The notes beneath the pieces were generated by a model. The model did not search any database and was not told where the DNA came from. It saw nothing but the letters and a program-made list of their open reading frames with translations. A stretch of DNA of 64,000 bases, from positions 27,667 to 91,666 of the IMG/VR virus record IMGVR_UViG_3300021185_003145. One strand, 5' to 3'. Position 1 is the stretch's first letter. Each line of letters opens with the position of its first letter. The translations under genes and the position numbers were made by a program. This document shows positions 1 through 64,000 of the stretch, in pieces. Origin of the DNA: a virus.

Positions 1-20
1 TCTGCAAACATTTCGTCCAT
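1..20 (-). CDS. 5' end of the gene downstream of uvsX (partial)
   Basis: Only six codons (MDEMFA) lie inside the window. The start is credible because AAGGA sits about 7 nt before the ATG and the uvsX stop codon lies just upstream, so it is probably co-transcribed with uvsX. In T4 and many relatives the helicase gene 41 follows uvsX closely, but nothing in six residues can confirm that here. Confidence 0.45.
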
Positions 21-23
21 TGC

Positions 24-1121
24 TTATCCTTCTGCTACTTCTTTTTCTGTATCAATAACATCAACAACTGGTTGATCAGTTGCTTCTTCTTCAGTACTTA
101 GTGTATCACCACCAAGTGCAATATCTTCCATTACTGTATCAAGTTTTTCACCAATCCAATTTTTACGGAATTCAATAATAACTTCACCAGTACGTTTGCT
201 TGTGTATTCAAGTCTGTTACCACTTTTCTTTAGTAGTCCTGCTTTTTCAAAAATGTCAACAAGTCCACTATATGGATCCATACCTGTTTCATATGGAATT
301 TCTACTTGTACACCTTCAAACGGTTTTGCATAACGTGTTTTCATAACTTTACAAGCGGCTCTAATACCATGTACTTGCGAAGTCTTAACACCGTTTGCGT
401 CAACTTTAAGTTTAAGTTTTTTCATTGCAACAACAATACTTGATGCATATACAAAACCTTGTCCACCTGATATCTTATCATCAGGATCAAACATGTCTTG
501 CGATTGATAAGTGTGGTTAGTTGCTACTAAACCTACATTATAACTACCAAACATATTAACACAATTTGTTACTAGTGCTTTAAGTGCCTTAGCCTTACGA
601 CCCATATCACCTTTCATGTCACCTGCATCAAACTGATTGAGTTCAGTTGGTGTCATCATCATACCTAATGAGTCAATTACAAATAATACCTTAGGACGTT
701 CACCGTCGGGCATTGCTTTATAATCTTTCATAAAAGTACTAACTGTTTTTGCTACATCATCTAACATTGCCATGTTAAGTTTAAGAAGTTTTTCATCACT
801 TGTATCAACATTTAATGCTTGTAACCAACTTTCATCAAGTGCATTCTCTGAGTCAATTAATACTACAAAGATACCTTGATCTTGTGCGGCTTTAATAATA
901 TTACCACTTGCTATATAACTTTTACCAGCACCAGATTCTCCAGCAAATACTGTAACTTTACCTAAAGGAATTCCTTTGTGAAAGTCACCACTTACTAGAT
1001 AGTTTAATGCATAGTTACCAGTGCTGATCCAATCTGTAGGGTCATTAAAACCAACAGACAGGCCATCAATACTTTTTGTTATATCTTTTCTAAATTTACT
1101 TACGTCGAATGGTCTTGCCAT
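24..1121 (-). CDS. uvsX: UvsX RecA-like recombinase
   Basis: Strand-exchange ATPase of T4-type recombination-dependent replication. It forms filaments on single-stranded DNA coated with gp32 and acts with the gp46/gp47 nuclease, also encoded in this window. The Walker A loop GESGAGKS is at residues 61-68, a Walker B-like strand (VLFVIDSLG) near 145-153, and the DNA-binding-loop region with GGQGF near 218. At 365 residues it is close to the T4 UvsX length (about 390). The C-terminus is acidic, as in RecA proteins. The ATG is preceded by GGAG. It lies 56 nt downstream of gp32, across a terminator hairpin, so it is read by leakage or by a promoter not seen here. Confidence 0.95.
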   Translation of the reverse strand: MARPFDVSKFRKDITKSIDGLSVGFNDPTDWISTGNYALNYLVSGDFHKGIPLGKVTVFAGESGAGKSYIASGNIIKAAQDQGIFVVLIDSENALDESWLQALNVDTSDEKLLKLNMAMLDDVAKTVSTFMKDYKAMPDGERPKVLFVIDSLGMMMTPTELNQFDAGDMKGDMGRKAKALKALVTNCVNMFGSYNVGLVATNHTYQSQDMFDPDDKISGGQGFVYASSIVVAMKKLKLKVDANGVKTSQVHGIRAACKVMKTRYAKPFEGVQVEIPYETGMDPYSGLVDIFEKAGLLKKSGNRLEYTSKRTGEVIIEFRKNWIGEKLDTVMEDIALGGDTLSTEEEATDQPVVDVIDTEKEVAEG

Positions 1122-1146
1122 TTGTTTAATCTCCAGTCATTGAAAA

Positions 1147-1168
1147 GTAGGGGGCTGTAACCCCCCAC
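1147..1168 (-). terminator. Terminator after gp32
   Basis: On the minus strand an 8-bp G:C-rich stem (GTGGGGGG with CCCCCTAC, one G.T pair) closes a 6-nt loop and is followed by TTTTC. It starts 9 nt after the gp32 stop codon. A strong terminator here would separate abundant gp32 mRNA from uvsX. Confidence 0.7.
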
Positions 1169-1177
1169 TATATAGTT

Positions 1178-2209
1178 TTACTTGTTGCTTTGACGTGATC
1201 TGATCATTGCTAGAATGTCTTCAGCACGTTGATTTCCACCTTCTTCGGCTGCTGGTGCAGTTGCACCCATTTCTGCCGGAGTTGCAACTGGAGCCGGTTG
1301 CATAACAGTTTCAGCAACTGGTTGAGCGACCGGAGCAGGAGACGATTCTGCTACTGGTGCCACAGGTGCCGCTGTTGCAACTGGAGTAGGTGTTGGAGCA
1401 TTTGAGCCTTCAGGTCTAGCCATTCCAGCAGGACGATAGTATGATGCATACTTGTCCGGATCATATGCTTTTCCATCTACACTATCTTCAAACATTTGTT
1501 TAATAATAGCCAGTTCTGTTTCAGATGGTTTCTTTGGCAAGAAGTCATTCAAGTCAAACAATCCGTTTGTATCTACTGCTGACTGCTCTTCTTCAGTAAT
1601 TGCAGTCTCTTTACGAGCCCAATTACTTGTTGAATAGTCTGCATAGCCACCTTTTGATGTCTTTACAACACGGAAGTCTAAACCTTTTGAGTAATCAGTT
1701 GGCATTTCTTCCATATCCGGGTCCATTAAACTTGCTTTAATAATATTAAACAGTTGTGGTCCCATAATGAATCTACGAACTGGATTCTCAGGAGATGTTT
1801 CTTCTAATGGATTATCACGAACAAAACCTTGGAATAAGTAAGATTTCTTTTTCCAGTATTTTCTACCCATATCTTCTAAAGAACTATCTTTAAACCATGG
1901 ACGTACTTCTGCAAGAATTGGGCAAGAACCAGTTGGCTCCCACATTTCCATACATGGTACTTGTACTACTGTAGTTTTTGTTTCGTTATCACCTACAATA
2001 CCTTGAAATGGTAAACGAATCATTGCTCGCTCTACCCAAAAGAATGTATTGTTAGGATTAGAGTCTGGAAGGAAACGAATAGTGGCTGTTTCGCCTTCGT
2101 TAATATTCCAGTGTGGATAAATGGCGTTGTCGCCATATGTATTGGAGTTACCGTTTGAACGGGTTTCTTGTGCTTGTAATTTTGCACGGATTTCTGCTAA
2201 TGATGCCAT
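1178..2209 (-). CDS. 32: gp32 single-stranded DNA-binding protein
   Basis: Coats single-stranded DNA during replication, recombination and repair and organises the replisome. The N-terminal 20 residues (basic, ASLAEIRAKLQ) match the cooperative-binding region of T4-like gp32. The OB-fold core runs to about residue 210. The C-terminal third is an Ala/Pro/Val linker ending in a short conserved peptide (AEDILAMIRSRQ) instead of the strongly acidic tail of T4. Only two cysteines occur (CMEMWEPTGSC), so the four-ligand zinc site of T4 gp32 is not intact. Two sigma70-like promoters lie upstream and a terminator downstream, consistent with a strongly expressed single-gene unit. Confidence 0.93.
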   Translation of the reverse strand: MASLAEIRAKLQAQETRSNGNSNTYGDNAIYPHWNINEGETATIRFLPDSNPNNTFFWVERAMIRLPFQGIVGDNETKTTVVQVPCMEMWEPTGSCPILAEVRPWFKDSSLEDMGRKYWKKKSYLFQGFVRDNPLEETSPENPVRRFIMGPQLFNIIKASLMDPDMEEMPTDYSKGLDFRVVKTSKGGYADYSTSNWARKETAITEEEQSAVDTNGLFDLNDFLPKKPSETELAIIKQMFEDSVDGKAYDPDKYASYYRPAGMARPEGSNAPTPTPVATAAPVAPVAESSPAPVAQPVAETVMQPAPVATPAEMGATAPAAEEGGNQRAEDILAMIRSRQSNK

Positions 2210-2299
2210 AATAATTTGCCTCTTTCTGTTTAGCCATAATGGTTAGTTGTTGTTTTAATGCCTCGATAGCACATACAAGATCTACTTGTACTGCTAACA

Positions 2300-2328
2300 A
2301 TTATATTTACCTTTGTAGTCAAAGTCAA
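2300..2328 (-). promoter_or_regulatory. Early (sigma70-like) promoter P1 of gp32
   Basis: TTGACT (2328-2323) and TATAAT (2305-2300) are separated by exactly 17 nt on the minus strand, about 90 nt before the gp32 start. GTAAATA, a variant late box, overlaps the -10 region, so the site might also be read late. Confidence 0.8.
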
Positions 2329-2377
2329 CCACTTTTTTTAAAATAAACATAATGTCTTGTTCTCTAAGCATGTACTT

Positions 2378-2407
2378 AATATAACATACTATATTAGTAA
2401 AGGTCAA
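2378..2407 (-). promoter_or_regulatory. Early promoter P2 upstream of gp32
   Basis: TTGACC (2407-2402) and TATATT (2383-2378) are 18 nt apart on the minus strand (or TTATAT at 17 nt). It would give a transcript with a leader of about 160 nt that includes a possible 25-codon reading frame (MLREQDIMFILKK...) before gp32. The rest of the 2210-2505 gap holds only a small CGCTG/CAGCG hairpin at 2482-2494. Confidence 0.55.
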
Positions 2408-2505
2408 GAGAAATCTGCATTTTTTTTGCATATAGTAGCGAATTATATACAAAAGGTAAGCAGACAACCTCTGACGCCTGTCGCTGTAACAGCGGTCCTA
2501 AGCGT

Positions 2506-4911
2506 TTACTTTAATCCGGCTAAGCCGAGTATTCTATCTATTTCTGATTGGTAATCAATATCTTCATTTTTTACTGCAAGATCATCATCACCATCACCAT
2601 CTAAATCTACCATAATCCAGTTTTCACCTTTTGGATCTTGACTATCATGTTGACAATCTGTAGTTGGCTCGCCTAACATATCACCACACTCTTTACATTT
2701 TAGGCTACATGCTTCGTTAATACTTTCGTCCATTGGCTCTTCTGAATCTTCGTCTACTTTGTCTTCTTTTTTAGGAAGTTTATCTTTAATTAGACCTGCA
2801 ATCTTCAGCATAGTTTCAAGTTCTTTATCACCTAGTGCGTTTTTCTGACTTTGTAAATCTGCTTCTGCTTTTTTAAGTGATTGTTCTAAATCTTCATCTA
2901 CTTCTACTACTTTTTCATCCATTAGTCCAAGCTCGTCTAGCTCATCACTTATATACTGTACTGGATCTCCATCTCTGGCTTTCATAGTATCGTATGGCAT
3001 ATCTTCTGAATAGTAATCAAACAAATCCATATACAAATCAGTATCGTATACTGACATTAAATCATTACTCATTTGCATCTTTTTAGTTTCTGCAGGATGT
3101 TTTTTAAGTATATTAATAACATTTTCTTTGTCAGTATTTCTGGCTACTACTTGTGGGTAATCAGTATCATCTTCACTAACTGAACCAGCGTCATAATCAA
3201 CTGCTACCATTAGCCTTTTTATTAATTGTTCATCAATATCATAACGTTGAATATTTGCTAATACCCATCTTTGTATGATTGGTCTTGCATCTGCATTTGG
3301 ATCTTCGTCGCTTAACTCTCCAAGATCGTCATATAACTCATCATCACCTACAATGTTGCCTAATGCATTACTGGCATTTTGTGCATCTGCTCCAACTGGT
3401 AAAGGTTTTTGCATAAGTTTTTCTAATTCTTCTGCAGCCTCTTCTGTATCTGGAATTGCCCAAGTACCTTCAATTAGATTGTTAGCCCAACTTTCTAATT
3501 GATTGTCTTCAGTTTTTAATTTTTTCTTTGCTTTTGGTTCTGACATCTTAACGTTGCCTTTGAGATACTTTAGTGCAAGACCCATTGCCGCATTATATTG
3601 CTTGGCATTATCAGTATCAAGATCACCTAACGCATTAGCAAGTTCACTATCTACAGCGTTTAACTCTAAATAGTCAATTATCTTCATAATTATGCTTCTA
3701 TTTTTTTGATCTTTTTCCTGGCCACTGCTCTTAACTATTTCAAGCTCTGCATTAAGTTCTGCTTGTGCTCCTGGATTATTTTGTACTTCAATAGCATCTG
3801 ATGATTTTGCAAACTTCATTAAGTTATCTGCTCTGTTGGCAAGTTTTGCATCTTGCTCTTTTTCAAATTCATCATAATCCTTATCTGCTTGTGATACAGC
3901 CGGCTCTGCTTCTGCTACTGCTTCGTTATCATGTTTTTCATTCATTGCTTTAATTCCTTGGGCTAAACTTGGTAAAACAGAATCCACAATATTGTCTCTT
4001 TCAATGCGAATTAGTTTACTACGAATATCATCTAAGTCGGCTTGTTCAATAGTTGACTCTGTAGGCTCATATTGCTGTACATAAGTCTTATATCCTTTTG
4101 GACCTGATAATGTTTTTAAAGTTGCAACTAAACCAGTTGCACGTTGCTTTGCTTGTTCAATAATATTTTGTGCTTCATCTTGCTCTGCAAAATTATCTGC
4201 ACGTTTAAATGCTTTTACAAACTTTTTAAGATCAATAACTTCCTGATTCATTTCATGTATGTGTTGTCCAAGTTCATCTACTTGATTTCCACCATGATTA
4301 ACATGTTGTGCCATTGCTCTTGCACCTGCTAAAAATCTAAAAGGAAACTTTGTGCGTTCTTTTGCTGAATTTTCAATAAACAAACTGTGTATTTGTCTTG
4401 TTCTTGAACCACGTTTTTCTTCGTCTACTGGCTTAGAGTGCTTTATAACTAAACGTACTTCACCAATGTTTTGATAACTGGTTTTAAGACTTCCGTGTAG
4501 TTTGCTCTCGTTAACATCTTCAACTGTGTCACTTACATCATTTGTTTTAATATAAGCATAATCTTTTTTATCTAATTGTTGCTTGCCGATATTTCTAACA
4601 TCAAAACCCATTAAGTTTCTTTTTGCAAAATATCTTAATTCTTTTAAAAATGTGTACCAATCTTTTTTATCATCATAACGCATGTCTTCAGTGATGTTAT
4701 TGTTGTAATATACAACTAGTGCATCTGGATCAACAATGTTAACTGTAACACTTCCATATGTTTTTCCACTACCTGTATACTCAAGTGTAAAAATTCTACC
4801 TGCGTCTGGCTCGATAGTACTCTGTGCCTGTTCGTTTGCAATAGTTAACTTGTCAAACTTCTTGGCTAATATACTGCTTAAATCTGTCGCTATTTTATTG
4901 TGTATTTGCAT
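2506..4911 (-). CDS. Conserved 801-residue T4-like phage protein, function unknown
   Basis: The family resembles a large protein found in marine T4-like phages; no function is known to me. Residues 1-200 are mixed alpha/beta, 200-600 are charged and probably helical. The last 80 residues hold a CxxC...C...H cluster (CSLKCKECGDM...CQH), a Ca-loop-like run DLDGDGDDDL and a terminal GLAGLK. A second LKIAGL occurs about 75 residues earlier. It belongs to the late class: a late box ends exactly 5 nt before its ATG and there is no Shine-Dalgarno sequence. Its place behind the terminase suggests a head or packaging role, but that is inference from position only. Confidence 0.8.
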   Translation of the reverse strand: MQIHNKIATDLSSILAKKFDKLTIANEQAQSTIEPDAGRIFTLEYTGSGKTYGSVTVNIVDPDALVVYYNNNITEDMRYDDKKDWYTFLKELRYFAKRNLMGFDVRNIGKQQLDKKDYAYIKTNDVSDTVEDVNESKLHGSLKTSYQNIGEVRLVIKHSKPVDEEKRGSRTRQIHSLFIENSAKERTKFPFRFLAGARAMAQHVNHGGNQVDELGQHIHEMNQEVIDLKKFVKAFKRADNFAEQDEAQNIIEQAKQRATGLVATLKTLSGPKGYKTYVQQYEPTESTIEQADLDDIRSKLIRIERDNIVDSVLPSLAQGIKAMNEKHDNEAVAEAEPAVSQADKDYDEFEKEQDAKLANRADNLMKFAKSSDAIEVQNNPGAQAELNAELEIVKSSGQEKDQKNRSIIMKIIDYLELNAVDSELANALGDLDTDNAKQYNAAMGLALKYLKGNVKMSEPKAKKKLKTEDNQLESWANNLIEGTWAIPDTEEAAEELEKLMQKPLPVGADAQNASNALGNIVGDDELYDDLGELSDEDPNADARPIIQRWVLANIQRYDIDEQLIKRLMVAVDYDAGSVSEDDTDYPQVVARNTDKENVINILKKHPAETKKMQMSNDLMSVYDTDLYMDLFDYYSEDMPYDTMKARDGDPVQYISDELDELGLMDEKVVEVDEDLEQSLKKAEADLQSQKNALGDKELETMLKIAGLIKDKLPKKEDKVDEDSEEPMDESINEACSLKCKECGDMLGEPTTDCQHDSQDPKGENWIMVDLDGDGDDDLAVKNEDIDYQSEIDRILGLAGLK

Positions 4912-4915
4912 AAAG

Positions 4916-5311
4916 TTATTTATCCGAATTGTTGGTTCTTGCTTTAGTTAAAATAGCCAGATCTTGTTGTATGAGAACAGGAATTGGAGTACTATGTCCA
5001 CCGTAACACGGATGACTGTACAACCATTCTTCATGCAATCTGCACTCGTTTAACCTATTGTGTATCTTACACAACAGTCTGCCACTAGAATGCCAGTGTA
5101 TCCACATTCTAGCAACATAGTTATTTAACGGTGTAATATTGTGTTCTCCTTTCCATTGCTGTACGTCTATCTGTTGCTTTCGCCAGTAAGACTTACTCCA
5201 AGGACAAACACTAACAATTGAAGCGAAATACTCACTCCAATCTATATTACTTTCTTTTGCCGCCTTTTCCGCCACGTTTTGCCATTTTAAAACTCCTTGT
5301 TTGTTACACAA
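4916..5311 (-). CDS. Small conserved phage protein with conflicting start frame
   Basis: The body (IDWSEYFASIVSVCPWSKSYW ... EEWLYSHP, GGHSTPIPVLIQQD) looks like a short protein conserved in marine T4-like phages; function unknown. The long frame has only a TTG start at 5311, which lies upstream of the transcription start predicted from the late box at 5313-5319. A perfect AAGGAG followed 7 nt later by ATG at 5285 opens another frame. That frame encodes MAKRGGKGGKRK and then stops, and a +1 shift there would join the long frame at SNIDW. Either a one-base indel, a recoding event or a leader peptide is present. Its stop codon overlaps the next late promoter. Confidence 0.7.
   Translation of the reverse strand: MCNKQGVLKWQNVAEKAAKESNIDWSEYFASIVSVCPWSKSYWRKQQIDVQQWKGEHNITPLNNYVARMWIHWHSSGRLLCKIHNRLNECRLHEEWLYSHPCYGGHSTPIPVLIQQDLAILTKARTNNSDK
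4917..4923 (-). promoter_or_regulatory. Late promoter, predicted leaderless (801-residue gene)
   Basis: GATAAATA on the minus strand; the box ends 5 nt before the ATG at 4911, so a T4-like start about 6 nt downstream falls on the start codon. The same bases encode the C-terminal Asp-Lys-stop of the upstream gene. Confidence 0.75.
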
Positions 5312-5312
5312 A

Positions 5313-5319
5313 TATTTAT
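5313..5319 (-). promoter_or_regulatory. Late promoter of the small conserved gene
   Basis: GGATAAATA on the minus strand, just downstream of the terminase stop codon. The expected transcript begins near 5307 and carries AAGGAG before the ATG at 5285. Confidence 0.7.
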
Positions 5320-5320
5320 C

Positions 5321-6886
5321 CTACATCAATATAAAAGGCATTGGTTCTATTATATCATCAAGGTGATCTTTCATTCGTTCTTCAATACTAGCATCATAAT
5401 TACGAACTACATTTGTCATTCGTATTGCTAGTAATAAACTCATTACTAAATCATCTTTCTCTCCAGGCTTTGCACTATAACTATTTCCAGTGGCAACAAA
5501 GCATTTCATTTCACTAATAAGACTTTTACTATTAAGATTAAGTCGTTTAGTTTCTATTAAAGATTTCATTTTTGCACAAGCAGATAACTTACTTCGATGT
5601 GTTGTATTAAACCCTTTACGGAATCTTTTTGCATTTCCGTGTGCTCGCGGTTCGCTCAAAAATACTCCAGGTATATTTTCTTCTCCAATTTCAGCAATAC
5701 TAACAAGTGCAGCCTCTCCTAGTGTATTATTTTCAACACTATAATAGACATCATTTGGCTCGCCGATGCACTCAGCCAAGTATCCACATATTTCTCTCAT
5801 AATTGCTACTTGTTGTGTTATTGGTGTTTTATTATGCATCCACTCGGCTACTTGTACTAAATTAGGCAATTCAAGTATTTGTATTGCACTATTGTCCCCT
5901 CCTGTTCCTAAACTAGGATCTAGTGCAACCATATAAGTTTGTCCTTTGACTGGCTTTTTATACCAACGTACTTGTCCTTGCTTTTCAATTGGATCTGAGC
6001 CATCAAGTTCTGCTAGTCTAACTGGATTAATTAATGTTTCTTCGTAGATAATAGGTTCGCATTCCATTTCACGTCTGAAACGTTCATCGCCAATTCTACC
6101 ACGTTCTTCTATTGCCCACTGCTCATCTCTGTCTGGGTGCTCTTGCCACAAGCATTTGTAAGGAGCAAATCCGTTTGTTCCTGAATCACTTTCGTTACCA
6201 TACTCATCAATGTTATCGTTTGCTTGTGTCCACAACAACCAAAACTGATCTTCATCACTGTTAGGTGTACTTGTAATAATTGCACTACCACCTGTTGCTA
6301 GTGTAGGAGATATTGATGTCCAAAATTCTGTAGCAATAGTATTACGAACAAATGCAAACTCATCACAGTATAATAATGTTATGGACATACCACGTCCGGT
6401 ATTTTCTGTTGTTGCTTGTGCTACAATTCTACTTCCGTTTTCAAATTCAATTGAACCTTTGTTGTAGTTTGTAACACCTGCTCTAATATGATCAGGGCAT
6501 AGTTCATATGCATAACGTATACGTTGCATAATCTCTTGAGCTCCACTAAACTTATGTGCCGCAATAAGTATTGTACTATCAGCAATAAACATTGCATGCC
6601 ATAACAAGTAACCAGCGGCAGTAGTTGTTTTACCCATTTGTCGACTCAGTAAATTAATACTGAAACGATTTTTGTGATAACTATTAACGAGAGACTCTTG
6701 AAACTCAAAAGGCTTGTACAACATTTTTCCTTGGACTGGATGTTGTATGTGAAAATAATTTGACATAAAATAGTTAGGACCGTTATCAGTGTTTGCACAC
6801 TTTATAAATTCTTCTAATTGTCCTTCAGAAAACTTCTGGCTTTGGTGGGCTCTTTTTACTAAAACGCCATCTAAACTCTTGCTCAT
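5321..6886 (-). CDS. 17: gp17 terminase large subunit
   Basis: Motor ATPase and nuclease that packages concatemeric DNA into the prohead through the gp20 portal. The N-terminal ATPase has Walker A SRQMGKTT at 81-88 and Walker B LLYCDE at 171-176, where E176 is the expected catalytic glutamate. The C-terminal RNase H-like nuclease shows the acidic triad regions MVALDPSLG, YYSVENN and EKDDLVMS. The 521 residues compare with 610 in T4; the N-terminus is short. A late promoter lies about 40 nt upstream. The small subunit gp16 is about 2.5 kb away across an HNH gene and three small head-type genes, whereas in T4 16 and 17 are adjacent. Confidence 0.95.
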   Translation of the reverse strand: MSKSLDGVLVKRAHQSQKFSEGQLEEFIKCANTDNGPNYFMSNYFHIQHPVQGKMLYKPFEFQESLVNSYHKNRFSINLLSRQMGKTTTAAGYLLWHAMFIADSTILIAAHKFSGAQEIMQRIRYAYELCPDHIRAGVTNYNKGSIEFENGSRIVAQATTENTGRGMSITLLYCDEFAFVRNTIATEFWTSISPTLATGGSAIITSTPNSDEDQFWLLWTQANDNIDEYGNESDSGTNGFAPYKCLWQEHPDRDEQWAIEERGRIGDERFRREMECEPIIYEETLINPVRLAELDGSDPIEKQGQVRWYKKPVKGQTYMVALDPSLGTGGDNSAIQILELPNLVQVAEWMHNKTPITQQVAIMREICGYLAECIGEPNDVYYSVENNTLGEAALVSIAEIGEENIPGVFLSEPRAHGNAKRFRKGFNTTHRSKLSACAKMKSLIETKRLNLNSKSLISEMKCFVATGNSYSAKPGEKDDLVMSLLLAIRMTNVVRNYDASIEERMKDHLDDIIEPMPFILM

Positions 6887-6907
6887 TTGTTTCTCTCATT
6901 GTATAAT
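6879..6907 (+). promoter_or_regulatory. Early promoter of the HNH gene
   Basis: TTGCTC (6879-6884), 17 nt, TATAAT (6902-6907). The same hexamers and spacing precede gp55 and (as TACAAT) gp47. It overlaps the terminase start region on the other strand. Confidence 0.7.
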
Positions 6908-6924
6908 GTATACATATTATAACT

Positions 6925-6931
6925 TATTTAT
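6925..6931 (-). promoter_or_regulatory. Late promoter of gp17
   Basis: GATAAATA on the minus strand, followed by a leader of about 34 nt with GAGAGAAA before the terminase ATG. It faces the HNH early promoter head to head. Confidence 0.75.
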
Positions 6932-6942
6932 CGGTAAAAATT

Positions 6943-7497
6943 GTGAGTGATTGCTTAGTATTAAATGGTAACTATCAGCCGTTGAGTTTACTACCATTAA
7001 GTGTAGTAGGCTGGCAACAGGCTGTTAAATTATATTTCTTAGATCGGGTTAGGATCATTGAAACGTATGATGACTGGCAAGTACACAGTCCTAATATGGA
7101 TTTTAAAGTACCTGCTCTTGTGGCATTACGAAAATACTACCCTGTGCAAAAACAAATAAGATTCACTCGTTATAATTTATTTTTACGTGATATGTATCAG
7201 TGTCAATATTGTGCTGATACTTTTCCTACTATTGAATTAACTGTTGACCATGTACTTCCACTAAGCAAAGGTGGAAAAACAAATTGGCAAAATTGTGTTA
7301 GTGCTTGTAAAAAATGTAATACAAAAAAAGGTAATACTGTTGGGCAAATGATTCCTATCAGAAAAACGTTTACACCGGATTACTTTAACTTATCTAGTAT
7401 TAGACGCAAGAGACCATTTACTGTACGACACAGTAGTTGGTTAGAATATATTGGAAACGTAGATGACTTTAAGTTTAGTAAGGATTCTCACCAGTAA
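6943..7497 (+). CDS. HNH endonuclease
   Basis: A single-domain HNH nuclease of 184 residues. Zinc-knuckle cysteines C87/C90 and C122/C125 frame the catalytic DH at 102-103 and the asparagine-rich stretch (TNWQNCVSACKKCNTKKGN). The N-terminal 80 residues (CLVLNGNYQPLSLLPLSVV) match the common HNH subfamily that begins with a short beta domain. The start is GTG with no clear Shine-Dalgarno sequence. HNH proteins next to terminase genes assist packaging in several phages; as a lone early gene opposite the late genes it could equally be a free-standing homing nuclease. It overlaps the convergent 68-residue gene by 23 nt. Confidence 0.88.
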   Translation: MSDCLVLNGNYQPLSLLPLSVVGWQQAVKLYFLDRVRIIETYDDWQVHSPNMDFKVPALVALRKYYPVQKQIRFTRYNLFLRDMYQCQYCADTFPTIELTVDHVLPLSKGGKTNWQNCVSACKKCNTKKGNTVGQMIPIRKTFTPDYFNLSSIRRKRPFTVRHSSWLEYIGNVDDFKFSKDSHQ

Positions 7498-7681
7498 GAT
7501 GTGTTTGTGCAAACCATAATTTAAACCATTCAGGTGTTCCTGGTTTAATATTTTTCTTCTTCATATGTTTAGATTTTTTATCTCCCACATAAGAGAGATT
7601 CTCACTATAAGGGGTCAAACCTTTATACGATTCAACCCCTGCTAGTTTTTTTAAATTTTTTAACTCTTCTTCAAAAGTCAT
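7475..7681 (-). CDS. Small conserved phage protein, 68 aa
   Basis: Function not recognised. The N-terminal segment LKNLKKLAGVES carries the LAG(L/V) motif seen in other head-region proteins here. The middle is basic (KKSKHMKKKN) and the C-terminus PGTPEWFKLWFAQTHLTGENPY is aromatic and looks conserved. It starts three bases after the stop of the upstream 384-residue gene (TAAAATG), which implies coupled translation. It is the last gene of the minus-strand unit that starts near 9.4 kb. Confidence 0.7.
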   Translation of the reverse strand: MTFEEELKNLKKLAGVESYKGLTPYSENLSYVGDKKSKHMKKKNIKPGTPEWFKLWFAQTHLTGENPY

Positions 7682-7682
7682 T

Positions 7683-8837
7683 TTACTTCGACATAAGTGC
7701 CTGTAGTTGGTCTGCCAATTTTGCTGCCAGTGGGTTATCCCCCGGACCCTCTTTTCTAGTGTGGGCTTTTGGCCCGTTTAGTCCTCCGGACAATTTGTTT
7801 AATTGCATATCCGCATCCATGTAATCTTCGTCTGGTGAGTTAGAATACTCGTCCAGTGCTTTTGTTGCCTGTGTATCTGCCTGTAAGCCCGCTAAGGACA
7901 TAAGTGATGCTAAGTCATCGACTGCAACTTCTACTGTTTCTTGTACGTCTGCTTCTTCAACAGTTTCTGCTTCTTCTACAGATTCACCAATGCCGTACAT
8001 AAACAACTTGCTGTATACTTCTGGATGATCTTGTTTGATTGCATATTTAATGTCTTGCATAAATTTTTCTCTCATTGCGGTATCACCTGAAGAAGCCATA
8101 GCGACAATATCATCACCATCAGCATTAGCATTTTTCATAAGATTTTCTAATGCTTCGATTGAATCCTCAATATCATCAATCATAATATATGAATAATCAT
8201 ACGGGTCACCTTGCATTAATTCTCTTTCTACTTCTTCGTCACTCATGCCTTTTGCTTTGAGTTCTGCTTTAGCCTCAGCCTCTCCATCATAGTACTCTTT
8301 TTGATCTGCTTTATAAGACATTAAAAGTTTTTTTAAGGCAGGTGCAACCATATCAAGTGTTACACTATCTCTATCAATATTTGATAATTCTTCTTCACGA
8401 CCAGTGTTAGTAACTTCTTCAGATGCTTCATCAACAACTTCTTCTGTTGCTACTTCATCAGATTCAAAACTAGCATTCATCTCATGGTGTCTACGATAGT
8501 CATCTACAAACTCTTTTATTTGATCTGCATCTAAGAAACGTACTATTTCTTGGAATATAGGATGATCTGGATCGCAACCTACTTCATCACATAAGTCCAT
8601 AATAGGATCAGCGGCAGTACCTACTGCTTCTGTTTCAACGCTTTCATTTGATTCATTTGCTTCTTTAGAATCGTCCCAAAATTTGCCGGCTTCTTCAGCA
8701 CTACCAAATGTTTTTGAATGCATGTCAATAAAATCTTTTCTGCTATTATCTTGTGCTTCAATATCTAAATCAGACATTCTACTTTCAGATACATCTTTTT
8801 CCATGCCTGAATATTTTAATAAGGTTTCTAAATCCAT
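7683..8837 (-). CDS. Acidic 384-residue head-region protein
   Basis: Not recognised. It is strongly acidic, with Glu/Asp/Ser-rich stretches (about 60-80 and 125-160) and a predicted helical middle. An internal LASLMSLAGLQAD near residue 310 and the N-terminal LETLLKYSGM resemble the LAGL motif of the gp22 C-terminus. Composition and position among gp16, gp17, gp4 and a protein with a capsid-targeting sequence suggest an internal or scaffold-associated head protein; this is inference. Start ATG follows the upstream stop by one base (TAACATG). Confidence 0.72.
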   Translation of the reverse strand: MDLETLLKYSGMEKDVSESRMSDLDIEAQDNSRKDFIDMHSKTFGSAEEAGKFWDDSKEANESNESVETEAVGTAADPIMDLCDEVGCDPDHPIFQEIVRFLDADQIKEFVDDYRRHHEMNASFESDEVATEEVVDEASEEVTNTGREEELSNIDRDSVTLDMVAPALKKLLMSYKADQKEYYDGEAEAKAELKAKGMSDEEVERELMQGDPYDYSYIMIDDIEDSIEALENLMKNANADGDDIVAMASSGDTAMREKFMQDIKYAIKQDHPEVYSKLFMYGIGESVEEAETVEEADVQETVEVAVDDLASLMSLAGLQADTQATKALDEYSNSPDEDYMDADMQLNKLSGGLNGPKAHTRKEGPGDNPLAAKLADQLQALMSK

Positions 8838-8838
8838 G

Positions 8839-9348
8839 TTACTTTCCTGCTTTTTCTTTTTTGGCTATTTCTACTTCCGGAGTACCACGCTCTAATTCTT
8901 TAAGCATGTTCTCGTTATATTTGTCACCAAATGTTGGGTCATCTTTACTATCTTCATAGTCGCTATCAAGTAAAGGCTCATATTCTTTTTCTTTGGCATT
9001 AGCCGCTTCTTCACGTGCAATTTCTTCCGGGTGCTCAGCGTTAATAACAACTAAGTGCGACCCTGAAAGTCCAGCATATTCGGCTAACTCATTTCTTAAT
9101 ATTGCAGAAGTACAAGGATAATTTACAGTAACGTCAATCATGCTAACTTCTGAATTCTTTAATGTTTGGAAATCCATTGGATGTTCCTGAATAGGAGTTG
9201 TTTTTGGCTTACTCATGTCAGTTACACTGTACTTTCCGAGCACCATTTCAATTCTATCAATGTGCTGATCTTCAAGAGTGCCGGCATATTTTATACGGAA
9301 TTTGTATTCTTTTTTACTTTCCGTTAAGTATTGTTGAAATGTTTTCAT
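8839..9348 (-). CDS. Probable internal head protein with capsid-targeting sequence
   Basis: 169 residues beginning MKTFQQYLTE, which aligns without gaps to the capsid-targeting sequence of T4 internal proteins (MKTYQEFIAE in IPIII). In T4 this peptide sends the protein into the prohead core and gp21 cleaves after the glutamate of the L/I-x-E site. Here LTE at residues 8-10 would be cut, leaving about 159 residues. The rest is charged, with an acidic C-terminal third (EYEPLLDSDYEDSKDD) and a basic end. A late promoter overlaps the gp16 stop codon upstream; AGAGGT precedes the ATG. The mature function (DNA condensation or an injected effector) is unknown. Confidence 0.72.
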   Translation of the reverse strand: MKTFQQYLTESKKEYKFRIKYAGTLEDQHIDRIEMVLGKYSVTDMSKPKTTPIQEHPMDFQTLKNSEVSMIDVTVNYPCTSAILRNELAEYAGLSGSHLVVINAEHPEEIAREEAANAKEKEYEPLLDSDYEDSKDDPTFGDKYNENMLKELERGTPEVEIAKKEKAGK

Positions 9349-9375
9349 TTTATCCAGACCTCTATGTAATATAAG

Positions 9376-9864
9376 TTATTTATCGTTTTTCATTAGTTTT
9401 TCTAATAAAGCATTTCTATCTAAAACCACTGCATCACCGTCGGATTCGCTGGTTCCGTCATGTCTTGCTTGTACTTGATCAATTCTTGCTTTCTTTAATT
9501 GCAAATCAATCATTTTTAATTTTCTATCAATTTTTGCACCTTTGGCATTTAACGCAGTATCAAGCATTCTGGCTGCAGTACTAAAAATATCGCCGGCATA
9601 TCTTGCTTCTACGTTCATACCTAAATCCATTAGGTCTTTAAATGTATCTTTGGCAGTATCTGCAATATCGTCCATTTCGCCATCACTTGCTTCAAGGTTT
9701 TCTACCATTGGCAGAGCGGCGTCAATTTTGTCTGCTTTGCTCATTGCATTTTGATAAGTTTCAGCGTCAGGCACAGGAATAACGTCCTGTTGTTCTGTGA
9801 CTTTTTCTTCTTCTACTTTATCAGCAGGTGCTAAATTTAATAAATCTTCTAATTTTTTTGTCAT
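9376..9864 (-). CDS. 16: gp16 terminase small subunit
   Basis: Regulates the packaging motor and recognises DNA. The 162 residues show the T4-like gp16 pattern: a variable N-terminus, then a central helical pair with the conserved signature around LGMNVEARYAGDIFSTAARMLDTALNAKG (corresponding to the SEHPRAYEV...N motif of the family), then a basic helix (DRKLKMIDLQLKKARIDQ). It lies between gp4 and the internal head protein rather than directly before gp17. The final codons Asp-Lys-stop double as a late promoter box for the next gene. Confidence 0.75.
   Translation of the reverse strand: MTKKLEDLLNLAPADKVEEEKVTEQQDVIPVPDAETYQNAMSKADKIDAALPMVENLEASDGEMDDIADTAKDTFKDLMDLGMNVEARYAGDIFSTAARMLDTALNAKGAKIDRKLKMIDLQLKKARIDQVQARHDGTSESDGDAVVLDRNALLEKLMKNDK
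9377..9383 (-). promoter_or_regulatory. Late promoter of the internal head protein unit
   Basis: CGATAAATAA on the minus strand; the box ends 28 nt before the ATG at 9348 and overlaps the gp16 stop codon. Confidence 0.72.
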
Positions 9865-9872
9865 ACAATTAC

Positions 9873-10310
9873 TTACCTTGCTTTACCTTTGTGGAAAATA
9901 TCTTCTTCAGTAACAACTCTAAACTTAATACGTTGTTGTTTACACCATCTACTAGCGGCTTCCCATTTTGCCATATTAACAATAACTCGGGCTTGTGCCA
10001 TTTGACTTTTACCTGCACTTTCCATTGTTGTTTCTTTTTTTGGCTTTACTTCAATGAGTTCTGCACTTTGTCTACCGTTTTTGTCTGAATATACAACTAA
10101 AAAGTCTGGAAGATATATTGATGCTTTTCCTGTAAGTGGATTTTTATACGGTATTTTTACACTTTCGCTTGACCATTGTGTTATGCCTGGATGATTATCA
10201 CAAAATTGCATAAATGCCCATTCCCAACTACTACGATAAGTAGGTTCTTTTAATCCAACATACTTTTCTGGAGACTTTAAAGTAAATTTACCTTGTGCAA
10301 ATTTTGCCAT
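9873..10310 (-). CDS. 4: gp4 head completion protein (TnsA/VRR-like nuclease fold)
   Basis: Acts after packaging to finish the head before tail joining. The opening AKFAQGKFTLKSPEKYVG and the YRSSWEW motif match T4 gp4. The nuclease-fold signature is complete: E30 in the SSWE motif, D69 in PDF, and E87-x-K89 in ELIEVKPK. At 145 residues it matches T4 gp4 (150). It sits 8 nt upstream of gp16 and 4 nt downstream of the 120-residue gene, so the run belongs to one late transcription unit with gp19. Confidence 0.88.
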   Translation of the reverse strand: MAKFAQGKFTLKSPEKYVGLKEPTYRSSWEWAFMQFCDNHPGITQWSSESVKIPYKNPLTGKASIYLPDFLVVYSDKNGRQSAELIEVKPKKETTMESAGKSQMAQARVIVNMAKWEAASRWCKQQRIKFRVVTEEDIFHKGKAR

Positions 10311-10314
10311 CGGG

Positions 10315-10677
10315 CTAACTTAATATGTTACGAGCAACTAAATTGTTTGGAGATTGACTCTTGTTAAATCCTAGCATACTTGTATCGTTGCGTGTTTGGT
10401 TGAGTAAACTAATAATACTTTGTTGTATATCGTTTAATCCGTATTCTCTTAATTCATCAACAATTATCATTGGAGAATTACCTGTGTTAGTAGCAATGCT
10501 AATTACTGTGTCTGTTAAACTATTTGCAATCTCATTGTTTCCTTCAGTTTTATCTAAAAAGAAACCTAGCACTGCATCATACTCACCCGAAGTAACTGTA
10601 ACGTTCTCGTTGGTATTATACGAGTTAAACACATCTGTTTCTGTTACTGTTGTTGTATTTGCTGGTAAATTAGCCAT
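10315..10677 (-). CDS. Virion-associated protein, 120 aa, function unknown
   Basis: Not recognised. Thr/Asn/Ser-rich N-terminus (ANLPANTTTVTETDVFNSYN) followed by a probably helical domain with FFLDKTEG and a C-terminal stretch NNLVARNILS. The composition resembles small structural proteins of marine T4-like phages. It lies between the tail-tube-like gene and gp4 with spacings of 9 and 4 nt, so it is expressed late with them. A tail-terminator role would suit the position but is not supported by any motif. Confidence 0.68.
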   Translation of the reverse strand: MANLPANTTTVTETDVFNSYNTNENVTVTSGEYDAVLGFFLDKTEGNNEIANSLTDTVISIATNTGNSPMIIVDELREYGLNDIQQSIISLLNQTRNDTSMLGFNKSQSPNNLVARNILS

Positions 10678-10686
10678 TTATACCTC

Positions 10687-12096
10687 TTATGTTGCTACTG
10701 CTGTTGGTAAGCCTTTAGTTACTTTTGTAACTCCTTTAGGACTTGCACCAAGATTTTTGCCAAATGCTTTTCCTAGTTCACCTTTAAACGATCCTGGTCC
10801 ACTACCACTCATAAAATCTTGTGCTTTTCCTAAGTCATTTTGAAAGTTTGTTTGAAAGTCTGGATTGTCAACAAATCCACTTAAATTACCAAAGGACTTA
10901 GGTAAAGATCCTGTTACTTTTCCAACTAAACTAAATGCCTGCGAGGACATATCTTCTAAAGACTGTAAATTAAACTTTCCAAGTGCGTTTGCTAATGGTT
11001 GCTTTAAGTTAGCACCTACTTTAACACCGTTACTTGCTATCTTGTTCTGTGATGGTGGAATAAAGTTACCTGCAACTGTTCCAACTTTAGGTACGTTAGG
11101 TAAAGGATTGGCTCCGCCTGTTGATCCTGAACCGCTACTTGGAAACTTAAAATCACCTATTGGATTATTTCCTCTAAGTGCGTTTGTTGCCATACCTGTT
11201 AATTCTGATTTTAGCATACTTTTAAGATTAGCACCTTTAAGATTTTGAGCTCCTCTTAAACCAGTAACAACTGCTCCTGCTATATTTCCGCCTGATAAAT
11301 CACTTCCTATACTACCTACCGCATCAACAACTCCACCAGGACCAAATACACTAGTAGTACCGCCTCCTTGTGGTGTTAATGGACTAGAAGCCTTATCATA
11401 ATGCATTTCACCAAAACCTGCTGGGCCATCGCCTGCTACAAGTCCTGACTTGTATTTAACAGTTTCAAACTTTACAGTCATTGAATTTTCCATTAATCCT
11501 TGACTGTCTGCATAATCGTGCCTATCGTGTTCAAAACTTTGAATTATAGGATTAACTAACCAATATTCTGTGTACTTCTTTTGGTAGATACTATAAATTT
11601 TTATGTGACTAAAAAACTGTCCACTGTTACGATCTAGTCCCCAGTTTCTTGCTGAGTTTGGCATCTTTGTGTATGTGTCTTTTAGAGAATAAGTTCCGCC
11701 ACTTTCATAGTTTGGATCGTTATTGTAAAAGGCATAATACGCATACCACATATTACGAATAATATCACTGTTATCATCGTGAAATGTTAAACGTACAGGG
11801 TCATAGTTTATTTTATTATATGTATAACGCTTTCTGTTATACTGATTGTGTTCTGCTAACTCATAGGAGTATTTGGGCAAGTCTACGTTTTTTACGAGAA
11901 AACTTGCCTCTAATTGCTCACTTCCTGAAAAGGAAAATCCTAGTCCTGGGTTAATTCCAAAAGTACAATGGAATAAAAATCTATGCTTTGGAGCAAGACG
12001 GTAATTACCGTCAACAAAGGTTTTGGATGCATGTCGAAAATCTCGAACATTATCCCCAGTTGAAAGAGCGGTTAGAAAAGAGTTTAATACACTCAT
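10687..12096 (-). CDS. Tail-tube-fold baseplate protein (gp54-like or gp19 paralogue)
   Basis: Residues 1-220 read like a tail-tube domain. HRFLFHCTFGINPG, the KNVDLPKYSYEL strand, RKRYTYNKINYDPVRLTFHDD and the closing SMTVKFETVKYKSG strand are typical of gp19/gp54/gp48-type proteins of T4-like marine phages. The C-terminal half is Gly/Ser/Pro/Asn-rich and hydrophobic-repeat-like, probably extended. T4 gp54 is 320 residues and starts tube polymerisation on gp48, so gp54 is the best functional guess, although gp48 lies 38 kb away here. It is 18 nt downstream of gp19. Confidence 0.7.
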   Translation of the reverse strand: MSVLNSFLTALSTGDNVRDFRHASKTFVDGNYRLAPKHRFLFHCTFGINPGLGFSFSGSEQLEASFLVKNVDLPKYSYELAEHNQYNRKRYTYNKINYDPVRLTFHDDNSDIIRNMWYAYYAFYNNDPNYESGGTYSLKDTYTKMPNSARNWGLDRNSGQFFSHIKIYSIYQKKYTEYWLVNPIIQSFEHDRHDYADSQGLMENSMTVKFETVKYKSGLVAGDGPAGFGEMHYDKASSPLTPQGGGTTSVFGPGGVVDAVGSIGSDLSGGNIAGAVVTGLRGAQNLKGANLKSMLKSELTGMATNALRGNNPIGDFKFPSSGSGSTGGANPLPNVPKVGTVAGNFIPPSQNKIASNGVKVGANLKQPLANALGKFNLQSLEDMSSQAFSLVGKVTGSLPKSFGNLSGFVDNPDFQTNFQNDLGKAQDFMSGSGPGSFKGELGKAFGKNLGASPKGVTKVTKGLPTAVAT

Positions 12097-12114
12097 TACA
12101 AAATCCTGACTCTA

Positions 12115-12732
12115 TTAACCAGTAACAACCTCACCAATTGTTCTTGCCACTGTAGCACCAACGCCAGCACCAATTGGTGTCTGTACTGCATTATCAAATC
12201 TAATTGTTAAGGCAATAGTTGCGGCTTCACTGCTTGAATAGTTTAAATCACCGTAGTTTACGTTTGAAATAAAGCAACCGTATAATTCCCAAGTCTCAAG
12301 TACGTTTGGTGCACTTGCTCCATTACCACCGTCTAATACTTCACAACGTGTGATAAACTTGAAATCAATACCAGATGCTGCACTTGACTGTTCCATCATA
12401 TCAAACTGCTTTTGTGTTTGCTCACCAACTAGTTTTGCAACTTGACCTGATGCATCATCACGTAAGTTAACTGTTGTTGGATCCCAAGTGTGTTTACCTT
12501 GGATGTACACTTTACTGTTGTAGATATCAATCGGAACATCTTCAAATGTTACGGCTGGACGAGTAAAATCAATTACTTGTTTTGTTAATTCGCTACGTGG
12601 AGTTGAAACACCAAAGTTTTCAAAACTTACACGGAAGCGATACTTTAATTTTGGCATTAACAGGCCTTGAGCTGATGCGGACTGATCCGATGCTAAAGGT
12701 ACTGTAAACTTGCTTAATGAACTTACTGACAT
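12115..12732 (-). CDS. 19: gp19 tail tube protein
   Basis: Major tube subunit; hexamer rings stack on gp48/gp54 and carry DNA during injection. At 205 residues it is slightly longer than T4 gp19 (163). Conserved features are LKYRFRVSFENFG at the first strand, the middle strand TRPAVTFEDVPIDIYNSKVYIQG, HTWDPTTVNLRDD, and the C-terminal strand ATIALTIRFDNA. A CTAAATA late box and AGGAGC ribosome site precede the ATG. It is next to gp18, as in T4, and starts the unit gp19-gp54-like-120 aa-gp4-gp16. Confidence 0.92.
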   Translation of the reverse strand: MSVSSLSKFTVPLASDQSASAQGLLMPKLKYRFRVSFENFGVSTPRSELTKQVIDFTRPAVTFEDVPIDIYNSKVYIQGKHTWDPTTVNLRDDASGQVAKLVGEQTQKQFDMMEQSSAASGIDFKFITRCEVLDGGNGASAPNVLETWELYGCFISNVNYGDLNYSSSEAATIALTIRFDNAVQTPIGAGVGATVARTIGEVVTG

Positions 12733-12754
12733 ATTTTTTGCTCCTGCTTATTAG

Positions 12755-12761
12755 TATTTAG
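12755..12761 (-). promoter_or_regulatory. Late promoter of gp19
   Basis: GACTAAATA on the minus strand, with the box ending 22 nt before the ATG at 12732; AGGAGC ribosome site in between. Confidence 0.68.
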
Positions 12762-12798
12762 TCACTTTTTTTACTGCTAATTCATACATCACAGACTC

Positions 12799-15700
12799 TT
12801 AAATAGAGCCTGTGTTTTGTATACGAACTGGAATATAAATGTATTCAACTGCCTTAACAGGTTCAACTGCAATATCAATATACAATTCGTTACGATCAAT
12901 TCTATCGTTTGTGTTGTTTGATTCATCACAAACTACTAGGTAATCGTATAAGCCTCTTTTTGCAACTAAGTCATTCATTAACTGTTCAACTACTTGTTTA
13001 ACTTCATCTCTTGTTAACTTGTCGTTTGGTTCGAAAACAAACGGCTTAGTAATAACTGCTAGTCTTTCACGTACATATGCAACTAAACGTGCAACGTTAA
13101 TACGATCTAATGCACTTGCAGTTGCTGTGCGTGTTTTGTTACCGTAGTTAAGTATTCCGTTACCCGGGAAGAATGATACTGGGTTAATACTGTTATCATA
13201 CAATGTATCACGTAAACTTTCACGTACACCTGTTGCAACAAACTCACCTGTTACTGTATCTAAATATCCAAGTCCAGTAGCATTATCTACTACACCACGT
13301 CTTGTACCTGCTGGTGCAAACCATGGAAAACTTGCTTCATCGGAACGTATTAGTGTTCTTAAAATCATATGACTTGCTGGAACCATAATACTGTTTCCAT
13401 CTAAGTCAGTTGAAATACCATGTGGATAAAACACACCCATATATGTATCTGCACTAACTAATCCGTCATCACCGTTATCTGATGCTAAGTTACTGTTTAA
13501 CGCCCAGTTCTGGATATCAGTACTGTTTGCCGCTAATCTAAATGGTGTATCACCAATTATAAAGCCTGTGTTACGTCTATCATTGTTTAATGCAATCATG
13601 TTAGCCATTAGCTCTGGATAACCTGGTGCTGCCATTACGTTAAAGTTTCTTTGATCTTCACGTAACTCACCACTTGTATCAATTACTGATTTCATTTTTT
13701 CTACAATAACTTGACGTACTGCGTTTCTACCCATATAAGGTGAACCATCAGTTTTGTTACCTGCAATACTTACCCATGCATCTGTTTCTGCTGGTAATAC
13801 TTTACCTGGAAAATCATCTGCGTTAAAGTAATCTCTTCTAAACTCTTTAACATTGTAACTACTACGTCTTGTGTTAAACAATAGTGTACCACGTGGATAA
13901 AGTGCATTACTCGGTGCGTCTAAATCAACATCGTTATCTGTTAATAAACTTGCAATACTAGTAACTGTTCCTGTAACAACGTCTGTTGTTGTATCGCCCA
14001 TATAACGTGCATCAGCAAATAAAATACCATCACTACTTGTTTGATCGCCTTTATCAATTGCTACCCATTTGTTTTCACCATCAACTAGTTGATAACGTTT
14101 AATAAACGGATAGTTTTCTAAATCGCTTGTGTCAATCCATAAATCACCAACTACTAATGCTGACTTGTCGCTTTGCTCTGTTGGAGCACTTGCACTTACA
14201 AACGGACCTTCTGGATTAGTTTGACTTAAATCAAAGCCTCTAGCATCTACAGTTACGTTTTGGTAACCTTTCCAGTCTGTACCATCGTGTATCATAATAT
14301 CTACTTCGTTAGTAATATTCTGGTACCACATACGACCGTTATCTGGATTTGCAGTAGGTTGTGTTGCACCTACAACGTATGTTAATGCTTGGAAATTACT
14401 TATAATAATTTCACCAGTTGTAACATCGTCTCTTGCATAACTGTTTGCACTAACTATGCCTGCATCTGCAATCGGTGTTCCTGTAGTTTCGTCTAATTTT
14501 ACAAAACCACCTAAACTGTGTGTAATTGTAATTGCACCAGTATCTTCTAACTTTGCAGTAACATATGGAACAGCCGCTGCATTAAATTCTTGTACAAATA
14601 ACTCTTTAGTTGTACCACTTAATGTAACTGATGCACTTGATGTTGCTATTGTGTTTTTACCACTTGCAATAATTGTAAAGGCATCACTTGCAGTAAATGT
14701 TGGGCTAGTTAAGTTACCTGTAAGTACTGTTTCGCCTTTTACTTTACGCTCATATAACTTATATGTTATTTCACCTAATGTTGACTTTTCTGCTAACGCA
14801 ATTACTTTGCCTGTAGCAACGTTTAATCCGCCGCCAATAGCATCAACGTCATACATTGCAGCCTCTTCTGACTTGTATAACTTAACACTTTTATCTGCAA
14901 ATAAATCTGTTATTGAACTATATGCACTTACATCAATGTCTGCACCTGTGTTAGAATTTGTTGTTTTAATCCAAATACTTCCAGTTGGTCTTGATGCTGC
15001 ATCACCGCTTCTCCATTCTGGAATTGAAGTGTGTGGATCAATGTTAATTGCTGGAATGTAAAAATCTCCTGCTGACATACCAATATCTGCTAATAATGTA
15101 CCTGTTCCGCTAATAGCAATTTTTCCTGAAGCTGTACTTGCAGTTCCAAACAAACGAATGTTTCCTTCACTACTAAGTTGTGAAGTAACACCTGTAACAG
15201 CCGCTGCATTAATATCTGCTACCACTTGAGAAGCAGATGTGCCTGTCATTGATATAACATTACCATTAATTGTAATAGTATGTCCTATTGTTACTGTTGG
15301 ATTTGTTTCTGTACCTTGTACTGCTGACCATGTGTTGTACCATGAATTAACACCAACAACTTGCCAACCTGCACTTGTCTTTAAGAAAAGTTTGTTGTTT
15401 GTTGTTGTAGTGTCAATGGCATAATCTGCTATTGAACCAATATGTGCTTTTGGAATACCACCATCCATATCAGTTGCCGCAGTAATTACTACCGGTACTT
15501 TATTAGTAAATGTTTGTGTACTTGAAGACCATTGAAAAATTCCCCATTTAGACTTTGTAGTGTTAAGCCAGTGTGTTCCGTTAGCCGGGTCACCTGCAGG
15601 ACGTCCTGCACTTCCTGTTAACTGTCCTAAATCAATGTCTGCACGAACGATATATGCTCTATTACTAACGCCTAATAAACTGTATGCTGACATTAAGCCA

Positions 15701-15975
15701 TGCTCGTTTAGTTCATAGCCATGTAAAGCAGTTCCGCTTGTACTCTGATAATATGATGGTTCACCAAATGTAGAAACTAGTTCTCTTTGTGAGCCAATTA
15801 AATATGCCTTTTCAGCATTTGCTTTTGTAGTTCCACTAGCAGTATTGCCTGTGGTTGGATCTTTCTTGTCTTGTGCAGATGCTATCACCAACATTGGTAC
15901 CGTACCAACTGCCGTACTTGCGTACTGTGATTCATCTATAACTTTGACCTCGATACCGGGTGAAATAAGTGCCAT
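12799..15975 (-). CDS. 18: gp18 contractile tail sheath protein
   Basis: Forms the contractile sheath around the gp19 tube. The N-terminus (ALISPGIEVKVIDESQY) and C-terminal domain (RINVARLVAYVRERLAVITKPFVFEPND, ending EYIYIPVRIQNTGSI) are characteristic of T4-like sheath proteins. At 1058 residues it is far longer than T4 gp18 (659). The extra length is a Thr/Ser/Ala-rich stretch, about residues 110-640, with repeated beta-strand motifs (ASGKIAISGTGT, VTLSGTTKELFVQEFNAAAVP), which probably adds surface domains. A perfect TATAAATA lies upstream with GAGGT before the ATG. Confidence 0.95.
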   Translation of the reverse strand: MALISPGIEVKVIDESQYASTAVGTVPMLVIASAQDKKDPTTGNTASGTTKANAEKAYLIGSQRELVSTFGEPSYYQSTSGTALHGYELNEHGLMSAYSLLGVSNRAYIVRADIDLGQLTGSAGRPAGDPANGTHWLNTTKSKWGIFQWSSSTQTFTNKVPVVITAATDMDGGIPKAHIGSIADYAIDTTTTNNKLFLKTSAGWQVVGVNSWYNTWSAVQGTETNPTVTIGHTITINGNVISMTGTSASQVVADINAAAVTGVTSQLSSEGNIRLFGTASTASGKIAISGTGTLLADIGMSAGDFYIPAINIDPHTSIPEWRSGDAASRPTGSIWIKTTNSNTGADIDVSAYSSITDLFADKSVKLYKSEEAAMYDVDAIGGGLNVATGKVIALAEKSTLGEITYKLYERKVKGETVLTGNLTSPTFTASDAFTIIASGKNTIATSSASVTLSGTTKELFVQEFNAAAVPYVTAKLEDTGAITITHSLGGFVKLDETTGTPIADAGIVSANSYARDDVTTGEIIISNFQALTYVVGATQPTANPDNGRMWYQNITNEVDIMIHDGTDWKGYQNVTVDARGFDLSQTNPEGPFVSASAPTEQSDKSALVVGDLWIDTSDLENYPFIKRYQLVDGENKWVAIDKGDQTSSDGILFADARYMGDTTTDVVTGTVTSIASLLTDNDVDLDAPSNALYPRGTLLFNTRRSSYNVKEFRRDYFNADDFPGKVLPAETDAWVSIAGNKTDGSPYMGRNAVRQVIVEKMKSVIDTSGELREDQRNFNVMAAPGYPELMANMIALNNDRRNTGFIIGDTPFRLAANSTDIQNWALNSNLASDNGDDGLVSADTYMGVFYPHGISTDLDGNSIMVPASHMILRTLIRSDEASFPWFAPAGTRRGVVDNATGLGYLDTVTGEFVATGVRESLRDTLYDNSINPVSFFPGNGILNYGNKTRTATASALDRINVARLVAYVRERLAVITKPFVFEPNDKLTRDEVKQVVEQLMNDLVAKRGLYDYLVVCDESNNTNDRIDRNELYIDIAVEPVKAVEYIYIPVRIQNTGSI

Positions 15976-16020
15976 TTTATACCTCGCGAATATATAATAT
16001 ATATTAATATTTTGTAGTTG

Positions 16021-16028
16021 TATTTATA
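16021..16028 (-). promoter_or_regulatory. Late promoter of gp18
   Basis: Perfect T4 late box TATAAATA on the minus strand, 45 nt before the sheath ATG. Confidence 0.85.
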
Positions 16029-16067
16029 CTTTTGCAACAAAAAGGCGTCTATTAGACTCAGATACCA

Positions 16068-16087
16068 GGTACCCTTTAAAGGGCACC
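16068..16087. repeat. 20-nt palindrome between divergent late promoters
   Basis: GGTACCCTTTAAAGGGCACC is an inverted repeat with one mismatched pair (A.C), with a perfect 12-nt core. It lies between the gp18 late box on the minus strand and the late box of the plus-strand zinc gene. There is no T-run, so a protein-binding site or mRNA-end hairpin is as likely as a terminator. Confidence 0.55.
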
Positions 16088-16088
16088 G

Positions 16089-16095
16089 CTAAATA
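16089..16095 (+). promoter_or_regulatory. Late promoter, predicted leaderless (zinc protein)
   Basis: CTAAATA followed by TTTGT and the ATG at 16101, a gap of exactly 5 nt. No Shine-Dalgarno sequence can fit. Confidence 0.68.
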
Positions 16096-16100
16096 TTTGT

Positions 16101-16448
16101 ATGGAAAAACGACCTATATGTACTAAATGCAAGAAAAAATTTGCAGCCTTTAACTATCGTAAAGGGGAAAAGGTTTACTATCGCAAAAAATGTGATAGTT
16201 GCAATCGTAAGCACAAAGCAGACGGTAAAAAAAGTCCGTGGGCAAAAGCAGGTTATAAAAAGAAAACTGTTTGCGAAAAATGTGGATTTAAAAGTAAGTA
16301 CTACGAACAAATAGAAGTGTACTATATAGATGGTAATATGATTAATATAAAACACACTAATCTTAAATCAGTGTGTTTAAACTGTTTAACTGAATTGGGA
16401 CACGAAGGATGGAATACTAAGCAAGGTGACTTAATACCTGACTTTTAA
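16101..16448 (+). CDS. Zinc-ribbon / degenerate HNH-like protein
   Basis: 115 residues with four CxxC pairs (C7/C10, C31/C34, C58/C61, C92/C95) in a Lys-rich context. The second half, YYIDGNMINIKHTNLKSVCLNC, follows the spacing of an HNH core (normally HHIDGN...N...NL...C..C), but the catalytic histidines are replaced by tyrosines, so nuclease activity is doubtful. Similar small zinc proteins occur in marine T4-like phages. A DNA- or protein-binding role is likely. It is a single late gene whose 3' end overlaps the convergent dNMP kinase gene by 32 nt. Confidence 0.75.
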   Translation: MEKRPICTKCKKKFAAFNYRKGEKVYYRKKCDSCNRKHKADGKKSPWAKAGYKKKTVCEKCGFKSKYYEQIEVYYIDGNMINIKHTNLKSVCLNCLTELGHEGWNTKQGDLIPDF

Positions 16449-17049
16449 GATCTTCTAACGTACTATTATTTTTGATAATTGCATCAAATTTATCATCATT
16501 TGCAACCCAGGCCCATTCACTTATGTGTACTTCTGGAAAAATTACTGCCATTGAATTATGTTCAACGTAAGTTGCATCGGCTTCATTAATACCTACGGCA
16601 GTTACAAACCACATAGGTTTTTCTCCTCTACACACTTGCCAAACTTCTCCATCTAATTCTTTTATTAGATTAATCTCGTTTGAAAAACGTACATCTGGTA
16701 TTACAAAATTTTTAGTAGGATTTTGTATTAGTTGTTGCTTAACTAAACTTACCCATATACCATCAAAGAATCCACTTCGCATACAGTCAGTACCAAACAA
16801 CTGAAGAACAAGACGAGGAGTAATATCTTTTCCTGTTTCCTTACTCCAGAATGTATCTTGTGTTTCACGCCATTGTCTGCTGTCATCAGTATCTCCTTCA
16901 AGCATATTTCTGTCCCAACCAAATACAGTTGCAACTCCGTCTTTTAACTTATCAGCAAAACTAATCTTAGTAAAGTCGTGATCTTGTACCAGCATATCAG
17001 CCACGGTTCCTTTACCGCTACCGATGAGACCACATACTCCGATTATCAT
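16417..17049 (-). CDS. 1: Deoxynucleoside monophosphate kinase (gp1-like)
   Basis: Phosphorylates dNMPs to dNDPs from ATP to feed phage DNA synthesis. The P-loop GLIGSGKGT is at residues 7-15. VIPDVRFSNEINLI gives the DxR substrate-binding motif typical of phage dNMP kinases, and the lid region with RGEKP follows. At 210 residues it is shorter than T4 gp1 (241). It is 25 nt downstream of gp13 and lacks its own late box, so it is probably read with gp13, an odd timing for a nucleotide-metabolism enzyme unless an early promoter was missed. Confidence 0.88.
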   Translation of the reverse strand: MIIGVCGLIGSGKGTVADMLVQDHDFTKISFADKLKDGVATVFGWDRNMLEGDTDDSRQWRETQDTFWSKETGKDITPRLVLQLFGTDCMRSGFFDGIWVSLVKQQLIQNPTKNFVIPDVRFSNEINLIKELDGEVWQVCRGEKPMWFVTAVGINEADATYVEHNSMAVIFPEVHISEWAWVANDDKFDAIIKNNSTLEDLKSQVLSHLA

Positions 17050-17074
17050 AAAGTACCTCTTTTTATTTTAAGGG

Positions 17075-17818
17075 TTAGCCCATGACCCATGTCATTGGCA
17101 TTTGTCCGTCAACTAAATTCATTAAATCTGTTTCAAGTTTGTCAAGTTCTGTTTGTGCTTCTACTTTAAGAGCATCACCATTTAAACTTGTTCCACCTTG
17201 TGGACCGGCAATAGTTGCAAATTTAGAACGTGCTTCACCTAACATATACTTACTTCTTGCTAGTGCATAGTCGTATACCCATGGCTTACAACGTGTATCT
17301 GTTAGCAATGACGTATCAGGTCTTACATTATACATCCATAACATAACTGTTTCGCCATCTGATCTAACATTTCTAATTATTGTTAATTTTTTTGTAACAG
17401 GATTAAAAGTAAAGTTAATATATGCTCCAAACATACGTCCAGCCATTTCTTGATACTGCTTGTAGAAATCGTAAGTAGCAAGACCACCCATCTTTCCTGC
17501 AGTTAACATATATGTGTTCATGTAACCTGCTTCAAAAGGCTCAAACACACTACCAACATTACCTGTTGTACTACGAAATACTTGTCTAACATTTTCTACT
17601 TCATTAGGTAATGTATACTCTGTCTGTCCTGTAACTAGTGCTAAAAAGCCATAACTTTCTTCAACGGCATTACTGCTTTTTTGACGATACACATCTAGTG
17701 CTTTTTGCAAAGCCATTTCATAGTGTGCTGCATCAAGCTCAACATCAACCATACCTCCACCGAGACTAAGTTCAATATAATCAAAAAGTTTTTGTTTTTC
17801 AGTTGTTAAGTCAGACAT
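17075..17818 (-). CDS. 13: gp13 neck protein
   Basis: Part of the neck ring joining the portal to the tail. The opening (LTTEKQKLFDYIELSLGGGMVDVELDAAHYEMAL...ALDVYRQ) and the motifs NAVEESYGFL, YTLPNEVENVRQVFR and GTIAGPQGGTSLNG-like (IAGPQGGTSLNGDALK) match the gp13 family of marine T4-like phages. 247 residues compare with 309 in T4. In T4 genes 13, 14 and 15 are consecutive; here 13 is on the minus strand and 14-15 on the plus strand, with a 413-residue gene between. A CTAAATA late box overlaps the stop codon of that gene. Confidence 0.85.
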   Translation of the reverse strand: MSDLTTEKQKLFDYIELSLGGGMVDVELDAAHYEMALQKALDVYRQKSSNAVEESYGFLALVTGQTEYTLPNEVENVRQVFRSTTGNVGSVFEPFEAGYMNTYMLTAGKMGGLATYDFYKQYQEMAGRMFGAYINFTFNPVTKKLTIIRNVRSDGETVMLWMYNVRPDTSLLTDTRCKPWVYDYALARSKYMLGEARSKFATIAGPQGGTSLNGDALKVEAQTELDKLETDLMNLVDGQMPMTWVMG

Positions 17819-17841
17819 GTACTAAATCCTTTATATTACTA

Positions 17842-19083
17842 CTATTTAGTCACTTTCAATAGTATTGTCTGATCATTGATTCTGCCATTTAGTTTAGTTT
17901 CAGTAGTTTTTATACTATCCATAAACTTCCTAACAAATACTTTATTACCTTTATTAAAACTTGCTAACTGCTCTAATGGCTTCCTAAGTGTTTTTTGTAC
18001 ACTTTGTTTTTCATCAAAGTATAATATTGTTGTTCCTTTAACTTGTAATGTAGCATGTTCTTCAGCAACATACTTTCCTAACTTACGAGTTTTTACATTG
18101 TATACCCATAACTCTGCACTTTCAAGTATATCAATAGGATTAACACTTGCAATTTTTAGTGTTGTATCCTCTTTTTGATACTTCAATCTTGCAACAATTT
18201 TATCCTTAGCAACAGGCTTTTTTGTTCTAGTTTGATTTGCTTTTTGGCTCGTAATAATCATATCACATGCACTTACTATTGCATTGTATATTTCAGCAAT
18301 TTTCTTTTGTTGCTTTGTTGAAAAATGTGCATATCCTTCAACTAATTGATCATACATATCATCATCTTTTTTCTTAGGCCCTATAAGTTCAGAAAACTCT
18401 TGTGCTACCGGCTTAAAGTACTCTCTAATAATACGAGCATGATTACCTTTAACTTCTAACTTTCGTAATGAAGAAACAGGATTAAAACTTTTTAAATCAA
18501 ACTTATCAATATTATCTAATGCTTCGTCAACTTCTTCTTCAATCTTTGTTGCATATACCATACTAGCATTTTTTAACTTTTGTTGTATGCTTAATACAGG
18601 TGCAGTATTCTTTGCTTTTTCTTCTTTTTTAATTTCGTCAACTATTAAAGATCCTGCCGCAATGGCTTCTTCAACTCTTGGCTTAATAAATTCTGTGATA
18701 GGTCGCATACTATCCATTGTCCCAGGACATGATTCCCAATATTCATTATGTGGTTCAAAGTAATCAGGACATCCTGTTAATAGTAACTTGGCGTATATTG
18801 CAACAGTTGGGCTTATTTGTCCTTTCTTAGCACTAGAAATATCTTTCTTAGTGTATTGCTCTTGTTTCATCCATTCGTAAATAAAAGGAACAACATCACT
18901 TGTTTTATAGTTCTGATAATAAAACTCTACTGCTTGTTGCCTTAACCTGTGGAATTCATATCCAGACAGTTTTTCAAAATCAGCAAAACTAGGTCCTGTT
19001 AATTTAGCACCTCTTTTAAGTCTAGGTGCACCTTTTACTACTTTTTTCTTAGGCTTTTTAGTAAGTGATCTTGCAGTAGCCAT
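17842..19083 (-). CDS. Conserved 413-residue phage protein, function unknown
   Basis: Not recognised. The first 30 residues are very basic (TKKPKKKVVKGAPRLKRG). The rest is mostly helical, with FHRLRQQAVEFYYQNYK and a Lys/Glu-rich middle, then a beta-rich C-terminal domain (LWVYNVKTRKLGKYVAEE, TTILYFDEKQSVQKTLRKPL). It has a consensus-like TTGACA promoter rather than a late box, so it appears to be expressed early despite lying among structural genes. A basic tail and early timing fit a nucleic-acid-binding protein; this is inference. Confidence 0.72.
   Translation of the reverse strand: MATARSLTKKPKKKVVKGAPRLKRGAKLTGPSFADFEKLSGYEFHRLRQQAVEFYYQNYKTSDVVPFIYEWMKQEQYTKKDISSAKKGQISPTVAIYAKLLLTGCPDYFEPHNEYWESCPGTMDSMRPITEFIKPRVEEAIAAGSLIVDEIKKEEKAKNTAPVLSIQQKLKNASMVYATKIEEEVDEALDNIDKFDLKSFNPVSSLRKLEVKGNHARIIREYFKPVAQEFSELIGPKKKDDDMYDQLVEGYAHFSTKQQKKIAEIYNAIVSACDMIITSQKANQTRTKKPVAKDKIVARLKYQKEDTTLKIASVNPIDILESAELWVYNVKTRKLGKYVAEEHATLQVKGTTILYFDEKQSVQKTLRKPLEQLASFNKGNKVFVRKFMDSIKTTETKLNGRINDQTILLKVTK
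17843..17849 (-). promoter_or_regulatory. Late promoter of gp13
   Basis: GACTAAATAG on the minus strand, overlapping the terminal Thr-Lys-stop codons of the 413-residue gene; the gp13 ATG is 25 nt downstream, preceded by AAAGGAT. Confidence 0.68.
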
Positions 19084-19108
19084 ATTATTCTCCTTTGTTT
19101 ATATTACT

Positions 19109-19136
19109 ATAATACACTGTTTTGTTTGTATGTCAA
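19109..19136 (-). promoter_or_regulatory. Early promoter of the 413-residue gene
   Basis: TTGACA (19136-19131), 16 nt, TATTAT (19114-19109) on the minus strand. AAAGGAG lies before the ATG at 19083. The gp14 late promoter points away on the other strand. Confidence 0.7.
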
Positions 19137-19148
19137 CCTTTATCTTTA

Positions 19149-19156
19149 TATAAATA
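19149..19156 (+). promoter_or_regulatory. Late promoter of gp14-gp15
   Basis: Perfect TATAAATA, 20 nt before the gp14 ATG, with AAGGAT between. Confidence 0.85.
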
Positions 19157-19176
19157 TAGTATAACAAGGATTTCAC

Positions 19177-20361
19177 ATGCCCAGACTATCACTATGGAAG
19201 CCAGAACGCAACAAAGACTTTACGTTTTTTGACAATAGAATACGTGAAATGTTTACTATTGGCGGTACTGGTATTAATATACACAAGTACTTAGGTCCTG
19301 ATACATCTAACAATGATGGCAAGGATGCTACACAACCAAATTATGCCAGTCAAAGTGCAACAAATATACAAGATTTGTTGTTTTTAGAAAACCGTGATCG
19401 TAAGTACGATTCAAGTATATATCAACTTAGAGGTATTTATAACGTAAGTGATATTGATTTTGATTTAACACAGTTTGGTTTATTCTTACAGAACGATACA
19501 TTGTTTGTCAGTTTTCATATACAAGATATGGTAAACGCACTTGGAAGAAAACTTATTAACGGTGACGTATTTGAATTACCTCATTTGCGAGACTTTTACC
19601 CATTAGATAGTGCATTACCGGCTTCTCTACGTAGGTACTATGTAGTACAAGATGCAAGTAATAGTGCTGAAGGATTTAGTCCAACATGGTATCCACATAT
19701 TTGGCGTGTTAAGTGTACACCATTAGTCGACAGTCAAGAGTACAAAGACATCTTTGACGATACTGCTAAAAAACAAGATGGTACTGACGCTGATAGAACA
19801 CTAAAAGATTTACTTAGTACATACAAAAAAGAAATTGAAATTAATACTGCAATAATTCAAGAGGCTGAAAACGAAGTTCCAAAAAGTGGTTACGACACTG
19901 ATAAATTTTTTGTTGTACCAACTGAACCAGATGGAACACCAGCAGACGGTGAAGAAACAGAAAGTGCTGATAATACCGGTGTTAAAGCAAGTAGCACACT
20001 GGTTACAGTGGATGAAGTTCCAACAACGCCAACAAGTAACGGTTATGATGGTTACTTAGTAGGCGACGGCTTAGCACCAAATGGATTTCCAGTAACTCCT
20101 GGAATAGCGTTTACAAATAACCCTAGCGTTGGAGATTATGTTTTACGACTTGACTTTACTCCAAATAGACTATTTAGATTTGATGGTAATAGGTGGGTTA
20201 AAATTGAAGATTCAGTTCGTACAAGTACAACAGGTGGTGCAGGTACTACACAAAAAGATTCATTTGTTGAAAATACTAAGCAGTACACAGATGATGAAAA
20301 TAATACATTTAATAGTAGACAAACACTTAGTGATGCACTAAAACCAGAGGCAGATGATTAA
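19177..20361 (+). CDS. 14: gp14 neck protein
   Basis: Second neck-ring subunit, binding gp13 and the gp15-capped tail. The start PRLSLWKPERNKDFTFFDN, followed by GGTGINIHKYLGP, IQDLLFLENRDRKYD, and FGLFLQNDTLFVSFHIQDMV, matches the gp14 proteins of marine T4-like phages. The conserved part ends near residue 195. The remainder is an acidic Thr/Glu/Asp-rich extension, so 394 residues compare with 256 in T4. The stop overlaps the gp15 ATG (TAATG), indicating coupled translation. Confidence 0.85.
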   Translation: MPRLSLWKPERNKDFTFFDNRIREMFTIGGTGINIHKYLGPDTSNNDGKDATQPNYASQSATNIQDLLFLENRDRKYDSSIYQLRGIYNVSDIDFDLTQFGLFLQNDTLFVSFHIQDMVNALGRKLINGDVFELPHLRDFYPLDSALPASLRRYYVVQDASNSAEGFSPTWYPHIWRVKCTPLVDSQEYKDIFDDTAKKQDGTDADRTLKDLLSTYKKEIEINTAIIQEAENEVPKSGYDTDKFFVVPTEPDGTPADGEETESADNTGVKASSTLVTVDEVPTTPTSNGYDGYLVGDGLAPNGFPVTPGIAFTNNPSVGDYVLRLDFTPNRLFRFDGNRWVKIEDSVRTSTTGGAGTTQKDSFVENTKQYTDDENNTFNSRQTLSDALKPEADD

Positions 20362-21752
20362 TGGCAAGACAATTTTTCTATGATAATCAAATAAGAAGAT
20401 TCCTCTTACAATTTGTTAGAATGTTTAGTAACTTTCAAATTGAGATAGGAGCCCCGGATTCAAGTGGCAATAGAACGCTTTTGACCGTCCCTGTGCGTTA
20501 TGGAGATATGAGTCGTAATGCAGCTGCTATACTTAGAGAAAATAGTGAAAATAAAGTCTTAGGTGCTCCGATGATGAGTTGCTATATTAGTAGTTTAAAG
20601 TATAGTAGAGATCGTGTACAGGAACCAAATCATATTAATAAAATGCAAGTTAGACAACGAAAATATAATGCAAGTACAGAAACTTATAGTCGTACACAAA
20701 GTAATGCAATTACAGTTGAACGACATATGCCAGTACCTTACGATTTAACAATGAATTTAGATGTATGGACTACTAATACTGAAATGAAGTTGCAGTTACT
20801 AGAGCAAATGCTATGCTTGTTTAACCCTAGTTTAGAAATACAAAGTACAGATAACTATGTCGACTGGACAAGTTTAAGTTTAGTAGAATTAACAGACGTT
20901 AACTTTACAAGTAGAACAGTTCCAACTGGTACAGAAGATACAATCGATGTTGCTACATTAACATTTGATATGCCTATATGGATGTCATTACCTGCTAAAG
21001 TTAAAAAGATGGGTGTTATACATAAAATTGTTAATAGCATTTATGACGGTAACGGAGACTTAGTAAGTTCTATTGGAAAAGATGACTTAGTACTAGGACA
21101 ACGATTAGTTGTTACTCCAGGACGTTATGGAGCAATACTACTTAACGGACAAGCAGAACTAGTAGATTATGATAATGAGCCCACGTCCGATACCTTACAT
21201 ACTAGTCAAATACTTAAGAAGTCAGCAAGTAAGCCAAAATGGAGATCAGTACTTGAACAATACGGTGCAGTAAATCCTGGAATTACACAATTACGATTTA
21301 TACAACCTGACGATAGTGAAGTTATTGGAACAGTTGCATATCATCCTACAGATGATCAAATACTTTTAATAACTATTGACGCTGATACTATTCCAACTAA
21401 TAGTTTAACTGCCATAGATGCAATTATTAAGCCTAGTAGTGTTAACGTAGATACATTTGTTAAAAATACAAACTCAAGATACTTGATACTTGAAGATATT
21501 GGAAAATCAACTAACACAGATGGTAGTGATTTTTGGAAAAGTACTAGTGATGTTGACTTTATTGCTAGTGCAAACGATATTATTGAATGGGATGGTACAC
21601 AATGGACTGTAGCATTTGATAGTTCTGCAATTAGTGTTGCAAACTACGTTACAAACGCAACAACAGGTATACAGTATAAATGGAACGGTAGTGCTTGGCT
21701 AAAAAGTTTTGAAGGCGAGTATCAACCTCAGGACTGGCGAGTAGTTATCTAA
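20361..21752 (+). CDS. 15: gp15 tail completion / sheath terminator protein
   Basis: Caps the finished tail and stabilises the last sheath ring before head joining. The N-terminal half is highly typical of marine T4-like gp15: FFYDNQIRRFLLQFVRMFSNFQIEIG, VPVRYGDMSRNAAAILREN, HMPVPYDLTMNLDVWTTNT, FNPSLEIQSTDNYVDW and DVATLTFDMPIWMSLPAKVKK. The C-terminal 200 residues are an added Thr/Ser/Asp-rich domain. 463 residues compare with 272 in T4. Its end overlaps the convergent Rossmann-enzyme gene by 4 nt. Confidence 0.88.
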   Translation: MARQFFYDNQIRRFLLQFVRMFSNFQIEIGAPDSSGNRTLLTVPVRYGDMSRNAAAILRENSENKVLGAPMMSCYISSLKYSRDRVQEPNHINKMQVRQRKYNASTETYSRTQSNAITVERHMPVPYDLTMNLDVWTTNTEMKLQLLEQMLCLFNPSLEIQSTDNYVDWTSLSLVELTDVNFTSRTVPTGTEDTIDVATLTFDMPIWMSLPAKVKKMGVIHKIVNSIYDGNGDLVSSIGKDDLVLGQRLVVTPGRYGAILLNGQAELVDYDNEPTSDTLHTSQILKKSASKPKWRSVLEQYGAVNPGITQLRFIQPDDSEVIGTVAYHPTDDQILLITIDADTIPTNSLTAIDAIIKPSSVNVDTFVKNTNSRYLILEDIGKSTNTDGSDFWKSTSDVDFIASANDIIEWDGTQWTVAFDSSAISVANYVTNATTGIQYKWNGSAWLKSFEGEYQPQDWRVVI

Positions 21753-22483
21753 CCTATATCAAGTTGGCTAATAAAATCTCTATAATCTTTAAGGTGTAAA
21801 TTACTACACCATCTCCATGATTCAGGACAAACATAATCTGCATTAGGATGAACGAAGTGAAAATTTACCTGATAGTAAGCCTTGAATAATCTTGTCATAT
21901 TTGCTTCCCACTTACTTCCGTTGACATGCTCATTTCTTTCCTTGTAGGCATTTGTACCTGCATATATGTTACTGTTGTAACCTTCTGCTTGTTGATTATC
22001 AAATCCAATAAGATAAATGTCTTTGTGTCCGTGATAGGCCGCTAAGTATGTTGCTACTGCACCAGCATTCATTATATAATTTTGAGGAACCAAGTGAAAC
22101 TTACCAGGGTACTTAACCATTAAAGCCGCACTACTGTAAACAATATTATTATCACAGTAATCAGTTTCTATAATTTCTTCCATCATAACTTCAGTATTGC
22201 AGATTAAAAAATCTGGAGACATATCTCTATAAAGTGCATTGCATCCGTAAGTTTGACACTTTAAACTAGCAAATAAACCGCCTTTGTGATTTGTTAGCAA
22301 ACTAAGTCTAAACTTTTGTCTACTATCACCGTTACCAATAATAACTGCATTACCTCTATGATCACTGTTATTAACAGTAACAGGTACCCATTCACGTTCT
22401 TCTTGACGCTTACCGGCTTCTATAGTTGTGTGATGAATAATAAATTCACCTTCATATTCAGTGGCGTAAAAAGGAAGTTTCAT
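21749..22483 (-). CDS. Rossmann-fold transferase-like protein (DUF115/MptE or sialyltransferase-like)
   Basis: 244 residues. The glycine motif AVIIGNGDSR (about 47-56) and the later GHKDIYLIGFD, with MNAGAVATYLAAYHG between, give the pattern of DUF115/6-hydroxymethylpterin-diphosphokinase-like proteins and of GT29-like sialyltransferases. Both groups have a nucleotide-binding Rossmann core. The reaction cannot be named from the sequence. It is directly downstream of the fibre gene (TAATG overlap) in the fibre operon, so modification of tail fibres or of a host surface sugar is the favoured guess. The C-terminus is rich in Trp, Tyr and Cys. Confidence 0.6.
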   Translation of the reverse strand: MKLPFYATEYEGEFIIHHTTIEAGKRQEEREWVPVTVNNSDHRGNAVIIGNGDSRQKFRLSLLTNHKGGLFASLKCQTYGCNALYRDMSPDFLICNTEVMMEEIIETDYCDNNIVYSSAALMVKYPGKFHLVPQNYIMNAGAVATYLAAYHGHKDIYLIGFDNQQAEGYNSNIYAGTNAYKERNEHVNGSKWEANMTRLFKAYYQVNFHFVHPNADYVCPESWRWCSNLHLKDYRDFISQLDIG

Positions 22484-23976
22484 TACACTACTATCTCTGC
22501 TATCTTAATTCCTGAATCTAAATTTTCTTCTATTGCTTTTCCTATAACGCAAACTGCGTTAGGCATAGCACTTTCTTTTGCCAATGCAACGCCTGTTCCT
22601 GCAACAGGTCCTGAAACAATTATGTCGCCTTTGCGTATTGGTCCATCAATCTTGCAAGGTACTCTACCTCTTAATGCTACTGCTATACCATCAGCATCAC
22701 TATTCATTAAATGTGCAGGATTAGTTGATACAACTCCTGCAACTCTGTGATCATGCATTATATTAGTTGTAGTGACTTCTTTATCTCCACCAAATATTAA
22801 AACAGTGCCTGGTTCATAATCTTCATCGCTAGTATAAATTTCTGCCAAGTCAGCATATTGAGCCGATGTTGCAGTTCCACTAAACACACCACTTGCTAAA
22901 GTAATACCACTTGAATTAAATGTTGTATGTGTTGCGTTGTCTAAAACTAATGTGGCTACTCCTGTGCCAGAGTCTGTTACTGAAAGTGAACTGTCTCCTT
23001 GTGATATTGAGTTTGTAGCAATACCTGATAGCCCACTGCCATCACCTGTGTATGAAGTTGCATCTACAGTGCCATTAACACTTACACCTGTTGCTGTTGT
23101 TTCAAATTTAGTAACATTATTATATCGTAACTGCACTTGTGCATCTGCGTAAAATATAGCCATATATTCAGCTGCATTTTTCTTACTTAAATATATGTTT
23201 CCATCTGTTTGAACCCAAGTATTATGAGCATTGGTGCCTCTTATAATATTATTTGAACCATCATGATGTATTGTAAAATCACCACCGGTACCAAGTTTAA
23301 TCGTATCATTGTCACCCATATTAAGATGAGATTCTAAAGTGGTTTCACCAGCCACTTCCAATCCTGTTCCGTTAATTAATTTAAGATCTGTGCTTGTGAA
23401 TCTTGCACTAATGTTATTACTGCCTGCTTTCTTGTGTGCAATTTCAATAATACCGTCTTCAGTACCATCACTTGCATCATCAATTTTTGCAGTAATTTTT
23501 GCAAATACTTGACTAGAGCCTGCGTCATTGTCGCCTTTAAATTTAATTTGTCCAATATAATCAGCATCTGATCCAGCATTGTCTGACGGATTTCTTGTTA
23601 GTGTAATTACCGGTCCTGCACTATTTCCTGTTGATGTATCTGTTAGACTTGCTCCGTCACTCTCGGCAGTAAAAGCACCACTAACTCCTGTTAAGTTGCT
23701 TCCATCACCATAAAATGCATTGGCTTTAATATCTGCGTAACTTGTTATAGTGACATTACCACTAGTTGTTCCAACTTCATCTGTATTAATTACTGCAAAA
23801 TGATTTGCACTCTCATCATATATTAACGCAACATTACCATCACTACCTCGTTCCATAACGATACCAGTATCTTTATCAGCACTTCCTGATTCTCCGCTAT
23901 TGATTCTTATTAAAGGATCTGTTATATTTGTTACATCAAAATTTACCTGGGCGGCCTTAGGTCTTGTTAATGGCAT
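22483..23976 (-). CDS. Tail fibre-like structural protein, 497 aa
   Basis: N-terminus SGESGSADKDTGIVMERGSDG-type beta repeats, also found in the 265- and 1130-residue proteins nearby; middle of GDGSNLTG / SYTGDGSGLSGI strands typical of phage fibres. The last 115 residues (SAQYADLAEIYTSDEDYEPG...VAGVVSTNPAHLMNSDADG...GRVPCKIDGPIRKGD) form a domain shared with the end of the neighbouring 1130-residue fibre. This end domain is common in marine phage fibres, perhaps as a capping or chaperone domain. Own late promoter and an upstream terminator make it a separate transcription unit with the Rossmann enzyme. Confidence 0.8.
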   Translation of the reverse strand: MPLTRPKAAQVNFDVTNITDPLIRINSGESGSADKDTGIVMERGSDGNVALIYDESANHFAVINTDEVGTTSGNVTITSYADIKANAFYGDGSNLTGVSGAFTAESDGASLTDTSTGNSAGPVITLTRNPSDNAGSDADYIGQIKFKGDNDAGSSQVFAKITAKIDDASDGTEDGIIEIAHKKAGSNNISARFTSTDLKLINGTGLEVAGETTLESHLNMGDNDTIKLGTGGDFTIHHDGSNNIIRGTNAHNTWVQTDGNIYLSKKNAAEYMAIFYADAQVQLRYNNVTKFETTATGVSVNGTVDATSYTGDGSGLSGIATNSISQGDSSLSVTDSGTGVATLVLDNATHTTFNSSGITLASGVFSGTATSAQYADLAEIYTSDEDYEPGTVLIFGGDKEVTTTNIMHDHRVAGVVSTNPAHLMNSDADGIAVALRGRVPCKIDGPIRKGDIIVSGPVAGTGVALAKESAMPNAVCVIGKAIEENLDSGIKIAEIVV

Positions 23977-24015
23977 TTTTAAATTCCCGTTCTTACTTGA
24001 ATAATTATATAAACA

Positions 24016-24022
24016 TATTTAG
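24016..24022 (-). promoter_or_regulatory. Late promoter of the 497-aa fibre gene
   Basis: GACTAAATA on the minus strand, directly after the terminator of the preceding fibre gene and about 39 nt before the ATG. Confidence 0.68.
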
Positions 24023-24023
24023 T

Positions 24024-24052
24024 CAAAAAGAAAGGCCCCGGAGGGCCTTTCT
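24024..24052 (-). terminator. Terminator of the 1130-aa fibre gene
   Basis: Minus-strand stem AGAAAGGCCC / GGGCCTTTCT, a 10-bp perfect stem with loop TCCG, followed by TTTT. It lies about 20 nt after the fibre stop codon. Confidence 0.9.
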
Positions 24053-24072
24053 AAGTTAGTTTTTTGCGTAAA

Positions 24073-27000
24073 TTACATACGGCCTACAACAACTTCAATA
24101 ACGCCTTCTGCGCCGTCAAAGTCTTCTAAAGCCTTACCAATTACTTGACCCATTTTTGGATCTGCTTCTGCACGAGCACAACCGTTACCAGCCGCTACAA
24201 GCATATCACCTTTAGCAATTTTACCTGTAACTTTAGCAGGTACACGACCTGTTAATGCAACTGCAACACCATCAGCGTCACTGTTCATTAAGTAAGCAGG
24301 GTTAGTTGATACTACACCAGCAACTTTTTTGTCGCCGTCTTCCATACATGTTGTTACTTCTGCGTCACCGCCAAAGCATACAACTGTACCAGGTGCAATT
24401 TCACCGTCTGCTTTATAGATCTCAGCCAAGTCAGCGTATTGTGCCGAAGTTGCTGTACCACTAAATGTACCAGCGTTAGTAATGTCGTTTCCGCCCATGT
24501 TAATGTCACCACTCATAGTGCCACCTGTTAAGGATAACTTACCATTTATGGATGCATTAATAGTAGCTGCGAAGTTGGCGTCATCACCTAGTGCTGCCGC
24601 TAACTCGTTAAGTGTGTCTAATGTACCAGGTGCACTATCTACTAGTCCGTTAATTTCATCATCAACATATTTCTTTGTTGATAAGTCATAATCTTGACTA
24701 GGGGAATATGAACCACCTGCGTATATACTTCCAGCACTTAAAGTTAGTACTGCAGCATTATCTACTGTTAACGCAATGTTTCCTGAACCTGTGTCTGTAA
24801 CTGTAACACCTGTGTCTGCAACAGAAATAGCACTTGAGCTAATCTCTTGTAAACCACCACTTGTAAATGTAGCAACAGTTGAACCACCAACTTTAATTAA
24901 CACTCTATCATTAGCAGTATCCATAACGATTGATTCTTCACCGTTTGTACCTGTAATAGATGTAACTGTTGATGTTGTTGTTAATACACGAGCATCAATA
25001 ACATCGCCAGTTGCCGGAGCCTCTGTAAACGTTAATGTTGTTCCACTGATCGCATAAGCAGTTGTTGGAATCTGTACAACACCGTTTAATGCAACGATTG
25101 TTGTAGCAGTTGTACCACTTACTGATAATGTAAATGCAGTTGTTGTATCATCACCTGCGAAAGCGTCTGCTGTAATAACTGTAAAGTCAGTACCTGCGTT
25201 CCACTCACCACCTGTGTATACTTCAATAGCACCAGTTGAACTGTTAAAACGGAACATACCTGCTACGCCAGTTCCCGGACGTTGTGCAGTTGTACCAACT
25301 GGAATCATCATACTGTCTGTACTGTCAACTTTAAAAGTTACGCCAGTAGTTGCAGTTGTTGAGCCAATAATACCTGATGCCGCTGTAACCGCGCCACCAA
25401 ATGCTGCCGCTGTGTCACTGATTGTTAACTGTGTACTTGTACCATTATCATCAATACCAGTTGATGCGAAAGTAGAAATTGTTCCACCATGTATCTTATC
25501 ACCTGAGATTTGATCATCTGCTAATGTTAATGTACCGCCACTTACATCAATAGTTTTACCTGAACCTGCAGTTACACTACCTGTTAAGTCACCAGTTACG
25601 TCACCAGTTACATCACCAGTTACGTCACCTGTAATTGTACCACTTGCCGCTATTGTTGTAAATGCACCTGAAGCCGGAGTTGTTGCTCCAACTGTACCAT
25701 TTAATGCACCTGCAAAGCCAGTGTTTGCTGTAATAGTTGTACCAGTTACGGCTGCTGGAGTGTTTCCACCTACAACGCCGTCTAATGCACCAGCAAAACC
25801 AGTGTTTGCAGTAATAGTTGTACCTGTTACAGCAGCTGGAGTTGTTCCACCTACGATACCATCAACATTACCTGTTACATTACCTGTTACGTTACCTGTT
25901 ACGTTACCTGTTAAGTTACCAGTTAAACTTGAACCATCCCATGCAGGACCGTCTGTAAGTTCACCGTTTGCGCCGACTAATACTAAGTCACCGTTTGTTA
26001 AGTCTTCAACTCTCATACTTCCAAAAGCTGCACCACCTAATGAACCGCTCATAACAGCCGCTGTATCTGTAACGTCTGGAATATAAACGAACTCACCAGC
26101 ACCACTTAGTTCTGACATGTCAGCACCAAAGTAACCTGCTTTTGCAGAGCCATCGTTATGTAAGTATTTGATACCTCTGTCTAAACTATCGTTTGAGTCA
26201 GCACCAACCTGGAAGATTGGATCTGCAATAGTTACAACAGTTGAATCAACAGTTGTTGTTGTACCTTGAACTGTTAAGTTACCAGCAACAATTAATGTTC
26301 CACCAGTTCCGTCTGGAGATGGATCAATTGTTAAGTCACCAGTTGTTGAACTAATTTCGTTACCATCAATGTTGATGTTACCCATTGTTAGTCCGTTAGC
26401 ATCAATTTTACCTTCTTCAGCACCTTCAATGTTAAATGCTATAGTACCGTCTGAACCTGTGTCAGTTACAGTAACGTTTGAGTTGCCTTGTAAAATTGAG
26501 TTTTCTGCACCACTTAACTGATCGTCAACATATTTCTTTGTTGCCGCGTCTTGGTTTGCAGTTGGATCTACAACGTTTACAATTTTGTTTGAACCAGCAT
26601 CAATTGTACTAGAAGCATCAAATGTAATACCAGCCGCAGTAAAGTTACCATTAATGTCAACAGTGTTAAATGTACTTGTACCTGTTGCCGCTGTAACGTT
26701 ACCAGTTAAGTCACCAGTTACGTCACCAGTAATTGTACCGGATGCGCCGATTGTTGTAAATAGACCAGCAGCTGCCGTTGTTGCACCTACTGTACCGTTT
26801 AACGGTCCAGCAAATCCTGTATTTGCTGTAATTGTTGTACCAGTAACGGCAGCCGGTGTGTTTCCACCCACGATACCATCTATGTTACCAGTTACGTTTC
26901 CTGTTAAAGCACCTGCAAAGTTTGTGTTTGCAGTAATTACTGTACCAGTTACGGCTGCAGGTGTTGTTCCACCTACGATACCATCCTGTGTACCTGTATG

Positions 27001-27465
27001 AGCACCAGCAGATGCACCTGTTAGGTCACCTGTGAAGCCAGTACTTGCAGTAATTGTTGTACCTGTTATTTCTTTTGCCTTCATGTCGGCATAAGCTGCG
27101 ATTGTAACGTTACCAGCAGTGGTACCGTCATCAGTTGTTGTTGCGAATGCGAATTCGTCTTCGCTTTCATCGAAAATAACAGCCGCGTTTGCGTCGTCAC
27201 CACGGTTGATGATAAAACCACCATCAACTGATGGTGAACCCGTTGCACCACTACTTAATAGTAAAAATGGGTCTGCGATTGTTGTGTTTGTTGTGTCTAC
27301 AGTAGAGGTTGTACCACTAACGGTTAAATTTCCGCTAACAGTAAGGTTACTACCGTAAGTTAAATTATCAACCAATTTTCCAGCAGTAACCGATTGGTTG
27401 GCAAGTTTTGCCGTGGTTACATTTAAATCTGTAATCTGGTTGGTTTTTATACGAGTAACAGCCAT
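24073..27465 (-). CDS. Long repetitive tail fibre, 1130 aa
   Basis: N-terminus TRIKTNQITDLNVTTAKLAN, then NLTVSGNLTVSGTTSTVDT repeats. A long Gly/Thr/Val region has recurring units of the type GGTTPAAVTGTTITANTGFAGAL and runs of VTGN or VTGD. Around residues 740-850 is the module PVGTTAQRPGTG...AFAGDDTTTAFTLS...GVVQIPTTAYAISGTTLTF, also in two neighbouring genes. The end (SAQYADLAEIYKADGEIAPG...) matches the 497-residue fibre. Low cysteine content and high beta propensity fit a trimeric fibre. Late promoter upstream, strong terminator downstream. The receptor cannot be inferred. Confidence 0.85.
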   Translation of the reverse strand: MAVTRIKTNQITDLNVTTAKLANQSVTAGKLVDNLTYGSNLTVSGNLTVSGTTSTVDTTNTTIADPFLLLSSGATGSPSVDGGFIINRGDDANAAVIFDESEDEFAFATTTDDGTTAGNVTIAAYADMKAKEITGTTITASTGFTGDLTGASAGAHTGTQDGIVGGTTPAAVTGTVITANTNFAGALTGNVTGNIDGIVGGNTPAAVTGTTITANTGFAGPLNGTVGATTAAAGLFTTIGASGTITGDVTGDLTGNVTAATGTSTFNTVDINGNFTAAGITFDASSTIDAGSNKIVNVVDPTANQDAATKKYVDDQLSGAENSILQGNSNVTVTDTGSDGTIAFNIEGAEEGKIDANGLTMGNINIDGNEISSTTGDLTIDPSPDGTGGTLIVAGNLTVQGTTTTVDSTVVTIADPIFQVGADSNDSLDRGIKYLHNDGSAKAGYFGADMSELSGAGEFVYIPDVTDTAAVMSGSLGGAAFGSMRVEDLTNGDLVLVGANGELTDGPAWDGSSLTGNLTGNVTGNVTGNVTGNVDGIVGGTTPAAVTGTTITANTGFAGALDGVVGGNTPAAVTGTTITANTGFAGALNGTVGATTPASGAFTTIAASGTITGDVTGDVTGDVTGDLTGSVTAGSGKTIDVSGGTLTLADDQISGDKIHGGTISTFASTGIDDNGTSTQLTISDTAAAFGGAVTAASGIIGSTTATTGVTFKVDSTDSMMIPVGTTAQRPGTGVAGMFRFNSSTGAIEVYTGGEWNAGTDFTVITADAFAGDDTTTAFTLSVSGTTATTIVALNGVVQIPTTAYAISGTTLTFTEAPATGDVIDARVLTTTSTVTSITGTNGEESIVMDTANDRVLIKVGGSTVATFTSGGLQEISSSAISVADTGVTVTDTGSGNIALTVDNAAVLTLSAGSIYAGGSYSPSQDYDLSTKKYVDDEINGLVDSAPGTLDTLNELAAALGDDANFAATINASINGKLSLTGGTMSGDINMGGNDITNAGTFSGTATSAQYADLAEIYKADGEIAPGTVVCFGGDAEVTTCMEDGDKKVAGVVSTNPAYLMNSDADGVAVALTGRVPAKVTGKIAKGDMLVAAGNGCARAEADPKMGQVIGKALEDFDGAEGVIEVVVGRM
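25581..25630. repeat. 12-nt tandem repeat inside fibre gene (VTGD)
   Basis: About four copies of a 12-nt unit like GTCACCAGTTAC on the plus strand, encoding repeated VTGD in the minus-strand fibre. Confidence 0.8.
25865..25920. repeat. 12-nt tandem repeat inside fibre gene (VTGN)
   Basis: About four to five copies of a unit like GTTACCTGTTAC, encoding VTGN repeats in the minus-strand fibre. Slippage here could change the fibre length by multiples of four residues without changing frame. Confidence 0.8.
26806..26990. repeat. Long imperfect repeats in fibre gene
   Basis: Units of about 100 nt (GTACCAGTTACGGCTGC-type) encode the TPAAVTGTTITANTGFAG segments. Near copies lie at about 25700-25860, so the fibre grew by internal duplication. 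Confidence 0.7.
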
Positions 27466-27516
27466 AAGTGAATCACTCCTCTTTATTATGGTTTATTGGT
27501 TTGGTCGGACCAACTG

Positions 27517-27524
27517 TATTTATA
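27517..27524 (-). promoter_or_regulatory. Late promoter of the 1130-aa fibre
   Basis: Perfect TATAAATA on the minus strand, about 51 nt before the ATG; GAGGAG ribosome site in between. Confidence 0.85.
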
Positions 27525-27573
27525 AAGGAAGTGCGGTTTTTTACTACTATGTTAATGTTTTAGGTCAGAAACT

Positions 27574-28860
27574 TTAATGGAAATCTACCCAGGTACTATT
27601 TGCATAACCTTGGAATTTATTGTCTGTTGTGTTGTAGATAACCATTCCGTTAGTCGCTGTAAGAGCGTTACGTTGTGTTGTTGTCATACTTGCTAACTGT
27701 ACTGCATTACTAAATGCACTTTTACTATTTTCTAATGCAAGTACTTCAGTACCGGCTGCATCAAAACGTATTGTATCGTCATCAGCGGATTCTTCAACTT
27801 GTATTCTAGTATCACTATCTGAATCTGACAATCCTCTTATAGTTGTCACAAGTCCAAGTTTTCTAACTTCAATTCTATCTCCAGTTACCGGTGCTCCAGT
27901 AAATGTTAATGTTGTTCCGCTAACGCTATACGCTTGTGTTGGCTCTTGTACTACACCATTAAGTGTTACCATAACTGTTGCACTATCCGCCGCACTGTTA
28001 AGAGTAAATGCAGTTGTGGTTCCATCTCCTGCAAATGCTTGTGTACTAATAGCACCTGTACTTGCTCCGACTTGTACCCAATCAACACCGTCATATACTT
28101 CAACCTTGTCATCATCATCGTTGAATCTTATCATTCCGTCTAACGGAGTTCCTGGACGTTGTGCTGATGTTCCTACTGGAATAATTAGTGCCGTAGTTGC
28201 ATCAATATCAACTACACCTGTTCCTTGCGGTTGTAATACAATATCATCACCACTGTTAGTTGGCGTAATTGTTGATCCGCTAATATCTAACTCTGCTACT
28301 TGTGTATCTGCACCAGGACTAGATCCTACACCAAAATCACCTATGTATCTTGCACCAGTAATATAAACACTTGCTCCGGAAAAGTTTTTACCTGCTGGTA
28401 AATTTGTACCAATAAAGTGTAACACACCTGCTTGATAATCAAAGAACCATTCATCATTACTACCACTACCACCGGCAAAAACTTTATTGCTAATTACTGC
28501 GGAATTGCCGGCATCACTAGCAGTATGTACATAAACACTTACCAAGTAAGTACTTCCAAACTCAGGTGGTATCCAATCAGTTGAACCAGTTTTCCAAGTT
28601 CTATTTGCAGTTGCAGTTACATCTTCAGTACATTCAACTGGAGCACTATTTCCATATACCTGTACAGTACTACTACTCGAAGTAGGAATAACTGCTGGTA
28701 TGTCTCCTGCCTGTTGCCATACTTTATCTCCACGAAGTAAAAGCGGACTTGCTATTGATTCGTTTGCGGCTGACTTTTGTGAATTTGTATCAGTTTTACT
28801 AACTGCAAAACCTAATTTTTTAAATAAGTAGTCAACTTTTTGGGTGTCTGAAATAGCCAT
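27574..28860 (-). CDS. Tail fibre / adhesin-associated structural protein, 428 aa
   Basis: N-terminal 40 residues (ISDTQKVDYLFKKLGFAVSKTD) form a short helical cap common in marine phage fibre proteins. A domain follows with WIPPEFGSTYLVSVYVHT and ARYIGDFGVGS. The module PVGTSAQRPGTPLDGMIRFN...EVYDGVDW...AFAGDGTTTAFTLN...GVVQEPTQAYSVSGTTLTF is shared with the 1130- and 147-residue proteins. The C-terminus NGMVIYNTTDNKFQGYANSTW is a common fibre end motif. Its ATG overlaps the stop of the upstream PKD protein (TAATG). Confidence 0.75.
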   Translation of the reverse strand: MAISDTQKVDYLFKKLGFAVSKTDTNSQKSAANESIASPLLLRGDKVWQQAGDIPAVIPTSSSSTVQVYGNSAPVECTEDVTATANRTWKTGSTDWIPPEFGSTYLVSVYVHTASDAGNSAVISNKVFAGGSGSNDEWFFDYQAGVLHFIGTNLPAGKNFSGASVYITGARYIGDFGVGSSPGADTQVAELDISGSTITPTNSGDDIVLQPQGTGVVDIDATTALIIPVGTSAQRPGTPLDGMIRFNDDDDKVEVYDGVDWVQVGASTGAISTQAFAGDGTTTAFTLNSAADSATVMVTLNGVVQEPTQAYSVSGTTLTFTGAPVTGDRIEVRKLGLVTTIRGLSDSDSDTRIQVEESADDDTIRFDAAGTEVLALENSKSAFSNAVQLASMTTTQRNALTATNGMVIYNTTDNKFQGYANSTWVDFH

Positions 28861-31800
28861 TAACTTGCCTCCCCTATACTAAGCGAGGTAATACTTTGTC
28901 CACTTGTTAATGCAATTCTAACTAATACAACATTTCCTGTTGCGTTTGACATATTCTCACTACCCAATGTCATTGTGTATCCGCCACTTAAACTACTACC
29001 AGTTGGTATAACGTCTGCACCTGTACTTGCACCGCCGTCTACTCCGTTACCGCCGTTGCCTGTATCACTTCCAGGAACACCTGCACCTGCATACTGTGCC
29101 GTACCTGGAATCCAACCGTTTAATCCACTTGCACTATCAATTCCTGTTCCTGGTGCTGCAAACCAGACACCTGCTATACCAGAACTAGTGATGTTAAGAT
29201 CAAAATTAGCAACAACTTTTCTACGGAATGCAAAAGTAAAGTATTGCGTACCAGTATCGCCACTTCTATCAGGCCCTGCTGGTAAGTTAGTACTATGGTC
29301 AGTTACATCATATTTTAATGTTCCAAAAATAACACTTGCTTCTTTAGTTCCGCTAACTGTAGTTGCTCCTGCTGATGTGTACGGACTATTTGTATAAAAG
29401 TTTGTACTACCTGTATATGATGGAGTGTCAGTTGTATCACTTAAAAAGTCTTTAATTCTTACACCATCATCAGTAAGGTCACCATTACCTAAACTATCAG
29501 CAACTGGAATAGAAAACTCACTAATACCACTTGGTGTTTCACTTACTAATGTTATGACTTTATTTAATTCTGCGTAACTTCCATTACCATTTACATTGGT
29601 TGCTCTAAATTGGAGTTTTCTACTTGCAGTTACATTTGAACTTGTAAGTGTAATTGTTTGATCGCCTATTGCATATTTGCTACTACTGTTTAATCCTGTG
29701 TTTGCAGTTGGAACACTACTTACTAAGTAAGTACTTGCTCCTTCAAGATTAGCATATGATTTATACTGTGTTGAAATGATACTATCACTTGTACCACCAA
29801 CTGATGTACCATTAGCAATAGTAAAAACACTACTTGTATCTCTATACGTTTGCCCAATCCAGTTGTAAAGTTGAACACCACTTAATGTAAGTGTACTACC
29901 TGCACTGTAATAAGGAATACCTGAAATATAATTATATGTAACTGATCCTTCTGTAAGTGTTGCTCCACTTAAATCAACTGTTGGTGTACTAGTTACATTA
30001 TCAATAACAACAGATACATAATTTGTGTTTCCTGTTGTTGTGTGTTCAAGTCTTTGATCGTTTACACCAGCACTATAACTACCTGTTGCTTGTGTAATCT
30101 TTGCATCAAATGTTTGATAAAAACCTGTTGGGTATGTTGAACTACTAATTGTATCGTGTGCATCTCTTTGATCTGAAACTATAAGAGCACCTGTTGTACC
30201 TGTCTGATTAAGTGCAGTACTAAATGTTCTATTACCAGCATCTGCACCGTTTATAGTTGCAGTAAGTGTACCTGCAGTTCCATCATAGACGTTAGTAACA
30301 TTGTTAGTATCTATTGTTCCACTTGTATACCTTCTAGCAGTAGTTGTTGTTAGACTTGCTCCTGCACTTAGTGGATTGGTTGCACTATTATCTGTAAAGC
30401 CGTGTGCTAGTTTTGGACTTGTTCCTTGATAACTATCTTGTAATGTTAAACTTTCTGCACTTAATCCGTTTGGAGCAGACGGTACTGCATTAACTTGAAA
30501 TACTAAACTATCAGTATCTGTTTGTGCTGAAATATCCGGTGTTCCGTTTGCAGTAAAGTTTAATGTTTTGTTTCCTGTGCTTACTCCAGTAAAATCGTGT
30601 CCTAATGTTGCACCAATTGATCCAGCACTTGAACCGTCTTCAGTTACTGTATCGTTTGAACTGCCATCATTCCAGTTATAAACATAGTCATCTGCGTTTT
30701 GTGTTGTGTTAGTAACTGTAACTAATGCATGATTTACACCGTCATAAGTTACACCATCATATACGTCATATTGATTGTCACCGCTTCTATCACTAACTCT
30801 GTTAGCAGTTCCGCTAATGTTTGCTCTTACATCGGGCTCAACATGTACTGTAAAGTTTGTGCTTATAAACGGACTACCTGTATGGTTACTAGTAACACGC
30901 AAGTTACCTGTATAATCTTGTGGTGTTCCACTTGCTTGATCTGAACCACTTAGTGTATAAGTGTGACTTATTGTTCGCCCTGTATCGCCACTACCGTTGT
31001 TTCCTGTGTTTACTGTTTGTGTTGTGCCATCGCCCCATGTATACACATATTGAATTCCGTATGTACTATAGTTGCCTATTGTATTTTCTGTATTGTTTGT
31101 AAACGTAACCGGTAAGCCACTGGTTGCACTTTCGTTAATTCCTGTTGTGACACTTAATCCTACTGTTGGTGTGTGATCATCATATATTTTTACAACTGCT
31201 GAATCGTCAGTCGGTACTGCACTTGGTAACGCAGTACTATGAGAATCAAGTGTTAATTCAACTGTTCTACTTACTTCTGTTTCTGTGCTTGTAGCAAATG
31301 TATGTGCTAATCGTGTTCCTGTTACGCCACCTGCATCACTATCTGATGTTACAACATCATCACTTGAACCGTCGCCCCATGCGTATGTATACTGAACAGT
31401 TGCTCCAGTTGTATTTGTTGTATTGTTTTGAAAATATACTGTAGCACCATCGTCCCAATATGTAATTGGACTTCCGCCACTTGCCGCGGCATAGGCTGCA
31501 AAACTAACTACTGGGTCAGCAGTATAGATTGTAACATAACTTGTTCTTGCCTTTTGTGATGAACTTCCTGCACCTTCACCGCTGGTGTTACTTGCCGTAA
31601 CCGTAACTGTAAAAGGGCTTCCGGTGTTAGTTGCGTAAACGTGACTAGGAGTAGTAGACGAAGTTGTTGTATTAGATGTTCCGTCTCCCCAATCAATTAC
31701 ATATTGATTTGCATTACCATCTGAACTAATATTAAGAGTAACGTTCATACCAGCACCGCCGGTTAAAGGACTTCCTGTAAAATCTGCGTCTATCACTGCT

Positions 31801-32288
31801 GTATTATTAATAACGTTACGAGATAATTCATTTAAATCGTCAATTGAATTAGTAACTTTAGTTGCAGTAGTCCAACTATTAATTGCACCGTATTGTGTTA
31901 AACTTGAATCTGATGGTGTAGATAAATTAATATCCATTCCAGTAAAGGCTCCAGAGCCTCCGCCACCGCTTGTTGCTAAATTACCTAATGAATCCCAAGT
32001 TAAATTACCCGAGCCATCAGTGGTTAAAACATAGTCTGCACTTCCGCCACCAATAGTAATATTAGTTGCGTCTGTACCTAAGTCTAAGTCACCGGATACA
32101 CTTCTAATTGCAGATCCGCTAATCGTTACATTGTCTGCTTGTAATGTTGTTGTGGGGGTTGATGTTCCTATACCTATTCGACTGTTTGCTACGTCGAGGT
32201 ATAATAAATCTGTTTCAAATGATAAATCTGTGCCTAATCTCTCAAGATTATTCTTGAGCATAGCACCAGAAATTCTTCCTATTGCCAT
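28860..32288 (-). CDS. PKD-repeat adhesin / tail fibre protein, 1142 aa
   Basis: N-terminus (NLERLGTDLSFETDLLYLDVANSRIGIGTSTP) is the attachment region common to marine phage fibres. Residues about 170-620 contain at least four PKD-like Ig domains marked by YVIDWGDGTS, YTYAWGDGSS, YVYTWGDGTT and YVYNWNDGSS, each followed by a S/GHTF/Y strand. PKD domains bind sugars or proteins at cell surfaces. The C-terminal 500 residues are Ser/Thr/Gly-rich beta repeats ending in a Gly-rich region with GGNGVDGGAS. Probable receptor-binding protein; the ligand is unknown. It has its own perfect late promoter. Confidence 0.82.
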   Translation of the reverse strand: MAIGRISGAMLKNNLERLGTDLSFETDLLYLDVANSRIGIGTSTPTTTLQADNVTISGSAIRSVSGDLDLGTDATNITIGGGSADYVLTTDGSGNLTWDSLGNLATSGGGGSGAFTGMDINLSTPSDSSLTQYGAINSWTTATKVTNSIDDLNELSRNVINNTAVIDADFTGSPLTGGAGMNVTLNISSDGNANQYVIDWGDGTSNTTTSSTTPSHVYATNTGSPFTVTVTASNTSGEGAGSSSQKARTSYVTIYTADPVVSFAAYAAASGGSPITYWDDGATVYFQNNTTNTTGATVQYTYAWGDGSSDDVVTSDSDAGGVTGTRLAHTFATSTETEVSRTVELTLDSHSTALPSAVPTDDSAVVKIYDDHTPTVGLSVTTGINESATSGLPVTFTNNTENTIGNYSTYGIQYVYTWGDGTTQTVNTGNNGSGDTGRTISHTYTLSGSDQASGTPQDYTGNLRVTSNHTGSPFISTNFTVHVEPDVRANISGTANRVSDRSGDNQYDVYDGVTYDGVNHALVTVTNTTQNADDYVYNWNDGSSNDTVTEDGSSAGSIGATLGHDFTGVSTGNKTLNFTANGTPDISAQTDTDSLVFQVNAVPSAPNGLSAESLTLQDSYQGTSPKLAHGFTDNSATNPLSAGASLTTTTARRYTSGTIDTNNVTNVYDGTAGTLTATINGADAGNRTFSTALNQTGTTGALIVSDQRDAHDTISSSTYPTGFYQTFDAKITQATGSYSAGVNDQRLEHTTTGNTNYVSVVIDNVTSTPTVDLSGATLTEGSVTYNYISGIPYYSAGSTLTLSGVQLYNWIGQTYRDTSSVFTIANGTSVGGTSDSIISTQYKSYANLEGASTYLVSSVPTANTGLNSSSKYAIGDQTITLTSSNVTASRKLQFRATNVNGNGSYAELNKVITLVSETPSGISEFSIPVADSLGNGDLTDDGVRIKDFLSDTTDTPSYTGSTNFYTNSPYTSAGATTVSGTKEASVIFGTLKYDVTDHSTNLPAGPDRSGDTGTQYFTFAFRRKVVANFDLNITSSGIAGVWFAAPGTGIDSASGLNGWIPGTAQYAGAGVPGSDTGNGGNGVDGGASTGADVIPTGSSLSGGYTMTLGSENMSNATGNVVLVRIALTSGQSITSLSIGEAS

Positions 32289-32341
32289 TTTATTCTCTTC
32301 CTACACCACTGTTCATTCCCGGGTGTGCCTGGGTATAATGT

Positions 32342-32349
32342 TATTTATA
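32342..32349 (-). promoter_or_regulatory. Late promoter of the PKD-protein operon
   Basis: Perfect TATAAATA on the minus strand, about 53 nt before the ATG. Confidence 0.85.
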
Positions 32350-32369
32350 CTTAGAAAACAAAAAGAAAT

Positions 32370-32813
32370 TTATATAGCAGTTACACTATCAAAACCTACA
32401 ATGCCGTAGATTCTATGTCCATTTGGTGGTGGACTTGTAAATGTAAGTGTTGTTGTGCCGGAAGTTGTATATGCTTGTCCTGGCTCTTGTACTACGTTTC
32501 CAACTACTATAACAACTGCTTGATCACTAATAGGTGCAGTTGCAAAGAAACTTGTAAATGCAGTTGTAGTTCCATCTCCTGTTACTACTGATGTTTTTGT
32601 AATTGCGGCATTTCCTGCGCCGGCTACGTTAGTGTATTGCGTTCCGTCATAAACTTCTAATACAGTATTATCGGTATTATATCTAATTTCTCCAATTAGA
32701 GGATCTGAACTTCTTTCTGCCGATGTACCAACTGCAAGTTGTGTACCTGCATCCAAAGGTCCTTTAATTAAATTAGATGATGGAATTGAAAACTGCTTTA
32801 TAAAGTTTGCCAT
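32370..32813 (-). CDS. Small fibre-module structural protein, 147 aa
   Basis: Almost the whole protein is one copy of the module found inside the larger fibres: AVGTSAERSSDPLIGEIRYN...LEVYDGTQY, then TGDGTTTAFTSFF...NVVQEPGQAYTTSGTTTLTF and HRIYGIVGF. A late structural protein of the adhesion apparatus is likely; the role is unknown. It lies one base after the 102-residue gene's start-proximal stop region in the operon beginning at 33.9 kb. Confidence 0.7.
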   Translation of the reverse strand: MANFIKQFSIPSSNLIKGPLDAGTQLAVGTSAERSSDPLIGEIRYNTDNTVLEVYDGTQYTNVAGAGNAAITKTSVVTGDGTTTAFTSFFATAPISDQAVVIVVGNVVQEPGQAYTTSGTTTLTFTSPPPNGHRIYGIVGFDSVTAI

Positions 32814-32814
32814 T

Positions 32815-33123
32815 TTATATACCTACATGACTTACAGTTGCAGTTACGGCAGTACCTGCACTTGCTTTTGCATGAATACTATCGCCATTTGCTAACACAA
32901 TCTTTTCTAAGTTTAACATATATGTGTCTTTACCATTGATTGATAATTCTGAAATAAGTTGTGTAGTAGCCGATGCCGCTCCTGCATTTGGAACTGCATA
33001 AACATCAACTGTTACTGCTGATGCACTTGTATTACAAAAGAATATTACAGTTGTTGCAGTGTTTCCGGTACTGGTGTAAATTGCGGCAGTACTTGTTGTT
33101 AATTGAGCTTGTGCTAATGCCAT
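32815..33123 (-). CDS. Small structural protein, 102 aa
   Basis: Not recognised by name. Ala/Thr/Ser-rich beta protein (TTSTAAIYTSTGNTATTVIFFCNTSASAVTVDVYAVPN) ending in VTATVSHVGI. Single-domain proteins of this kind are common among fibre-associated proteins of marine myoviruses. It is preceded by AAAGGT and follows the 265-residue gene by 12 nt, so it is co-expressed late. Confidence 0.68.
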   Translation of the reverse strand: MALAQAQLTTSTAAIYTSTGNTATTVIFFCNTSASAVTVDVYAVPNAGAASATTQLISELSINGKDTYMLNLEKIVLANGDSIHAKASAGTAVTATVSHVGI

Positions 33124-33135
33124 TATTGTTACCTT

Positions 33136-33933
33136 TTAAAATATTAATCCAAAAGCAATCGCTTTTGATTTCGTTACTAGTTCGTCTGTTGAATCCTGAT
33201 TGGCAACAAAAATGCCACTTCCGCCATCACCTGGTGTTTTAGCATATAATCTTGTTTCACCTGCTTGTGCAGTCGGATTTGAACCTTGTTCAGTTAATGT
33301 TAGTACTTCAGCAGTTTTTACTTCACCTGTTCCGGTTGTTGCTAAAATTAAATCTTCATCTGTTGCACTATTACTAATGGTGTTTCCAGATATAGATACG
33401 TTTGCATAAGAAAGCGTAGTACTTGTAACTTCCATTACTTGTGTTGCATCAAGTTCAAGAAAGAGCCTTATATCAACGCCTGCATCAACAATTTCTAGTT
33501 TACTGTCACCTTCATTAATTTTATCAACTACTGCTCCGCCACCACCTACTTGTGTGTCAACGTAACTCTTTGTTGCTACGTGAGCTGCCGCGGTTGGATC
33601 TAATGCCTGTATGTTTATATATGCACTTCCAAGTTTAGCATCAAATGTATCGTCTGTTTCGTTAAACTGCCACGTTGCATTGTCAGATGTTCCTCTGTCA
33701 ATTTCAATACCTGCAGTTCCTGATGTAACAACTGCACCTGATTCTCCACTGTTTAATATAAGTGTGTTATCTGTAACGGCAGTATCTGTTGTCGATACTG
33801 TAGTTTGTGTACCAATTACATCTAAATTTCCGTTAATAGTTACTGTTCCAGAATCAATTAATACTGTTCCAGTTGTGCCATCATTTGTGATTAAATCATA
33901 ATCACCATTAATTCTTTTAGTCGTTTTTGCCAT
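33136..33933 (-). CDS. Fibre-like structural protein, 265 aa
   Basis: Contains the fibre motifs VTINGNLDVIGTQTTVSTTDTAVTDNTLILNSGESG and the ATKSYVDTQVGGG segment also seen (as KKYVDDQLSG) in the 1130-residue fibre. The C-terminal part is the SISGNTISNSATDEDLIL type, a conserved fibre shaft motif in marine phages. At 265 residues it may be a short accessory fibre or connector. It starts a transcription unit of three small structural genes from a CTAAATA late box. Confidence 0.72.
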   Translation of the reverse strand: MAKTTKRINGDYDLITNDGTTGTVLIDSGTVTINGNLDVIGTQTTVSTTDTAVTDNTLILNSGESGAVVTSGTAGIEIDRGTSDNATWQFNETDDTFDAKLGSAYINIQALDPTAAAHVATKSYVDTQVGGGGAVVDKINEGDSKLEIVDAGVDIRLFLELDATQVMEVTSTTLSYANVSISGNTISNSATDEDLILATTGTGEVKTAEVLTLTEQGSNPTAQAGETRLYAKTPGDGGSGIFVANQDSTDELVTKSKAIAFGLIF

Positions 33934-33953
33934 TGTAATTCAGTCCTATATGC

Positions 33954-33960
33954 TATTTAG
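33954..33960 (-). promoter_or_regulatory. Late promoter of the small fibre-protein unit
   Basis: GCTAAATA on the minus strand, 20 nt before the ATG at 33933. Confidence 0.65.
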
Positions 33961-33997
33961 CATCTTATGACACGTTGTCTATATTACTTATGCTAAA

Positions 33998-34025
33998 ATA
34001 AAGTTGCCCCCGAAGAGGCAACTCT
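33998..34025 (-). terminator. Terminator after the 152-aa gene
   Basis: Minus-strand stem AGTTGCC / GGCAACT with an 8-nt loop, followed by TTTATTTT. It lies about 20 nt after the stop codon. Confidence 0.8.
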
Positions 34026-34042
34026 AAGTTATCTATTATAGA

Positions 34043-34501
34043 TTAAGCGTCTTCTGTAAAGTCGTCATCATCTGTGTTAGCAACGTCATCGTCACCTGCT
34101 TCTTCAAGTTTTACTTTACCTGCTGATGCAGCGGCAAAGTCCCACTTTAATGATAAACCGTCTAATGCATTAGAACCTGTTGCACTTGGTTGTGCGGCTG
34201 TTATCTTACGAGCAGTAATTTTACTTACGCCATAAGTTTCACTGTCGTTACCTGCAACTGAAATTGACATTTCACCTGCCGCTAGTGCAGATGCTAATTT
34301 ACCAGTTGTTAAAGTACAAGTGTGTGTTGTATCAGCAGTACCTGTTTCTGCACATACAAATTTCTTTGAACCTTTTTGCTTAATAATTGTACCTTCAACA
34401 ACAGATGAACCGTTATGAAAGTTTACTTTAATTTCGTTTTTACCAGCAGTTGCACCTGCAGCCGCAGTTGTAAAAAGTCTTTTATTTAGTGGACGTCCCA
34501 T
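34043..34501 (-). CDS. Structural protein next to the major capsid gene, 152 aa
   Basis: Starts GRPLNKRLF, a beginning seen on small proteins next to gp23 in marine T4-like phages. The middle is a beta-rich domain (KNEIKVNFHNGSSVVEGTIIKQKGSKKFVCAETG) and the end a strongly acidic tail (EEAGDDDVANTDDDDF). A single-gene unit with its own late promoter and terminator right behind gp23 implies high expression. A capsid decoration or cementing role is plausible but not shown by any motif. Confidence 0.72.
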   Translation of the reverse strand: MGRPLNKRLFTTAAAGATAGKNEIKVNFHNGSSVVEGTIIKQKGSKKFVCAETGTADTTHTCTLTTGKLASALAAGEMSISVAGNDSETYGVSKITARKITAAQPSATGSNALDGLSLKWDFAAASAGKVKLEEAGDDDVANTDDDDFTEDA

Positions 34502-34577
34502 TTGTTTCTCCTTAGTTACGTTCTATGTAATACGGGGTTGGTTTCCCCATAAGTAAATGCTTGTGCATTTACAACTA

Positions 34578-34584
34578 TATTTAG
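34578..34584 (-). promoter_or_regulatory. Late promoter of the 152-aa structural gene
   Basis: GACTAAATA on the minus strand, placed directly after the gp23 terminator. Confidence 0.68.
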
Positions 34585-34587
34585 TCA

Positions 34588-34614
34588 CAAAAAAGCAGGG
34601 CCTAAGCCCTGCTT
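34588..34614 (-). terminator. Terminator of gp23
   Basis: Minus-strand stem AAGCAGGGC / GCCCTGCTT, 9 bp perfect, loop TTAG, followed by TTTT. It lies 22 nt after the capsid stop codon. Confidence 0.9.
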
Positions 34615-34636
34615 TATGTTTAACATATCTTAGTTA

Positions 34637-35860
34637 TTAACTGAATGATAGGTTAGCAACTGAAATGCTACCTAAGTAATCAGCCGCGTTACCAAGAGAG
34701 TTTGATGTGTTTGTTAGTGTCTGATAACCATAACGTGTCATGAAACCAACTACTGGCTCTAGACTTGCTGGATCAAGCACAACACCTGAACTCATTAGTG
34801 GAACGTATGGGCAGTAAAATGCTGCTGCATCTGTTTCACTTGAACCTTTGTAACCAACTAGTACTGCTGTACTGTCGCCTGCATATGAGTCTACATAGAT
34901 TCTCATTGAAGAGTTTAATGTACCAACCATCTTTGTGTTAGTTGGTGCTTCAAAAGTACCTTCTGTAGTTCTAGCAAATGCTGATGTTGATGCACTTTGT
35001 AGTACTGTAAGTGCCTGTGGACTTACAACTGCCCAGTTACCTGCGCCTCTACGTGTTCTTTGTGCAATCTTGTTACCTACACGATTCATTAATACTGCTA
35101 ATGCGGCATGCTCATCACCTACGTATGTAGCTGTACCACTTACTGCAGCCTGATCGTATGCGGCTGTGTTGGCGCCAAATGCGGAACCTGTACCAGCAGC
35201 TGCTAATGCTCTTAGACTTACAAGAATCTCTTGGTCGATTTCAGCAGTAATTTCTTGTGCTAATGCAGCCATAATTTCTGCTTCTACATCGATACCGTGG
35301 ATGCTTTGTGCGTCTTGAGCTGATTCAAAAGTCCAACGAGCTGATAACTTACGAGTTTTCGCAGTTACTGTCTCTTTTAGAATTTCGATACTCATTGTGT
35401 TACCTGCTTTACCTTCTAAGTTAGCAGTTGCATCTGGGGCACCACTTGTACCACTATCGATACCTGAGTAACCTGCTGCGATTGCAGCTGGTGATAATGC
35501 TTCATCACCTGCACCTAGGTTTCCACCTGTTGAGTCTTGTAATTGTGTACCAGCATGGTCTGCCGCTGCATTGTACTTAACTCTTAGTGTGTGGATCTGT
35601 GAAACAGGTCCTGCCATTGGCTGAACACCAACGATTTCGTTAGCAATAACAGTTGGCATTACACGTCTGATTACAGGTAAAATTACCTTGTTTAGTACAC
35701 CAATGTCGCCGGCTGCAGTTGCACCTGCTGTTGCTGCTTCACTGATATATCTTTTGGTGTTTTCAAGAACAACACCCATATTCTTTCGCTTAGAACCTGC
35801 GAGGCCTTCTAAAAGGGCATCTTTTGTTTCGTCCCAGCGACTTTCGATTAAGTTAGACAT
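34637..35860 (-). CDS. 23: gp23 major capsid protein
   Basis: Hexamer-forming HK97-fold capsid subunit. The N-terminal region (ALLEGLAGSKRKNMGVVLEN) is the T4-like prohead delta-domain. KRYISE at residues 36-41 ends in an I-x-E site followed by AATAG, so gp21 is expected to cleave after E41, matching the FLAE/A site of T4. The body (VIRRVMPTVIANEIVGVQPMAGPVSQI, TVTAKTRKLSARWTFE, YCPYVPLMSSGVV, GFMTRYGYQ) is typical. At 407 residues it is shorter than T4 gp23 (521). GGAG lies before the ATG; a strong terminator follows. Confidence 0.96.
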   Translation of the reverse strand: MSNLIESRWDETKDALLEGLAGSKRKNMGVVLENTKRYISEAATAGATAAGDIGVLNKVILPVIRRVMPTVIANEIVGVQPMAGPVSQIHTLRVKYNAAADHAGTQLQDSTGGNLGAGDEALSPAAIAAGYSGIDSGTSGAPDATANLEGKAGNTMSIEILKETVTAKTRKLSARWTFESAQDAQSIHGIDVEAEIMAALAQEITAEIDQEILVSLRALAAAGTGSAFGANTAAYDQAAVSGTATYVGDEHAALAVLMNRVGNKIAQRTRRGAGNWAVVSPQALTVLQSASTSAFARTTEGTFEAPTNTKMVGTLNSSMRIYVDSYAGDSTAVLVGYKGSSETDAAAFYCPYVPLMSSGVVLDPASLEPVVGFMTRYGYQTLTNTSNSLGNAADYLGSISVANLSFS

Positions 35861-35886
35861 TTTTATCGTCTCCTAGTTAAAATGTA

Positions 35887-36969
35887 TTATAAACCTGCTA
35901 AACGCTTGATTTCGATGATTTTGCCCTCATCTGAATCCTGCTTGGTTTCTTTTTTATTACCAGTTACTTCTTTAGTTTCTGCTAAAACTTTATTAGTTGT
36001 TTTAGTGTCATTCTTAAGAACTGCTGGCAAATACTTGTTAAATGATGCATCTAAGCGATCAGTTGTAATTGACTCAAGTAATGAACCCATTACTTCTTTT
36101 TGATCTTTATTTAAAGGTGCCATCATCTTTGATAACATTGAATCGCGGGCAATACGATCTTTAATTCTACGAATTTCGGCTTCTTTACTTTCAACTAGTA
36201 CTGATTTCTCATCAATAGTTTTTGTAGATTCTGCCAACTTTGCATTTACTTCTTCAACTTGCTTTTGTAAGTCTTTGATATCTGCGTTTTCATTTAGATG
36301 TGAAGTTGCAAACTCTGCCGCAAAAGTTTCAAATAGTTTACGTCCGAAGTTATTCTGACGTGCTTGTTCGATATCTTCTTTAAGTTGAGTTAATTCGTTA
36401 TTGAGGTTCTCAGTTACTGTTTTCTGAACTAGTGTAGAAGCACGATCAATAAATTTAGTCTTTAATGACTCAATTTGTTTCTTTCCTTCTGCAACTAACT
36501 TAACCTTTGTTTCAACAACAGATTGCTTGTCCTTATGGAATTCGCTAATCTCTTCTGCTAAAGCATTAACCACAAACTTTTGTAACTTATCAAGTGTACT
36601 AGCCTGTGCTTTACGGTCTTCGTTTAGTTCTGCTAACTCTTCTGCTAATTTGGTAGCCATAAAGCCTTCAAATTTTTCTGACTTTGCAGTCATCTTAGCA
36701 TTAAAGTTGACACGGTCTTCTTCGAGCTTTGTGCGTTCTGCAACGACTTGTTCGATTTCAGACTGTAGTCCTTCAGTAACCATTTTGTCTAGAGCCTCAA
36801 CCATTGTGTTTTTATCATGCTCATAGCGTCTTGAAAATTCTTCTCTTAATTCAGAGCGAATCTCATCACGAGTTTCATTTAACTTGGATTCCCAGGCTTC
36901 TTGAATCTCGGTCTTAGTTTCTTCATTTACAATACCGCTGTCAAGCAATGGTTTGAGTGCGTCAAACAT
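35887..36969 (-). CDS. 22: gp22 prohead core scaffold protein
   Basis: Major scaffold of the prohead, digested by gp21 during maturation. 360 residues, almost entirely charged coiled coil (Glu/Lys-rich from about 15 to 290), with a helical block RRIKDRIARDSMLSKMMAPLNKDQKEVM typical of T4-like gp22 near residue 270. A flexible Lys/Thr tail ends in EIKRLAGL. T4 gp22 is 269 residues. It lies between gp21 and gp23 as in T4, 5 nt after gp21. The LAGL ending recurs in other head-region proteins of this window. Confidence 0.9.
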   Translation of the reverse strand: MFDALKPLLDSGIVNEETKTEIQEAWESKLNETRDEIRSELREEFSRRYEHDKNTMVEALDKMVTEGLQSEIEQVVAERTKLEEDRVNFNAKMTAKSEKFEGFMATKLAEELAELNEDRKAQASTLDKLQKFVVNALAEEISEFHKDKQSVVETKVKLVAEGKKQIESLKTKFIDRASTLVQKTVTENLNNELTQLKEDIEQARQNNFGRKLFETFAAEFATSHLNENADIKDLQKQVEEVNAKLAESTKTIDEKSVLVESKEAEIRRIKDRIARDSMLSKMMAPLNKDQKEVMGSLLESITTDRLDASFNKYLPAVLKNDTKTTNKVLAETKEVTGNKKETKQDSDEGKIIEIKRLAGL

Positions 36970-36974
36970 ATTGG

Positions 36975-37610
36975 TTAACTCCTTAGTTTAAGTTCTTTGA
37001 TTAGGCGTAAAGCCTCATCTCTTAAGTATTTTTGCACACGAGCATCTCCCTGTGCCTCTGCAGCTATTTCTAAAGTTTTATGACCATTTTTCATGTTCAG
37101 TAAACCCTCGTATATTGCAGTTGGGTAGGCGTTTGGAGCACTTGGTTGTGCAACTACGTCGACTGTGACGATTTCGAAGTCGCTTACTTCTCCCGAAGCC
37201 TCATTGACATTGCCACTACCGCGGCTTGATACTCCCAACTTGACGCCACTGTCTAGCATTGTTCGTACTAAACTCCCCATTGGCGTAGGAAGTATTTTTA
37301 ATTTACCATAACCGTTTGGACCATCCATCCATGCATCGGTTATCATATGACATACTCGATCTAAGTTGATCTTTAAGTCATCTGGATGATCGACTTCTCC
37401 TAATACCGAGCTGCCTTCAGTAATCTGTTCATTTAATGCCGAAACTGCCTTAGTAATTTCACTTACCGGGTAGTTACGTCCGTTTGCGTTAGTAACGCCA
37501 CCTTGAATGCAAATGCCTTTAAGGAACAAGTCCTTGCCGTCATCTGAACTTTCTGTAATCATGCGAGCTTGATCAAATGTCAAGTTCTCTTTCAAATATA
37601 CTGAAGTCAT
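36975..37610 (-). CDS. 21: gp21 prohead core protease
   Basis: Serine protease that cleaves scaffold, gp23 and internal proteins at (L/I)-x-E sites. The histidine is H75 in GEVDHP and the nucleophile lies in GVSSRGSG (S128/S129), the known layout of the T4/herpes-like family (H85 and S140 in T4). IVTVDVVAQPSAPNAYP is the conserved strand after the serine. RMITE at residues 16-20 is a potential self-cleavage site. 211 residues match T4 gp21 (212). It is 11 nt downstream of the acidic gp68-position gene. Confidence 0.93.
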   Translation of the reverse strand: MTSVYLKENLTFDQARMITESSDDGKDLFLKGICIQGGVTNANGRNYPVSEITKAVSALNEQITEGSSVLGEVDHPDDLKINLDRVCHMITDAWMDGPNGYGKLKILPTPMGSLVRTMLDSGVKLGVSSRGSGNVNEASGEVSDFEIVTVDVVAQPSAPNAYPTAIYEGLLNMKNGHKTLEIAAEAQGDARVQKYLRDEALRLIKELKLRS

Positions 37611-37621
37611 CTAAGTACTCC

Positions 37622-38386
37622 TTAGACTTTTTTCATGTCTGGCTTTGTTGTTCCACCCATGCTTTGTGATTTAGGTGTTGCTCCACCTTTTTCTTCTGCT
37701 GAACTAGAATTTTTGATTCCGCCCTTACCAGATTTTGCTACAGTTGATGTTGCATTATCATCATCACCACCTTTTGGTGCTGGTGCTTTTTCTGTATACT
37801 CAACTACAACTTCTTCTGATTCTTCAATAGCATCTTCATCAGTTTCTTCAGTTGCTTCTTCTACTGCTTCTGCTTCTTCTTCAGTTGCTTCTTCAATAGC
37901 ATCTTCTTCAACTGCTTCTTCTACTGCTTCTGCTTCTGCTTCTTCGACTGCTTCCATTTCTGGCTCGTCTTCAGAATCATCATTCATTAACTCAGCGAAT
38001 TCTGCCTTAAGTGCTTCAATTTCGTCGCCTAGTTCTGCTACCTTATCTTCGGTATCAACTACACGGTTTTCAATGTCGCCTTCTGCATGGTCTTCGTCAC
38101 TTGGAACGTCCATTGCATCATTAACTTCATCTTCTGCACCTTCGAGATCATCTTCATCGTCTTCTTCTCTAACGCCTTCTTCGTCTGCTTTGATATCGTC
38201 AATAAAATTATCAACTTCATCACTGCTTACTTCTTCTACAGAATCTTCTTCAACTGCTTCATCGTTGATTAAGTTTCCATAAATTTCACGAGAATTTTCA
38301 ATTACAATCTCATGAAAAAGCTCAGAGGCTTTATCTTCTTCTTCATTGACCACTAGGTCAATTAATTGTTTCCATTTATCGCTCAT
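37622..38386 (-). CDS. Hyperacidic prohead core protein in the gp68 position
   Basis: 254 residues. The first 60 (KWKQLIDLVVNEEEDKASELFHEIVIENSREIYGNL) form a compact helical domain. Residues about 60-205 are extremely Glu/Asp-rich, with repeats such as AVEEAEAEAVEEAVEEDAIE and a predicted coiled coil (VAELGDEIEALKAEFAEL). The last 45 are Gly/Lys/Ser-rich. Between gp20 and gp21 T4 has the small core proteins gp67 and gp68; this gene occupies the gp68 slot. Sequence alone does not prove homology. It has a GTAAATA late box. Confidence 0.75.
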   Translation of the reverse strand: MSDKWKQLIDLVVNEEEDKASELFHEIVIENSREIYGNLINDEAVEEDSVEEVSSDEVDNFIDDIKADEEGVREEDDEDDLEGAEDEVNDAMDVPSDEDHAEGDIENRVVDTEDKVAELGDEIEALKAEFAELMNDDSEDEPEMEAVEEAEAEAVEEAVEEDAIEEATEEEAEAVEEATEETDEDAIEESEEVVVEYTEKAPAPKGGDDDNATSTVAKSGKGGIKNSSSAEEKGGATPKSQSMGGTTKPDMKKV

Positions 38387-38426
38387 TTTCAGACTCCTAT
38401 TAGGATATGTTTTATTATGGTAGTAA

Positions 38427-38433
38427 TATTTAC
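38427..38433 (-). promoter_or_regulatory. Late promoter of the core protein-21-22-23 operon
   Basis: AGTAAATA on the minus strand, about 40 nt before the ATG at 38386; TAGGAGT ribosome site. Confidence 0.6.
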
Positions 38434-38524
38434 TTATGTTTTCAATAAAGGTAGGTATAAAGGCAAAAAAGTAGCACTTTTTGACATTTATTTGGAGATA
38501 ACTATAACTTGAACTAAATCTAGT

Positions 38525-38731
38525 CTAATCTGACCCGCTGCCGCCACCGTATTGTAATTTTATACGTTTGAGCTTTTCATATTCTTCAAGTTTCTTTGCT
38601 TCACGAATACGACGCATTTTGTTGATTTGCTCTAAGGTCAAACGGCTTTTTCGAGTATCAGTAATTTCTAATGTACTGCTATCGCTTTCGCCATCTTGTC
38701 TATTCTTGTTAAAAAGATCATTTAGTTCCAT
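38525..38731 (-). CDS. Small head protein in the gp67 position, 68 aa
   Basis: Short, charged and helical: TRKSRLTLEQINKMRRIREAKKLEEYEKLKRIKLQYGG. Acidic/Ser-rich first 25 residues, basic remainder, Gly-rich end. It lies 14 nt after the portal gene, where T4 has the essential core protein gene 67 (80 residues). Similar small proteins with the RLTLEQINK motif occur beside the portal in marine T4-like phages. A GTAAATA late box ends exactly 5 nt before its ATG and there is no Shine-Dalgarno sequence. Confidence 0.72.
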   Translation of the reverse strand: MELNDLFNKNRQDGESDSSTLEITDTRKSRLTLEQINKMRRIREAKKLEEYEKLKRIKLQYGGGSGSD

Positions 38732-38736
38732 GCTAC

Positions 38737-38743
38737 TATTTAC
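38737..38743 (-). promoter_or_regulatory. Late promoter, predicted leaderless (gp67-position gene)
   Basis: GGTAAATA then GTAGC then ATG on the minus strand, in the 14-nt gap after the portal stop codon. Confidence 0.62.
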
Positions 38744-38745
38744 CT

Positions 38746-40452
38746 TTACTCGTCTGCAGCATCATCTGCCGGTAGATCGCCTCCACCTACATCTAAGTCT
38801 AAGTCTACTTCAGCGTCACCGCCAATGTCTGCATCATCACCTGTTTCAAGTGAATCAAAATCAGTGTTAATATCACCTGGTGTGACACCTACACTTCTAA
38901 GTTCTTGTCCTGGAGTGCTACCTATGTTAGCCGCTCCGTTTTCTTCAGCCCACATTCTATCGTTATCAGTTATTTCTTCTTCGCTTAATCCTAAGAAACG
39001 TTTAAGTAAGAAACGTTTACTTAAATATTCCGTACTTGCTAAACTCTGGAATAACGAAGCACGTTGACTATCAATTTCTGCTTGTCTATAAGCGGCAAAG
39101 TTTTGTGGCTCATTCATTCTGAGTTCAAACATGCTACTATCTATATTGTAGCCTTTCCAATTAAGGAACATTTTAAATTCAAAATCAAATGTACTTGCTA
39201 TACTGTGTTGCAATCTTTTACAATACTGATTAAATCTATATTCTTGAATTAGTGCAGTTCCAACTCTTCCGTCAACTACTGTTGAACTTCCATCATCTGC
39301 ACCAGTTGGCAAATAACTACTTGGAATTCTTAATCCTCTAAATAACTTGTTAGTAAAATACTTTAAGTCATCAATTTCACCAAGTCCTGTACCACCTGGT
39401 AATGTATCAACTTTTGATCCACGCCCTTCAGCAGTTTGTGGAAAGAAGTAGTCTTCGTTAATACTTAATGGATTATACGTTGCATCCATTGTATTAGCAC
39501 CACCGCTTTGACTTGGAATACGTCTTTGATGTATTTCATTTTTAACTCTGTTAACGTAACCCATTGCCATGTGTGCTGGCATGTTACCTACGTCAATATA
39601 GAAAACACGTCTTTCAGGAGCACGTTGTACTCTGTAAATAATAATCGCATCTTCTAATAATTCTTTTTGTTTGTATACTTTAAAAACACTTTCAAGCACA
39701 CTAAGTCCAAATGGCCAGTTAGGATCTAATCCTTCTGTTAAACTAATATGTACAACGTGCTTTGCATCAATGGCCAGTTCATTTGTACTATTACTAAAAC
39801 GTGATCCACTGCTTGATGATCCTTGATGTTGACCTAAATCATAAACATTGCCTGCACTTTGATCTCCACTCATCTTTCCAGTCATTTGATCTGAATGTTG
39901 TGGTTGTGTAGTTGTTAAATTTTGAAAGTTAACATTAATATTTTTTAGTATGTACTGCTCTGGTTTCTTTCCAGCACTTTCGTTTACAATAACTTTTACA
40001 ACATCTGCATTGTCTACCCAAAACCATTGAAAAGTTTGCGGGTCACGAATAAACACTTGATCTCCATACTTAATAGTATTACGAAATACTTTAAAGATAC
40101 GTCTATCAAAATCATTTAAACTAATCCAGTTATATAGTGCTTCTCTAATAACTTGTGTTTCAGTATCACTTGGTTGACTTTTAAAAAATATGTCAAAAGG
40201 TGTATGATTTTCTACATTTGTTTGTGTACTAAATTCACTTAATATGTCTAATGCGGCATTGATTTCACTGTCGCTATCCATTGTTTCATACTGATTGTAC
40301 CTATCAATACGATTAGGATGTCCTGTGTACACTTCTGGTAGTACACTTTGATAATTTTTAAATCCTACATCAGGCTGAGAGCCTGCAGGAGTAGTAACAG
40401 AACCTGTTAGGTTATCTGCTTGTACTACTTTAAAATACTTTTTCCAGCTCAT
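38746..40452 (-). CDS. 20: gp20 portal protein
   Basis: Dodecameric portal at the special vertex; docks gp17 for packaging and gp13/14 later. Conserved T4-like stretches include NRIDRYNQYETMDSDSEINAALDILSEF, FRNTIKYGDQVFIRD, RAPERRVFYIDVGNMP, QSGGANTMDATYNPLSINEDYFFP and LPGGTGLGEIDDLKYFTNKLFRGLRIPSSYL. The C-terminus is Asp-rich. 568 residues versus 524 in T4. A late box ends about 51 nt before the ATG and overlaps the end of the tape measure unit. Confidence 0.96.
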   Translation of the reverse strand: MSWKKYFKVVQADNLTGSVTTPAGSQPDVGFKNYQSVLPEVYTGHPNRIDRYNQYETMDSDSEINAALDILSEFSTQTNVENHTPFDIFFKSQPSDTETQVIREALYNWISLNDFDRRIFKVFRNTIKYGDQVFIRDPQTFQWFWVDNADVVKVIVNESAGKKPEQYILKNINVNFQNLTTTQPQHSDQMTGKMSGDQSAGNVYDLGQHQGSSSSGSRFSNSTNELAIDAKHVVHISLTEGLDPNWPFGLSVLESVFKVYKQKELLEDAIIIYRVQRAPERRVFYIDVGNMPAHMAMGYVNRVKNEIHQRRIPSQSGGANTMDATYNPLSINEDYFFPQTAEGRGSKVDTLPGGTGLGEIDDLKYFTNKLFRGLRIPSSYLPTGADDGSSTVVDGRVGTALIQEYRFNQYCKRLQHSIASTFDFEFKMFLNWKGYNIDSSMFELRMNEPQNFAAYRQAEIDSQRASLFQSLASTEYLSKRFLLKRFLGLSEEEITDNDRMWAEENGAANIGSTPGQELRSVGVTPGDINTDFDSLETGDDADIGGDAEVDLDLDVGGGDLPADDAADE

Positions 40453-40503
40453 TTATACTTCTTCCAATACGTGGGTTGTAACTATTATAATAGCATACTA
40501 TTG

Positions 40504-40510
40504 TATTTAT
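40504..40510 (-). promoter_or_regulatory. Late promoter of gp20
   Basis: CAATAAATA on the minus strand, just after the tape measure stop codon. Confidence 0.7.
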
Positions 40511-40518
40511 TGCAACCG

Positions 40519-42852
40519 TTATGCTAGTCTATCTCCGACTACTTTAATATTTTTATTAAATTTTCTCATCTCTTGTAACATTTCAGAGTTATCAAAGTTA
40601 GTTACTGCTTTTGCTATCTGTTGTGCCGCTTGAGCCATTGCTTTCTCGCCACTTCTGTCAAAGGCTGTGTCTTTATCAAAGTTTGCAGGTAAAGGGAAAA
40701 CACCTTCTTGTGTTCCTGGTTTTTCACCAATCGCAGCATTGTAAATCGGTTGTGTAACGATTCCGCCTTCTGCAAATCCAAAAAAGTTTGCTAACTTACC
40801 TCCTACAGATTTACCAAGCATATCTCCGCCAACACCGCCAGCAATACCGCCTATTATTCCACCAATTAAAGTTCCAATAATTGGAACTGCACTTCCTATT
40901 AATGCACCTGTTGCCGCTCCGCCGGCTGCACCGCCAAATGATCCAAGTCCTGAACCAATACCTTCACTAATTTTACCAACTTGTGTTTCTTGCTCACTTG
41001 TTGCATATGTTACACCACCCGAAAGTGCTGAACCTATAATAGGAATTCTTGGAAGAATCTTGCCTAACATTCCAGATGCTTTACTAAGCATAGTAGTTGA
41101 TTGGCCGGCTGCTTTTGCTACCTCATCTGATGATTGGGCTCCTTTTATTACACCTTCTGCAATATTAGTTGATGTTGCAGTAGTTGCCGAAGCAGTACCG
41201 CCACCAATTCCTATTTTTGCTAGTGCTTCTTTAAACACTTTTAACTGACCTGCTGCTTTTGTAAATCCTGTTTGTAATCCTTTAGCGGCACCTACTGCCG
41301 TTGCTGGTTTACTAGCATCTCCAATTGCGTTAGTAAATGCGTCCATTGATGTTGGCATACTAGTAACTAGTGTTTGTAAAGATTTAACACCTGCTGACAT
41401 AACGCTTACTGCTGACTCTGTTACACTATTAAAACCTAATCTTACAGTTTTACCAATTTCTTGTGATAGTAAGTCAACGTTCTTCATGTTCTTACTATTT
41501 TCGTCTAGTTGTGTTTTTTGAGCTGCAACAAACTTGTCATAGTCTCCGTTAAAATCTTTTTCAACTGTTAATCTTTGCTTTTGTGCATTTAATAATGCAG
41601 CCGATACTTCTGTAAACGCCATTGCAATTTCACTATATTGTGCAATGCCTTCCATTCCTTTATTTGCTTCAATGAATGTAGTACTAACTCCGGCTAATTC
41701 TTTTTGGATGTCAGTCATACTCACTGTGCCATCTTTTAATCCAGCAGTAATCCTTGCAATAACAGGACCCATATTACCGTCTTGTAGTAACATGTTTCCA
41801 GCAGTGGTTGCCGCTGCCGGTAATCCTAAGAAACTAGTTCTTAGTGCGTCCATTATTGGCGAGCCTTCACCAAACTGTGTACCCATTGTTGCAAATGCAG
41901 CTCTGGCACCACTGGCTGCTTCACCTTGCATACGACTCATCTGCAGTTCAACATCTGCTCTACGTTTATCGTTTGCCATTTTCTGAGCAAGTTGTTTACG
42001 ATCTTGTCCAGTTAAGTTTGCCATCATTTGTACTTCTTTTACAAAATTGGCTCCTGCTTGTGCTTGTTGTTGCACACCTAATGTTGCAAATTGTGTGTTT
42101 CTGGCTTGCATTGCAGTGAACTGTGCTAACATTTCTGCACTTTCACTAGCCTTAATACCCATCATAGCAAAGTCTGTACGATAAGTGTCTTGTACAACAC
42201 GGTTCATTTCACTAAAACGTTTTGCACCTAATCTTGCACTACCACCAAATACTGCTAAACTTTCGCTATTCTCTCGTAACATACCTGTCATTTGTTCTAA
42301 TGACAAATAACTGTTAGCCGCTACTCTTTCAAGATCAAATAAGTTATTTGTAAATGTTGCACCAGTTGAACTTAGTCCATCAAACGTATCAATTAAATTT
42401 GCACTGTGTCCAACTATAGCACCTGCGGCTGCACCAAATACAGCACCCAAGGCACCAAACTGACTAGCATTTTTGTCTACTGCGTCACCTAGTGACTTCA
42501 TATTCAGGCCAGTTCCAGCAACTTCTCCGCCAAAGTTGATTAATCCTTTACCAGCACCAAGTACTGCGTCCAGCATTTTTTTGCCTCTGGCTGCAAATGT
42601 GTTTGCACTTTTGGCTGCATCTTCTAATGCATCAGTGGCATCTGAACCAGCACTTGCTAGTCCTTTTAACTTGACCACTCCTGTTGTTAATTCTTTTGTG
42701 TTTGCCGCACGAGCTTTTACTTCTGCAACAGCAGCTGGAGTTTTACCAGTTGCACTTTTTTCCATTAAGTTAACTAATCGTTCAAGTGTTTTCTCAGTTG
42801 CTACGTCACTGATTTCTACTCTACCACCGTCTATGTCTACTGTAACTGCCAT
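40519..42852 (-). CDS. 29: Tape measure protein (gp29 functional equivalent)
   Basis: 777-residue Ala/Gly/Met-rich helical protein with hydrophobic stretches (GAVFGAAAGAIVG near 135, and GALIGSAVPIIGTLIGGIIGGIAGGVGGDMLG near 680). These are the hallmarks of tape measure proteins, which set tail length and pass through the membrane during injection. The segment GFAEGGIVTQPIYNAAIGEKPG near 715 is a common tape-measure C-terminal motif in phages. T4 gp29 is 590 residues; the longer protein predicts a somewhat longer tail. Its assembly chaperones gp26/gp51 are transcribed divergently next door from crossed promoters. Confidence 0.82.
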   Translation of the reverse strand: MAVTVDIDGGRVEISDVATEKTLERLVNLMEKSATGKTPAAVAEVKARAANTKELTTGVVKLKGLASAGSDATDALEDAAKSANTFAARGKKMLDAVLGAGKGLINFGGEVAGTGLNMKSLGDAVDKNASQFGALGAVFGAAAGAIVGHSANLIDTFDGLSSTGATFTNNLFDLERVAANSYLSLEQMTGMLRENSESLAVFGGSARLGAKRFSEMNRVVQDTYRTDFAMMGIKASESAEMLAQFTAMQARNTQFATLGVQQQAQAGANFVKEVQMMANLTGQDRKQLAQKMANDKRRADVELQMSRMQGEAASGARAAFATMGTQFGEGSPIMDALRTSFLGLPAAATTAGNMLLQDGNMGPVIARITAGLKDGTVSMTDIQKELAGVSTTFIEANKGMEGIAQYSEIAMAFTEVSAALLNAQKQRLTVEKDFNGDYDKFVAAQKTQLDENSKNMKNVDLLSQEIGKTVRLGFNSVTESAVSVMSAGVKSLQTLVTSMPTSMDAFTNAIGDASKPATAVGAAKGLQTGFTKAAGQLKVFKEALAKIGIGGGTASATTATSTNIAEGVIKGAQSSDEVAKAAGQSTTMLSKASGMLGKILPRIPIIGSALSGGVTYATSEQETQVGKISEGIGSGLGSFGGAAGGAATGALIGSAVPIIGTLIGGIIGGIAGGVGGDMLGKSVGGKLANFFGFAEGGIVTQPIYNAAIGEKPGTQEGVFPLPANFDKDTAFDRSGEKAMAQAAQQIAKAVTNFDNSEMLQEMRKFNKNIKVVGDRLA

Positions 42853-42863
42853 AATCTACCCAG

Positions 42864-42870
42864 ATAAATA
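42864..42870 (+). promoter_or_regulatory. Late promoter of gp26-gp51
   Basis: AGATAAATA on the plus strand; CGGAGC ribosome site before the ATG at 42913. It lies upstream of, and points towards, the opposite late box at 42895-42901. Confidence 0.72.
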
Positions 42871-42894
42871 CTATTGTACTAATGTACATATGTT

Positions 42895-42901
42895 TATTTA
42901 T
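42895..42901 (-). promoter_or_regulatory. Late promoter of the tape measure gene
   Basis: CGATAAATA on the minus strand, 42 nt before the tape measure ATG. With the plus-strand box at 42864-42870 the two transcripts are expected to overlap by about 14 nt at their 5' ends. Confidence 0.72.
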
Positions 42902-42912
42902 CGGAGCAAAAC

Positions 42913-43776
42913 ATGGATGAAAACGCGAATCCTTTAAAACAGGATCAAAATCCCTTAACCGGATATTTTCGTAAACCTGAAGTATATGTGTCTCTACCCA
43001 GCAAAGGAAACTACTATGCACCCGGTGCCATAGATTTTCCACAAAACGGAGAGATAGGTGTATTTCCAATGACTGCAAAAGACGAGTTAGTTTTTAAAAC
43101 TCCAGATGCACTACTTAACGGAAGCAGTACCGTTGAAGTTATTAAGAGTTGTGTACCTGCTATTAAAGACCCGTGGTCCATACCAAGTTTAGATATGGAT
43201 GTTTTATTAATTGCTATTCGTATTGCAACATACGGTAATCAAATGGATATTACCGCTACTTGTCCTACTTGTCAAGCAAAAAATGAGTTTGGCATTGACT
43301 TAGCAAACTTAATTGACCAAAGCGGAAAATGGGTGTTCAATGATACTTTGCAAGTAGATGATTTAACAATTAAATTTAAACCACTATCATACAAAGACTT
43401 AAACACTGAAAATCTTAGACAGTTTGAAGAAGCAAAAATTATGAGAATTGTCAATGATGAAACAACAACTGATGAACAAAAACAACAGTTGTTTAACGAT
43501 ACATTCTTAAAACTTACTGTACACACAGTTGACTTAATTGCTAAAACAATTTTTAAAATTACTACTGCTGATGGTACTGAAGTAACAAACATTAAACACA
43601 TTAACGAGTTTGTTCACGGAGTTGATAGAAAGATGTTTGATACTATTCAAAAACATCTTGACAATGAAAGAGTGAATAACAGTTTTGCAGAGTTTGAATT
43701 AACTTGTGAAAATGAAGGTTGTGATACAAAGTATAACACACCTATAGTATTTGACAATTCAAATTTTTTCGCATAA
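42913..43776 (+). CDS. 26: gp26 baseplate hub / tail assembly chaperone
   Basis: 287 residues with the marine T4-like gp26 pattern: FRKPEVYVSLPSKGNYYAPG, FPMTAKDELVFKTPDALLNGSSTVEVIKSCVPAIKDPW and VLLIAIRIATYG. CPTC (about 117-120) and CENEGCDTKY form zinc-ribbon-like pairs. In T4, gp26 and gp51 are adjacent and needed for hub assembly. Here gp26 ends in NFFA-stop, and its last codons form a -1 slippery heptamer in phase. A share of ribosomes should therefore continue into gp51 to give a fusion of about 362 residues, like the G/GT chaperones of lambda-type tails. Confidence 0.85.
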   Translation: MDENANPLKQDQNPLTGYFRKPEVYVSLPSKGNYYAPGAIDFPQNGEIGVFPMTAKDELVFKTPDALLNGSSTVEVIKSCVPAIKDPWSIPSLDMDVLLIAIRIATYGNQMDITATCPTCQAKNEFGIDLANLIDQSGKWVFNDTLQVDDLTIKFKPLSYKDLNTENLRQFEEAKIMRIVNDETTTDEQKQQLFNDTFLKLTVHTVDLIAKTIFKITTADGTEVTNIKHINEFVHGVDRKMFDTIQKHLDNERVNNSFAEFELTCENEGCDTKYNTPIVFDNSNFFA

Positions 43777-43838
43777 GGCTTCTGAGTCTTAGCAACGAAG
43801 ATATTGAATCGATGCTAAAGCAGTTCGACACAGAAGCC
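43764..43838 (+). promoter_or_regulatory. Programmed -1 ribosomal frameshift signal (gp26/gp51)
   Basis: Heptamer T TTT TTC at 43764-43770, in the X XXY YYZ phase relative to gp26. The spacer GCATAA (6 nt) includes the gp26 stop. The stem GGCTTCTGAGTC (43777-43788) pairs with GACACAGAAGCC (43827-43838) except for one A.A mismatch. An inner stem TTAGCA (43789-43794) pairs with TGCTAA (43813-43818), which buries the first ATG of gp51. The -1 frame is open from the slip site to 44000. Confidence 0.88.
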
Positions 43839-44000
43839 GACACTATTAGAGAAAATATATTTAAGATAGTTTGGTATATGCGTGGTGGCATTAATCTGGA
43901 TCAGGCATTCATGCTCAATCAGAAAGAGCAGAAGATTATCTACGATATCGTTTCAGAAAACATCAAGAATACAGAGAAGAGCGGAATGGCATTACTTTAG
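43812..44000 (+). CDS. 51: gp51-like hub assembly protein, probably made by frameshift fusion
   Basis: The first ATG in this frame gives 62 residues (LKQFDTEADTIRENIFKIVWYMRGGINLDQAFMLNQKEQKIIYDI...), matching the short helical tail-assembly domain found behind gp26 in marine T4-like phages. No Shine-Dalgarno sequence precedes the ATG, and the ATG lies inside a stem. The frame is open upstream back to the slippery heptamer, adding RIRLLSLSNEDIES. Expression as the C-terminal part of a gp26-gp51 frameshift product is therefore more likely than independent initiation. The tape measure protein is the expected client. Confidence 0.8.
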   Translation: MLKQFDTEADTIRENIFKIVWYMRGGINLDQAFMLNQKEQKIIYDIVSENIKNTEKSGMALL

Positions 44001-44013
44001 TATCACACTATAA

Positions 44014-44064
44014 GATGAACTAAAGTTCATCAGCAATTTCGTTTTTCAAACTCATTGCTTTTTT
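44014..44064 (+). terminator. Candidate terminator of gp26-gp51
   Basis: A 7-bp hairpin GATGAAC/GTTCATC (44014-44031) is followed by a second, weaker stem AGCAAT/ATTGCT (44032-44059) and a run of five Ts. The second stem has a long loop, so strength is uncertain. Confidence 0.45.
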
Positions 44065-44085
44065 CTTAATTAATAATATACAACT

Positions 44086-44484
44086 AAATGATTATATAAC
44101 TGAAGTCTTCATGCAGATCGTTTCAGTCAGACGGAACCTGTTTAAGGGTTCCATCTAATCTTGACTTCATGCGAGTATTATCCAGCCGAGACTTGGAAGT
44201 AGGTATTGTTTATACACAAGTTTGATGGGCTCTGACCTTTCCCAACCTACGTCGACATACATATTGCTATGTTACCCCACGCTTCGTTCCTGTTGCCATG
44301 GGTTTTTACAAACTATATTGTGTTTTTTGATTGACAGTAATTCAATCTATACTAACCGGTGAGCCCAATTTGTTTGATGGCTTCCACACTCTGGTGTGTT
44401 GATCTGTATGTTGCGTGTGTTCCTATACGGAAACTTTTTCCACAGCGGAATTCTAAACTGGCCCGCTAACCTTAAGTACTGTAA
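44086..44484. ncRNA. Non-coding, hairpin-rich region; candidate structured RNA
   Basis: About 400 nt without a reading frame above about 31 codons, less AT-rich than its surroundings, between convergent genes. Inverted repeats include TGAAGTC (44101-44107) with GACTTCA (44163-44169), which encloses GGAACC (44133-44138) with GGTTCC (44147-44152). Further pairs are GTAGGT/ACCTAC, GATTGA/TCAATC (7-nt loop), CACAC/GTGTG (4-nt loop) and two TTCC/GGAA hairpins. The strand is undecided. It could be a long 3' UTR of the early operon, an independent small RNA, or relic sequence. No tRNA, tmRNA or group I intron core was found. Confidence 0.35.
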
Positions 44485-44925
44485 CTATAATTGTTGATTG
44501 TTCTTGAACTGTTGAATGCCTTCGTGGAGAATTTTGCTACTGCCTACGCGAACGTTAATAATGCCATTATAGTAATCATCTGATAAAAGAACTTCCCTGT
44601 CAAATTGTTCCTTTGCTTCAAGATAACTCATTAAGCCTCTACTTGAACAAAGATATAATATTTCACGTGTGAAGTTTGTACTGCCTAGCTCTGCTACATC
44701 TGCCTGTAAGTGATCTGAAGATCCATAATATTCTCTCCAATCACTTTCTACTGTGGTTCGTCTTTTGTTTTTCTTACCTTTAAGAGGTGGTTTTGTTTTT
44801 TTAAATTTTGCTAATTTTTTGCCAATGTATTTTTTGTTGCTTTTTAAGTTGGTTATTAAGTAAACAAATCCTTCAACGTCACTTGGTAACTGCTCGATAG
44901 GATCACCTTTATAAGTCCAACTCAT
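44485..44925 (-). CDS. GIY-YIG-like endonuclease
   Basis: 146 residues. VYLITN (21-26) and KKYIGKK (31-37) form the GIY-YIG-type strand pair, with Y22, Y33 and G35. A basic linker (KKTKPPLKGKKNKRRTT) follows, then WREYYGSS and the helix SRGLMSYLEAKEQFDREVL with the expected catalytic Glu. Proteins like this occur as free-standing nucleases in T4-like phages (Seg-type). It is the last gene of the gp47-gp46 early operon and overlaps the upstream gene by 4 nt. The adjacent non-coding block downstream makes a mobile-element history worth considering. Confidence 0.78.
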   Translation of the reverse strand: MSWTYKGDPIEQLPSDVEGFVYLITNLKSNKKYIGKKLAKFKKTKPPLKGKKNKRRTTVESDWREYYGSSDHLQADVAELGSTNFTREILYLCSSRGLMSYLEAKEQFDREVLLSDDYYNGIINVRVGSSKILHEGIQQFKNNQQL

Positions 44926-45140
44926 TTCTTTTGTTTTCTTAACTGTTGTAATTGTAATGCCTTCTTGTGGTAATAGTCAACCTTTTTCTCTGCGTAAAAT
45001 GGTAAAACGTTAGGAAGTATACCATGTATAATACTAACGATACCTGTGAGTATAAGATCGAGTCCTGCCACAACAGCAAATTTGCCATGTTGAAAGTAAC
45101 CTTTGCGGGCTTCTTTAAGATGAGCTTTAATTTGAAACAT
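44922..45140 (-). CDS. DUF6356-type small membrane protein, 72 aa
   Basis: HLKEARKGYFQHGKFAVVAGLDLILTGIVSIIHGILPNVLPFYAEKK follows the DUF6356 pattern: an amphipathic HxxE..xgYFxH segment, one to two hydrophobic helices (about 21-48) with the IHGLLP turn, then a basic tail. It probably sits in the inner membrane with the C-terminus cytoplasmic. Function unknown; the family is found in proteobacteria and phages. It overlaps both neighbours by 4 and 14 nt, so it is translated from the same operon. Confidence 0.7.
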   Translation of the reverse strand: MFQIKAHLKEARKGYFQHGKFAVVAGLDLILTGIVSIIHGILPNVLPFYAEKKVDYYHKKALQLQQLRKQKK

Positions 45141-46455
45141 ACTTCTGCCTTAATTTTCCTATATCAGGTTTTCCTAATACATTAAGCTCTATGGGTATTA
45201 TTAGTTTATCATAACTGATACCCTGGCCTGTTAATTTCTGGATCAAACTGTCAGTATTCACTGAATCGTCATTCACACAGACTACAACATGTGTCTGAGA
45301 AGTACCAAACAACACAATTTTTGTTGCTTGACTTTCGTCAACAAGTTGTTGCGGATTAACTAATTCTCCGTTAATCCTAATAAAATCTTTATTACGTTTT
45401 TCAAAATAATAATTATCGCCAACCGTGTTTACACGGTCACCTGTATTTAATGTATCCACATTAGAATCGTTAATTTGCTTTGCTAAATGCTTACTTTTAA
45501 CAATTACTAATTCACCGTGTCTGTCAATTTTGTATTCAGCAGTATCATCACAGTTTACACCCATATCCTGCTGATTATAATCAGCAATGTTTTGTTTGTT
45601 TACAAACTTATGCATAATAGGAGGCAAACATTCTGTTAGTCCGTATATTACAACAACATCATCAACACCTTGCTCAATTAGTTTTTCACAAAATGTTTTT
45701 GGAATTGTTGAACCTCCAGTTAGTACATAGCGAACATGACTTAAATCTAACTTGCTTAAATTTTCGTATTGTTCATAGTTTGATGGAAACAATAACATTG
45801 TATCAGGTTTGTGTTTATTAAATGTTTCAACATCATAAGTGTCCCACAAATGTGGCAAAACGACCTTTTTACTAGAAAATAATGCAGGAAAGAAATACAC
45901 AGTACTAACACCTAAGTGTACAATATTATGATAAAACCAACTTGTTTTTGCATCTTTCCAGTAGTGCTTGATACTATCGTTTGAAGCACAAGTAATACTT
46001 TCGTGTGTATGTGTTACTGTTTTAGAATGCCCTGTTGTACCACTAGTAAACGATTCTAGTATAATATCGTTATGGTTAACACGATAGAGTTTTGATGGTT
46101 CAATATTGCCATCTAACTCAATGTGAGGAACATTAATAGTTTTTACAGTTACAGGTTGTATTCCACGAGTTAGAACAATTTTAATATTGCTCCTTGCACA
46201 GTACTCGTCATCAATATAATGGTCACCACTAATAACAGGAACAAGTCCGTAGTCAATAGAAGCAAACACTACTGCTAGATGATGTATGTCTTCTTGCAGA
46301 CACAATGAAATACGATCGCCTCTTGTAAGTTTTTGACTTTCAAAGAAACGCTGATATCCTCCAGCAAGACAAGTTAACTCATCTTTACTGTAGATACGTT
46401 CGTTAGTGCAATCATGTATTTCAATATCGTTTTGTAATCTCGATATTGAAATCAT
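45127..46455 (-). CDS. ANL-superfamily adenylating enzyme (acyl/aryl/aminoacyl-AMP ligase-like)
   Basis: 442 residues with the core motifs of AMP-forming ligases in order. These are the P-loop TSGTTGHSK (137-145, usual form TSGTTGxPK), YGLTE (271-275), TGD (338-340), a hinge-like segment KDFIRINGELVNPQQL near 356-371, and LGKPDIGKLRQ near the end with the A10-type catalytic lysine region. The enzyme should activate a carboxylate with ATP; the acceptor (CoA, carrier protein or other) is not visible. It is shorter than most family members (500-600) but not truncated at a motif. Its ATG overlaps the stop of the 60-residue gene (TAATG). A ligase in a phage recombination operon is unusual. Confidence 0.85.
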   Translation of the reverse strand: MISISRLQNDIEIHDCTNERIYSKDELTCLAGGYQRFFESQKLTRGDRISLCLQEDIHHLAVVFASIDYGLVPVISGDHYIDDEYCARSNIKIVLTRGIQPVTVKTINVPHIELDGNIEPSKLYRVNHNDIILESFTSGTTGHSKTVTHTHESITCASNDSIKHYWKDAKTSWFYHNIVHLGVSTVYFFPALFSSKKVVLPHLWDTYDVETFNKHKPDTMLLFPSNYEQYENLSKLDLSHVRYVLTGGSTIPKTFCEKLIEQGVDDVVVIYGLTECLPPIMHKFVNKQNIADYNQQDMGVNCDDTAEYKIDRHGELVIVKSKHLAKQINDSNVDTLNTGDRVNTVGDNYYFEKRNKDFIRINGELVNPQQLVDESQATKIVLFGTSQTHVVVCVNDDSVNTDSLIQKLTGQGISYDKLIIPIELNVLGKPDIGKLRQKYVSN

Positions 46456-46637
46456 TACATGCTGTTTTTCTTTTCTTGAATCTCAGCACGTCTTGACTTA
46501 GTAAGTTTACCAATGTCTCCAAGTGCCTTTCTTGCTCTAGCGGCTGCGGCTTTAACGCCTTTGTCTTCCCAAGCGGCATGCTCTTTTAAGTATGCATCAT
46601 AGGCCGCTACGATTTGTTCGTGAATTTGATCTGCCAT
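46455..46637 (-). CDS. Small basic helical phage protein, 60 aa
   Basis: MADQIHEQIVAAYDAYLKEH then an Ala/Arg/Lys-rich helix (KAAAARARKALGDIGKLTKS, RRAEIQEKKNSM). Small proteins with this ARKAL..I..L...RR.EIQ pattern are common in marine T4-like phages; the basic helix suggests nucleic-acid or protein binding, but no function is known to me. GGAG precedes the ATG. It follows gp46 by 9 nt and is translationally coupled to the adenylating enzyme. Confidence 0.7.
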   Translation of the reverse strand: MADQIHEQIVAAYDAYLKEHAAWEDKGVKAAAARARKALGDIGKLTKSRRAEIQEKKNSM

Positions 46638-46646
46638 GTTGTTCTC

Positions 46647-48416
46647 CTATATGACTTCTATATCTGTATTATAACTTGTAAACCCATTCTCTTTTGTAAC
46701 TGTGAGTATGTTGTTTACACGACCAGCAAGTTCGTCTTTGTGCGACACAAGCCACACACTCTTTTTACGTTCTCTGCTAATCTTCTTTAATATGGCAAGC
46801 GAGTTTTCAACTCCACTTGAGTCCATTCCACTATCAACTAATTCATCAATGAATAACAAATTAATTGGCTGGTATAGATTTTCCCATACATCACGGAAAG
46901 CCCAACTTAAACTTAATATAAGTCTGTTGCGTTCTCCACGACTTAAATTGTCAAAATCTAAATCTCTTCCAAGCTCTTGTATTTCTACTGTTAGATCATT
47001 TAAGAAAACAACACTATGTGGTAATCCTATACGTTCTAAATAAAATGCTAATCGCTTGTTTAAGAATGCTAAATTTTGATCAATAATTCTTTTTCTTATA
47101 AAACTATCTTTACTAGTTAGTAATCGTTGTAAAAACTCCTGATGGTCTTTGACTCTTACAAGTTCGTTAAGTGTAGTATAATCTACTTCTTGTATTGCAG
47201 TCTCCTGCATTTCTTGTATTTGTTCTGCATATGGATCTACTTGTGCTAGTAAACCATCTAGTTCTGCTTTTAGTTTATCTAAACTGCCTCGGTGATCATA
47301 TGCGTCATCAAGTGACTCATAAAATACATTAGGAACTTCTCCAAGTTCTCCTAACTCATCTAGTTCAATATTTAACTTATTTTCTTCTACACTATTTTTT
47401 TCTACAATATCAGTTGCTTCTTGTAGAGATTCTTTTTTACTATTGATTGTATCTTCTTGTTTGTTATCATGTATTTCTTGTCCACATGCATAACATTTAT
47501 GTTGACTTAGTAGTGCTAATTCTTTTTCAAGTTTCTGTATACTTTTATTATTACGTTTTGTTTCAGCAGTTATTCTATCTAGTAAATCAGTTGTTTCTTT
47601 GATTTGTCTTTGCTTAGTTTTATACTCTTTACGTTTACTATGTGCTTCAAGCTCTGCTTCAATGTCAACATGTGATAGTGCATCAAGTCCTTCTTCAAGT
47701 TGTTTGGCATCATTGTCGTGTTTAGTCTTCCACAATGTTTGTCTACGTTTAAGTGCCTCAACTTGTCCTTCAATACGACTGTTAGCATCAATTTGACTTT
47801 TAATACTGAACTCTTCAGTAGTTGCTAATTCTTTACTAACTTTTAATTGTTCTTTTAGTACATCTGCTTTTTCACTAAGCAATGTAATACCTAACAACTG
47901 TTCAATAATAGCACGTTGATCATTTGCCTTCATACTAAGGAAAGGTTCAGTGTATGTGTTTAGTGCAACAATGTGTTTAAACATATTGTGTTGCATACCA
48001 AGTAAACGTTCAATTTCTGCTTGTGTTTCTCTACTGTCACCTTGTGCAGAATCACTTGCTTCTTGTTCATGATTGTTAATATAAAACTTTAGTACATTTG
48101 GCTTACGTCCTCGTTCAATACGATACTGTAATCCTCCAAGTTCAAACTCACAAGTAACTAACATATTCTTACCGTTAGTTTTGTTTACTAAGTTATCTCT
48201 ACGAATGTTAGTTAAAGCCAATCCATATAGTGCATAACTTAATGCATTAATTATAGTTGTTTTACCTGTACCGTTTCTTGAACCATTATCACCACCACCT
48301 GTATCTAAGTTTTCACCTAGTACAAGTGTTAAGTCATCACGATTAAAATCAACTGCTTGGGTACTATTACCCACACTCATAAAGTTTTTTGCTGTAAGAC
48401 TGTTTATTTTAAACAA
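46647..48416 (-). CDS. 46: gp46 recombination nuclease subunit (SbcC/Rad50-like)
   Basis: SMC-like ATPase partner of gp47. Together they resect DNA ends to feed UvsX-dependent replication. The Walker A region spans residues 34-54, with a Gly/Asp insertion before RNGTGKTT. Long coiled coils flank the zinc hook CYACG near 310. The ABC signature LSRGERNRL is near 490 and Walker B LLFIDEL near 522. 589 residues compare with 560 in T4. The start appears to be TTG immediately after the gp47 stop codon, implying coupled translation. Confidence 0.95.
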   Translation of the reverse strand: MFKINSLTAKNFMSVGNSTQAVDFNRDDLTLVLGENLDTGGGDNGSRNGTGKTTIINALSYALYGLALTNIRRDNLVNKTNGKNMLVTCEFELGGLQYRIERGRKPNVLKFYINNHEQEASDSAQGDSRETQAEIERLLGMQHNMFKHIVALNTYTEPFLSMKANDQRAIIEQLLGITLLSEKADVLKEQLKVSKELATTEEFSIKSQIDANSRIEGQVEALKRRQTLWKTKHDNDAKQLEEGLDALSHVDIEAELEAHSKRKEYKTKQRQIKETTDLLDRITAETKRNNKSIQKLEKELALLSQHKCYACGQEIHDNKQEDTINSKKESLQEATDIVEKNSVEENKLNIELDELGELGEVPNVFYESLDDAYDHRGSLDKLKAELDGLLAQVDPYAEQIQEMQETAIQEVDYTTLNELVRVKDHQEFLQRLLTSKDSFIRKRIIDQNLAFLNKRLAFYLERIGLPHSVVFLNDLTVEIQELGRDLDFDNLSRGERNRLILSLSWAFRDVWENLYQPINLLFIDELVDSGMDSSGVENSLAILKKISRERKKSVWLVSHKDELAGRVNNILTVTKENGFTSYNTDIEVI

Positions 48417-49430
48417 TTATAGATTCCTGTATATTTCCATTAATAAATTACTGTCGTACAACTCACTTTGTACTGCGGTAAGTTGACTGTATACAATACT
48501 ATCAACACTTTCAAAGTTAATTTCTACTTGCTCATCATAATCTGTTTCAACGTTCTTTTGTGGTAATAGTGCAAGTTCTCTTACATCATATTGCTCATAA
48601 AATGTTTCTTTTATAAAGTTTGCTTCTTCATAACTGATATCAATATCCAAGTTAATTCTTGCATACGTTTTAGGTAACAATAGTTTATCTGGATTATCAA
48701 GTAAGTCACTAAGTTTTAGCACACGATACTTTGGAGCATCATGCCATTTATGAAATACATGTGGTTTGTCCCATTCAAGTATCATTGCACCTCTATCATC
48801 GTCCCATGCATCTGAATAGTTGTGCGGAAAAGCATTACCGATGTAACTTATGTTTCCTACTTCTTGTCTTTTGTGAAAGTGCCCAGTAAACATACGTTCA
48901 ACACCTTGAAAGTGGTTGTTCTTTAGTTCACCGTGATCGGGCATTTGTATCATTGCGTTCATATAAAAACTAGGAAGTTCAAAATGTCCTAGCATATACT
49001 TTGCTTCAATCTTTTTAATTTGTTTCCACTCGTCGCCAACGAGCCACGGAACAATAGCAACATCACCTTCAATTGTAATGTCGTTAAACAATCTTACGTT
49101 TGGTAAATGCTTAACCCAGGCTACACTATTGAAATCACGTTTATCTCTATAATACTCATCATGGTTGCCAGGCAAAAATATTACCTGATCAAACGCATCA
49201 CTAAGTTTAGTCATAGCCATAATACTGTAATTTAGTGTAGCAACGTTTATACTTGCTCTGTGATGGTGCCAGTCGCCAAGAAATAAACAAGTTTCTGCTC
49301 CTTGTTCTTTTCCTAGTTTAATAGCCCACTCAACAAATGCTACACAATCTTCGTTATGTGCATATGCATTACTTTTGTTGCCAAAGTGTATATCCGTAAA
49401 AACTACTGCTTTCTTGAATAAGTTACTCAT
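48417..49430 (-). CDS. 47: gp47 recombination nuclease subunit (SbcD/Mre11-like)
   Basis: Metallophosphoesterase with all metal-binding motifs: D13-x-H15 (FTDIHFG), GDWHHH (52-57), GNHDE (88-92), GHFE and GHFHKR. 337 residues match T4 gp47 (339). It is the first gene of a six-gene early operon (47, 46, 60 aa, ANL enzyme, DUF6356, GIY-YIG), preceded by TTGCTC-17-TACAAT directly after the gp55 stop codon, with AGGAC before the ATG. Confidence 0.95.
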   Translation of the reverse strand: MSNLFKKAVVFTDIHFGNKSNAYAHNEDCVAFVEWAIKLGKEQGAETCLFLGDWHHHRASINVATLNYSIMAMTKLSDAFDQVIFLPGNHDEYYRDKRDFNSVAWVKHLPNVRLFNDITIEGDVAIVPWLVGDEWKQIKKIEAKYMLGHFELPSFYMNAMIQMPDHGELKNNHFQGVERMFTGHFHKRQEVGNISYIGNAFPHNYSDAWDDDRGAMILEWDKPHVFHKWHDAPKYRVLKLSDLLDNPDKLLLPKTYARINLDIDISYEEANFIKETFYEQYDVRELALLPQKNVETDYDEQVEINFESVDSIVYSQLTAVQSELYDSNLLMEIYRNL

Positions 49431-49462
49431 ACAAGTCCTATCATGCTTCTGAAATATACGTT

Positions 49463-49491
49463 ATTGTATAGGTTTTTTGAGTAAAGAGCAA
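49463..49491 (-). promoter_or_regulatory. Early promoter of the gp47-gp46 operon
   Basis: TTGCTC (49491-49486), 17 nt, TACAAT (49468-49463) on the minus strand, starting 2 nt after the gp55 stop codon. Confidence 0.68.
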
Positions 49492-49492
49492 C

Positions 49493-50326
49493 CTATTTTT
49501 TGTCTCTAGGTGCCACTAATTTAGATTCTTCAGCAATCCTGTTATTCCATTCACTGTTATGTTGTCTGGTATAACTTGGTGTTAAATCATTCATTTCAAG
49601 TATATCATCACGTATGTTTTGATTACGTTTCTCAATGTTTAGTACTCTTGTAAAACTATTTGTAATAGCGGCAGTATAATAAGCAAACGGGTTTTGACTT
49701 TTTGATTCGTCAAATTGTAAACCGATCTGTGCAAGTTGTACAAGTGCTTGTCCACGCATTTCGTCAACATATGTATAACCACGCCAGTTATATCTATGAC
49801 TGTAACGCTCGCACAGTTTCATGTACATGTTTGCAAGTTTGGTTGATGTTTTTCCATGATCCTGACTAAAGTAACCATTCTCCATTCCGCCAACCCAATG
49901 ACTTTTTGCCACTAGTTGTAGTTCTCCGTCGTCATCATGTCTATAATGCTGATATGGAGGAAACAAACACTTGGTATGATGGTCTGCAACTGTTTTAGGA
50001 GTTTTTTTACGTCCTGGTTCTAATGGAATATGTTCAAATGTCATTACACGGAACACTAGTTCACTTAACTTAAAACTTTCAGGATCAACTGCAAAGTCTG
50101 CCATTTTTAATTTTTTGTTATCATTTTTTTCAAATGCCGCACGTTGTAATCTATCAGCCCGTGCTTTGCGAGCTTCTTTGATAGCAGATTTGTCAATAGC
50201 GGCTACACTTAGTACAATACAATCAACGTCTTTTGCTTCAATATCAATATATGATCCGTAACTTGTTTTACTTTTGTGTATTTCTTTTAATAAATCTCTG
50301 TTATTAAGATAGTTTTTTGTTGCCAT
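49493..50326 (-). CDS. 55: gp55 late-transcription sigma factor
   Basis: Phage sigma factor that directs host RNA polymerase to late promoters. KNYLNNRDLLKEIHKSK at the start and the region-2-like block WRGYTYVDEMRGQALVQLAQIGLQFDESKSQNPFAYYTAAITNSFTRVLNIEKRNQNIRDD at about 180-245 match T4-like gp55. Between them (about 60-170) is an insert absent from T4 gp55 (185 residues) with basic helices and HYRHDDDGEL. The late boxes across this window are its expected targets. It is transcribed early from a promoter that overlaps the gp48 late promoter on the other strand. Confidence 0.88.
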   Translation of the reverse strand: MATKNYLNNRDLLKEIHKSKTSYGSYIDIEAKDVDCIVLSVAAIDKSAIKEARKARADRLQRAAFEKNDNKKLKMADFAVDPESFKLSELVFRVMTFEHIPLEPGRKKTPKTVADHHTKCLFPPYQHYRHDDDGELQLVAKSHWVGGMENGYFSQDHGKTSTKLANMYMKLCERYSHRYNWRGYTYVDEMRGQALVQLAQIGLQFDESKSQNPFAYYTAAITNSFTRVLNIEKRNQNIRDDILEMNDLTPSYTRQHNSEWNNRIAEESKLVAPRDKK

Positions 50327-50355
50327 AAAGGAATTCCTTATAATTATATGTGTAC

Positions 50356-50384
50356 ATTATAACGTAAATAAATACATAGAGCAA
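50356..50384 (-). promoter_or_regulatory. Early promoter of gp55
   Basis: TTGCTC (50384-50379), 17 nt, TATAAT (50361-50356) on the minus strand. The late box for gp48 lies inside the spacer, on the opposite strand. Confidence 0.75.
50368..50374 (+). promoter_or_regulatory. Late promoter of the baseplate operon (gp48 onwards)
   Basis: AATAAATA on the plus strand, with a second overlapping GTAAATA at 50364-50370; AGAGGT lies before the gp48 ATG at 50400. Confidence 0.72.
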
Positions 50385-50399
50385 GAGGTATTTTATATA

Positions 50400-51335
50400 A
50401 TGGGTAGAATTTTAAATAGTAAAGGCGATGTACAATACACTGCCAAAGGCAAGCCAGTTTCGCAATTAGCAAAAAACAAAGGTGTAACAACGTCAACTGT
50501 TCCATCTTATGCAAGTTACGGCGAGTTTGCAGACAAAAATCCAATGGCTGCCAAAATTGCAGGCGGTATATTTCCTGGCATAAAAGATATAGCAGGTGGC
50601 GGTGCTCCTGATATTGGCAGACTATTTGGTGCTGGTATTACTAAAGGCGCTAGTGCTAATAAAAAAGGCGCAGCAATGAGTACTAGTTACCCGGTTGTTG
50701 GTAATAAAAATTCAGACCATAGAGTAAGACTTAGTTTACCTCCTAAAAGTAAAATTTTATATAATGGCAGTACTGGCGGTTTAATTTCACCGTTAGCAGA
50801 GACAAATGGAGTTGTATTTCCTTATACTCCTGCTATTACATTTCAACATCAAGTTGATTATTCAAGAACAAGTCCTACACATAGTAATTATCCTTTTAAT
50901 TTCTATAGTAATAGTGCAGTACAAGACATATTAATAACAGGGACGTTTACTGTTGATTCAGGTCCTGATGCAATCTATGTGATGGCAGTAATACAATTTT
51001 TAAGAACAATTACAAAAATGTTTGGAGAAGCGGATGGAGCTCTTGCAGGTAACCCACCTCCAATTATGAGATTAAGTGGACACGGACAACATTTAATGCC
51101 AAACATTCCTTGTGTTGTTAACAACGTATCGATTACACTACCAGCAGAAGTAGACTATATGGCAATACCAGGTTTATCAGCAGGGGGTTTTGATAGTTCA
51201 CCAGGAACAACTCGTGTACCAAGACAAACAGAAATAAGTGTAGGCGTTACACCGGTTTACAGTAGAAATCAATTAAGAGAATTTGGTTTAGATACACTTG
51301 CAAGTGGAGCCGGTAGTTCAAAAGGATTTATCTAA
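50400..51335 (+). CDS. 48: gp48 baseplate tail-tube cap
   Basis: Sits on the hub and starts the tail tube. The first 100 residues are a Gly/Ala/Lys-rich N-terminal arm. The tube-like domain from about 105 has RVRLSLPPKSKILYNG, GVVFPYTPAITFQHQVDY, NYPFNFYSNSAVQDILITGTFTVDS and IPCVVNNVSITLPAEVDY, typical of gp48 in marine T4-like phages. 311 residues versus 364 in T4. It is the first gene of the plus-strand baseplate operon and overlaps the following 49-codon gene (TAATG). Confidence 0.85.
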   Translation: MGRILNSKGDVQYTAKGKPVSQLAKNKGVTTSTVPSYASYGEFADKNPMAAKIAGGIFPGIKDIAGGGAPDIGRLFGAGITKGASANKKGAAMSTSYPVVGNKNSDHRVRLSLPPKSKILYNGSTGGLISPLAETNGVVFPYTPAITFQHQVDYSRTSPTHSNYPFNFYSNSAVQDILITGTFTVDSGPDAIYVMAVIQFLRTITKMFGEADGALAGNPPPIMRLSGHGQHLMPNIPCVVNNVSITLPAEVDYMAIPGLSAGGFDSSPGTTRVPRQTEISVGVTPVYSRNQLREFGLDTLASGAGSSKGFI

Positions 51336-51484
51336 TGGAACAAAAAGTAACCGAAGGCGATGTACAAGCAGGTATAGAATTCATATACCACATGCGAGAA
51401 CACTTAGTAGACGTAGGCGTAGCAACTGCATACTTGTTTGCTTGTTATGGCATTTACCTACTAATGAAGAAATATATAAAGTAA
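51335..51484 (+). CDS. Small membrane protein, 49 aa
   Basis: Reads EQKVTEGDVQAGIEFIYHMREHLVDV, then a hydrophobic segment GVATAYLFACYGIYLLM (about 28-44) and a basic end KKYIK. One membrane span with an acidic N-terminus outside the bilayer is likely. It starts on the TAATG shared with gp48 and ends 9 nt before gp53 with AAGGAA between, so it is a genuine member of the operon. Unlike its neighbours it does not resemble a baseplate protein; lysis, membrane-contact or entry-exclusion roles are open. Confidence 0.7.
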   Translation: MEQKVTEGDVQAGIEFIYHMREHLVDVGVATAYLFACYGIYLLMKKYIK

Positions 51485-51493
51485 GGAAACACT

Positions 51494-51793
51494 ATGGCGT
51501 ACAGTAACACTAGCCCTTATTATAAAACTGGAATAAATGCTAACAGGCAACTAGAGACATTAACACCTCGACCAATTAGTGCTTCAGTAGGTGACCAAAT
51601 ATTAACAATCAACACCACATATGAATATCGTCCAGACTTGCTCGCGAGTGACTTATACGATAATCCAAAGTTATGGTGGGTATTTGCACAACGTAATCCA
51701 AATGTAATTCATGACCCAATATGGGATATGAAGCAAGGAGTTAGTATATTCTTACCCGAGCAAGAACGACTATTTAATGATTTAGGAATATAA
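51494..51793 (+). CDS. 53: gp53 baseplate wedge protein
   Basis: 99 residues. TINTTYEYRPDLLASDLYDNPKLWWVFAQRNPNVIHDPIWDMKQGVSIFLP is the conserved gp53 domain (LysM-like), with the diagnostic RPDLLA.DLY....LWWVF and DPI.D...G..I..P motifs. T4 gp53 is 196 residues, so only the core domain is kept. It binds the wedge and links it to the hub late in assembly. AAGGAA precedes the ATG. Confidence 0.88.
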   Translation: MAYSNTSPYYKTGINANRQLETLTPRPISASVGDQILTINTTYEYRPDLLASDLYDNPKLWWVFAQRNPNVIHDPIWDMKQGVSIFLPEQERLFNDLGI

Positions 51794-51794
51794 C

Positions 51795-54527
51795 GTGGCA
51801 CTTCAAAACTTAGTAAATGGCTTGGGTAAACTAGTACCAGAAAGTCAAAAAGAAGCATACAATAAAGATGCTGCGGCCGCAATGAAACATATGAATGCAC
51901 TAACTGGCGGTCCTGGCGGAAAGTCACAAGGTATTGCTGGTTCCGGTTCAGGCGGTAAAGAAAAAATAGGAGATCCTACTAAGAAACAATATAAACAAGT
52001 TGTTACTAAAGGTATAGACAAAGATGGATTTTCATATACAGAAACAAAACGTGTAGAAATTACTCCAACAAAAAAAGAGGCTCCGGTTGTAACTAAAGAT
52101 GTTGCAACTAAGAATGTACGTCTCAGCCAAGCAGACGATGATTCTGAGCTAAGTGATGAGGCAATTGAAGTACTAGAAAGATCACAAACAAAAGATACAA
52201 CTAAAATTCCAGCACTGTTTAAGAAAAACGTATTACATGAATATGCAAGTTATACATATCATTTTGAGTTGTTTGTTTTAGGAGTAGATGATTTTAATAA
52301 TTTTGTAGAAGACCCTAAGTTTACTGTTGAAGACTTACCCGGACGCCTATTAATTAAATCAGGTGGCGGTAGTCAAAAGAATAGAAACAAATTTTTTAAG
52401 TTAGATTACTTTATTGATGATGTTGAGATTGCTAGTAAAATTGCACCGGGTGCCGGTAATGTTGGAAGTGTAAACACAGAAGTTAGTTTTACAGTTACAG
52501 AACCATACGGAATGACATTACTCAACGGACTTGTAATGGCAGCTAAAGAAATGGGCGGTTATAACTATACTAATCAACCATATTTGTTAAAAGTAAGTTT
52601 TAAAGGATATGACAAAGACGGCGTGTTAATTGAAAAAGCATCCGCTGAATCAACAAGATATATTCCTATAAAAATAAAAAAGTTTACGTTTGGAGCAACT
52701 GAGGCAGGCACAGTTTACAACATTGAATGTGTACCTTATCATAGTTTAGCATTAGAAAATACTAAAGCAACAATTAAAACTGATGTTAAAGTTAATGCAA
52801 CTACTATTGGAGAATTTCTAACTAGTGATATTACAACATTTACCAAGTACAGAAAGAAGATAACAAATCCAATGGGCGACCCAGAGGATATAGTAGACGC
52901 AATCAGATCAGACGTTGTACAAGGTGGACTTGCAGGTTATTTTAATTTAATTGAAAAAGAGCAAGTAAAACAAGGAACTAAACTATACGCTGACGAATAT
53001 GAATTTGTAGTAGATCCTGATATTTCTACATCAACTATTACATTACAAGATGTTGTTGAATATAGAAAAATTAAAAATGAAAACGATCCTGCTAAAAAGG
53101 CACAAGGTCAGTTCTTAAAAAACTTTAATTATAATGAGTCAAAGCAGTCTTATTCAATACGTGCAGGTACAAACCTAATACAGTGTATTCACAGTATAAT
53201 GAGAACAAGCACATACATGACAAACCAAGTTAAGAACGATAACTTGCAATTAGTACCTGACAAACAATTTAGTCAGTATAAAGAAAATGAAGACACACCA
53301 ATTAACTTTTACAGAATTGTTCCTAAGATTACACTACTAGATAAGTGGGACACAAAGCGAAATTGCTTTGCAAGAAAAATGACCTATACAATTAAAAAGT
53401 ATAACATGCACGGTAAAGACTTTGAAAACTTTGGTCAGGCACCTATTAAGGACGTTGTTAAAGATTATAAATACCTATACACAGGACAGAACAACGACAT
53501 ATTAAATTTTGACATTCAGTTTAATAGTGCGTATTACCAAAAAAACTTATATCAAATTGCAGAAAAGGCAAAAAAGTCTCCAACACAAAAGTCTGCATAT
53601 GATCCATCAGATTTTGCCGCAGGTAATTTAGCCAAGACAGATGCTAACTCAGTTAGTGTTATTGCTCCATTTAATAAAGAAGCAGTAATAGATGTTGGAA
53701 GTTCAAAAGGAATAAGCGATCCTAGAAGCGACCCACGTTCAATGATTGTTGATAACTTTATGCAAGATGTATTTTCAACAGGTGCAGATTTAATTGAAGT
53801 ATCTCTTGAAATTATAGGAGATCCTGCTTTTATACAATCACAAGATTTAAGAATAGTAAGCAATGCTACATCAGAAGCACCAACTTACTTTCCAGATGAT
53901 AAATCTTTAAATCCAGACAGAGAGTGGCATTTGTCATTATCATTTAGAAACCCAGAAGATATTAATACCGAAACAGGATTGTATAGCGGATTTGGACATG
54001 ACAAAGATGGACTTGCAGAAGTTACTGCACCTACTATGAATGGCATATACAAAGCCGTTGAAGTTGATAGTAAATTTACAGGTGGTAAGTTTACACAGAG
54101 TATAAAAGCAATTAGAGAAAGAGGCAGACAGTTATCTGATTTTGTTGATAAGTCTGAGGGCCAGAAGCGTGTCGAAAGTGTAAAAGAAATTAATCAGCGT
54201 GTGGATTTAAAAATTAAACAAACTCCGGATATTAAATCTCAACTTACAAAAGCAATACAAAATAATAGTCCTGGTAACCCATTTAGTGCAGCCAACAAAC
54301 TAGAACCTGATAGTTTTGATAAAACAATAACAGGATCCAATGCAGTTAAGAATGCAATAGACAAAGCAGGTAGTTTAGGAAAAGCATTTCCACCCGGTGA
54401 TGTTAATAGCATAGGTGAAGGCGTAGAAGCAATTACAGGTGGTTGGTCACCTAAACCAGGCACTATAGCAAAGGCTAAAAAAGCAGGAACAAATCTGCTT
54501 AAAAGTGCTAGGACAATAGCAACATGA
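51795..54527 (+). CDS. Large baseplate hub structural protein, 910 aa
   Basis: Disordered Gly/Lys/Thr-rich first 130 residues. A beta-rich domain follows with YASYTYHFELFVLGVDDFNNF, DYFIDDVEIASKIAP, SFTVTEPYGMTLLNGLVMAAKEMG and PYLLKVSFKGYDKDG, a pattern found in large virion proteins of marine T4-like phages. A middle helical region and a C-terminal Lys/Pro/Gly-rich tail complete it. Its place between gp53 and gp5 and the absence of a recognisable gp27 make a hub-platform role likely, but homology to gp27 is not visible. GTG start; its stop overlaps the gp5 ATG (ATGA). Confidence 0.75.
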   Translation: MALQNLVNGLGKLVPESQKEAYNKDAAAAMKHMNALTGGPGGKSQGIAGSGSGGKEKIGDPTKKQYKQVVTKGIDKDGFSYTETKRVEITPTKKEAPVVTKDVATKNVRLSQADDDSELSDEAIEVLERSQTKDTTKIPALFKKNVLHEYASYTYHFELFVLGVDDFNNFVEDPKFTVEDLPGRLLIKSGGGSQKNRNKFFKLDYFIDDVEIASKIAPGAGNVGSVNTEVSFTVTEPYGMTLLNGLVMAAKEMGGYNYTNQPYLLKVSFKGYDKDGVLIEKASAESTRYIPIKIKKFTFGATEAGTVYNIECVPYHSLALENTKATIKTDVKVNATTIGEFLTSDITTFTKYRKKITNPMGDPEDIVDAIRSDVVQGGLAGYFNLIEKEQVKQGTKLYADEYEFVVDPDISTSTITLQDVVEYRKIKNENDPAKKAQGQFLKNFNYNESKQSYSIRAGTNLIQCIHSIMRTSTYMTNQVKNDNLQLVPDKQFSQYKENEDTPINFYRIVPKITLLDKWDTKRNCFARKMTYTIKKYNMHGKDFENFGQAPIKDVVKDYKYLYTGQNNDILNFDIQFNSAYYQKNLYQIAEKAKKSPTQKSAYDPSDFAAGNLAKTDANSVSVIAPFNKEAVIDVGSSKGISDPRSDPRSMIVDNFMQDVFSTGADLIEVSLEIIGDPAFIQSQDLRIVSNATSEAPTYFPDDKSLNPDREWHLSLSFRNPEDINTETGLYSGFGHDKDGLAEVTAPTMNGIYKAVEVDSKFTGGKFTQSIKAIRERGRQLSDFVDKSEGQKRVESVKEINQRVDLKIKQTPDIKSQLTKAIQNNSPGNPFSAANKLEPDSFDKTITGSNAVKNAIDKAGSLGKAFPPGDVNSIGEGVEAITGGWSPKPGTIAKAKKAGTNLLKSARTIAT

Positions 54528-55861
54528 GTACAACCACACAACAGTTTTTTAATAGGATTGATCCAGACCTCGACGTAATGAAAAAACGTCAGATTGTTGA
54601 TCCAGGTCCTTATGAAGGTATTATTAAAAACAACAGTGACGTGTTAAGAACAGGACGTATTGAAGTATACATTCCAGCATTTGGCGGTCCTGAACAAGCA
54701 ACAAACAGTTGGATACCAATACAATGGAGTACACCATACTACGGCAAAACAGATAAAGACAATATAGGTAAAGATCAACTTGATGGCATATACAGTTACG
54801 GAATGTGGATGTCGCCACCCGATCCAGGAGTTAGAGTTGTTGTAACTTTTCTTGAAGGTGTTAAAGATAAAGGTGTTTGTATAGGTTGCTTGATTGATGA
54901 TATGAGTAATCATATGACTCCAGGTATTCCTAGTAGTAAAAACTGGATTGAAGATCCAAAAGTATTTGATATTTTACCAGCAGCAGAAACTGGCAGAGAT
55001 ATTTTACCGGTTATTGAAAGAAACCCAAAATTTAAAGATGAAACTAGAAGCACACTAGGTGTACTACAAAGACCAGTTAATATTCCTTTATTAAAAATAT
55101 TTAAACAACAAGGGTTATTAAACGATACAGTACGTGGACAAAGTTTTAGTAGTAGTCAAAGAGAAAACAATAGTTCAGTTTATGGAATAAGCACTCCGGG
55201 AAGATCTGTACACACTGATCCAGCAACTAACATTCAATTAAAAGAACGAATGGAAGAAGGAACTGCAACTGAAGAAGATTTAAAAGTTAAGGAACGTTTG
55301 CCAGGTCACATGTTTATTATGGACGACGGCGATGTTGAAGGTGATAGTAACTTGATTCGTTTAAGAACAAGTACAGGACATCAAATCTTAATGGACGATA
55401 AAAAAGGTATTGTATATGTTGCAACTGCAAGTGGTAATGCTTGGATTGAAATGGACAACACTGGAAATACAAATGCCTATAGTGCAGGAAACTTTAGTGT
55501 ACATTGCGAAGGAACATTTAATGTACAAGCAGGTGGTAATATTAATTTAGAAGCAGACATGAACGTAAATATAAAATCAAAAGAAGCCGCAGTAAAAATA
55601 CATGCTGAGGATGGAACAATAGATGCAGTAAGTGAAAAAGGAACTTATATACAAAGTGAAGGACCTTTGCATGTTAGAACTGCTGAAGATCAAAAGTTCA
55701 CTGCATTAGATAGTGACATACATCATAACGGACCAGAGGCAACAGTTGCGTCAACACCGACAACAAATGATTTAGTAGGATCTAACAATAACAAAGATGT
55801 ACTAAGCAGTATTGCCAATGTGGTTCCAGAACATGAGCCTTGGAGTAGAGGAGACGAATAA
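54524..55861 (+). CDS. 5: gp5 central spike / baseplate hub, without lysozyme domain
   Basis: OB-fold domain at about 30-120 (YEGIIKNNSDVLRTGRIEVYIPAFGG, WMSPPDPGVRVVVTFLEG, GVCIGCLIDD), a linker, then from about 260 a VgrG/gp5-type beta-helix (RLRTSTGHQILMDDKKGIVYVATASG, FNVQAGGNINLEADMNVNIK). T4 gp5 has a lysozyme domain between these parts. Here that interval (about 130-255) has no lysozyme-like E...D...T pattern, so penetration is probably purely mechanical. A PAAR tip is encoded three genes downstream. ATGA overlap with the 910-residue gene. Confidence 0.87.
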   Translation: MSTTTQQFFNRIDPDLDVMKKRQIVDPGPYEGIIKNNSDVLRTGRIEVYIPAFGGPEQATNSWIPIQWSTPYYGKTDKDNIGKDQLDGIYSYGMWMSPPDPGVRVVVTFLEGVKDKGVCIGCLIDDMSNHMTPGIPSSKNWIEDPKVFDILPAAETGRDILPVIERNPKFKDETRSTLGVLQRPVNIPLLKIFKQQGLLNDTVRGQSFSSSQRENNSSVYGISTPGRSVHTDPATNIQLKERMEEGTATEEDLKVKERLPGHMFIMDDGDVEGDSNLIRLRTSTGHQILMDDKKGIVYVATASGNAWIEMDNTGNTNAYSAGNFSVHCEGTFNVQAGGNINLEADMNVNIKSKEAAVKIHAEDGTIDAVSEKGTYIQSEGPLHVRTAEDQKFTALDSDIHHNGPEATVASTPTTNDLVGSNNNKDVLSSIANVVPEHEPWSRGDE

Positions 55862-56826
55862 TGCCATTTAATTTTGCCGGTAGAGCATTTAACTTTGATA
55901 TGGATGCCGACGTGGCAACCAACTTAACAAAACTAACAGAGGGTGCAAACAAAACACTTAAACTAGGCGGAGATTCCTGTAACATTATGGGAACTATTGG
56001 CGCAATTACACCAGATATTAAAACTGCAATTACGGCTGCTGAAACAGAAGTAAAGACTGCAGAAATGTTAACAAAGACACAAGACGCCGCAGGACAGTTA
56101 ACTGAAGCAATGAGTAGTATAATTGCTTCTAAAGAAACTGCAACTAGCAAGATTGATCAAGTAAACGCATTACTAACAAAACTAACTGATGCTGGCAAGA
56201 TAGAGATGAAATCAAAACTTGAACAAGCATTTATCGATTACATGGATGCAGTTGACGGTAAAGCAACTAAAGTAAATGCATCAGCAGGAAGTGGTATAAT
56301 GATTCCTGTACCTGTAATGGATGATGACGGACATCCAACGTATGATGAGTTTGGCGATCCTATTACAGAAATGAAAACACCAGGTGATGCTATTGCAGAT
56401 GCAATGACAAAAGCAGAAGAAAAACTTAACGTGTGTGTTGAAAAATTAGGTGACATGGTTAGTGTTACAGGCGGATTAAGTTGTAAAGGAATACAAGAAG
56501 CAATGCTCAACAGTAAGTTTGAAGCAAGTGGAACAGTAGGCGAAGCAACTAAAGAAGTTAAAAGTAAAGTGCCAAGACACACTAGACGTATACAAGATAA
56601 TGGCACACTTGTTAATTTTAATATTGATCGTAAAAAGCCTTTTAGAGATGTTGTTGAAACATTGCAAGTAAGAAACCTAAGTGCAAATGAAGAAGCAGGC
56701 GAAAGTCCGTTTGAAGAAAAGACAACATTAATTAGAGTATACGGAACTGAAGCACAGTTGAATAAACGTTACGGTGCAAAAGTTGAAGAGATACCTGAAG
56801 AAGAAGTGGAGAAAATAGCGTTATAA
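55861..56826 (+). CDS. Baseplate-operon protein, 321 aa, paralogue of the next gene
   Basis: Function unknown. Thr/Ala/Lys-rich helical first half (EGANKTLKLG, TAITAAETEVKTAEMLTKTQD), and an inserted VPVPVMDDDGHPTYDEFGDP loop. The C-terminal module LVNFNIDRKKPFRDVVETLQV...TTLIRVYGTEAQLNKRYG also occurs, split into two places, in the following gene. Between gp5 and the PAAR tip it may belong to the hub or spike complex. Overlaps both neighbours with TAATG junctions. Confidence 0.7.
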   Translation: MPFNFAGRAFNFDMDADVATNLTKLTEGANKTLKLGGDSCNIMGTIGAITPDIKTAITAAETEVKTAEMLTKTQDAAGQLTEAMSSIIASKETATSKIDQVNALLTKLTDAGKIEMKSKLEQAFIDYMDAVDGKATKVNASAGSGIMIPVPVMDDDGHPTYDEFGDPITEMKTPGDAIADAMTKAEEKLNVCVEKLGDMVSVTGGLSCKGIQEAMLNSKFEASGTVGEATKEVKSKVPRHTRRIQDNGTLVNFNIDRKKPFRDVVETLQVRNLSANEEAGESPFEEKTTLIRVYGTEAQLNKRYGAKVEEIPEEEVEKIAL

Positions 56827-57794
56827 TGGCATTAAAAAATTACATGATAAAGCCTAACCTTAAAGTTGTTAACTTCAATATTGATTATAAGTTGCCAAGC
56901 AAAGAGGTTGAGTACAATAAAACACAAGTAATGATGTATGGCAGAACTGCTGACATCGACAAACGTTTTCCAAACGGTAAAGAAAAAGTAGTTGAGGCTA
57001 AGACAGGAACACCAGATCCAAGTGCAGACATTCCTGTATTTGGAGGTCCGCTTATTCCAGTCAGTCTTAGTGCGGCAGTAGGCAAAGCAACTAAGAATAT
57101 GAAAGCAGTAGCCGGTGTTGCACTAAGCAGTGTAAACGGTATGGCTAGTGGACTTGAATCATTAAAGGATGGAAGTGTTGCTGAAATGGTAGCACTTGCA
57201 AAACTTGATGCGGCTATACTTGAAGCACAAGCAGAACTTGGAGAAATATCAGTAGGTAACAAAGACAAATTAAGTATGGGACTAGAAACTGATATTATAA
57301 AAGCACAAGGAATTAAAACACCAGGAAACTTAGGTGATGCACTTAGTATGGGAGACCCTAGTGGTTCTATTGGTAAGTTTGCAGGCATTGACGGAGCAAT
57401 GGCGGCAACTAAAGGATTATCACTTCCAGGAGTTTCAAAAGCAGTTGACTCAGCAGGAGCATTGAGCTTTGATGGAGTTAACAAGTTGCAAGGTTTTAGA
57501 GACATTGTAGAAAACGTTGATGTAAAAATTACAAGTCTTTCAGATCTAAGCTCGTTCAGTGACATTGCTAATAGCATAACTGAAACAACCGAATCATTTG
57601 CAAAAATGGCAAGAACAACAAGAGTATACGGAACTGAGACAGATTTAAATAATGCATTTGGGGTTGATGACTTTGCCAATGTTTCATCTCGCAGATCAGT
57701 AAAAGAAGCACCTCGACCAAGTAATAACTTATCTATTGCTAGGAAAACTTGGAATAGTATTTCTAACAAATGGACTGACACAGGAGCGGCATAA
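56826..57794 (+). CDS. Baseplate-operon protein, 322 aa, paralogue of the previous gene
   Basis: Function unknown. It opens with VVNFNIDYKLPSKEV...TQVMMYGRTADIDKRF and near the end has FRDIVENVDVKI...TTRVYGTETDLNNAFG, both related to the C-terminal module of the preceding gene. The middle is Ala/Gly/Leu-rich and helical (AAVGKATKNMKAVAGVALSSVNG). Duplication of a small beta module inside two adjacent genes is clear from the sequence. Its ATG overlaps the upstream stop and its own stop overlaps the PAAR start. Confidence 0.7.
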   Translation: MALKNYMIKPNLKVVNFNIDYKLPSKEVEYNKTQVMMYGRTADIDKRFPNGKEKVVEAKTGTPDPSADIPVFGGPLIPVSLSAAVGKATKNMKAVAGVALSSVNGMASGLESLKDGSVAEMVALAKLDAAILEAQAELGEISVGNKDKLSMGLETDIIKAQGIKTPGNLGDALSMGDPSGSIGKFAGIDGAMAATKGLSLPGVSKAVDSAGALSFDGVNKLQGFRDIVENVDVKITSLSDLSSFSDIANSITETTESFAKMARTTRVYGTETDLNNAFGVDDFANVSSRRSVKEAPRPSNNLSIARKTWNSISNKWTDTGAA

Positions 57795-58105
57795 TGGGAA
57801 GACCAGTAGCAAGACTCGGTGATAGAACATTTGGAACGTGCAGTCACCCTAGTCATATTCCATTAAAAATTGGTGGCACTATTATTACTGCAAGTCCAGA
57901 CGACATAACAAACAATAAAGGTACTGCTAGATTAGGTGACTTAGTTTTAACTGACTGTGGACACCACGGTGAGATTATTACAGGCAGTCCTAACGTACTT
58001 GCTAATGATAAACCAGTTGCAAGACTAGGTGATAAAATAGCAAACAAGGCACCTTACGTTGCAGAAATAGTAACTGCTAGTCCTGATAGACTTGCAGAAG
58101 AGTAA
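57794..58105 (+). CDS. 5.4: PAAR-domain spike tip protein (gp5.4-like)
   Basis: 103 residues. RPVARLGDRTFGTCSHPSHIP, a central TGSP-type repeat with CGHHGEI, and KPVARLGDKI near the end are the PAAR pattern. His/Cys residues (C15, H17, H20, C55, H57, H58 by count) can bind the tip metal ion. It sharpens the gp5 beta-helix for membrane piercing, as T4 gp5.4 does. No fused effector domain. Overlaps the upstream gene by TAATG. Confidence 0.92.
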   Translation: MGRPVARLGDRTFGTCSHPSHIPLKIGGTIITASPDDITNNKGTARLGDLVLTDCGHHGEIITGSPNVLANDKPVARLGDKIANKAPYVAEIVTASPDRLAEE

Positions 58106-58115
58106 AAAAGCATAG

Positions 58116-58122
58116 GTAAATA
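58116..58122 (+). promoter_or_regulatory. Late promoter, predicted leaderless (gp25)
   Basis: GGTAAATA then TTGAT then the gp25 ATG at 58128, a gap of 5 nt. It lies in the 22-nt gap after the PAAR gene. Confidence 0.62.
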
Positions 58123-58127
58123 TTGAT

Positions 58128-58502
58128 ATGGCAAACTATTACGGTTACACAAGCATTGGAAGAGATTTTGTAGATACTGCGGCAACAGACCAAGTATTAA
58201 TTCGTGCTGATCTAATTAATCATTTTAATACAAGATTAGGCGAACGATTAATGAATCCTGAGTTTGGTTGTATAATATGGGATTACATTTTTGATCCTTT
58301 TACTGATGAAGTAAGATATGCAGTTATTGAAAACTTGCAGAATATTGTTGAATCAGATCCGAGGATAGTATTAAGATCGTTAGATGTTGCAGAGTATGAA
58401 CATGGGCTGCAAGTAGAGTTAGCAATAGCATATGCCGATGGTGACTATAGCGAAGACATGGTAGTTACGTTTGATAGTCAAAGTGGAAAAGCAACTGCTT
58501 AA
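58128..58502 (+). CDS. 25: gp25 baseplate wedge protein
   Basis: 124 residues of the GPW/gp25 family: GRDFVDTAATDQVLIRADLINHFNTRLGERLMNPEFGCIIWDYIFDP, then the beta strand region with DPRI and the final strand EDMVVTF. It joins the wedges to the sheath through the gp6/gp53 core bundle and is conserved in all contractile injection systems. T4 gp25 is 132 residues. Expressed from the operon and probably also from the leaderless late promoter directly in front of it. Confidence 0.94.
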   Translation: MANYYGYTSIGRDFVDTAATDQVLIRADLINHFNTRLGERLMNPEFGCIIWDYIFDPFTDEVRYAVIENLQNIVESDPRIVLRSLDVAEYEHGLQVELAIAYADGDYSEDMVVTFDSQSGKATA

Positions 58503-58526
58503 TAATATACGCACTTTATAAAACGC

Positions 58527-58533
58527 ATAAATA
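58527..58533 (+). promoter_or_regulatory. Late promoter of gp6
   Basis: GCATAAATA on the plus strand, 29 nt before the gp6 ATG at 58563, with AAGGAA between. Confidence 0.72.
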
Positions 58534-58562
58534 CTACAATATAAGGAACTGGGTATATTTAA

Positions 58563-59339
58563 ATGAGCACTAGTGAACGTCAAAATAGTTTATTTGTTTC
58601 AGAAGACTGGACAAAGATTTATCAAACATTCAAAGACGCAGATTTTCAAAGTTATGACTTTGAAACACTTCGTACCACTATGGTACAGTATCTTCGCAAT
58701 AACTATCCTGAAGACTTTAATGACTACATTGAGAGTAGTGAATTTATTGCACTTATGGATCTTATTGCATACTTTGGACAAAGTCTTGCTTTTAGACAAG
58801 ATCTTAATGCAAGAGAAAACTTCTTAGAAACTGCACAACGTCGTGATAGTGTATTACGTTTAGCAAAGTTATTAAGTTATCATCCGAAACGTAATCAACC
58901 TGCACGTGGTATGTTAAAAATTACAAGTATACAAACTAGTGAAAGCGTGTTTGATAGTACAGGTAGAAATTTAGCAGATAGTTTTATTGTTTGGAACGAT
59001 AGTACAAACCCAGACTATTTAGAACACTATGCAGTAATATTAAATGCCGCTATGACAAGCTCGCAGAGTTTTGGTAATCCTGGCTTAAAAGGAACACTAA
59101 GCGGAATTACTACTGAAATATATGAAATTAATTTAATACCAGATACAATTCCTGTTGTACCGTTTGTTGCAGATGTTGCCGGACAGAGTATGACGTTTGA
59201 AGTTGTTAATGGTACATTTCAGGGCAAGGATTATGTTTATGAAGCAGCACCTAGACCCGGTGATACATTTAATACATTTTACAGACAAGATGGTAAAGGA
59301 GCAGGATCAAGTAATACTGGATTTTTCTTTTACTTCTAG
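58563..59339 (+). CDS. 6: gp6 baseplate wedge, N-terminal part up to an in-frame amber codon
   Basis: 258 residues of the gp6 N-terminus. EDWTKIYQTFKDADFQSYDFETLR, MVQYLRNNYPEDFNDYIESSEFIALMDLIAYFGQSLAFRQDLNARENFL and LAKLLSYHPKRNQPARG are strongly conserved in T4-like and other contractile baseplates. The frame stops at TAG (59337-59339), in GFFFYF-TAG-QGTLETSEF, where marine homologues as I know them read straight through with a sense codon. The downstream sequence continues gp6 in the same frame. gp6 is essential, so this is a sequence error, a mutant, or a readthrough site. Confidence 0.85.
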   Translation: MSTSERQNSLFVSEDWTKIYQTFKDADFQSYDFETLRTTMVQYLRNNYPEDFNDYIESSEFIALMDLIAYFGQSLAFRQDLNARENFLETAQRRDSVLRLAKLLSYHPKRNQPARGMLKITSIQTSESVFDSTGRNLADSFIVWNDSTNPDYLEHYAVILNAAMTSSQSFGNPGLKGTLSGITTEIYEINLIPDTIPVVPFVADVAGQSMTFEVVNGTFQGKDYVYEAAPRPGDTFNTFYRQDGKGAGSSNTGFFFYF

Positions 59340-59369
59340 CAAGGAACACTTGAAACTTCAGAGTTTCAG

Positions 59370-62042
59370 TTGAATACTGCTTTGTCAAATCGTGTTGTTA
59401 GTATTGATGTTAACGGAATTAACAATGATGATGTATGGTTGTTTAACCTTGATGCAAACGCAGATGCTGGCACAGAATGGACTAAGGTTCCTGCTATAAC
59501 TGGTAACAATGTTATCTATAATAGTTTAAGTGAAAGTGTACGTTCTTTGTTTGCAGTTAACAGTAGAACAGATGATCAAGTTGATTTAGTATTTGGAGAT
59601 GGAGTATTTTCAGATATTCCAAATGGTAGTTTCCGTACATTCTATCGTACAAGTAACGGAAGATCATATCGTATTAAGCCAAATGATATTAACGGATTAA
59701 AACTTAATATAAGTTACGTTAGTAAGACTGGATCAATTGAAGAACTAAGTGTAGGACTAAGTTTACAATATACAATTGATAATGCAAGTGCAAGAGATAC
59801 AATCGCAGATATTAAATCAAAAGCACCACAACAGTATTACACACAAAACAGAATGATTAATGGTGAAGACTATAATATTTTTCCATTAACTAATTTTAAT
59901 AACGTTATTAAAAGTAAAGCAATTAACAGAACAAGTAGTGGTATTAGTAGATACTTAGATGTTAAAGATGTAACTGGAAAGTATTCTAGTACAAACATAT
60001 ATGCTAACGATGGTGCGTTATACAGAAACGAATTTTTAAACAATGTAACATTTACATGGGTTACAGATAACGATATTTTTAACATACTTAAAAATACTGT
60101 TGAGCCCTTACTTCGTAGTAATGAAATGGAACATTTTTACTTTGCAAACTACGAACGTAAAGCATTAACAGGAAGTAATGTTAACTGGAACCGTATAAGT
60201 TTTGGTAGCAACTATAGTACTGGATACTTTACTAACGATGCAGGAGAAGTACTAGAAATAGGAACTTCATCAGGTAACAATAGAAGTTTTGTTAAAGTAG
60301 GTGGCATGTTAAAGTTTGCGGCGCCGACAGGTAAGCACTTTATGGAAAACGGAACATTAATGTCCGGTGAACCAAATCACTATGGAAGTATGAAAAATGT
60401 GTATAGCGGTATTGTTAGTATTAATAACAATGGCATAGGTGCCGCTGATGGACTAGTAACTGCACAAACTGGTGCAATTAGATTAAATGAAAACATTCCA
60501 TCAACTGCAATAGCACAAACTATATTACCTGGCTTTAAGTCAGACTTACCGGGTGCATTTGAAAGTACACTTTTTACAAACATTAAACAGTATAAAAACT
60601 TTGCAATAGGTTTTGATTATTTAGATAACGTTTGGTATGTTATTGAAAATAGAGACATAAGCACAGGCAATACTTTTAGTAGAGACTTTTCAGAAGACAC
60701 ATCAACTACAAACAAAGATGCTAGTTGGTTAATTAAGTTTACAACAGACGGAAGCACTTACACAGTTACATATAGAGGACTTGAATACTTCTTTACTAGT
60801 GAGCAGGAAACACGTTTCTATCACGACAAGACAAGCAAAGTTTATGATCCAGTAACAGGACTTACAAAGAAAGATACAATTAGTGTATTAGGTGTAAATG
60901 CAGATCCAGTAACTGCGTCTCCTCTTATAAGAGATCTTGAATGGAACGTTTACAATGTTGTAACTGAGTCTGATGGTTACAATGACAACACAAAGATTTT
61001 AATAACGTTTGCTGATCAGGATGATGACGGCATTATTGACAATCCAGATATTTTTGACATGGTAGTTGGCACTGATGATCCAACTGGACCAGTTGCTGAT
61101 AGAAAGTTTGTATTTTTAAAGAGACAAGCAGACTATGATAACTTTGACAAGTATGTAGCAATGCCAGCCGGTACAGTAAATCATACATATGAAACAAAAG
61201 GTGCCATTGATGCACAAATTAGTAACTTGTTACCAAATCAAGTAATGTATGCAGTAACTGAAGATAAATTTTATGTAATAAGCAATTCAACTGGAACAAA
61301 ATTAGCAGTTGAAAGTCTTGATTACCGAGTGCGTGTAGGACGTGATGCAATTAAGTTTCATTACTCACACCATGCACCAAACGATAGACGTATTGACCCA
61401 AGTCCGGGTAACATCATTGACATATACTTACTGACACAAAACTACAGTGATGCATATGTTGAGTATGTACAAGACACAACTGCAACTATTAGTTTGCCAG
61501 CAGAGCCAACAGTAAATAGTTTAAGAAGTCAGTTCAACTCATTAGAAGGTTACAAAAGTTTAAGTGATGCACTTGTAATGCATAGTGCAAAGTTTAAGCC
61601 ACTGTTTGGTTTAAAAGCAGATGCTAATCTCCGTGCAAGTTTTAAAGTAGTTAAAAATCCAGGTTACAGTATTAGTGACAGTGAAATTAAATCAAAACTA
61701 GTTATGGCACTTAATGAATACTTTGCAGTTGAAAACTGGGACTTTGGTGAAACATTTTTCTTTAGTGAGCTAAGTGCTTACTTACATACTACTCTTACAC
61801 CTTACTTAAATAGTGTTGTGATTGTTCCAACAAGTGGAACACAAGCATTTGGTAGTTTATATCAAATCAGTTGCGAACATGATGAAATATTTGTTAACGC
61901 CGCAACAGTTAACGACGTTGCAGTGATAGATGCTATTACGGCTTCTAACATTAAAGCAACAGGTGAAGTATATACAGGTTCAGCAACAACAAGCGGAACA
62001 TCATCTATTACGACAACATCCAGTGGAGGTAGTGGTTACTAA
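59370..62042 (+). CDS. 6: gp6 baseplate wedge, C-terminal part (in frame after amber)
   Basis: Continuation of gp6 in the same frame; coding similarity starts directly after the TAG, at 59340. The first possible start is TTG at 59370, without a Shine-Dalgarno sequence, so independent translation is unlikely. Conserved wedge motifs include RVVSIDVNGINNDDVWLFNLD, VDLVFGDGVFSDIPNGSFRTFYRTSNG and, near the end, YSISDSEIKSKLVMALNEYFAVENWDFGETFFFSELSAYLHTTL. Without the amber, gp6 would be about 1,159 residues against 660 in T4. The Ser/Thr/Gly-rich C-terminus overlaps the next ATG. Confidence 0.82.
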   Translation: MNTALSNRVVSIDVNGINNDDVWLFNLDANADAGTEWTKVPAITGNNVIYNSLSESVRSLFAVNSRTDDQVDLVFGDGVFSDIPNGSFRTFYRTSNGRSYRIKPNDINGLKLNISYVSKTGSIEELSVGLSLQYTIDNASARDTIADIKSKAPQQYYTQNRMINGEDYNIFPLTNFNNVIKSKAINRTSSGISRYLDVKDVTGKYSSTNIYANDGALYRNEFLNNVTFTWVTDNDIFNILKNTVEPLLRSNEMEHFYFANYERKALTGSNVNWNRISFGSNYSTGYFTNDAGEVLEIGTSSGNNRSFVKVGGMLKFAAPTGKHFMENGTLMSGEPNHYGSMKNVYSGIVSINNNGIGAADGLVTAQTGAIRLNENIPSTAIAQTILPGFKSDLPGAFESTLFTNIKQYKNFAIGFDYLDNVWYVIENRDISTGNTFSRDFSEDTSTTNKDASWLIKFTTDGSTYTVTYRGLEYFFTSEQETRFYHDKTSKVYDPVTGLTKKDTISVLGVNADPVTASPLIRDLEWNVYNVVTESDGYNDNTKILITFADQDDDGIIDNPDIFDMVVGTDDPTGPVADRKFVFLKRQADYDNFDKYVAMPAGTVNHTYETKGAIDAQISNLLPNQVMYAVTEDKFYVISNSTGTKLAVESLDYRVRVGRDAIKFHYSHHAPNDRRIDPSPGNIIDIYLLTQNYSDAYVEYVQDTTATISLPAEPTVNSLRSQFNSLEGYKSLSDALVMHSAKFKPLFGLKADANLRASFKVVKNPGYSISDSEIKSKLVMALNEYFAVENWDFGETFFFSELSAYLHTTLTPYLNSVVIVPTSGTQAFGSLYQISCEHDEIFVNAATVNDVAVIDAITASNIKATGEVYTGSATTSGTSSITTTSSGGSGY

Positions 62043-64000
62043 TGGCCAAACGTAAATCCAGTTCGTTTTTACCTAAGTTTTTACAAACAGTTAAGAACGA
62101 AAAATTTCTACATGCTACACTAGACCAGTTACTTAATAGTAAGAACTTAGAGCGTATTGACGGCTTTGTTGGTAAACGTCGTGGACCTAGTTATAGTATT
62201 GACGATCCATATATTAGTACAGTAGGTGTTAACAGACAAAACTTTCAACTAGAGCCTAGTACAGTTTATAAAAAGAATAACGAGATTGAATTTGTTGTAA
62301 CGTATGATGATTTAATTACTAACATTTCTGCTAATGGCGGTAATGCAACAAGACACGATAGATTATTTGAACAAGAATATTACAACTGGGGTGGATTCAG
62401 TGACTACGATAAGTTAATTAACTTTGGAGAGTACTACTGGTTACCAGACGGTCCAGGAACTGTTGCCGTTAGTGCAAATGACGTTCCTATTAACACAGAC
62501 TTCACAGTTACACATACAGGCTTATCAGATTACACACTAAGTCCTACATACGGCACTACTAAAAATCCAACTATATATTTGGTACGTGGTGGTAGTTATA
62601 CATTTACTGTTGACCAAACAAGTCAGTTTTGGATTCAGACAGAGCCGGGCAACACAGGCAAAAGTTTAATAAGTTTTAATCGTAGTACACGTGATATTTT
62701 TGGTGTAACTAACAACGGACAAAGTAATGGAACTGTAACATTCAATGTTCCTAAATCAAGAGATCAACAATTTTTTACACAAACATTAGTTAATATTGCA
62801 TCAATTGATTTAGCAAGTGATTTAACACATAAACAAATTAACGGCAAAACAGTTACACAAATACAGGAACTTGGCGGTGTTGACGGACAGTTATATCTTG
62901 AAAACAAAACAATAATTTTTACACAGTCAACTGAAGATGATGCTAATTGGGATGCCACAACTGTATTGCCTAAAGCAAACAGATTTAGTATTTTCCAAAT
63001 ACAAGTTGGCGGTAGTGGCAAGATTACATTACTACCTATACAAGCAATTGATGTAGATAAAAAAGTACAAATAAATGAAGGCTCGCTTCATAGCACAAAA
63101 GAATATTATAGAAATCCAAGTGTAGACAGTTTACAAGTAGTACCGGCAATTACTGCACCGATGAGCACACTATACTATCAAGATAGTACCGATGCTACAA
63201 GATACGGTATTATTAAATTAATTGATCCTGACTTCAGAACACTAGATATTGACAATGAAGTTGTTGGTAAAACTGCATACACAAGTCCAAATGGTGTACA
63301 GTTTACAAACGGACTACATATTAGTTTTGATACAACTGTATTACCAACTACAAAACAAAGTAAAACATTTATTGTTGATGGAGTTGGCGAAGGTATCTTT
63401 TTAATTGATAAAAGTAATCACGAAAGTTACGAACTAGCAACTACTAACACAAAGGACTATGTTACTATCAAGCGTGGTAGTGTAGACAGAAATGCGTGGA
63501 GTAGAAGTAACCATTGGTACCACAAAGAAGTTGTTAATACTATTGCAACATATAATAAAACTATTCCAACACTAGATCAAACTAGTAGAGCAAATAGACC
63601 TATCATTGAGTTTAATAGAAACTTAAATATTTTCAATCACGGTCGACAAGGCTTAGAGCCAATTGATTTAATTGACAATTTTACTACTGATGCATTAAGT
63701 CTTATACAGAATACAAACAGTTTTAGAATCGACGGTGTGTTATTAACTGAAGGCATGCGAGTTGTTTTTTCCGCAGACACAAACCCACAAGTAAGAAATA
63801 AAGTTTACACAGTTAATATTGTTAACTTTCAAAACACAGGCGATACTGAAATTAGATTAGTCGAAAGTACTACAGATATAGTTGCAGTTGATACAGGATT
63901 TTCAGTTAAGCAAGGCGCACAACAAAAAGGAAAAAGTTACAAGTGGACTGGAACTGCATGGAGTTTATGTCAGTTAAAAACACTTGTGAACCAAGCACCA
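62042..64000 (+). CDS. Large baseplate wedge protein downstream of gp6 (gp7-like position), partial
   Basis: Open for 653 codons to the window edge. The first 150 residues (SSFLPKFLQTVKNEKFLHATLDQLL, DGFVGKRRGPSYSIDDPYISTVGVNRQNFQLEPSTVY, ATRHDRLFEQEYYNWGGFSDYDKLINFGEYYWLPDGPG) match very large structural proteins that follow gp6 in marine T4-like phages. The rest shows beta-rich, repeated domains. In T4, gp7 follows gp6 and is the largest wedge protein; by position and size this may be its counterpart, but the homology is not certain. TAATG overlap with gp6. Confidence 0.75.
   Translation, partial: MAKRKSSSFLPKFLQTVKNEKFLHATLDQLLNSKNLERIDGFVGKRRGPSYSIDDPYISTVGVNRQNFQLEPSTVYKKNNEIEFVVTYDDLITNISANGGNATRHDRLFEQEYYNWGGFSDYDKLINFGEYYWLPDGPGTVAVSANDVPINTDFTVTHTGLSDYTLSPTYGTTKNPTIYLVRGGSYTFTVDQTSQFWIQTEPGNTGKSLISFNRSTRDIFGVTNNGQSNGTVTFNVPKSRDQQFFTQTLVNIASIDLASDLTHKQINGKTVTQIQELGGVDGQLYLENKTIIFTQSTEDDANWDATTVLPKANRFSIFQIQVGGSGKITLLPIQAIDVDKKVQINEGSLHSTKEYYRNPSVDSLQVVPAITAPMSTLYYQDSTDATRYGIIKLIDPDFRTLDIDNEVVGKTAYTSPNGVQFTNGLHISFDTTVLPTTKQSKTFIVDGVGEGIFLIDKSNHESYELATTNTKDYVTIKRGSVDRNAWSRSNHWYHKEVVNTIATYNKTIPTLDQTSRANRPIIEFNRNLNIFNHGRQGLEPIDLIDNFTTDALSLIQNTNSFRIDGVLLTEGMRVVFSADTNPQVRNKVYTVNIVNFQNTGDTEIRLVESTTDIVAVDTGFSVKQGAQQKGKSYKWTGTAWSLCQLKTLVNQAP

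Follow-up and report, generated by a model that had tools for sequence, protein, structure and literature searches.

The gp26-like gene of this phage very probably uses a programmed −1 ribosomal frameshift, directed by a slippery heptamer and a downstream hairpin, to yield a short and a long form of a probable tail-assembly chaperone. It lies in the 64,000-nucleotide stretch of viral DNA that we analyzed (the window). Judged by its portal protein, which matches PF07230 (2.5e-109), the phage is T4-like. An in-phase X XXY YYZ heptamer, an open coding −1 frame and a downstream structure under selection, by which −1 programmed ribosomal frameshifting is recognized, are all found at the locus. The signal, its phase and conservation, the open −1 frame, the structure and the colinearity with T4 gp51 are direct observations and are described below.

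The slip site and its two reading frames

The short (N) form, a gp26-like protein of 287 residues plus stop (42913..43776, + strand), matches PF12322 (T4_baseplate; 3.7e-17, 63.2 bits against a curated cut-off of 24.5) and phrog_150 (9.2e-20), and its AlphaFold model has a pLDDT of 88. The last gp26 codons, AAT TTT TTC GCA TAA, place the slippery heptamer T TTT TTC (43764..43770, + strand) in phase. A second in-phase heptamer, A AAT TTT (43761..43767, + strand), overlaps the first and also occurs in 27 of 41 jumbo-type representatives; a slip at either would produce an identical protein. The six-nucleotide spacer GCATAA (43771..43776, + strand) includes the gp26 stop TAA. The −1 frame ORF (43764..44000, + strand), which encodes the C-terminal (T) domain in 78 codons plus stop and needs no start codon of its own, contains no stop until the TAG at 43998-44000. 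Joined to 284 gp26 residues, it gives a predicted long (NC) form of 362 residues (42913..44000, + strand) that is colinear with T4 gp51 by the phrog_150 positions in S-PM2. The preliminary description of this DNA had placed T TTT TTC in the gp26 phase, the stop within a 6-nt spacer and an open −1 frame from the slip site to the gp51 stop, and each of these points is confirmed in the window sequence. Of the 132 window ORFs of at least 60 residues, none but the gp26 ORF combines an in-phase heptamer within the final 30 nt with a long −1 continuation.

Conservation of the heptamer and the −1 frame

Homologues were gathered by gp26 protein similarity, and the motif was not used for fetching. The heptamer, originally proposed from the window by itself, is conserved across T4-type phages: an in-phase slippery heptamer lies shortly 5' of the gp26 stop in all 175 loci, comprising 84 of the same type as the window (79 viral contigs that include the 3' end, the window itself, Atu_ph07, PA5oct, 121Q and Phosso) and 91 of cyanophage and KVP40 type. 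Named phages that bear it are the jumbo phages 121Q, PA5oct, Atu_ph07 and Phosso, cyanophages, HTVC008M, phiM12, Cr30, DLP6 and KVP40; beyond the 175, Aeh1, Cronobacter S13 and pf16 also have an in-phase heptamer and an open −1 frame. The gp26 proteins with the heptamer range down to ~30% identity, and the −1 frame is open in every locus, over 59-83 codons counted from the slip site. The canonical heptamer was absent from the loci inspected in T4, RB43, Aeromonas phage 31 and Krischvirus. In the Ackermannviridae VP-1 and Kevin (L202 2241, L203 2762), a PF12322-like protein is followed by an open −1 frame, with GTTTTT or GTTTTC and no canonical heptamer.

Such a break in frame could be a one-base assembly error in an intact gene, or a pseudogene, and the −1 frame does continue a homologous fused protein, the appearance that a sequencing error would give. 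The identical break at the identical place in 175 contigs and isolates rules out this explanation, whose probability we regard as negligible.

Across 72 non-redundant copies, the slip site reads T.TTT.TTC in 65, T.TTT.TTT in five and T.TTT.TCC in two, both of which retain A AAT TTT. Codon usage would lead one to expect T.TTT.TTC in ~7% (in these genes, 72% of other Phe codons are TTT, and T occupies 36% of third positions), although the comparison of 65/72 with ~7% is not a probability because the copies are related. Polymerase slippage can produce mixed-frame mRNA, and the presence of a homopolymer run raises the alternative that the fusion stems from transcriptional slippage at the T6 run. 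However, T-runs of 5-6 are short for polymerase slippage, and of 41 jumbo-type copies, 39 have a run of just 6 and the remaining two a run of 5. Moreover, the phase of the run, the C that follows it and the nearby downstream hairpin are all conserved, yet transcriptional slippage would need none of them. We consider this origin exceedingly improbable.

A downstream hairpin under selection

The predicted stimulatory stem-loop (43777..43838, + strand) starts 6 nt past the heptamer, with an outer stem formed by 43777-43784 and 43831-43838 and an inner stem around 43789-43818. Folding reproduced the previously described 12-position stem with one A.A mismatch and an inner stem, giving 8 bp, the A.A mismatch and 3 bp ahead of the inner stem. 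The window hairpin has a minimum free energy of −22.2 kcal/mol (z −3.5; none of 200 shuffles was equally good), and its z is −4.2 against shuffles preserving the −1 frame peptide. For the homologues, the 75 nt 3' of the heptamer were compared with synonymous shuffles retaining the −1 frame peptide, and the results were joined by Stouffer combination. The mean folding advantage was 2.2 sd for 41 jumbo-type copies (combined z −14) and 2.0 sd for 31 cyanophage-type copies (combined z −11). The hairpin exceeds the requirement of protein coding. In the same shuffle test, no strong hairpin was found in loci L031 and L061 or in HTVC008M, and the hairpin was weak in some cyanophage copies.

The 5' arm mostly begins 2-8 nt from the heptamer, and its pairing partner varies between lineages. 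In the long-stem class, synonymous Leu codon swaps in the 5' arm (CTT CTG, CTT TTG, CTC TTG) track E, K or R codons ~50 nt downstream. We examined covariation in 12 divergent copies selected for folding in the long-stem form, with the 3' arm set by best complementarity. In these, 91.7% of cells are paired compared with 32-57% in slid controls, a value biased upward because the twelve copies were chosen for folding so. Within the same stem, five pairs show two-sided changes, with 21 such changes versus 0-4 in slid controls. The lack of stem covariation had been named beforehand as evidence against frameshifting; two-sided pair changes were found.

Start signals of the second ORF

In the window, the first ATG of this −1 frame, the sole one nearby, is at 43812 within the inner stem. 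This placement, and the missing Shine-Dalgarno sequence of gp51, had both been reported from the window and are borne out, and the start is not conserved among homologues: across the 72 non-redundant copies, no conserved start codon or good Shine-Dalgarno sequence was found for the −1 frame ORF.

These start signals bear on the possibility that gp51 is a separate protein, initiated on its own or through stop-start coupling where gp26 terminates, with the poly-T simply encoding Phe-Phe. Cyanophage records do annotate gp26 and gp51 separately, with the gp51 start a few nt beyond the gp26 stop; several copies have an ATG just past this stop, and the annotation of 121Q has an overlapping TAATG start. 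In many copies, however, the first possible −1 frame start comes at codon 34-50, and the PA5oct frame has no ATG, GTG or TTG at all. Conserved protein is already encoded before the first start, codon usage does not account for the constancy of both Phe codons and the T ahead of them, and T4 has the fused form as a gene. Synthesis of two separate proteins is very unlikely on these grounds.

The relationship of the −1 frame ORF to T4 gp51

Both T4 gp26 (208 aa; 8.8e-64) and T4 gp51 (249 aa; 3.9e-52) match PF12322 and are therefore paralogues, with gp51 carrying an additional C-terminal tail. Short and long forms with a common N domain thus occur by frame in the window and as separate genes in T4. 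It follows that the earlier label "gp51" is correct in part: the −1 frame ORF is real, but its counterpart is the C-terminal tail of T4 gp51, not the whole protein. In the cyanophage S-PM2, gp26 occupies phrog_150 positions 5-232 and the −1 frame peptide 231-281, and T4 gp51 covers phrog_150 nearly end to end; T4 gp51 thus already has the form that the frameshift fusion would take. The end of T4 gp26, GLKEFFELL, keeps the Phe-Phe, encoded TTC TTT, without the heptamer. The window T domain gives a weak match to the cyanophage/T4 T domain (hhalign E 1.2e-4, probability 55%), and homologous position together with this modest profile match weakly links it to that group.

In a gp26/gp51 tree, which has long branches and an arbitrary root, a single clade (98/95) unites the copies of both genes from T4, RB43, Aeromonas phage 31 and Krischvirus, and within it the gp51 copies are monophyletic (100/98). 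This duplicated clade sits beside the frameshift-keeping KVP40, Aeh1 and S13, with a joining fork of 92/86. The simplest reading of the tree would be one duplication of gp26/gp51, inside Straboviridae; frameshifting would then likely be the ancestral state, and the signal would be missing in T4, RB43, Aeromonas phage 31 and Krischvirus because of the duplication. Homologues with gp51 elsewhere and with its own start, which had been held in advance to count against a frameshift, do exist in these four, but they refute nothing, as gp51 there is the duplicated, already fused long form. That the separate gp51 of T4 and its kin is this fused form instead supports the chaperone reading.

We lean slightly towards a broader proposal, in which the U UUU UUY frameshift would be the ancestral and majority route to the hub chaperone pair across the T4 superfamily, RaK2-type jumbo phages among them; T4 and its closest relatives would have swapped recoding for duplication once, and the hub names of gp26 and gp51 would hide one tape-measure chaperone system.

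Probable chaperone function and a candidate tape measure

T4 gp26 and gp51 have been described as hub assembly chaperones (PMC3004832). Gene order and analogy make a tape-measure chaperone role likely for gp26 and the long form. The preliminary description had equated the locus with the G/GT frameshift and had named the tape measure as the client. The conserved heptamer, the −1 frame, the stem and the colinearity with T4 gp51 support the former, and gene order and analogy suggest the chaperone role and the client.

The candidate tape measure or client is a 777-aa Ala/Gly-rich structural protein with one hydrophobic segment and weak tape-measure PHROG matches (40519..42852, − strand), divergent from gp26 in the window. 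A tblastn search returned no homologue of it in named phages. A large protein is also encoded on the opposite strand just upstream of gp26 in PA5oct, 121Q and Phosso; it is called structural in PA5oct and 121Q, and the PA5oct record notes that mass spectrometry detected the product of the gene at this position. The next gene in cyanophages, Aeh1, S13 and KVP40 kin is large and of tail type, with little or no match to tape-measure profiles.

Sequence searches of the PDB with gp26 and gp51 gave no match, nor did an NCBIfam search, and Foldseek comparison of the short-form and T4-type gp51 models with the PDB as a whole returned nothing at E <= 0.001. Foldseek against viral models retrieved mainly hub proteins of T4 type and phage proteins without a name.

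The region 3' of the −1 frame ORF

A conserved element without an ORF lies right after gp51 (44110-44475; core 44226-44256). Its nucleotide identity is 75-80% where gp26 has 42-46% amino acid identity, far above that of its neighbours. At least 120 viral contigs carry the 31-nt core, TGGGCTCTGACCTTTCCCAACCTACGTCGAC, without a mismatch, several invariant blocks are common to 86 non-redundant copies, and the consensus folds better on the minus strand. Searches for Rfam families, tRNAs and phage-database entries gave no convincing match, no tRNA and no match, respectively. The element is a candidate structured RNA or DNA site.

A gene for a SegE-like GIY-YIG protein (44485-44925, − strand; PF19835) adjoins the element in 127 of 140 fetched copies, and the protein is ~69% identical where gp26 is 37%. 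For a mobile endonuclease, such conservation and so constant a position are unusual, and the gene is possibly a partner of the noncoding element. Between it and a gp46-like gene lies the gene for a 442-aa AMP-binding (adenylate-forming) enzyme (45127-46455, − strand; PF00501, 1.6e-28), which is present in only 6 of the 140 copies.

Proposed mechanism

Slippage itself, its rate and the chaperone role are inferred. Ribosomes translating gp26 would arrive at U UUU UUC, or at A AAU UUU one codon earlier, where the hairpin 6 nt downstream would stall some of them and the two tRNAs would re-pair one base back. Unshifted ribosomes would terminate soon after to give the short form, and shifted ribosomes would read 76 further codons beyond both Phe codons to give the long form. 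If the pair works like lambda G/GT, the short form would cover the tape measure protein and the C-terminal domain of the long form would bring in tail-tube subunits.

This mechanism would give the obscure hub proteins gp26 and gp51 a testable shared role and would correct two-gene annotations in many T4-type phages. It would also provide a natural case of gene duplication replacing a frameshift, useful for asking why phages retain recoding.

Comparison with known systems

That tail chaperones are made by frameshifting is textbook knowledge for lambda-type phages. As in lambda G/GT, one gene pair would yield a short product and a fused long product through a −1 shift on a heptamer shortly ahead of the stop codon, and the pair adjoins large tail-type genes. 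In contrast to lambda G/GT, the window protein belongs to PF12322, which has no detectable relation to solved structures, and the candidate tape measure gene of the jumbo-type lineage runs divergently.

The tail chaperone genes of T4-like phages were identified by Vladimirov, Gautam and Davidson (2022, Virology 566:9-15), as cited in PMC10885494 and PMC12846349. According to the PRFect paper (PMC10885494), some T4-like phages have a short gene and a separate fused long gene; according to the Adele paper (PMC12846349), the TAC-N genes of T4-like phages are known to contain poly-T frameshift signals. Identity of the 2022 pair with gp26/gp51 fits these statements and the paralogy found here, and both are short and long pairs of T4-like phages. 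The 2022 title, however, argues for a non-frameshift mechanism, whereas the lineages examined here carry the signal except T4 and its near kin; an ancestral frameshift, if true, would amend the published view, as that title conveys it, of T4-like chaperones independent of frameshifting. The passages of PMC10885494 and PMC12846349 on these genes make no mention of the window's lineage. Measured against this prior work, as represented in the texts citing it, the additions here would be the survey, the covariation, the jumbo-phage members and the finding that T4 has lost the slip codons.

The tail chaperone frameshift of Vandenendeviridae and Andersonviridae (PMC12846349) likewise shows an open −1 frame in all genomes, and TAC-N ends in a conserved poly-T motif. 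It differs in this motif, which is GTTTTT; the comparison covers motif and frame. Taken together, it is well supported that the window frameshift belongs to a known kind, that of lambda G/GT.
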